Positions 1 to 24,387 of a stretch of 24,387 nt of DNA are shown here, piece after piece. Each line of letters begins with the position of its first letter. Positions within the stretch are counted from its first letter, which is position 1. Position numbers and translations under genes: made by a program. The stretch lies in the IMG/VR virus record IMGVR_UViG_3300021964_000515, positions 1 to 24,387 of that record, one strand, 5' to 3'. The notes under the pieces are model-generated. The model made no database searches. It worked only from the letters and a program-made list of their open reading frames with translations, and was not told the origin of the DNA. This DNA comes from a virus.

Positions 1-1
1 A

Positions 2-115
2 GAACTTAATTTTGTAGATGGAGTAACTTCTGCAATACAAACACAATTGGATACAAAAACAACTGCAACGGCAGCGGCTGATGATGCGACTGCATTAAGT
101 ATTGCTTTGGGGTAA
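2..115 (+). CDS. 3' end of a tail-fibre/virion structural protein (partial)
   Basis: The frame is open from the left edge and gives 37 residues before TAA. The visible residues begin LNFVDGVTSAIQTQLDTK, a segment typical of the repeated body of tail-fibre proteins in marine T4-like phages, and then pass into an Ala/Thr/Asp-rich tail. The start lies outside the window, so the size and the receptor-binding end cannot be judged. It is followed at once by a late promoter and more fibre-like genes, which supports a virion-structural role. That it is structural is likely; the exact fibre it belongs to is not known. Confidence 0.6.
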   Translation, partial: ELNFVDGVTSAIQTQLDTKTTATAAADDATALSIALG

Positions 116-122
116 TAAACCT

Positions 123-130
123 TATAAATA
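123..130 (+). promoter_or_regulatory. T4-type late promoter (TATAAATA)
   Basis: An exact TATAAATA octamer lies in the short gap before the gene at 149. In T4 late promoters this box spans -13 to -6, which puts +1 near 136 and leaves a 13-nt leader containing a purine-rich AAAGGAAA ribosome binding site. It would be recognised by host polymerase carrying gp55, encoded further right in this window. Confidence 0.7.
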
Positions 131-148
131 GAAGAAAAGGAAACAAAT

Positions 149-1018
149 ATGAGTAATGCAAGAAATTTAGCAAATCTATTATCGCCTTCTACTGCTAAAC
201 TTACAAGAGATAGTATTTTAGATGCTGATGGATATAGTAGATTATTAATGGATGCCTCTGATACTGATACAGACGTTGGCGATAATTTTCTTTTAAATGG
301 AACAGATGTTTCTTCATCTAATGATGGTTCAAAGATTGTTTTTGAAGCAGCAACTGATGATGCAAGTGAATTGTTGTCCAAAACTACTACAAATTTACCA
401 GCACTAAATTTTATTTCATCACCCACAATTAGTTTGGCATCTAATCAAAATACTATAGATAACATGGTTCATCTTGTTAGTCATACACATACTGGGGCAG
501 TTGCATCAGTTTCTTTTTCTGGTGACCAAATACAAGTTGGAAACTTTGATGCATATTTTATAATGGGTAGATTTACCCCATCTACTGATGGCGTAAATAT
601 GATGATGAGATTTTCTGGAGATGGTGGAAGAAATTACAGCAGTGCGAATGATTATAACTACGAAGCTGAGGCTATGAGTTCATCAGTTTATGTAAACAGT
701 AATGACGGAAATGCTATATTATTCAATGCCTCAACTATAGGAAATAGTACTGGTGAAAATTGTGCTTTTAGATTTCATTTATATAACAACAACAATAGTT
801 TTTACCCAGTTGCTGTATCTGGTGCTTGTTCTTGGTTTACTACGTCTGGTCTTCATAGTGGTGGTGGTTTTTCTGGTGGATATGATATAGCTAATAGAGA
901 TAAAATTGTGAATGGTCTTCAATTCTTGTTTAGTTCTGGTAATGCAGAAAATGCTGAACTTCAAATTTATGGAATGTTACCACAGACCATTCCGGCACTT
1001 GGTAATGTAAATGGATAA
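149..1018 (+). CDS. Fibre-like virion structural protein (289 aa)
   Basis: I do not recognise a named family. Residues 29-72 contain a motif (RLLMDAS, TDVGDNFLLN, SNDGSKIVFE) that recurs in the protein at 1337. The rest is rich in Ser, Asn, Gly and Thr, has no cysteine-rich or catalytic motifs, and ends in a short beta-like segment LQIYGML, as seen in phage fibre or appendage tips. It is preceded by a late promoter and followed 10 nt later by a small chaperone-like gene, the same two-gene arrangement as 1337-2451. A role as a fibre or appendage protein at the virion surface is inferred from composition and position. ATG is preceded by AAAGGAAA. Confidence 0.55.
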   Translation: MSNARNLANLLSPSTAKLTRDSILDADGYSRLLMDASDTDTDVGDNFLLNGTDVSSSNDGSKIVFEAATDDASELLSKTTTNLPALNFISSPTISLASNQNTIDNMVHLVSHTHTGAVASVSFSGDQIQVGNFDAYFIMGRFTPSTDGVNMMMRFSGDGGRNYSSANDYNYEAEAMSSSVYVNSNDGNAILFNASTIGNSTGENCAFRFHLYNNNNSFYPVAVSGACSWFTTSGLHSGGGFSGGYDIANRDKIVNGLQFLFSSGNAENAELQIYGMLPQTIPALGNVNG

Positions 1019-1028
1019 GGAATAAAAT

Positions 1029-1322
1029 ATGGCTAATTATAATAAAATAGTAGATGGAGTATTAGTTCCTCTCACAGATGCAGAACAAACTGCAAGAGAA
1101 AAAGAGGAAAAGGAGTGGACAGATGCAGCTCCAACAAGACGTATGGCAGAACTAAGAAGACAAAGAGATATATTACTAGCTGAAACAGATTGGATGGCTA
1201 ACTCGGATGTAACAATAAGTGATGATTGGGCAACATACAGACAAGCACTTAGAGATATAACAAGTCAAACACCAACTGATAATGAACTAAGTAACATTAA
1301 TTGGCCTACAAAACCAAGTTAA
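1029..1322 (+). CDS. Small protein with phage tail-assembly-chaperone-like C-terminus (97 aa)
   Basis: Residues 39-75 read as an amphipathic segment with ELRRQRDILLAETDW followed by WATYRQALRD. That is the hallmark of the phage tail assembly chaperone-like family (Phage_tail_APC), whose members usually sit beside fibre genes and are thought to help fibre folding or attachment. The N-terminal 35 residues are charged and predicted helical (NKIVDGVLVPLTDAEQ). The C-terminus is WPTKPS, shared exactly with the protein at 2068. It follows the fibre-like gene after an AAGGA site and precedes the second fibre-like gene by 14 nt. Function is inferred from the family; whether it is a chaperone or remains in the virion is unknown. 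Confidence 0.6.
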   Translation: MANYNKIVDGVLVPLTDAEQTAREKEEKEWTDAAPTRRMAELRRQRDILLAETDWMANSDVTISDDWATYRQALRDITSQTPTDNELSNINWPTKPS

Positions 1323-1336
1323 TAGGAGAGTTATAA

Positions 1337-2068
1337 ATGGCATTAAGTACAATAGGAACAGATGCAATTGCAGATGATGCTATTACCTCTGCAAAGGTAG
1401 ATAGTACAACTACTGCATTTACTGTTGCAGATTTGGTAGTAACAAATGGTATTACAGCTGGAACAGATATTGTTGGTAATAGTTTAGATAGAATTTTATT
1501 AGATGCTTCTGCAGCTGGAACTGATGTTGGAGAAAACTTTTTATTAAATGCGACAGATGGTTCTGCATCTAATGATGGTAGTAATATTTTATTTGAAGAT
1601 GGTACTAATGATGCCGCTTCATTTAGATTACCAACTGGAACTGTTCTTCAAGTAATTAGAGCTCAACATAGAACAGCAATTGCAAAAACTGATACTGCTT
1701 TAGAAGAAGTAATGGAAGCAAAAATTACTCCAAGAAGCACTCATAGTAAAATTATGATTTTTTCAAGATTATCTGGTGATATTCATGGTGGTGGTTCTAG
1801 TGGTATTTTGAAAGTTGCTGTATATAGAGGCCCACTTACTGATGGTGTATTTGCTGGTGAAGCAAAAAATCAATATTACGAAGGCCCTGCATCTGGTAGT
1901 TCTGTAAACAATTATCAATCCTCTACAAACATGATACTTGATTCGCCTATGACAACAAGTGAAGTTACATATAATTTATGTTTCGCTACAGGTTCTGGTG
2001 GTACTGTAGAAGTTAATACAATAGGTGGTACTCATCCAACTGAAATGACTTTGATGGAGATAGGATAA
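1337..2068 (+). CDS. Fibre-like virion structural protein, probable tail-fibre tip type (243 aa)
   Basis: The N-terminus has IGTDAIADDAITSAKV, a repeat type common in phage tail fibres. Residues 50-96 repeat the motif of the gene at 149 (DRILLDAS, TDVGENFLLN, SNDGSNILFE). From about residue 100 a beta-rich C-terminal domain starts PTGTVLQV, includes ITPRSTHSKIMIF, LDSPMTTSEVTYN and ends TEMTLMEIG. This pattern is frequent at the C-terminal end of marine phage fibres, where receptor contact is likely. It has an AGGAG ribosome binding site and its stop overlaps the next start (TAATG), indicating translational coupling with its chaperone-like partner. Product naming is by domain resemblance only. 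Confidence 0.6.
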   Translation: MALSTIGTDAIADDAITSAKVDSTTTAFTVADLVVTNGITAGTDIVGNSLDRILLDASAAGTDVGENFLLNATDGSASNDGSNILFEDGTNDAASFRLPTGTVLQVIRAQHRTAIAKTDTALEEVMEAKITPRSTHSKIMIFSRLSGDIHGGGSSGILKVAVYRGPLTDGVFAGEAKNQYYEGPASGSSVNNYQSSTNMILDSPMTTSEVTYNLCFATGSGGTVEVNTIGGTHPTEMTLMEIG

Positions 2069-2451
2069 TGGCAATAGAATCAACGGCAGGAAGAATAGCA
2101 CGAGCTATATTATCAATAAATCCAGATGCTAAAGTGTCGGTAAAAGGAAATGAAATTGATACTTGTGAAATAAAATGGTTAGAGGGAACAAGTGAAATTT
2201 CAAAGTCAGATATATCAGATAAACTAACAGCATTAATACAAACAGAACCAATGACTGAACTACGCAGACAAAGAGATATGTTAATTGCAGAGTCAGATTG
2301 GAGAGCTAACTCTGATGTTACAATGTCAAGTGCATGGAAAACTTATAGGCAAGCTCTTAGAGATATGCCAACAAATAATACAAATCCAACTTGGGATGGA
2401 GAGTATGGTTCAACTTTAGGTAATGTAACATGGCCTACAAAACCAAGTTAA
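2068..2451 (+). CDS. Tail-assembly-chaperone-like protein with a different N-terminus (127 aa)
   Basis: Residues 61-127 repeat the C-terminal domain of the protein at 1029: ELRRQRDMLIAESDW, WKTYRQALRDMP and the terminal WPTKPS. The N-terminal 60 residues are unrelated to that protein and carry an IKWLEGTSEIS segment and a helix (KSDISDKLTALI). This looks like one conserved chaperone-like domain attached to two different N-terminal modules. The ATG overlaps the stop of the fibre-like gene, so the pair is probably made together. The last 21 nt of the gene are identical to the last 21 nt of the gene at 1029. Function is inferred from the family and the context. Confidence 0.6.
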   Translation: MAIESTAGRIARAILSINPDAKVSVKGNEIDTCEIKWLEGTSEISKSDISDKLTALIQTEPMTELRRQRDMLIAESDWRANSDVTMSSAWKTYRQALRDMPTNNTNPTWDGEYGSTLGNVTWPTKPS

Positions 2452-2460
2452 GGATAACAA

Positions 2461-3276
2461 ATGGCAGTACCAAGTTCAAGAACAACTTTTAAAAACTATT
2501 GTCTTAGGTCTTTAGGTTTTGGAGTTATAGATATAAATGTATCTGATGACCAGATTGACGATAGAATTGACGAAGCATTACAGTTCTTTGCACAGTATCA
2601 CTATGATGGTATTGAGTTGATGTATTTAAAATATCAAGTAACTGCTGATGATATTACAAGAGCTTCTGGAAATACATCTACTTCTGTAACTGATACAAAA
2701 GACAGTAGTATAACTTCAACATTTCAAGAAGCAAATAATTTTATACCTATACCAGATGCTGTTGTTTCTATAGTAAACATATTTCCTTTTGATGATAAAG
2801 CAACAAACAATATGTTTGACATAAGATATCAACTTAGATTAAATGACTTGTATGATTTTAGTTCTACATCAATTTTACATTATCAAATGACAATGCAACA
2901 TTTAGATTTTCTTTCACACATTCTTGTTGGAGAAAAACCTTTAAGATTCAACCAACACCAAAATCGTTTATACATAGATATGGATTGGTCAAATGATATA
3001 ACTGCTGGAGAGTTTCTAATTATAGAGTGTTATAGAAAAATAGACCCAACAACATATTCAGACATTTTTAATGATATGCATTTAAAAAGATATGCAACTG
3101 CATTGATTAAAAGACAATGGGGTGCAAACCTTTCTAAGTTTAATGGTGTTACAATGTTAGGTGGTGTAACTATGAATGGTGAAAGTATCTACTCACAAGC
3201 ACAAGAAGAAATAGAAAAGTTAGAAGAGTTAATATCAATAACTAATTCTCCACCTATGATGTTCGGCATGGGTTAA
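2461..3276 (+). CDS. gp13: Neck protein gp13 (head completion)
   Basis: The start (TTFKNYCLRSLGFGVIDINV, then DDQIDDRIDEALQFFAQYHYDG) is characteristic of T4-like gp13, which together with gp14 forms the neck that seals the filled head and accepts the tail. The length of 271 aa is a little shorter than the T4 protein. It is followed 4 nt later by gp14, the invariant T4 order. It starts the canonical 13-14-15-16-17 block and follows the fibre cassettes after an AAGGA site. The assignment is based on sequence pattern plus synteny and is strong. Confidence 0.9.
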   Translation: MAVPSSRTTFKNYCLRSLGFGVIDINVSDDQIDDRIDEALQFFAQYHYDGIELMYLKYQVTADDITRASGNTSTSVTDTKDSSITSTFQEANNFIPIPDAVVSIVNIFPFDDKATNNMFDIRYQLRLNDLYDFSSTSILHYQMTMQHLDFLSHILVGEKPLRFNQHQNRLYIDMDWSNDITAGEFLIIECYRKIDPTTYSDIFNDMHLKRYATALIKRQWGANLSKFNGVTMLGGVTMNGESIYSQAQEEIEKLEELISITNSPPMMFGMG

Positions 3277-3280
3277 TGCC

Positions 3281-4294
3281 ATGGCTGTCAACAAGGCATT
3301 TCACACAAGTAACTTTCACTCAATAGCAACAGAAAGAAGTTTATATCAAAACTTAATTAAAGAAGCTGTGCAGATATACGGACATGATGTATATTATATT
3401 AATCGTGATACAGTTGCTTTGGACAATGTTCTTGGAGAAGAAAGTCTTTCTAAGTTTACTAAACAAACACCAATAGAAATGTATATAGAAGATGCAGAGG
3501 GATTTGGTGGAGATAAAGAAATCATCACACAATTTGGTTTAGAGAATCGTAATGAGATTACATTCGTAGTTTCTAAAGAACGATTTCAAGAGATGGATAG
3601 TCAGATTGTTATTGAAAGTGGAACAGATACTACTGGGGGTGGTATTCTTTTAGAAACTGGAAGTATAGACCAATCAGAAAATTCTTCTGAACTTACAAGT
3701 ATACAAGGTGATAATAACTTTTATGTTTTACAAGACACAGCTTCTACAGATGCAGACAGACCACAAGAGGGTGATTTAGTTTATCACCCAGTTCTTGCAA
3801 GAATGTTTGAGATTAATTTTGTAGACCATGATGAACCATTTTATCAACTAGACAATAACCCAGTATATAAAATAAGATGTAAGCAGTTTGAGTACAGTTC
3901 AGAAGAGATTGATACTGGTATTACAACTATTGACGAGATAGAGGGAACTGAGTCTTTAGATACTTTACAGTATCAGTTTACTTTAGAACAAACAACTACT
4001 TACAATGAGAATATTCAACTTGAATTTCCTACACAGTTTAGTACTGATTTATTATTAGAAGAAACTGATGGAGATAATATAATCGGTGAAGATGATACAA
4101 CATCTGCTGGAGAAAGTATATTATTAGAAAATGCAGCCGATACTGGTGATGCATCATACCTTATTCAAGAAGACTATATAGTAGGTGACCAAAGTACGGA
4201 CACTACAAATCAGAATGAACTATTTGATACACTTGATGATACAGTATTGGATTTTTCAGAAACAAATCCATTTGGTGATGTTGGGAGTAAATAA
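3281..4294 (+). CDS. gp14: Neck protein gp14 with acidic insertions
   Basis: The position between gp13 and gp15 and the N-terminus (FHTSNFHSIATERSLYQNLI, then EAVQIYGHDVYYINRD) identify the T4 gp14 neck protein. At 337 aa it is clearly longer than T4 gp14 (256 aa). The extra length lies in acidic, Gly/Thr-rich stretches around residues 107-150 and 255-310 that contain repeats of the type ILLETGS, DLLLEETDGD and ILLENAADTGD. The core segment EGDLVYHPVLARMFEINFV and FYQLDNNPVYKIRCKQFEYS remains intact. The stop overlaps the gp15 ATG (TAATG). The insertions are probably surface-exposed, which is inference. Confidence 0.88.
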   Translation: MAVNKAFHTSNFHSIATERSLYQNLIKEAVQIYGHDVYYINRDTVALDNVLGEESLSKFTKQTPIEMYIEDAEGFGGDKEIITQFGLENRNEITFVVSKERFQEMDSQIVIESGTDTTGGGILLETGSIDQSENSSELTSIQGDNNFYVLQDTASTDADRPQEGDLVYHPVLARMFEINFVDHDEPFYQLDNNPVYKIRCKQFEYSSEEIDTGITTIDEIEGTESLDTLQYQFTLEQTTTYNENIQLEFPTQFSTDLLLEETDGDNIIGEDDTTSAGESILLENAADTGDASYLIQEDYIVGDQSTDTTNQNELFDTLDDTVLDFSETNPFGDVGSK

Positions 4295-5106
4295 TGTTAG
4301 GACAACAATTTTATCACGAAACAGTTAGAAACGTCATAGTTGCTTTTGGAACTATGTTTAATAATATAAACATTGTTCGTAAGAATAATAGTGGTGTGAT
4401 TACACAAAAAATGAAAGTGCCATTAGCATATGGCCCAAAACAAAAATACTTGACACGACTGGACACAGACCCAGCCCAAGCAAATAAAGTTGCAATAACT
4501 TTACCTAGACTTGGGTTTGAGATTGGTTCTCTTTCTTATGATACTGCAAGAAAATTAAATCGTGTACAAAAATTTAAAAAAGTAAAAGCAGATAGTGCAG
4601 ATGCAAATAAATTAGATACACAGTTTATGCCTGTTCCATATAATATGGATATTGATTTGTTTGCAATGGCAAAAAACTCTGATGATGCATTACAAATTGT
4701 AGAACAAATACTACCATACTTTCAACCAGACTATACTCTGACAATAAATGACATGACAGATATGGGTATCAAAAGAGATGTTCCTATTATTTTGAATAGT
4801 GTTGGATATGAGGATAATTATCAAGGTGACTTTGAAACTCGTAGAGCAATAATCTACACACTTTCATTTACCACTAAGTTTTATCTCTATGGCCCAGTTA
4901 CTTCATCTAAGATTATCAAGACAGTTCAAGTTGACCAATTTGCAAACTTACCAGAAGTTTCTCCAACCAGAGAACAAAGATATTCAGTATCACCTAATCC
5001 AGGCACCGCTGATGCAGATGATGATTTTGGTTTCAATGAAACAAGTTCTTTCTTTGAAGATGCAAAAACCTTTGACCCAGTAAGTGGTGAAGATAAAGTA
5101 ACCTAA
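4294..5106 (+). CDS. gp15: Proximal tail sheath stabiliser gp15
   Basis: The N-terminus MLGQQFYHETVRNVIVAFGT, followed by MFNNINIVRKN and VPLAYGPKQKYLTRLD, is typical of T4-like gp15. This protein caps the tail by binding the last sheath and tube rings and joins it to the head. The length of 270 aa matches T4 (272 aa). It overlaps the gp14 stop and precedes gp16 by 2 nt, so the block is translated as a tight operon. The C-terminal 50 residues are acidic and low in complexity, as in marine relatives. The assignment is strong by pattern and synteny. Confidence 0.9.
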   Translation: MLGQQFYHETVRNVIVAFGTMFNNINIVRKNNSGVITQKMKVPLAYGPKQKYLTRLDTDPAQANKVAITLPRLGFEIGSLSYDTARKLNRVQKFKKVKADSADANKLDTQFMPVPYNMDIDLFAMAKNSDDALQIVEQILPYFQPDYTLTINDMTDMGIKRDVPIILNSVGYEDNYQGDFETRRAIIYTLSFTTKFYLYGPVTSSKIIKTVQVDQFANLPEVSPTREQRYSVSPNPGTADADDDFGFNETSSFFEDAKTFDPVSGEDKVT

Positions 5107-5108
5107 TT

Positions 5109-5525
5109 ATGGATACGGATAATATCATTGACAAAGCATTAGGTGTTATTGACCCAGTAGAGGAAGAATTGAAAAAAGCAACTACAAAAAAAGTTGTTTT
5201 AAAACCATCTACAAATGAAGATGACATAGACAATGATTATAAATACCAACGAGAAAATTTCTACAATCTTGTTGAACGAGGTCAAGATGCAATTGAGGGT
5301 ATACTAGAAATTGCAAAAGAGTCTGACCATCCTAGAACCTATGAGGTTGCTGGAAATCTCATTAAACAAGTGGCTGAGGTTACGGAGAAGTTAGGTGACT
5401 TACAAGAGAAGATGCGAAAACTTAAAGAAGTTCCTAATTCTGCACCCAAGAGTGTCACTAATGCATTGTTTGTTGGTTCAACTGCTGAACTCCAGAAGAT
5501 GCTAAAAGGTAAGAGTAATGAGTGA
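5109..5525 (+). CDS. gp16: Small terminase subunit gp16
   Basis: The 138-aa product is mostly helical and includes YQRENFYNLVERGQDAIEGI, ARE-type helices and VAGNLIKQVAEVTEKLGDLQ. These form the coiled-coil core of T4-like gp16, the ring-forming DNA recognition and packaging regulator. T4 gp16 is 164 aa, so this copy is somewhat shorter. It ends NALFVGSTAELQKMLKG and overlaps the start of the large subunit by 8 nt. The two terminase subunits act together at the portal to initiate packaging. An exact TATAAATA occurs inside the gene at 5238-5245, but it could be chance. Confidence 0.88.
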   Translation: MDTDNIIDKALGVIDPVEEELKKATTKKVVLKPSTNEDDIDNDYKYQRENFYNLVERGQDAIEGILEIAKESDHPRTYEVAGNLIKQVAEVTEKLGDLQEKMRKLKEVPNSAPKSVTNALFVGSTAELQKMLKGKSNE

Positions 5526-7161
5526 TGCTACATATCTTGGAAATCCTAATCTCAAGCGAGCGAATGTTCAACAAGAATGGACAAAGAAACAACTCCTTGA
5601 ATATTCAAGATGCATGGAAGACCCTCTGTACTTCATACAGAATTATGTAAGAATTGTATCACTTGATGAGGGTTTAATACCTTTTAAGATGTATCCATTT
5701 CAAAAAGAGATGGTCGGTACATTTCATAAAAATCGTTTTACTATTTGTAAACTACCCAGACAGTCTGGTAAATCTACAACAATGATATCTTATCTATTAC
5801 ACTATGCATTATTTAATCCTAGTGTAAATATTGCTATACTTGCAAACAAAGCTGCAACTGCGAGAGATTTATTAGGAAGACTACAACTTGCATACGAACA
5901 TCTACCAAAGTGGTTGCAACAAGGAGTCATGTCTTGGAACAAAGGAAGTTTGGAGTTAGAAAATGGTTCAAAGATACTTGCAAGTTCTACTAGTGCTAGT
6001 GCCGTTAGAGGTGGTAGTTATAATATTATTTTCTTAGACGAATTTGCATATGTGCCATCAAATGTTGCAGAACAATTTTTTAGTTCTGTATATCCTACGA
6101 TTTCTTCTGGTAAGTCTACAAAAGTAATGATTGTTAGTACTCCACATGGTATGAATATGTTCTATAAAATATGGACAGATGCAGAAGAAAAACGAAATAG
6201 TTATATACCTATTGAGGTTCATTGGTCAGAAGTTCCAGGCCGTGATGAAAAATGGAAAAAAGAAACTATTGCAAATACAAGTGAACAACAATTTAACACA
6301 GAGTTTGAGTGTGAGTTTCTAGGTTCTATAGATACTTTGATATCTCCATCAACACTAAGACGATTAACATATAGGACACCAATACAATCTAATGCTGGTG
6401 TTGATATATTTGAACAACCACAACCAGAACACACATATCTATTAACTGCTGATGTATCTAGAGGAACATCAAATGATTACTCTGCGTTTATCGTTTTTGA
6501 TGTTACATCTGTTCCCTATAAAATAGTTGCAAAGTTTAGAGATAATGAAATAAAACCTTTACTCTTTCCACAAAGAATACATCAAATTGCAAAAGCATAT
6601 AATACTGCATTTGTTTTAGTAGAAGTCAATGATATTGGAGAACAAGTTGCAAATGCAATGCAATATGATATGGAATATGATAATATGATTATGGCATCTA
6701 TGAGAGGTCGTGCTGGTCAAATACTTGGTGGTGGTTTCTCTGGTGGTAGAGCTCAGTTAGGTGTGAGAACAACAAAGGCAGTAAAAAAGATAGGTTGTTC
6801 TAATCTAAAACAATTAGTAGAAGATAACAAACTTATAGTAGAAGACTTTGATACAATCAACGAACTATCTACATTTATTGTAAAGGGTTCATCATTTGAA
6901 GCAGATGATGGTTGTAATGATGATATGGTTGCTTGTTTGTTTATCTTTGGTTGGTGTACAGACCAAACTTATTTTAAAGAACTTACAAACAATGATATAC
7001 GAGAACAAATGTATAAAGAAAGTCAAGACCAACTAGAACAAGATATGGCTCCTTTTGGTTTTGTCATCAATGGTTTAGAAGATGAAAATATAGGTGAGGC
7101 TGTTGATGAATATGGTACAAGATGGAGTCCAATAGTTAGAACCCATGATACCAATTGGTAA
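5518..7161 (+). CDS. gp17: Large terminase subunit gp17 (packaging ATPase/nuclease)
   Basis: This is a two-domain DNA packaging motor of 547 aa (T4 610 aa). The ATPase domain shows Walker A LPRQSGKST (Lys85), Walker B IIFLDE (170-175, Glu175 as catalytic carboxylate) and the coupling motif STPHG (207-211). The nuclease domain shows an RNase H-type acidic triad: Asp312 in ADVSRG, Glu369 in VEVNDIG and the NDDM aspartates at 468-469. It translocates concatemeric DNA through portal gp20 and cuts it when the head is full. The start overlaps gp16 by 8 nt, and the stop overlaps the DUF1289-type gene (TAATG). All key residues appear present. Confidence 0.95.
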   Translation: MSDATYLGNPNLKRANVQQEWTKKQLLEYSRCMEDPLYFIQNYVRIVSLDEGLIPFKMYPFQKEMVGTFHKNRFTICKLPRQSGKSTTMISYLLHYALFNPSVNIAILANKAATARDLLGRLQLAYEHLPKWLQQGVMSWNKGSLELENGSKILASSTSASAVRGGSYNIIFLDEFAYVPSNVAEQFFSSVYPTISSGKSTKVMIVSTPHGMNMFYKIWTDAEEKRNSYIPIEVHWSEVPGRDEKWKKETIANTSEQQFNTEFECEFLGSIDTLISPSTLRRLTYRTPIQSNAGVDIFEQPQPEHTYLLTADVSRGTSNDYSAFIVFDVTSVPYKIVAKFRDNEIKPLLFPQRIHQIAKAYNTAFVLVEVNDIGEQVANAMQYDMEYDNMIMASMRGRAGQILGGGFSGGRAQLGVRTTKAVKKIGCSNLKQLVEDNKLIVEDFDTINELSTFIVKGSSFEADDGCNDDMVACLFIFGWCTDQTYFKELTNNDIREQMYKESQDQLEQDMAPFGFVINGLEDENIGEAVDEYGTRWSPIVRTHDTNW

Positions 7162-7316
7162 TGGAAAGTCCTTGTATCAAAATCTGTAAACTTATAGATA
7201 GTATGTGTATTGGTTGTTATAGAACAACTGAAGAAATAACCATGTGGACTAAGTACACAGATGAGGAAAGAAAAAAAATAATTAAAGAAATTCAATTAAA
7301 TCGTTGTCAAGTTTAA
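7161..7316 (+). CDS. DUF1289-type small cysteine protein (51 aa)
   Basis: This short gene starts at the ATG that overlaps the gp17 stop. The product begins MESPCIKICKLI and continues with CIGCYRTTEEITMWTKYTDEER. This matches the DUF1289 pattern S-P-C-x3-C, then C-x2-C-x-R-T-x2-E-I-x2-W. Cysteines 5, 9, 16 and 19 would bind a metal, probably zinc or an Fe-S cluster. DUF1289 proteins are common in proteobacteria, where their role is not settled, so a phage copy next to terminase is unusual. The last 35 nt overlap the convergent minus-strand gene. The motif match is clear; the function is unknown. Confidence 0.75.
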   Translation: MESPCIKICKLIDSMCIGCYRTTEEITMWTKYTDEERKKIIKEIQLNRCQV

Positions 7317-7581
7317 TCCAACAATTAGAACAAACAACTTTACATTCATCCATTAATTTGTAAACTTCTTTTCTACTTTCATCATTTGTACCAACTCGTT
7401 TTGCTTGTTTACGAATCTCTATATCATGTGGATAAAGTTTAAGACATACTGTTTCACTCTCTCCACAATGAATACAAGATTCCTCTGCAAGACGATTGTT
7501 TAACCATGCAACTCTTTTTCGGTAATTTCTACGAGCCACCTTTTTGATAGTTTCTTTATACTTCTCATAATGTGTTGTCAT
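7282..7581 (-). CDS. Small HNH-like zinc-finger protein, probably lacking an intact active site (99 aa)
   Basis: This is the only well-supported minus-strand gene. The product has a basic helical N-terminus (residues 5-30) and then two CxxC knuckles, C36-IH-C39-G and C84-SN-C87, with YPHD (His52) between them. The spacing resembles phage HNH proteins (CxxCG, a central H, then CxNCH). The final histidine is Trp88 here and the central HH is PH, so nuclease activity may be lost. It lies in the terminase-sheath gap, converges on the DUF1289-type gene with a 35-nt overlap, and has its own TATAAATA box on the minus strand. It could be a zinc-binding regulator or a decayed mobile nuclease. Confidence 0.65.
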   Translation of the reverse strand: MTTHYEKYKETIKKVARRNYRKRVAWLNNRLAEESCIHCGESETVCLKLYPHDIEIRKQAKRVGTNDESRKEVYKLMDECKVVCSNCWIKLDNDLIEFL

Positions 7582-7586
7582 AAGGT

Positions 7587-7594
7587 TATTTATA
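7587..7594 (-). promoter_or_regulatory. Minus-strand T4-type late promoter (TATAAATA)
   Basis: On the minus strand an exact TATAAATA ends 5 nt before the ATG of the HNH-like gene. With T4 geometry (box at -13 to -6) the predicted +1 is position 7581, the A of that ATG. The message would then be leaderless. The match is exact but activity is unproven. Confidence 0.55.
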
Positions 7595-7637
7595 AGTTTT
7601 GTAACATATAAAAATGGGTTTTTAGAAACTTGATTTT

Positions 7638-7645
7638 TATAAATA
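7638..7645 (+). promoter_or_regulatory. Late promoter of tail sheath gene 18 (TATAAATA)
   Basis: An exact TATAAATA stands 42 nt before the gp18 ATG, giving a predicted +1 near 7651 and a leader of about 37 nt with a TTAAGGAGC ribosome binding site at 7673-7681. The strong promoter and strong SD match the high copy number of the sheath protein. It diverges from the minus-strand late promoter, with boxes 43 nt apart. Confidence 0.75.
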
Positions 7646-7687
7646 CTAGGAAATAAGAGTAATATCTCAAATTAAGGAGCAAAAATC

Positions 7688-9913
7688 ATGTCATTTTTAG
7701 TTTCCCCTGGCGTTAATGTCAGAGAAATAGATTTAACAAATGTCGTTCCAGCTGTTGCAACATCTATTGGTGCAATTGCAGGCGCATTTGAAAAAGGCCC
7801 AGTATCTTCTGTAACTACAATTACGTCAGAAGAACAACTGGTACAAATATTCGGTAAACCACAAACAACTGGTAATCAGTTTGAAACATTTTTTACCGCC
7901 GCAAACTTTCTACAGTATGCAGATAATTTAAAAGTAGTAAGAGCAGAGAGTGCCATATTAAATGCTGGTGCAGACTCTGGTATACTTATCAGAGATGATG
8001 ACCACTATCAATCAGACTTTCAAGATGGTTCTGGTTCTCATGGAGAGTGGGCCGCAAGGACTGCTGGAACACATGGTAACGGAATTGGTGTTGATATCTG
8101 TTCAAGTGCAAGAGCATTTGCACAACCATTAGGTTCATTGAACTTAGTAAATGGTGCTGGTGCAGTTGGTGACTTACAAATTACAGTTGATGACCAAGAT
8201 GCAACTGATGCCACAATTGCAGTTGGTGATATCATTTCTTTTCAAACTGCTTCAGCTATTGTTGCAACAGTTAATGGTGCAATCACAGTCGCTTCTAAAA
8301 CTTTGACAGTTGACGGAGTTTCTGGTACACTTGCAGTTGGACAAAGAGTAATTGGTGCTGGTATATCAGACGGAGATGTAGTTGTTAAAATTGCATCTGT
8401 TACTTCACAAACAGTTGTTGTTCTTGACAAAGCAATTACAGTTGCAAACGACATACCTCTTGTATTCGCTGCATCTGGTGGAACAAACGTAGAATCAAAA
8501 GGTCAAGAGTACGAAGTAACAGCTGTTTCTGGTGAAGATTTAACAATTCGTTTACTTGATGACCCTGCTGGTGGTGGTTTACAAACAATCATTCCAGACA
8601 ATTCACTTATTACAAGACGTTGGAGATTTTCTGATTTATTTGATGGCCCTCCAGGCACATCAGCATGGTCTACTGCAAATGCTCGTGGAGAACAAGATGA
8701 AATCCATGTTGCTGTATATGACACAGTTGGTGATATCACAGGTTTTGCTGTTGGTGTTGCTGGACAAAGAACACAATCAGTAATGGAAGTATTTCCAAAT
8801 ATGTCAAAGAACCCTAATGCTAAAACTGCACAAGGTTCTAACAACTATTATTCAGATGTAATCTTTGCACAGTCAAGGTTTATATACTGGACAGACCATC
8901 TATCTGCTGGTTCTAACTGGGGAACAGATATTGCATCTGGTACTGATTACACATTAGTATCTGGTGTTGACGTTTCTACATTAACTGGTGGAACAGATGA
9001 CTATTCAACTACTGCTGGAGAACTTGAACTTGCATATGATAGGTTTGAAGATACAGAGTCACTTGATGTTAATTTAATTCTTGGTGGTTCATCAAGTATT
9101 GTCGCAGACACAGAAGCTGCAATGGATACTCATGTAACAATGATTACTTCATTGTGTGAAACTCGTAGAGATTGTGTGGGATTTGTTTCTCCATATCGTG
9201 CTGCTACAGTTGGTGTTGCTCAATCAATAGATGCAACGAAGAATGTTGTTGATGGTTTCAATACTTGTCCAAGTTCATCATACATGGTTTTTGATAGTGG
9301 TTACAAATATATGTACGATAAGTATTCTGATGTATATAGATTTGTTCCATTGAACGGAGATACTGCTGGACTTTGTGCATTTACAGACCAAGTTGCAGAT
9401 AGTTTCTTTTCTCCTGCTGGATTTAACAGAGGAAATGTTAGAGGTGCAGTTAAGTTATCTTACAACCCTACAAAGGCAGAAAGAGATCAACTATACAAAG
9501 CAAGGGTTAACCCAGTAGTTAACTTTCCAGGCCAAGGTGTTGTACTCTTTGGAGATAAAACTGCATTGACAAAACCAAGTGCGTTTGATAGAATTAACGT
9601 AAGACGATTATTCTTACTTCTAGAAAAAGCAATTGCAACTGCAGCTAAGTTTCAACTCTTTGAGTTTAATGATGAATTTACAAGAGCACAATTTAGAAAC
9701 TTAGTAGAACCTTTCTTGAGGGATATACAAGGTAGACGAGGTATTACAGATTTCTCTGTTGTTGCAGATGGAACAAATAATACTGGAGAAGTCATTGACA
9801 GAAACGAATTTGTTGCAGACATCTTTATCAAACCAGCAAGGTCTATCAACTTCATAACACTTAACTTTATCGCAGTTAGGACTGGGGTAAGCTTTACAGA
9901 GGTAGGAGGCTAA
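7688..9913 (+). CDS. gp18: Tail sheath protein gp18
   Basis: The N-terminus SFLVSPGVNVREIDLTNVVP, then ATSIGAIAGAFEKGP, is the classic T4-like sheath start. The C-terminal half carries conserved sheath blocks (FNRGNVRGAVKLSYNPTKAE, VNFPGQGVVLFGDKT, FDRINVRRLFLLLEKAI, then NFIAVRTGVSFTEVGG at the end). The 741-aa length exceeds T4 (659 aa). A Val/Ala-rich module around residues 190-262 (LAVGQRVIGAGISDGDVV, SQTVVVLDKAITVAND) looks like a beta-rich insertion on the variable outer domain. The protein polymerises around the gp19 tube and contracts on infection. It follows its own late promoter and precedes gp19 by 2 nt. Confidence 0.93.
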   Translation: MSFLVSPGVNVREIDLTNVVPAVATSIGAIAGAFEKGPVSSVTTITSEEQLVQIFGKPQTTGNQFETFFTAANFLQYADNLKVVRAESAILNAGADSGILIRDDDHYQSDFQDGSGSHGEWAARTAGTHGNGIGVDICSSARAFAQPLGSLNLVNGAGAVGDLQITVDDQDATDATIAVGDIISFQTASAIVATVNGAITVASKTLTVDGVSGTLAVGQRVIGAGISDGDVVVKIASVTSQTVVVLDKAITVANDIPLVFAASGGTNVESKGQEYEVTAVSGEDLTIRLLDDPAGGGLQTIIPDNSLITRRWRFSDLFDGPPGTSAWSTANARGEQDEIHVAVYDTVGDITGFAVGVAGQRTQSVMEVFPNMSKNPNAKTAQGSNNYYSDVIFAQSRFIYWTDHLSAGSNWGTDIASGTDYTLVSGVDVSTLTGGTDDYSTTAGELELAYDRFEDTESLDVNLILGGSSSIVADTEAAMDTHVTMITSLCETRRDCVGFVSPYRAATVGVAQSIDATKNVVDGFNTCPSSSYMVFDSGYKYMYDKYSDVYRFVPLNGDTAGLCAFTDQVADSFFSPAGFNRGNVRGAVKLSYNPTKAERDQLYKARVNPVVNFPGQGVVLFGDKTALTKPSAFDRINVRRLFLLLEKAIATAAKFQLFEFNDEFTRAQFRNLVEPFLRDIQGRRGITDFSVVADGTNNTGEVIDRNEFVADIFIKPARSINFITLNFIAVRTGVSFTEVGG

Positions 9914-9915
9914 TC

Positions 9916-10449
9916 ATGGGAAACATAGATGACTTTAAAGCAAATCTAATTGGTGGTGGTGCTCGTGCTAACCAGTTCAGAGTAACATTAACACCACCAT
10001 CTGGAATTGCAATCGGACTAGATGTTCGTAGAACTTCATTTCTTGTAACTGCTGCTCAGATGCCTGCATCTACTTTGACAGAAATTCCAGTTCCATTTAG
10101 AGGTAGAAACATTTATATTACTGGTGACAGACCAGCTCCAGAAACTTGGTCAGTTACAGTATACAATGACACAGACTTTATGATAAGAAATGCAATGGAA
10201 CTATGGCAAAATGGTATTAACAGTTATGTTGATAATACTGGTGTTATTTCTCCATCTGATTATCAAACAGATTTAACTGTAGAACAGTTAGATAGAGATG
10301 ATACAGTTTTAAAAAGTTATATTTTCAGAAATGCATTTCCAACATCAATTAGTGCAATTGAGTTAAGTTCTGCTGAAGCAACTGAAATTGAAACATTTGA
10401 CATTGAGTGGAGATATCAACACTTTGAACCATCAGGCGTTAGTTTCTAA
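9916..10449 (+). CDS. gp19: Tail tube protein gp19
   Basis: The 177-aa product (T4 163 aa) starts NIDDFKANLIGGGARANQFR, typical of the T4 tail tube subunit, and continues with AAQMPASTLTEIPVPFRGR, IYITGDRPAPETWSVTVYND and MELWQNGIN. It ends in a beta segment EIETFDIEWRYQHFE. Hexamers stack to form the inner tail tube inside the gp18 sheath. It follows gp18 by 2 nt and is separated from the portal gene by a 36-nt spacer with an inverted repeat. A second protein with the same layout is encoded at 16512. Confidence 0.93.
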   Translation: MGNIDDFKANLIGGGARANQFRVTLTPPSGIAIGLDVRRTSFLVTAAQMPASTLTEIPVPFRGRNIYITGDRPAPETWSVTVYNDTDFMIRNAMELWQNGINSYVDNTGVISPSDYQTDLTVEQLDRDDTVLKSYIFRNAFPTSISAIELSSAEATEIETFDIEWRYQHFEPSGVSF

Positions 10450-10478
10450 CCTACTAAATAGTCTATAACATTAGTAGG
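10450..10478 (+). promoter_or_regulatory. Inverted repeat in the gp19-gp20 spacer, overlapping the portal Shine-Dalgarno
   Basis: CCTACTAA (10450-10457) is perfectly complementary to TTAGTAGG (10471-10478), giving an 8-bp stem with a 13-nt loop directly after the gp19 stop. The right arm contains the first part of the TAGGAG ribosome binding site for gp20 (ATG at 10486). In RNA the hairpin could reduce portal translation or mark a processing point between abundant tube and scarce portal messages. There is no U-run, so it is not an intrinsic terminator. The repeat is directly visible; the role is inference. Confidence 0.5.
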
Positions 10479-10485
10479 AGATATT

Positions 10486-12081
10486 ATGGCTGAACTTTTT
10501 GGTTTCAAATTTGAAAGAATTAAAGACTCTGCTTCCAAAGAAAAATTTACTGAACCTAGTTCAGAAGATGGAACTCTGGAAGCAGTCGCTGGTGGTTTTT
10601 ACGGACAACTATTAGACCAAGATGGGCGTGAACGCTCAGAGATAGATTTAGTTCGTAGATATCGTGATATTGCACAACAACCAGAATGTGATTCTGCTAT
10701 TGAGGATATCATAAATGAAGGTATTGTGTCAAATGAAAAAGACCAAGCAGTTGCAATAGAACTTGACAGACTTTTACTTCCTAAAAAAATCAAAGACAAA
10801 ATCAGAGAAGAGTTTGATAATGTTCTAGAACTTTTAAACTTTGACCAAAAAGGACACGATATATTCAGACGTTGGTATGTTGATGGAAGAATGTATTATC
10901 ATAAAGTTATTGATAAGAAAAATCCAAGAAAAGGTATTCAAGAACTTAGATACATTGACCCTAAAAAAATTCGTAAAGTAAAAGAAGTAAAGAAACAAAA
11001 CAAACCTGGCTCAAGTATAGAACTCATTCATGCCGTAAAAGAATATTTTCTTTATAATGATAAAGGTTTACAAGGTGGTACTGCTGAGGGTATTAAGATA
11101 TCTCCAGATTCTATCACTTATTGTCCAAGTGGATTAATTGACCAGAATAGAGGTCATGTATTATCTTACCTACACAAAGCAATTAAACCAGTAAATCAAT
11201 TACGCATGATTGAAGATGCGTTAGTTATTTACAGAATATCAAGAGCTCCAGAACGTAGAATATTCTATATTGATGTAGGTAACTTACCTAAGATTAAAGC
11301 AGAACAATATCTTAAAGATGTTATGAATAGATACAGAAACAAACTGGTCTATGATGCATCTACTGGTGAGATACGAGATGACAGAAATCATATGTCAATG
11401 TTGGAAGATTTCTGGTTACCAAGACGAGAGGGTGGTAGAGGAACAGAGATTACTACTTTGCCTGGCGGTTCTAATCTTGGTGAGATAGATGATATAGAAT
11501 ACTTTAAGAAAAAACTATATCGTTCTTTGAACGTACCGATTTCAAGATTGGAAGCAGAGGCTGGTTTTAGTCTTGGTCGTTCTACAGAAATTACAAGAGA
11601 TGAATTAAAGTTTACAAAGTTTGTCCAAAGACTGCGTAAAAGATTTACACCTCTATTTACTGATATGTTAAAAACACAACTTATTCTTAAAGGTGTAGTT
11701 ACCTTAGAAGATTGGAAGAATATGAGTCAACATATTCAATATGACTTCTTACAAGATGGACACTTTGCAGAACTCAAGAAAGCAGAATTACTTGAGGATA
11801 GAATTAATGCACTAGGTAATATTGAAAGTTATATTGGAACTTTCTTTAGTAAAGAATGGGTACAGAAAAACGTACTTAATTTTACTGATGCAGAAATTGA
11901 TAATATGCAGAAACAGATTAACAAAGAAGCTGGTCTTGACCCAGATGAGGGTGGAGTTGATATACCACAAAATACTGATGGTATTACAAGATTTCCGTCT
12001 ATGGATGGTGCTCCAATACCAGCAGATGACCTAGATAAATATGATGGTCAAGAACCACCAGAAGATAATGGAGAAAAATAA
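10486..12081 (+). CDS. gp20: Portal vertex protein gp20
   Basis: This 531-aa protein (T4 524 aa) has the standard portal blocks: YRDIAQQPECDSAIEDIINE, FRRWYVDGRMYYHKVID, LRYIDPKKIRKVKE, RISRAPERRIFYIDVGNLPK, LEDFWLPRREGGRGTEITTL, PGGSNLGEIDDIEYFKKKLY and SRLEAEAGFSLGRSTEITRD. It forms the dodecameric ring through which gp17 pumps DNA and which nucleates the prohead. The C-terminal 40 residues are acidic and Pro-rich. The stop overlaps the start of the gp67-like gene (TAATG), so portal and core are coupled. This is the gene commonly used as a marine myovirus marker. Confidence 0.95.
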   Translation: MAELFGFKFERIKDSASKEKFTEPSSEDGTLEAVAGGFYGQLLDQDGRERSEIDLVRRYRDIAQQPECDSAIEDIINEGIVSNEKDQAVAIELDRLLLPKKIKDKIREEFDNVLELLNFDQKGHDIFRRWYVDGRMYYHKVIDKKNPRKGIQELRYIDPKKIRKVKEVKKQNKPGSSIELIHAVKEYFLYNDKGLQGGTAEGIKISPDSITYCPSGLIDQNRGHVLSYLHKAIKPVNQLRMIEDALVIYRISRAPERRIFYIDVGNLPKIKAEQYLKDVMNRYRNKLVYDASTGEIRDDRNHMSMLEDFWLPRREGGRGTEITTLPGGSNLGEIDDIEYFKKKLYRSLNVPISRLEAEAGFSLGRSTEITRDELKFTKFVQRLRKRFTPLFTDMLKTQLILKGVVTLEDWKNMSQHIQYDFLQDGHFAELKKAELLEDRINALGNIESYIGTFFSKEWVQKNVLNFTDAEIDNMQKQINKEAGLDPDEGGVDIPQNTDGITRFPSMDGAPIPADDLDKYDGQEPPEDNGEK

Positions 12082-12260
12082 TGAGTGCAGAAAATTTCGT
12101 AGATGAATTACAAAAAGGTAATAACTTAGGTGCTGAAGATGCATTTAAAAGTGCAATGACAGATAGAGTTGCACAATCACTTGAAACAAAAAGAAAAGAG
12201 GTTGCTGGAACTTTCGTAAAGAACCACATACCAGAAGTAGAGGAAAATGAAACAGTTTAA
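12081..12260 (+). CDS. gp67: Prohead core protein gp67-like (59 aa)
   Basis: This small ATG gene overlaps the portal stop. The product begins MSAENFVDELQKGNNLGAED and continues with AFKSAMTDRVAQSLE and KRKEVAGTFV. It aligns by eye with the N-terminal half of T4 gp67 (pattern: small helix, L-x-A, F-x-x-AM-x-x-R, then A-x-x-F). The long acidic tail of T4 gp67 is reduced to a short PEVEENETV. gp67 is a minor prohead scaffold component needed for correct head shape and is cleaved by gp21. It overlaps the next gene by 14 nt. The assignment rests on the motif plus the position directly after gp20. Confidence 0.7.
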   Translation: MSAENFVDELQKGNNLGAEDAFKSAMTDRVAQSLETKRKEVAGTFVKNHIPEVEENETV

Positions 12261-12492
12261 TTCATTGTATACATCTCTCCCAGAGAAAGATGAACATAAG
12301 AAATCTAAACAGTATAAGAAACTTTCTCCGAAGATGAAAGACGCTGTTGATGATATTTTTAATAAAATGGATACTAAACCTTCAGATTTCCTAAATACTT
12401 TTGAAAAAACTATTAATCAAGTATCTAAAAAATATAAGGTGTCCGAAAAGGAACTTATGGGATATTTTGAAAAAGAAATGTTAGCATTTTAA
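12247..12492 (+). CDS. Small basic helical protein in the gene 68 position (81 aa)
   Basis: The product is Lys-rich and probably all helical (KKSKQYKKLSPKMKDAVDDI, then FEKTINQVSKKYKVSEKELM). It has no cysteines and no recognisable enzymatic motif. It overlaps the gp67-like gene by 14 nt and lies where T4 places gene 68, another prohead core component. I cannot align it to T4 gp68 with confidence, so I leave it unnamed. A role in the prohead core is inferred from position and from its charged helical composition. Confidence 0.6.
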   Translation: MKQFNSLYTSLPEKDEHKKSKQYKKLSPKMKDAVDDIFNKMDTKPSDFLNTFEKTINQVSKKYKVSEKELMGYFEKEMLAF

Positions 12493-12503
12493 GGGGTTAA
12501 ATA

Positions 12504-12923
12504 ATGTCATTCGTAACAACAACATTGAGAGATACAGTAGTCAATGCACCTAAAGCTGGTGGATTTGTAACAATCAAAGCAGTTTTTGATAACGATACTG
12601 CAACTAATCTTATATTAGATGGAGATGGATTAGATGGATTTGCGAATGGTGCCAAGTTAGATTTAGTAAGAGCGTGGTGGGCATTTACTCAAGGAACTGC
12701 TGCTGGAAATACTGGAGATTGTATCATTGAATTTAAAGGTGCATCATCTGATGTAGTTGCATTACACCTCGCTGGTACTGGACATTATGATGGTTCTGCT
12801 GGTGCGATTAAGGCTGCGGCAACAAACACAACTGCAACATCTTCTGATATTACAGCAGAAACAAGAGGAACATCTGGTTTTGTAATATTAGAATTTAGAA
12901 AAGATGAAGCATATACTTCATAA
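12504..12923 (+). CDS. Beta-rich putative virion protein between core and protease genes (139 aa)
   Basis: This is not a T4 core gene. The sequence alternates hydrophobic and polar residues in beta-strand fashion (FVTIKAVFD, LDLVRAWWAFTQ, DCIIEFKGASSDVVALHLAG) and is rich in Gly, Ala and Thr, with almost no charge except at the ends. It starts 11 nt after the previous gene with an AAGGGG site and precedes the protease by 11 nt. Location among head genes and composition suggest a head-associated structural or decoration protein. The same kind of small beta protein appears among fibre-like proteins of marine phages. No enzymatic function is indicated. Confidence 0.6.
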   Translation: MSFVTTTLRDTVVNAPKAGGFVTIKAVFDNDTATNLILDGDGLDGFANGAKLDLVRAWWAFTQGTAAGNTGDCIIEFKGASSDVVALHLAGTGHYDGSAGAIKAAATNTTATSSDITAETRGTSGFVILEFRKDEAYTS

Positions 12924-12934
12924 AGGATAGAATA

Positions 12935-13597
12935 ATGTACACATTAAAATTAATATCAGAACATATAGAACATGATACCGATTATCTAATTGAACAAGAT
13001 GAAAAGTCTGGCAAGAAAAACTACAAGATAAAAGGTATATTTATGCAAGCTGATATTAAGAATCGTAATGGTCGTATATATCCTATGGAAATACTTAATA
13101 AAGAAGTAAGTCGTTATAATAAAGAGTACATCAATGAGAAAAGAGCATTTGGAGAGTTAGGACACCCAGACGGGCCAACTGTTAATCTAGAAAGAGCATC
13201 TCATATGATTACTTCTTTACAACCAGACGGAAAGAATTTTATTGGAGAAGCAAAGATACTTTCAACCCCTATGGGTGAAATAGTAAAATCTCTGATGGAT
13301 GATGGTGCAAAATTAGGTGTATCATCTAGAGGCATGGGGAGTTTAGACCAAAAAAATGGTGCTAACGTAGTGAGAAAAGACTTTTACCTTGCAACTGCAG
13401 CTGATATTGTTGCAGACCCATCTGCTCCCAACGCATTTGTTGAGGGTATTATGGAAGGTAAAGAGTGGATTTGGAACAATGGTTTGATAAAAGAAGCCGA
13501 TGTTGCAGAGATAAAAGATAACATTGAAGAAAACCACAGAACTAACAATTCTGCAGCGGATAGTTTAGAGTTCGCAAGGTTTTTACAAAAACTGTAA
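12935..13597 (+). CDS. gp21: Prohead core protease gp21
   Basis: The 220-aa product (T4 212 aa) has the T4 prohead protease signature: GIFMQADIKNRNGRIYPMEI, then RAFGELGHP with His77, and LGVSSRGMGSL with the serine at 130-131. These give the catalytic His and Ser of this serine protease family. VADPSAPNAFVEGIMEGKEW follows. The enzyme sits in the prohead core and cleaves gp22, gp67 and gp23 after Glu before DNA packaging, then digests itself. It is followed by two late promoters and the scaffold gene. No catalytic residue appears missing. Confidence 0.93.
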   Translation: MYTLKLISEHIEHDTDYLIEQDEKSGKKNYKIKGIFMQADIKNRNGRIYPMEILNKEVSRYNKEYINEKRAFGELGHPDGPTVNLERASHMITSLQPDGKNFIGEAKILSTPMGEIVKSLMDDGAKLGVSSRGMGSLDQKNGANVVRKDFYLATAADIVADPSAPNAFVEGIMEGKEWIWNNGLIKEADVAEIKDNIEENHRTNNSAADSLEFARFLQKL

Positions 13598-13599
13598 TT

Positions 13600-13607
13600 T
13601 ATAAATA
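13600..13607 (+). promoter_or_regulatory. Upstream late promoter of gene 22 (TATAAATA, first of two)
   Basis: An exact TATAAATA begins 2 nt after the gp21 stop. Predicted +1 is about 13613, which would fall inside the second box, so the two promoters cannot be used at the same moment on one template. The leader to gp22 would be about 32 nt. Confidence 0.6.
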
Positions 13608-13612
13608 AGTCA

Positions 13613-13620
13613 TATAAATA
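13613..13620 (+). promoter_or_regulatory. Downstream late promoter of gene 22 (TATAAATA, second of two)
   Basis: This second exact TATAAATA starts 13 nt after the first. Predicted +1 is about 13626, giving a leader of about 19 nt with AAAGGAGAAAA just before the gp22 ATG at 13645. Confidence 0.7.
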
Positions 13621-13644
13621 CAAAATTTAAAGGAGAAAATCCCC

Positions 13645-15087
13645 ATGGCTAATGAATTAGATAAAACCATTGAGGAATTAGAAGCAGAAGTACTTAGTGA
13701 ATTGGAAGAAGCTAATGGTGCAGATGCTCCTATGAAATCTGCTGGGAAACCAGAAAAAATGGATACAATGGACTCAGATGGCGCTACAGAGAATGAAGGC
13801 GAAATCGGAGGCCCATCACCAACTAAAGATGCAAAACAAACAGGAAAAATTGACCCTGCTAAAAAAGTAAAGAAAGACTCATCAGCACCAGCAAAAACTG
13901 GTGGAGCTGCAGAGGGTGGTATCAAATCTAAAATGGAAAGTTTTTCTGATGAAGAAATCAGAGAACTTTGTCATACAAAAGACCACGACTGTGCTACTTT
14001 TGTTGAACATCCAGTATTTGGTAAAGGTAAACCAATCAAAGAATCACACGCTATACCAGATGCAGACGGATATGTTGCATGGTATGATGTTACATTCAAA
14101 CATGGAGTAGAGAGAAAAGTTATGGCAGAAGACATGAAAATCCTTCAAACAGAAGCTCATGATGAGAAAAAAGAAAACATGACCAAAGACAAAATGATTA
14201 ATGCCATGAAAGATATGATGATGGGTATGCATAAAGAGAAAAAAGATGTTATCCAAGCAACATATGAAAAAATGATGAATATGGGTATGCATGACAAAAA
14301 AGAAACAGAAGAAGAGAAAGCAAAATCTGAAGCTGTTGAAAATCGTTTAAAGTCTATTGACGTATCTGAGCACGTAAATGCTTTAATGAATGGTGAGGGT
14401 GACCTTTCCGAAGATTTCAAACGTAAAGCCGCAACAGTATTTGAGGCCGCAGTTAAATCAAAAGTTCGTTCTGAAGTAGAAAGAATGGAAGACGAATATA
14501 AATCTGAACTGGAAGAAAATATAAACACAACTAAGGAAGAATTAACTGAAAAAGTTGATTCATACATGAATTATGTTGTTGAAGAATGGATGAAAGAGAA
14601 CGAGTTAGCAATTGAAAGAGGCCTAAAAGGCGAGATTGCAGAAGACTTTATCTCTGGTTTAAAACAATTGTTTGAAGACCACTATGTTGATGTTCCAGAT
14701 GAAAAGTATGATGTGTTAGAAGCACAATCAGAAAAGATTTCAGAACTAGAAGGTAGAATTAATGAAATGATGGAAGAGCAAATCCAGTCCAAGTTGGTTA
14801 ATGCTACACTAGTGAAGGAACAAGTCTTGTCAGCACTTTCTTCTGACTTGGCTGAAACAGAAATTGAAAAGTTTAAGTCATTAATTGAAGATGTAGACTT
14901 CACTAACGAAGAGTCTTATCGTGAAAAACTTGGAACTCTAAAGGAAAGTTATTTCCCTAAGACATCTACAGTTTTGACTGAAACACTAGATGATGTAGAA
15001 ACTGGTATCGCACAGGACATTGACACAAGTGACTCAATGGCAGCTTATATGTCCGCTATTGGGAGAACAGTTAATAGTGCAAAATAA
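13645..15087 (+). CDS. gp22: Prohead scaffold protein gp22, enlarged
   Basis: This is the main internal scaffold around which gp23 assembles. The product is Glu/Lys-rich, mainly helical coiled coil from about residue 170 onward, and ends with the conserved SMAAYMSAIGRTVNSAK. At 480 aa it is far longer than T4 gp22 (269 aa). The added N-terminal part has a low-complexity acidic/Ala/Lys region (1-105) and then a compact segment at about 108-170 with REL-C, HDCATFVEHPVFGKGKPIKE and GYVAWYDVTFKHGVERKVM. That segment looks like a folded beta domain rather than coiled coil. A Met-rich helix follows (KDMMMGMHKEKK). Several L-x-E sites, for example LEE before Ala23, could be gp21 cleavage points. Confidence 0.88.
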   Translation: MANELDKTIEELEAEVLSELEEANGADAPMKSAGKPEKMDTMDSDGATENEGEIGGPSPTKDAKQTGKIDPAKKVKKDSSAPAKTGGAAEGGIKSKMESFSDEEIRELCHTKDHDCATFVEHPVFGKGKPIKESHAIPDADGYVAWYDVTFKHGVERKVMAEDMKILQTEAHDEKKENMTKDKMINAMKDMMMGMHKEKKDVIQATYEKMMNMGMHDKKETEEEKAKSEAVENRLKSIDVSEHVNALMNGEGDLSEDFKRKAATVFEAAVKSKVRSEVERMEDEYKSELEENINTTKEELTEKVDSYMNYVVEEWMKENELAIERGLKGEIAEDFISGLKQLFEDHYVDVPDEKYDVLEAQSEKISELEGRINEMMEEQIQSKLVNATLVKEQVLSALSSDLAETEIEKFKSLIEDVDFTNEESYREKLGTLKESYFPKTSTVLTETLDDVETGIAQDIDTSDSMAAYMSAIGRTVNSAK

Positions 15088-15093
15088 CAATTT

Positions 15094-15101
15094 TATAAAT
15101 A
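15094..15101 (+). promoter_or_regulatory. Late promoter of major capsid gene 23 (TATAAATA)
   Basis: An exact TATAAATA lies 27 nt before the gp23 ATG. Predicted +1 is near 15107, and the leader holds ATAAGGAGAAA as a strong Shine-Dalgarno. A private promoter fits the very high demand for capsid protein. Confidence 0.75.
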
Positions 15102-15128
15102 AAAGTAGAAAAAAATAAGGAGAAACCA

Positions 15129-16445
15129 ATGTTTCAAACAGAACATCTACAAGAAAAGTGGTCGCCAGTCCTTCAACATCCAGATTTACCAGAAATCAAG
15201 GATAATTACAGGCGTGCCGTTACTACAATAATCTTAGAAAATCAAGAAAAAGCTCTAAGAGAAGACAGAAACTTCTTAGGTGAAGCTGCACCAACAAACG
15301 CAACTGGTGGAAGTATAGATAATTGGGATCCAATTTTGATCTCATTAGTAAGACGTTCTATGCCTAATCTAATCGCATATGATATTTGTGGTGTTCAACC
15401 TATGACTGGCCCAACTGGTCTTATCTTTGCAATGAGAGCAAGAGCATTATCACAAGCTGGTGCAGAAGCACTTGCAGATGAACCAGCAATGTTGTCAAAC
15501 CAAGATGCTGGTTCTGATACTGGTGGTGGAGATATCTCTGGTACTAACCCTGCTGTGTTAAATGACAGTCCTGCTGGTACATATACTACTGCAACTGGTA
15601 TGACACTTGCACAAGGTGAAGCATTAGGTGATACTACTACTAACGCTTTCGCAGAGATGGCTTTCAGTATTGAGAAGCATACTGTTACTGCTGTATCAAG
15701 AGCTCTAAAAGCAGAATATACTATGGAACTTGCTCAAGACTTAAAAGCAATTCATGGTTTAGATGCTGAAACAGAACTTGCAAACATACTATCTGCTGAA
15801 ATTCTTGCAGAGATTAACAGAGAAGTTGTAAGAAACATTTATGTTTCTGCCGTAAAAGGTGCTCAAGCAAACACAACTACTGCTGGTATCTTTGACCTAG
15901 ATACAGATTCAAATGGTAGATGGTCAGTTGAGAAATTCAAAGGACTTATGTTTCAAATAGAGAGAGATGCCAACGCTATCGGTCAACAGACTCGTAGAGG
16001 AAAAGGTAATATGATACTATGTTCAGCTGATGTTGCTTCTGCACTTCAGATGGCTGGTGTTCTAGATTACACTCCTGCTCTTAATAACAACTTAAATGTT
16101 GATGACACTTCAACAACATTTGCTGGTGTTATGAATGGTAGATACAAAGTATATGTAGACCCATATGCTGCTAACGTATCTGCATCACAATACTACATAG
16201 TTGGTTATAAAGGAACTTCTCCATATGACGCTGGTATGTTCTACTGCCCATACGTTCCACTACAGATGGTTCGTGCAGTAGGAGAGAATACTTTCCAACC
16301 AAAAATTGGTTTCAAGACAAGATACGGAATTGCTGCTAACCCATTCCATACTGGAACAGTTGCTGCTTCCACAGATGGTGCAATTACCATTACATCTGCT
16401 ACCAATAAGTACTACAGAAAAGTTAAAGTTTCTAACTTAATGTAA
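15129..16445 (+). CDS. gp23: Major capsid protein gp23
   Basis: The 438-aa product (T4 521 aa) has classic gp23 blocks: WDPILISLVRRSMPNLIAYD, ICGVQPMTGPTGLIFAMRAR, EKHTVTAVSRALKAEYTMEL, AQDLKAIHGLDAETELANIL, STEILAEINREVV-type helix and FQPKIGFKTRYGIAANPF. The N-terminal region (1-52) is helical and charged and ends FLGE-AAP. This fits the gp21 cleavage rule (L-x-E before a small residue), so mature capsid protein probably starts at Ala53, matching T4, where the first 65 residues are removed. It is the last gene of the head block and is followed directly by a terminator. No gene 24 paralogue follows. Confidence 0.96.
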   Translation: MFQTEHLQEKWSPVLQHPDLPEIKDNYRRAVTTIILENQEKALREDRNFLGEAAPTNATGGSIDNWDPILISLVRRSMPNLIAYDICGVQPMTGPTGLIFAMRARALSQAGAEALADEPAMLSNQDAGSDTGGGDISGTNPAVLNDSPAGTYTTATGMTLAQGEALGDTTTNAFAEMAFSIEKHTVTAVSRALKAEYTMELAQDLKAIHGLDAETELANILSAEILAEINREVVRNIYVSAVKGAQANTTTAGIFDLDTDSNGRWSVEKFKGLMFQIERDANAIGQQTRRGKGNMILCSADVASALQMAGVLDYTPALNNNLNVDDTSTTFAGVMNGRYKVYVDPYAANVSASQYYIVGYKGTSPYDAGMFYCPYVPLQMVRAVGENTFQPKIGFKTRYGIAANPFHTGTVAASTDGAITITSATNKYYRKVKVSNLM

Positions 16446-16468
16446 AGTAAAAAGAACCAACCTAAAAC

Positions 16469-16496
16469 AGAGGGGATTTATTCCCCTCTTTTTTTT
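16469..16496 (+). terminator. Intrinsic terminator after gene 23
   Basis: The arms AGAGGGGA (16469-16476) and TCCCCTCT (16482-16489) form an 8-bp stem with a 5-nt TTTAT loop, followed by an uninterrupted T-run to 16496. It sits 23 nt after the gp23 stop and immediately upstream of the next late promoter, separating the abundant capsid message from the downstream genes. Confidence 0.92.
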
Positions 16497-16498
16497 GT

Positions 16499-16506
16499 TA
16501 TAAATA
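16499..16506 (+). promoter_or_regulatory. Late promoter of the gp19-paralogue gene (TATAAATA)
   Basis: An exact TATAAATA follows the terminator T-run by 2 nt. With T4 geometry +1 would be 16512, exactly the A of the downstream ATG. No purine-rich ribosome binding site lies between box and start, so the message is predicted to be leaderless. Confidence 0.65.
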
Positions 16507-16511
16507 GTATT

Positions 16512-17102
16512 ATGACAACAGCAACTTCACCATTATCAAGACAACCAACTGTAACGGATTATAGTAGCCCGACACAGTTTAGATTTAGTATTAATCAACT
16601 ACCAAAGGTGGAGTTCTTTACCACATCAGCAAACTTGCCTGGCATAAGTTTAGGTGAGTTAATTATACCAACTCCATATACAGATATACCAATTGTTGGC
16701 GATAAGATAACATATGAAAATCTTTCAATAAGTTTTATAGTAGATGAGTTTTTAGAAAACTATATATCAATACATAACTGGTTAATAGGTATTGGTTTTC
16801 CATCAGACAGACAACAATTCACAACCTTTCGTTCAACCACATCAAATACAGCAAATGCTGGAGGTGGTGGAAATACTGATATTGGTAAGGTTGGTAAGAC
16901 TACTGCTGATAGACCACTTTATTCGGATGCAACTCTTACAATACTTTCTAATAAAAATAATCCTATTGTAGAGGTAAGATATTCAGATATGTTTCCAGTA
17001 TCTTTGAGTGGATTAGATTATAACAGTCAAGAGGCTGATGTTGACTACTTAACAGCAACGATTGATTTTCGTTATAAATTATATGAGATAGTGACTTTAT
17101 AA
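16512..17102 (+). CDS. gp19-like tail tube paralogue (gp54-like tube initiator or marine gp3 candidate)
   Basis: The 196-aa product contains TQFRFSINQLPKVEFFTTSA, NLPGISLGELIIPTPYTDIP, IVGDKITYENLSISFIVDE and ISIHNWLIGIG. This lines up by eye with gp19 of this window (NQFRVTL, AAQMPASTLTEIPVPFRG, ITGDRPAPETWSVTVYND, MELWQNGI), so it shares the tail tube fold. T4 has one such paralogue, gp54, which starts the tube on the baseplate. In cyanophage T4-like genomes the gene between 23 and uvsY is usually labelled gp3 (tail completion). The C-terminal half (LYSDATLTILSNKNNPIVEV, VDYLTATIDFRYKLYEI) is the second half of the barrel. A tail tube role is well supported; the exact number is not. Confidence 0.75.
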   Translation: MTTATSPLSRQPTVTDYSSPTQFRFSINQLPKVEFFTTSANLPGISLGELIIPTPYTDIPIVGDKITYENLSISFIVDEFLENYISIHNWLIGIGFPSDRQQFTTFRSTTSNTANAGGGGNTDIGKVGKTTADRPLYSDATLTILSNKNNPIVEVRYSDMFPVSLSGLDYNSQEADVDYLTATIDFRYKLYEIVTL

Positions 17103-17114
17103 TATGGAGTAAAA

Positions 17115-17546
17115 ATGAATTTGGAAGAATTGAAACTTCAAGTCCAAAAAGACTTGAAAGTAGATGATGAACATCTAGATACCGAATCTTTAAAAAATCA
17201 AGAAATAAAAGCAAAATACCTAGAACACAAATCTAGATTTGAACTTCTTTTGTTTAAAGCAAAAGGAGATTATAAACGATTGTATCGTGAAAAGTGGGAA
17301 TACTATGGTGGTAAAGCTGATGCAAAGATATATGCAACCAAACCTTTTGACCTCAAAGTTCTCAAAACAGACTTAGCAGTTTACATTACTTCAGACGAAG
17401 AAATTATAAATGCAGAGAACAAAGTAGGTTATTTAGAAACAGTAGTGGACTATATCAAAGGAGTTATCAAGTCAGTTGATAATCGTGGTTGGGATATTAA
17501 AAACGCTATTGAATGGAAGAAATTTGAGGCTGGAGTGACATATTAA
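17115..17546 (+). CDS. uvsY: Recombination mediator UvsY
   Basis: The length of 143 aa matches T4 UvsY (137 aa). Blocks include LEHKSRFELLLFKAKGDYKR, YREKWEYYGGKADAKIYATK and VGYLETVVDYIKGVIKSVDN, then RGWDIKNAIEWKKFEAG. These are characteristic of UvsY: a basic, helical ssDNA-binding protein that loads the UvsX recombinase onto gp32-covered DNA. The position just upstream of uvsW matches marine T4-like genomes. Its stop is followed immediately by the ATG of the oxygenase gene, so they are co-translated. Confidence 0.9.
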   Translation: MNLEELKLQVQKDLKVDDEHLDTESLKNQEIKAKYLEHKSRFELLLFKAKGDYKRLYREKWEYYGGKADAKIYATKPFDLKVLKTDLAVYITSDEEIINAENKVGYLETVVDYIKGVIKSVDNRGWDIKNAIEWKKFEAGVTY

Positions 17547-18080
17547 ATGAACTATTCAGTAATAAATTTTCCAAATAACTTGATACAAGATATGTTGAGA
17601 AGTAAAGAAGACATCTTGACAAAAGGTAATATAAATGATGCAAGTGGGTTGACAAAAAGAAATTCTAGTGTATCATGGATAAAAGATAAAACCATTTGTC
17701 AAAGAGTTTTCTCTGTGATAAAAAATAAAACAAAAGACTTTTCAAATCTGCATCTGGATAATATAGAACCTTTACAATATTCTGAATATGATACAAGTCA
17801 AGAATATGGTTGGCATCAAGACTTAAATAATAAACCTTATGAAGATGGTAGAATAAGAAAGATATCATTTTCTATATTCTTAAATAGTAACTTTAAGGGT
17901 GGTGAGTTTGATTTAGAAATACACGGCCCAGATGTAAAACCTAGATATATATCAAAGTGGAAACGTAGTAATGAAAACTGTGTGATATTTAATTCAGATA
18001 TGTGGCACAGAGTAAGACCAGTAAAGTCTGGTGTAAGAAAAAGTATTGTTGGTTGGTTGTTAGGCCCTGTTACTAGATAA
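17547..18080 (+). CDS. 2OG-Fe(II) oxygenase, prolyl-4-hydroxylase-like (177 aa)
   Basis: The Fe(II)-binding facial triad is visible: H90-Q-D92 in YGWHQD and His154 in DMWHRV, with Arg164 ten residues later in position to hold 2-oxoglutarate. The typical GGEFDLEI strand (from 118) and a terminal IVGWLLG complete the double-stranded beta-helix layout. The substrate is unknown; phage members could modify proteins, nucleobases or virion components. The ATG abuts the uvsY stop and the stop overlaps the uvsW ATG (TAATG), so the gene is embedded in the recombination operon. All catalytic residues are present, so activity is likely. Confidence 0.85.
   Translation: MNYSVINFPNNLIQDMLRSKEDILTKGNINDASGLTKRNSSVSWIKDKTICQRVFSVIKNKTKDFSNLHLDNIEPLQYSEYDTSQEYGWHQDLNNKPYEDGRIRKISFSIFLNSNFKGGEFDLEIHGPDVKPRYISKWKRSNENCVIFNSDMWHRVRPVKSGVRKSIVGWLLGPVTR
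17649..17676 (+). promoter_or_regulatory. Candidate host-type promoter inside the oxygenase gene, upstream of uvsW
   Basis: A perfect -35 TTGACA (17649-17654), a 16-nt spacer and -10 TATCAT (17671-17676) are visible, and TAGTG precedes the -10 as in the promoter of gene 55. It lies in coding DNA about 400 nt before uvsW and may be chance, but the shared TAGTG block argues for selection. Confidence 0.35.
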
Positions 18081-19531
18081 TGAAAATATCAAAGATAAAT
18101 GAGGTTTACTTAGAACTAGAAGTAGACGAAGACGTTTCTAGAGAACTATCTGATTACTTTACTTTTGAAGTGCCAGGCGCAAAGTATATGCCTCACTATC
18201 GTAGGAAACTTTGGGATGGTAAAATAAGATTATTTTCACCACACAATGGTAGAATATATGTAGGACTTTTACCTTACATAAAAGAGTTTTGTGATAGAAA
18301 CAAAGAAAAACTATATATTGATAAAGGAGTAGAAAATGAACGGAATGTTATTCGTGAGAGCGTCAGAGAATTTGCCGAGTCACTACGACCCAAGAGCAGA
18401 GGCAAACCTATACAATTTCGTGATTATCAAGTTGATGCAATCTGGCACGCTATACAGTCAAATCGTTGCCTTCTTTTATCTCCTACTGCTTCAGGCAAAT
18501 CACTCATAATATACACCCTTGTTAGATATTACAATCTAATGAAACTCAAGACACTTATACTTGTACCTACTACATCATTAGTTGAACAGATGTATTCTGA
18601 TTTTATTGATTATGGTTGGGAGGACAAACATATCCACAGAGTATATGCTGGTATGGATAAAGGTTCTAAAAAACCAGTCATAATATCTACATGGCAATCT
18701 TTATATAAACTTCATAAACAATATTTTGCACAATATGGTTGTATCATAGGAGATGAAGCTCATCTATTTAAAGCAAAATCTCTGACTGATATAATGACAA
18801 GAGCTGAAGGTTGTAAGTATAGATTTGGATTGACTGGAACTCTTGATGGTACACAGACACATAGACTTGTACTTGAGGGTTTATTCGGTCAAGTTAATAA
18901 AATAATTACAACTAAAGAATTGATAGACAGGGGAACACTTGCAAAATTACAGATAGATTGTATTGTATTGAAACATAAAGAAGAAGAATGTAAAAGAGTA
19001 AGACATTATAGATATGCAGAAGAACTAAACTATATTGTATCTCACCCAAAGAGAAATAAGTTTATTGAAAATCTATGTAAGAACATAAAAGGTAATACAC
19101 TATTACTTTTTCAATTAGTTGAAAAACATGGAGTCTTATTATATAATGAAATAAAAACACTTGATAGAAAAGTATTTTTTGTGTATGGTGGAACAACTAC
19201 AGAAGCTAGGGAGAGAGTTCGTGCAATTACAGAAAAAGAAAAAGATGCAATCATTGTGGCATCTTATGGTACATTTTCTACTGGTATTAATATTAGGGCT
19301 ATCAACAATATCGTGTTCGCCAGTCCTTCCAAAAGTAGGGTGCGAGTTCTCCAATCAATTGGTAGAGGACTCAGACAAACTGAAGATAAAACTGTGGTCA
19401 GGTTATTTGATGTGTCAGATAACCTCACCTATAAGTCAAGACAAAATTTCACATACAGGCATTTCACACAACGACTAAATATATACAAGGAAGAACAATT
19501 TAAGTACGAAATTAATAGGATTAATTTATGA
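18080..19531 (+). CDS. uvsW: Superfamily 2 helicase UvsW
   Basis: The N-terminal domain (1-100) carries FEVPGAKYMPHYRRKLWDGK and is the UvsW-specific substrate domain. The helicase core has a Q-like motif (QFRDYQVDAI), Walker A SPTASGKS (134-141, Lys140), a DEAH box (225-228), motif III LTGTL (251-255) and motif VI QSIGRGLR (425-432, Arg finger). The length of 483 aa is close to T4. UvsW unwinds R-loops and branched recombination intermediates and so shifts T4 from origin- to recombination-dependent replication. It overlaps both the upstream oxygenase and the downstream small gene (ATGA), all within one operon. Confidence 0.95.
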   Translation: MKISKINEVYLELEVDEDVSRELSDYFTFEVPGAKYMPHYRRKLWDGKIRLFSPHNGRIYVGLLPYIKEFCDRNKEKLYIDKGVENERNVIRESVREFAESLRPKSRGKPIQFRDYQVDAIWHAIQSNRCLLLSPTASGKSLIIYTLVRYYNLMKLKTLILVPTTSLVEQMYSDFIDYGWEDKHIHRVYAGMDKGSKKPVIISTWQSLYKLHKQYFAQYGCIIGDEAHLFKAKSLTDIMTRAEGCKYRFGLTGTLDGTQTHRLVLEGLFGQVNKIITTKELIDRGTLAKLQIDCIVLKHKEEECKRVRHYRYAEELNYIVSHPKRNKFIENLCKNIKGNTLLLFQLVEKHGVLLYNEIKTLDRKVFFVYGGTTTEARERVRAITEKEKDAIIVASYGTFSTGINIRAINNIVFASPSKSRVRVLQSIGRGLRQTEDKTVVRLFDVSDNLTYKSRQNFTYRHFTQRLNIYKEEQFKYEINRINL

Positions 19532-19956
19532 GTTACCATATAGTAAAATTATCAAATGGAGAAGATATAATTTGTAATATCCACGAACCTACTAGTTCGC
19601 AAGAAACAAGTAAAGTAAAAATAAGTTCTCCTCTAAAAATGGATACTATTGCAAGAACAACTAGTAAAGGAATTGTTGAATCATTATCTTTGGCTAGATG
19701 GGTGCAACCATATTCAGATGAAAAGTATTTTAATATTGAAAGAAGTTCTATAGTTCTAATAACGCCTGCAAGTATTGGAATAACTAGATATTATGAATAT
19801 GTATTACAAAATATAAATGAAGTTGTAAAATCAAAATCACCCACTATAAAACAATTAAAACAAATAGATGAAGAACCACAAGAAACATTGACAGAAGAAG
19901 ACTTTGAAGATATACTTGAAGAATTTAAACTTAAAACTAAAACTACTTATCATTAA
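19528..19956 (+). CDS. Unassigned conserved-type phage protein, Sm-like barrel suspected (142 aa)
   Basis: No named family is recognised with certainty. The first 80 residues alternate in strand pattern (HIVKLSNGEDIICNIHE, KVKISSPLKMDTI, NIERSSIVLITPAS), resembling a small Sm/LSm-like beta-barrel. The next helix (YYEYVLQNINEVVKS) and an acidic, unstructured tail (EEDFEDILEEFKLK) follow. The ATG overlaps the uvsW stop (ATGA), implying translational coupling to the helicase. A role in RNA or nucleic-acid handling would fit an Sm-like fold, but that is only a guess. A host-type promoter may lie within its 3' end and another runs antisense to it. Confidence 0.6.
   Translation: MSYHIVKLSNGEDIICNIHEPTSSQETSKVKISSPLKMDTIARTTSKGIVESLSLARWVQPYSDEKYFNIERSSIVLITPASIGITRYYEYVLQNINEVVKSKSPTIKQLKQIDEEPQETLTEEDFEDILEEFKLKTKTTYH
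19888..19916 (+). promoter_or_regulatory. Candidate host-type promoter for the second oxygenase gene
   Basis: TTGACA (19888-19893), a 17-nt spacer and TATACT (19911-19916) lie in the 3' end of the preceding gene, about 108 nt before the ATG at 20024. The geometry is ideal, but the bases are also coding, so chance is possible. Confidence 0.35.
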
Positions 19957-19969
19957 TCTGATGAGTCAC

Positions 19970-19989
19970 AATAGTGATTATACACTATT
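19970..19989 (+). repeat. Inverted repeat after the Sm-like gene
   Basis: AATAGTG (19970-19976) and CACTATT (19983-19989) form a perfect 7-bp stem with loop ATTATA, followed by TTTATA. It lies 13 nt after a stop codon and could be a weak terminator. The loop is also exactly the -10 box of the antisense promoter, so it could equally be an operator. Confidence 0.5.
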
Positions 19990-20004
19990 TTATACAATTG
20001 TCAA
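19977..20004 (-). promoter_or_regulatory. Consensus sigma70-type promoter on the minus strand
   Basis: Read on the minus strand, TTGACA (20004-19999), a 16-nt spacer and TATAAT (19982-19977) match both consensus hexamers exactly, with TAGTG before the -10. Transcription would start near 19970 and run leftward, antisense to the Sm-like gene and then uvsW. No minus-strand gene lies downstream. Confidence 0.5.
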
Positions 20005-20023
20005 GTGAAAAAAAGGAAAAATT

Positions 20024-20599
20024 ATGGAAAACTTTATATTATTCTTTCAAATACCAGATGAAATCTGTGATAAGCTTGTTGACTACCATAAAAATAATGA
20101 GTATGATAAAAATAACTCAAAATATGGTTGGGATATAAAGACAAAAGAAAGTATAGATTGCACTTGTAATCCAAGAAGCAATCACCCAGTAATACAAGAA
20201 TACCTTTCTTTTATGTGGCAAGGACTTCAAGCATACCAGCAAAAGTATGTATACATGAATCAATTAACAGTAATATCACAACCATTTAATATTCAATATT
20301 ATCCGCCTGGGGGTGGATATAAAAGATGGCACAACGAAAGAAGTGAACATCAAACACATCAAAGAAATTTAGTTTTTATGACATATCTTAATGATGTTCC
20401 AGATGGTGGTGGAACAGAATTTGTATATTATCCAGATGTTAAAATAAATGCAAAGAAAGGTTTGTCATTACTTTGGCCACCAGATTTTACTCACACCCAC
20501 AGAGGTATAGTATCACAACATGAAAAATATATTGCTACTGGTTGGTTTAATCATGCAGATGTTTCTGAAGTTAAACAATTTAATAAAAATAAATCTTGA
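20024..20599 (+). CDS. 2OG-Fe(II) oxygenase-like protein with an HxE motif (191 aa)
   Basis: The core reads YYPPGGGYKRWHNERSEHQ, then NLVFMTYLNDVPDGGGTEFV and FTHTHRGIVSQHEKYIATGW. The Fe(II) triad is H103-x-E105 (Glu in place of the usual Asp) with His157 or His159, and Lys168 is the likely 2-oxoglutarate contact. GGGTEF (128-133) is the usual strand. This differs clearly from the oxygenase at 17547, so it is not a recent duplicate. It is the first gene after a 67-nt gap with an AAGGAAAAA ribosome binding site and precedes the gp55 promoter. Substrate unknown; similar genes are frequent in marine T4-like phages. Confidence 0.75.
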   Translation: MENFILFFQIPDEICDKLVDYHKNNEYDKNNSKYGWDIKTKESIDCTCNPRSNHPVIQEYLSFMWQGLQAYQQKYVYMNQLTVISQPFNIQYYPPGGGYKRWHNERSEHQTHQRNLVFMTYLNDVPDGGGTEFVYYPDVKINAKKGLSLLWPPDFTHTHRGIVSQHEKYIATGWFNHADVSEVKQFNKNKS

Positions 20600-20624
20600 C
20601 ATTCGTGTCATTTTAGTGTATATT
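20596..20624 (+). promoter_or_regulatory. Host-type promoter of late sigma factor gene 55
   Basis: TTGACA (20596-20601), a 17-nt spacer and TATATT (20619-20624) lie just after the oxygenase stop, with TAGTG immediately before the -10. Predicted +1 is near 20631, 24 nt before the gp55 ATG, with AAAGGA as ribosome binding site. The -35 is partly inside a small inverted repeat (TGACA-TTCG-TGTCA, 20597-20610) that might bind a regulator. Confidence 0.7.
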
Positions 20625-20654
20625 TAATTTAATGTTTTTATAAAGGATTTATTA

Positions 20655-21200
20655 ATGGCAAGAACCAAAGTAAAAGGCGTTCACTATGTGGACAACAAAA
20701 AGTTTCATCAGGCCATGATTGATTGGAAAGAAAAGTGTAAAGATGCAGAAGAAGCTGGAGATGATATTCCCCAGATTACAAACTATATCGGTTCATGTTT
20801 TCTAAAGATTGCAAATGGACTTTCGTATAGACCGAACTTTATTAACTATACATATAGACAAGAAATGATTTCAGATGGTATTGAGAACTGTTTACAATAC
20901 ATACATAACTTCAATCCAGAAAAATCTAAGAATCCGTTTGCATATTTTACACAGATAATCTATTATGCATTTATTCGTAGAATACAAAAGGAAAAGAAAC
21001 AAACTCATGTTAAACATAGAATGATTGAAAAACAAGAATATCTTCCTTACATAACAATGGAAGGCGATAGCACTACATATCAAGTTGGTGGATTTGACCC
21101 AAATATTATGGTGCCAGATGAAGCTGTTTATAAACCAAAGAAGAAAGATACTAAAGATATACCGAAAGGTCTAGAAAATTTTATGGATAATGACGATTGA
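20655..21200 (+). CDS. gp55: Late-transcription sigma factor gp55
   Basis: The 181-aa product matches T4 gp55 in size (185 aa). It has ITNYIGSCFLKIANGLSYRP, MISDGIENCLQYIHNFNPEK and SKNPFAYFTQIIYYAFIRRI, a sigma region-2-like core with no region 4. This minimal sigma lets host RNA polymerase recognise TATAAATA, the box found before several genes of this window. The C-terminal PKGLENFMDNDD is acidic and hydrophobic and could be the sliding-clamp contact, as in T4. It has its own host-type promoter and its stop overlaps the gp47 start. Confidence 0.93.
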   Translation: MARTKVKGVHYVDNKKFHQAMIDWKEKCKDAEEAGDDIPQITNYIGSCFLKIANGLSYRPNFINYTYRQEMISDGIENCLQYIHNFNPEKSKNPFAYFTQIIYYAFIRRIQKEKKQTHVKHRMIEKQEYLPYITMEGDSTTYQVGGFDPNIMVPDEAVYKPKKKDTKDIPKGLENFMDNDD

Positions 21201-22258
21201 AAATTGCAATAATTACTGACACTCACTTTGGTGCAAGAAACGACAACAATAACTTCAATGAATATTTTTATAAATTTTATGAGGAACAATTCTTTCCATA
21301 TCTAAAAGAACACAATATTAAAGATTGTATTCATTTAGGTGATATCATGGATAGAAGAAAGTTTGTGTCTTATAGAACAGCAAAAGATTTTCGTGAGAGG
21401 TTTATTTTACCTTTTTCTAAACTAGGAATTAATCTTCATGTTCTAGTTGGAAACCATGACACCTATTTTAAAAATACAAATGAGGTAAACTCTGTAGAAG
21501 AATTACTTGGAAATAGATATGATAATATAAAAATTTATTCAGAGGCTGCAGAGGTAAAGTTTGATAGTTTGTCTGTTTTGTTTTTGCCTTGGATAAATGC
21601 ATCTAATCATGCAAACACAATGAAAATGATAGAAAACTCAAAATCTGGTGTGTGCATGGGTCATTTAGAGATTGCTGGTTTTGAAATGATGAAAGGTATG
21701 AAAAACGAACATGGATACGATAAATCTTTTTTTAGAAAATTTGACACAGTTTTTAGTGGGCATTTCCATCACAAATCAGATGATGGTCACATCTATTATT
21801 TGGGGAGTCCATATGAGTTTTACTGGAATGATTGTGATGATAGAAAAGGATTTCATATCTTTGACACAGAGAGTAGGAGCTTGGATAGAATAATTAATCC
21901 TAGAACTATTCATAAAAAGATATATTATGATGATACTCAAAACGATTATAGGAAACACGACCTAGAACAATACAAAGATAATTATGTTAAGGTTATTGTG
22001 GTCAATAAGAAAGACTTGTATCAGTTTGACCAGTTTATTGAAAAATTATTAAAGTCCGATTCTCACGAAGTAAAAATTATAGAAGACTTTTCTGACCTAG
22101 ATGCAAACACAGTATCAGATGATATTGTAGAAAATACACAAGACACTATGACACTTTTAAATATGTACATTGATGAGTTAGATGTTACACTAGACAAAGG
22201 TAGACTTAAAAATCTACAAAGAGAACTATATACAGAAGCCCAGGATTTAGAGATTTGA
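21197..22258 (+). CDS. gp47: Recombination nuclease subunit gp47 (Mre11/SbcD-like)
   Basis: The 353-aa product has the metallophosphoesterase motifs: D8-T-H10, GD49 in HLGDIMDRR, GNH in LVGNHD (86-88), H156 in MGHLEI and H189-x-H191 in SGHFHH. They bind two metal ions for nuclease activity. With gp46 it forms the end-resecting complex that feeds UvsX/UvsY recombination and recombination-dependent replication. The start is TTG at 21197, overlapping the gp55 TGA in a TTGA arrangement; it gives the canonical KIAIITDTHFG N-terminus with no ATG upstream, so it is well supported. Confidence 0.93.
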   Translation: MKIAIITDTHFGARNDNNNFNEYFYKFYEEQFFPYLKEHNIKDCIHLGDIMDRRKFVSYRTAKDFRERFILPFSKLGINLHVLVGNHDTYFKNTNEVNSVEELLGNRYDNIKIYSEAAEVKFDSLSVLFLPWINASNHANTMKMIENSKSGVCMGHLEIAGFEMMKGMKNEHGYDKSFFRKFDTVFSGHFHHKSDDGHIYYLGSPYEFYWNDCDDRKGFHIFDTESRSLDRIINPRTIHKKIYYDDTQNDYRKHDLEQYKDNYVKVIVVNKKDLYQFDQFIEKLLKSDSHEVKIIEDFSDLDANTVSDDIVENTQDTMTLLNMYIDELDVTLDKGRLKNLQRELYTEAQDLEI

Positions 22259-23964
22259 TTAATTTTAAGTATGTGAGATGGAAGAACTTTCTTTCAACTG
22301 GAAACCAACCTACAGAAATACAACTAGATAAAAACTCCACTACTCTTATCATAGGTGAGAATGGTGCTGGTAAATCTACAGTATTGGATGCAATTTGTTT
22401 TGGTTTATTTGGTAAACCATTTCGTGTTATTAGTAAAAGTCAATTAGTAAATTCTATTAATAATGGTGCAACTATGGTAGAAGTTGAGTTTTCTATTGGA
22501 ACAGTTCAGTATAAAGTTATTCGTGGTATTAAACCAAACAAGTTTGAAATATATCAAAATGATAAGATGATGAACCTTGAGGCAAATGTTCGTGATTATC
22601 AAAAAATATTAGAACAACAAATACTAAAACTAAACTATAGTTCTTTCACACAAGTTGTTATACTTGGTAGTGCATCATGGGCTCCATTCATGCAACTTAA
22701 AGCAAAACAAAGACGAGAAGTTGTAGAAGAAATACTGGACATCAAAATCTTTTCAACTATGAATCTTATTTTAAAACAAAAGATAAAAACTGTATTAGAA
22801 GATATTCGTGATATGGAACATCAGTATGATTTAGTGCAATCTAAAATTAGTATGCAAGAAACTCATATCAAAGATATGAAAGAAAACAAAGATAAAATTG
22901 TTGAACAAAAAGAAAAAGTTATTAAAGAAAATGAAACAGAGCTTTTAAAAAGAAAAAAGAAAGAAAACGAATTACAATGTGCAAATAATGATTTTCTAAA
23001 AGAAATGATTGGTGAAGATAAAATTATAGAGAAAAGAAATAAACTAAAAGATATGCAATTCTCAATAAAAGATAAACATAATCGTGAAAGTAAAATGATT
23101 ACTTTTTATGAAGAAAATGACGAGTGTCCAACTTGTGAACAACTTATTAGTTTTAATTTTAAAGAGAAAAAAATAAAACAAAATCAAGCTTCTGTAAACG
23201 AACTTGACAAGGGTTTACATAAACTTTCAGATGAAATGTTAAAAGTGGATACTAAAATAAAAGAGTATAAAACAATAGCAAAACATATAAGGGATAACGA
23301 AGTTCTAATTGCACAAAGTAATACTTCTATTTTAGAACTAGAAAAGTTTAATGTTAAACTACAAACTGAAATCAAACAATATAAAACAGATAGTAAAGAA
23401 GAAACTGATACAGATAAACTCAAAGATTTAAAAGAAAGTTTAGAAAGTATATCTAAGCAAAAAACTAAACTAAAAGAAGATAAGATATACTATGAAGCTT
23501 CAAGAAGTATGTTGATGGATACTGGAATCAAAACTAAGATTATTAAACAGTATTTACCTATAATGAATAAGTTGATTAATAAGTATCTAACTTCTATGGA
23601 ATTTTATGTGAACTTCACTCTTGATGAAAACTTTGAAGAAACAATCAAGTCACGATATCGTGATGAGTTTTCTTATGCATCATTTAGTGAGGGTGAGAAA
23701 ATGAGAATAGACCTTGCATTACTTTTTACATGGAGAGCCATCGCTAAGATGAAAAACTCTACAAATTGTAATCTACTTATGTTAGATGAGATATTTGATA
23801 GTTCATTAGATGGTACTGGAACAGACGAGTTCCTAAAGATATTGAATACATTGAGTGGAGAAAATGTATTTGTAATAAGTCATAAACAAGATGCACTCGC
23901 TGATAAGTTCAGAGAAACCATCAGATTTGAAAAGATAAGGAATTTTAGTCATGTTGCTACTTAA
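22255..23964 (+). CDS. gp46: Recombination ATPase subunit gp46 (Rad50/SbcC-like)
   Basis: The 569-aa protein (T4 560 aa) has Walker A GENGAGKS (34-41), two coiled-coil arms (about 175-285 and 305-420) joined by a zinc hook ECPTCEQ (Cys291, Cys294), the ABC signature SEGEKMRIDL (478-487), Walker B LLMLDEIFD (507-515) and an H-loop ISHK (His543). It is the ATP-driven clamp partner of gp47. The start is TTG at 22255, again in a TTGA overlap with the upstream stop; it gives the canonical INFKYVRWKNFLSTGN start. The methyltransferase gene begins inside its last 14 nt. Confidence 0.95.
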   Translation: MINFKYVRWKNFLSTGNQPTEIQLDKNSTTLIIGENGAGKSTVLDAICFGLFGKPFRVISKSQLVNSINNGATMVEVEFSIGTVQYKVIRGIKPNKFEIYQNDKMMNLEANVRDYQKILEQQILKLNYSSFTQVVILGSASWAPFMQLKAKQRREVVEEILDIKIFSTMNLILKQKIKTVLEDIRDMEHQYDLVQSKISMQETHIKDMKENKDKIVEQKEKVIKENETELLKRKKKENELQCANNDFLKEMIGEDKIIEKRNKLKDMQFSIKDKHNRESKMITFYEENDECPTCEQLISFNFKEKKIKQNQASVNELDKGLHKLSDEMLKVDTKIKEYKTIAKHIRDNEVLIAQSNTSILELEKFNVKLQTEIKQYKTDSKEETDTDKLKDLKESLESISKQKTKLKEDKIYYEASRSMLMDTGIKTKIIKQYLPIMNKLINKYLTSMEFYVNFTLDENFEETIKSRYRDEFSYASFSEGEKMRIDLALLFTWRAIAKMKNSTNCNLLMLDEIFDSSLDGTGTDEFLKILNTLSGENVFVISHKQDALADKFRETIRFEKIRNFSHVAT

Positions 23965-24387
23965 TGGAGATTGCATTGAAGAAATGCAGAAACTAATTGA
24001 TGATGGAGTACAAGTGGATTCAGTTGTTACTGACCCACCATATCACTTGACATCTATTGTAAAACGATTTGGTAAAGAAGATTCTGCACCAGCACAGTTT
24101 GGAACAGATGGTGCATATGCAAGAGCATCAAAAGGTTTTATGGGTAAAGAGTGGGATGGTGGAGATATTGCATTTAGACCAGAAACTTGGGAACTTGCAT
24201 TGAAACTATTGAAGCCAGGTGGACATCTACTTGCATTTTCTGCTTCTCGTAATTATCACAGAATGGCAGTTGCAATCGAAGATGCTGGGTTTGAGATTCG
24301 AGACCAGATGATGTGGTTATATGGAAGTGGTTTTCCAAAGAGTTTGAATATTGGAAAAGCAGTTGATAAGAAACAAGGTAATGAAAG
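23951..24387 (+). CDS. DNA methyltransferase, N6A/N4C type (partial, runs off the window)
   Basis: The first 145 residues are visible. LLLNGDCIEEMQKL is the typical N-terminal strand, followed by motif IV DPPY (28-31, DPPYH). Then come KEWDGGDIAFRPETWELALK, LLKPGGHLLAFSASRNYHRM and YGSGFPKSLNIGKAVDK. This is the class of MTases with catalytic motif before the SAM-binding FxGxG, which must lie beyond the edge. It methylates adenine N6 or cytosine N4, probably to protect phage DNA from host restriction or to mark it. No partner nuclease is visible. The ATG is 14 nt inside gp46, so translation is coupled. Confidence 0.85.
   Translation, partial: MLLLNGDCIEEMQKLIDDGVQVDSVVTDPPYHLTSIVKRFGKEDSAPAQFGTDGAYARASKGFMGKEWDGGDIAFRPETWELALKLLKPGGHLLAFSASRNYHRMAVAIEDAGFEIRDQMMWLYGSGFPKSLNIGKAVDKKQGNE

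Follow-up and report, generated by a model that had tools for sequence, protein, structure and literature searches.

A host-type antisense promoter fixed behind the uvsW/Sm-like stop codon of marine T4-like phages, with a possible role in keeping uvsW silent early

Judged from comparative sequence analysis, the element described here is a real, single-copy promoter of the host sigma70 type, fixed behind the uvsW (or uvsW/Sm-like) stop codon of marine T4-like phages and directed leftward. There is good support for antisense transcription across the late uvsW block being encoded in this way. Occupying the same position in roughly nine-tenths of the phages surveyed and facing the adjoining gene for an R-loop helicase, such a promoter is a concrete candidate for either a replication origin or a late-gene silencing switch.

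The element was studied in a 24,387-nucleotide window, part of a T4-like phage genome related to the cultured Methylophilales phage Melnitz and Pelagibacter phage Mosig, both placed in the Kyanoviridae. The right part of the window reads, all on the plus strand, tail tube, uvsY, 2OG oxygenase, uvsW, Sm-like, 2OG oxygenase, gp55, gp47, and gp46 (Table 1). The identities of uvsW and gp55 proposed in an earlier sequence-only reading were confirmed, and its Sm-like label proved correct, with a match to Pfam PF16243 of 29.3 bits in the window (cut-off 29.4) and of 148 bits for the P-SSM4 homologue. Elsewhere in the window, a lone 99-aa ORF on the minus strand (7282-7581), lying inside a 525-nt gap, carries two CxxC motifs (CIHC and CSNC) and may encode a small zinc-binding or HNH-like protein; a late-type TATAAATA motif is found on the same strand at 7587-7594.

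Table 1. Coordinates of the antisense promoter and of the surrounding features in the window
Feature	Position	Strand	Remark
Late-type promoter motif TATAAATA	16499..16506	+	Last before tail tube-uvsY-2OG-uvsW-Sm-like
Candidate leftward terminator: stem of 10 bp, tail rich in T	17136..17159	-	Consensus scan only; first minus-strand one downstream, about 2.8 kb from promoter
uvsW helicase gene	18080..19531	+	Crossed antisense only if transcript exceeds about 440 nt
Sm-like gene	19528..19956	+	Crossed antisense
Near-invariant 28-bp block, CTGATGAGTCACAATAGTGATTATACAC on + strand	19958..19985	-	From close-relative comparison
Palindrome TCAC-TATT-GTGA at start region	19966..19977	-	Counterparts elsewhere centred about 8 nt after -10
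Predicted transcription start, about 7-8 nt after -10	19969..19970	-	Inferred from sigma70 spacing; 13 nt past Sm-like stop
-10 hexamer TATAAT	19977..19982	-	No change among close relatives; distant ones have TAnnnT
-35 hexamer TTGACA	19999..20004	-	TTGAC unchanged across 18 distinct relatives
2OG-Fe(II) oxygenase gene between element and gp55	20024..20599	+	Absent in L003, element unchanged there
gp55's own promoter TTGACA-N17-TATATT	20596..20624	+	Divergent partner in phages without inserted 2OG gene
gp55 late sigma factor gene	20655..21200	+	

Both hexamers match the consensus exactly on the minus strand, as had been noted from the sequence, with a spacer of 16 nt, and the promoter sits in the gap between the Sm-like gene and the next gene. 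TTGACA-N16-TATAAT is the sole exact match in the window, where 0.06 would be expected by Markov simulation. By itself this is weak, because Mosig has exact 12/12 promoter matches inside genes too, without known meaning. Another exact site in Mosig (MT647606.1, about 100171, plus strand), TTGACA-N17-TATAAT, lies antisense inside a baseplate wedge gene and has no start-site palindrome.

It is conservation, not the exact match alone, that decides in favor of a real promoter. Among 18 distinct close relatives, TTGAC and TATAAT are each 100% identical at a constant spacing of 16 nt, and the segment from the -10 to about +14 is 99% identical, compared with 67% for the spacer and 59% for the flanks. 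Loss of the hexamers in close relatives had been named as grounds for abandoning the antisense reading, and the opposite was found. The preservation of hexamers 16-18 nt apart while the spacer drifts is that of a sigma70-type promoter, and TG or TGT is conserved across clusters at the predicted start. The 28-bp block is intact in L003 and L004, even though these lack the 2OG gene and have an Sm-like protein of only 62% identity. Its 21-bp core matched 26 viral contigs and 0 genome contigs; a degenerate pattern gave a single match in host genomes, in a Spirochaetia MAG, likely by chance. The element does not have the make-up of a T4-type late or middle promoter, which would show TATAAATA at the -10 or a MotA box near -30: TATAAT is followed by C, TTGACA lies upstream, and the TATAAATA late motifs lie elsewhere. 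Two other candidate features were rejected: a GANTC methylation site is lost in L049 and L053, and a hammerhead-like CTGATGA on the plus strand has no GAAA partner and is absent from distant relatives.

The wider survey started from 257 gp55 loci, of which 136 unique ones have uvsW or the Sm-like gene adjoining gp55; they are mostly metagenomic contigs, whose kinship was reduced by clustering but not modelled. With an antisense score of at least 10 as the promoter call, the element was found in 90% of the 136 loci and in 2.4% of shuffled controls, while the forward promoter before gp55 was also present in 83%. Anchoring on the uvsW/Sm-like stop codon instead retrieved an antisense sigma70-type promoter in 116/128 loci (91%), and with three exceptions the predicted start in these 116 falls 7-38 nt beyond that codon. 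About 9% of gp55-adjacent loci fall below the threshold, among them Melnitz, which has a weak -35. Where genes have been inserted before gp55, as in the window and six other loci (together L001, L009, L064, L097, L099, L109, and L251), the element stays with the 3′ end of Sm-like/uvsW. Cultured carriers are Syn9, P-SSM4, and Mosig, which makes the element directly testable. No description of it turned up in the open-access literature searched, although one may exist.

A palindrome over the start site whose arms covary would be out of the ordinary for a promoter. The 7-bp repeat AATAGTG-ATTATA-CACTATT, earlier described as presenting the -10 in its loop, is indeed present at 19970-19989 but is not conserved, its second arm reading CACGATT, CACCATT, or CAGTATT in relatives. 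Conserved in its place is the dyad TCAC-TATT-GTGA (19977-19966), and across phages what recurs is a dyad over the start region, exemplified by AACGG-TGT-CCGTT (Mosig), AAGGTT-ATC-AACCTT (L231), AGACT-ATGT-AGTCT (L127), and CAGCG-TGTTGC-CGCTG (L100), whose arms covary between phages. At least 4 contiguous pairs are formed in 32/76 clusters and at least 5 in 14/76, whereas re-dealing the 3′ halves among clusters gave 5.7 and 1.0, respectively, with maxima of 14 and 6 in 2000 rounds. Of 122 forward gp55 promoters, 9 showed at least 4 pairs and 0 at least 5. The covarying palindrome is likewise absent from nearly all other strong Mosig promoters, and the one further promoter-like site of that phage to reach a 5-pair score is intragenic (about 1742). 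The group to which the window belongs obtains a low score in this test, since its dyad has a centre 2-3 nt earlier and includes the final base of the -10; TCACNNNNGTGA has one copy in the window and one in a 65-kb contig of a near-identical phage. On the leftward strand, arm mismatches are G.T in 11 clusters and A.C in 1, an asymmetry that weakly points to pairing of that strand and is confounded by composition and shared ancestry.

The promoter lies on the strand opposite uvsW/Sm-like and is oriented toward both, an arrangement from which a cis-antisense RNA would arise; no conserved RNA sequence or structure was found in the overlap, a feature not strictly required of that family. The claim that no minus-strand gene lies downstream held, since the leftward ORFs are short and unconserved, and a search for a hidden leftward gene yielded no conserved ORF. 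Synonymous sites of the Sm-like gene and uvsW show no rise in conservation near the promoter, no Rfam family fits beyond chance-level matches, and no conserved RNA sequence extends beyond about +20. With no conserved ORF, synonymous signal, or Rfam family, it is the promoter rather than the RNA sequence that appears to be selected, which is consistent with transcription itself being what matters.

Late-type TATAAATA motifs on the plus strand stand at 123, 7638, 13600, 13613, 15094, and 16499, 13-50 nt before genes that are mostly structural, two of them close together ahead of the scaffold gene. A strong terminator-like hairpin (16469-16489) is located after the major head gene and before a late-type promoter motif. 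Late-type sites ahead of the uvsW block and a sigma70-type antisense promoter behind it would fit opposite timing, and a sigma70-type promoter directed into a late block should work before gp55 takes over. The best explanation, to which we assign a probability of about 0.4, is that the antisense promoter keeps the uvsW block silent before the gp55 switch. Briefly, host RNA polymerase would start leftward at about 19969 before this switch, and antisense transcription would cross Sm-like, uvsW, and perhaps uvsY as well and counter the rightward reading of the late block, keeping UvsW from being made early; once gp55 replaced sigma70, antisense transcription would stop. The assumed role of the palindrome is to adjust initiation or promoter escape, either because the non-template strand pairs with itself once melted or because a dimer binds there. 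Opposing early UvsW would make sense: in T4 the protein is produced late, and it unwinds R-loops at origins (PMC3016281). The block on early uvsW expression suggested by the sequence-only reading is a plausible hypothesis with partial support, as neither its 7-bp repeat nor the antisense RNA sequence within the genes is conserved and an R-loop origin accounts for the data almost as well. Against it count the indirectness of shutting off a gene from a promoter at its far 3′ end, the distance of about 2.8 kb to the first terminator-like site, and the roughly 9% of loci below threshold. T4, moreover, already limits UvsW through its late promoter.

Silencing ranks ahead of two other functional readings, a replication origin and an operator-gated RNA, in that order. 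In the former, which we regard as possible though unlikely, the promoter would be an R-loop origin, the marine counterpart of T4 oriF, whose annealed transcript primes the leading strand until UvsW, encoded next door, dissolves the R-loop. A sigma70-type promoter, which may be prereplicative, is present by sequence, in one copy per genome where checked, and in T4 the oriF promoter is found 881 bp past the uvsW stop codon and is transcribed toward that gene, a parallel of position only. T4 origins need a promoter and an AT-rich, easily melted stretch but no specific transcript sequence (PMC3016281), which a promoter conserved without RNA conservation fits. However, duplex instability downstream of the start does not exceed the ordinary intergenic level, so that no AT-rich unwinding element stands out, GC skew follows the gene strand with no flip at the promoter, and the T4 oriF promoter is of the MotA type, serves uvsY, and belongs to a different gene order. 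The T4 oriF promoter region (L310:2860-2930) contains a perfect palindrome, CACGTT-AA-AACGTG, between its two TATAAT sequences. The composite proposal of a family-wide, single-copy sigma70 promoter with a palindrome kept by compensatory change, through selection for melted-strand pairing rather than for sequence, that acts as an R-loop origin beside the gene for its dismantling helicase is improbable.

Also improbable is that a dimeric regulator binds the palindrome as its operator and thereby gates the leftward promoter, the RNA being a small regulatory RNA or having its target elsewhere. Dyads over +1 are classic operator positions, and one does lie over this promoter. This account stays in play mainly because TCAC-N4-GTGA recurs at promoters of unrelated phages, apparently in the sense orientation in L051, L052, and L057, which fits a trans-acting factor shared for this type of palindrome; in another unrelated phage (L054:160-243), a consensus-type promoter precedes a tandem array of about 6.6 copies of a palindromic 12-bp CACCATAGTGAA-like unit, upstream of the replication genes. 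Arms that vary widely around a conserved centre are nevertheless unlike the site of one regulator, the single copy per genome where checked also speaks against it, and neither an Rfam match nor a conserved sequence beyond about +20 marks the RNA. Disfavored, and very improbable in our estimate, is a promoter-like sequence arising by chance in AT-rich DNA, or a 3′-end hairpin of the sense mRNA mistaken for a promoter. Exact matches do occur inside Mosig genes, and hairpins soon after stop codons are common, but neither accounts for the conservation pattern, the 91% prevalence at a fixed place, or the rigid spacing of the palindrome from the -10, and the G.T preference on the leftward strand argues weakly against a sense hairpin. 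Early silencing of uvsW is the reading that we favor.

To our knowledge, little has been mapped of where marine T4-like phages begin replication or how they exert early control, and the closest known systems resemble the element only in part. T4 oriF (oriuvsY) similarly has a prereplicative promoter that lies just past uvsW and fires leftward, sending its transcript toward that gene, but that is a MotA-dependent middle promoter driving uvsY, accompanied by an AT-rich unwinding element, whereas the marine element is sigma70-type, has no gene following on its strand, and shows no standout unwinding element. An antisense RNA of a marine T4-like phage has been reported in cyanophage S-PM2, where cfrI, of about 225 nt, is found at psbA and a homing endonuclease gene (PMC5931967, PMC2984593); it belongs to another locus, and no start-site palindrome is mentioned for it in these reports. 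Lastly, the host-like sigma70 promoters of marine T4-like phages, of which gp55's own is one, share TTGACA/TAnnnT hexamers and a 16-17 nt spacing with the element, which differs from them in its antisense orientation, its covarying start-site palindrome, and its tie to the uvsW/Sm-like stop codon.
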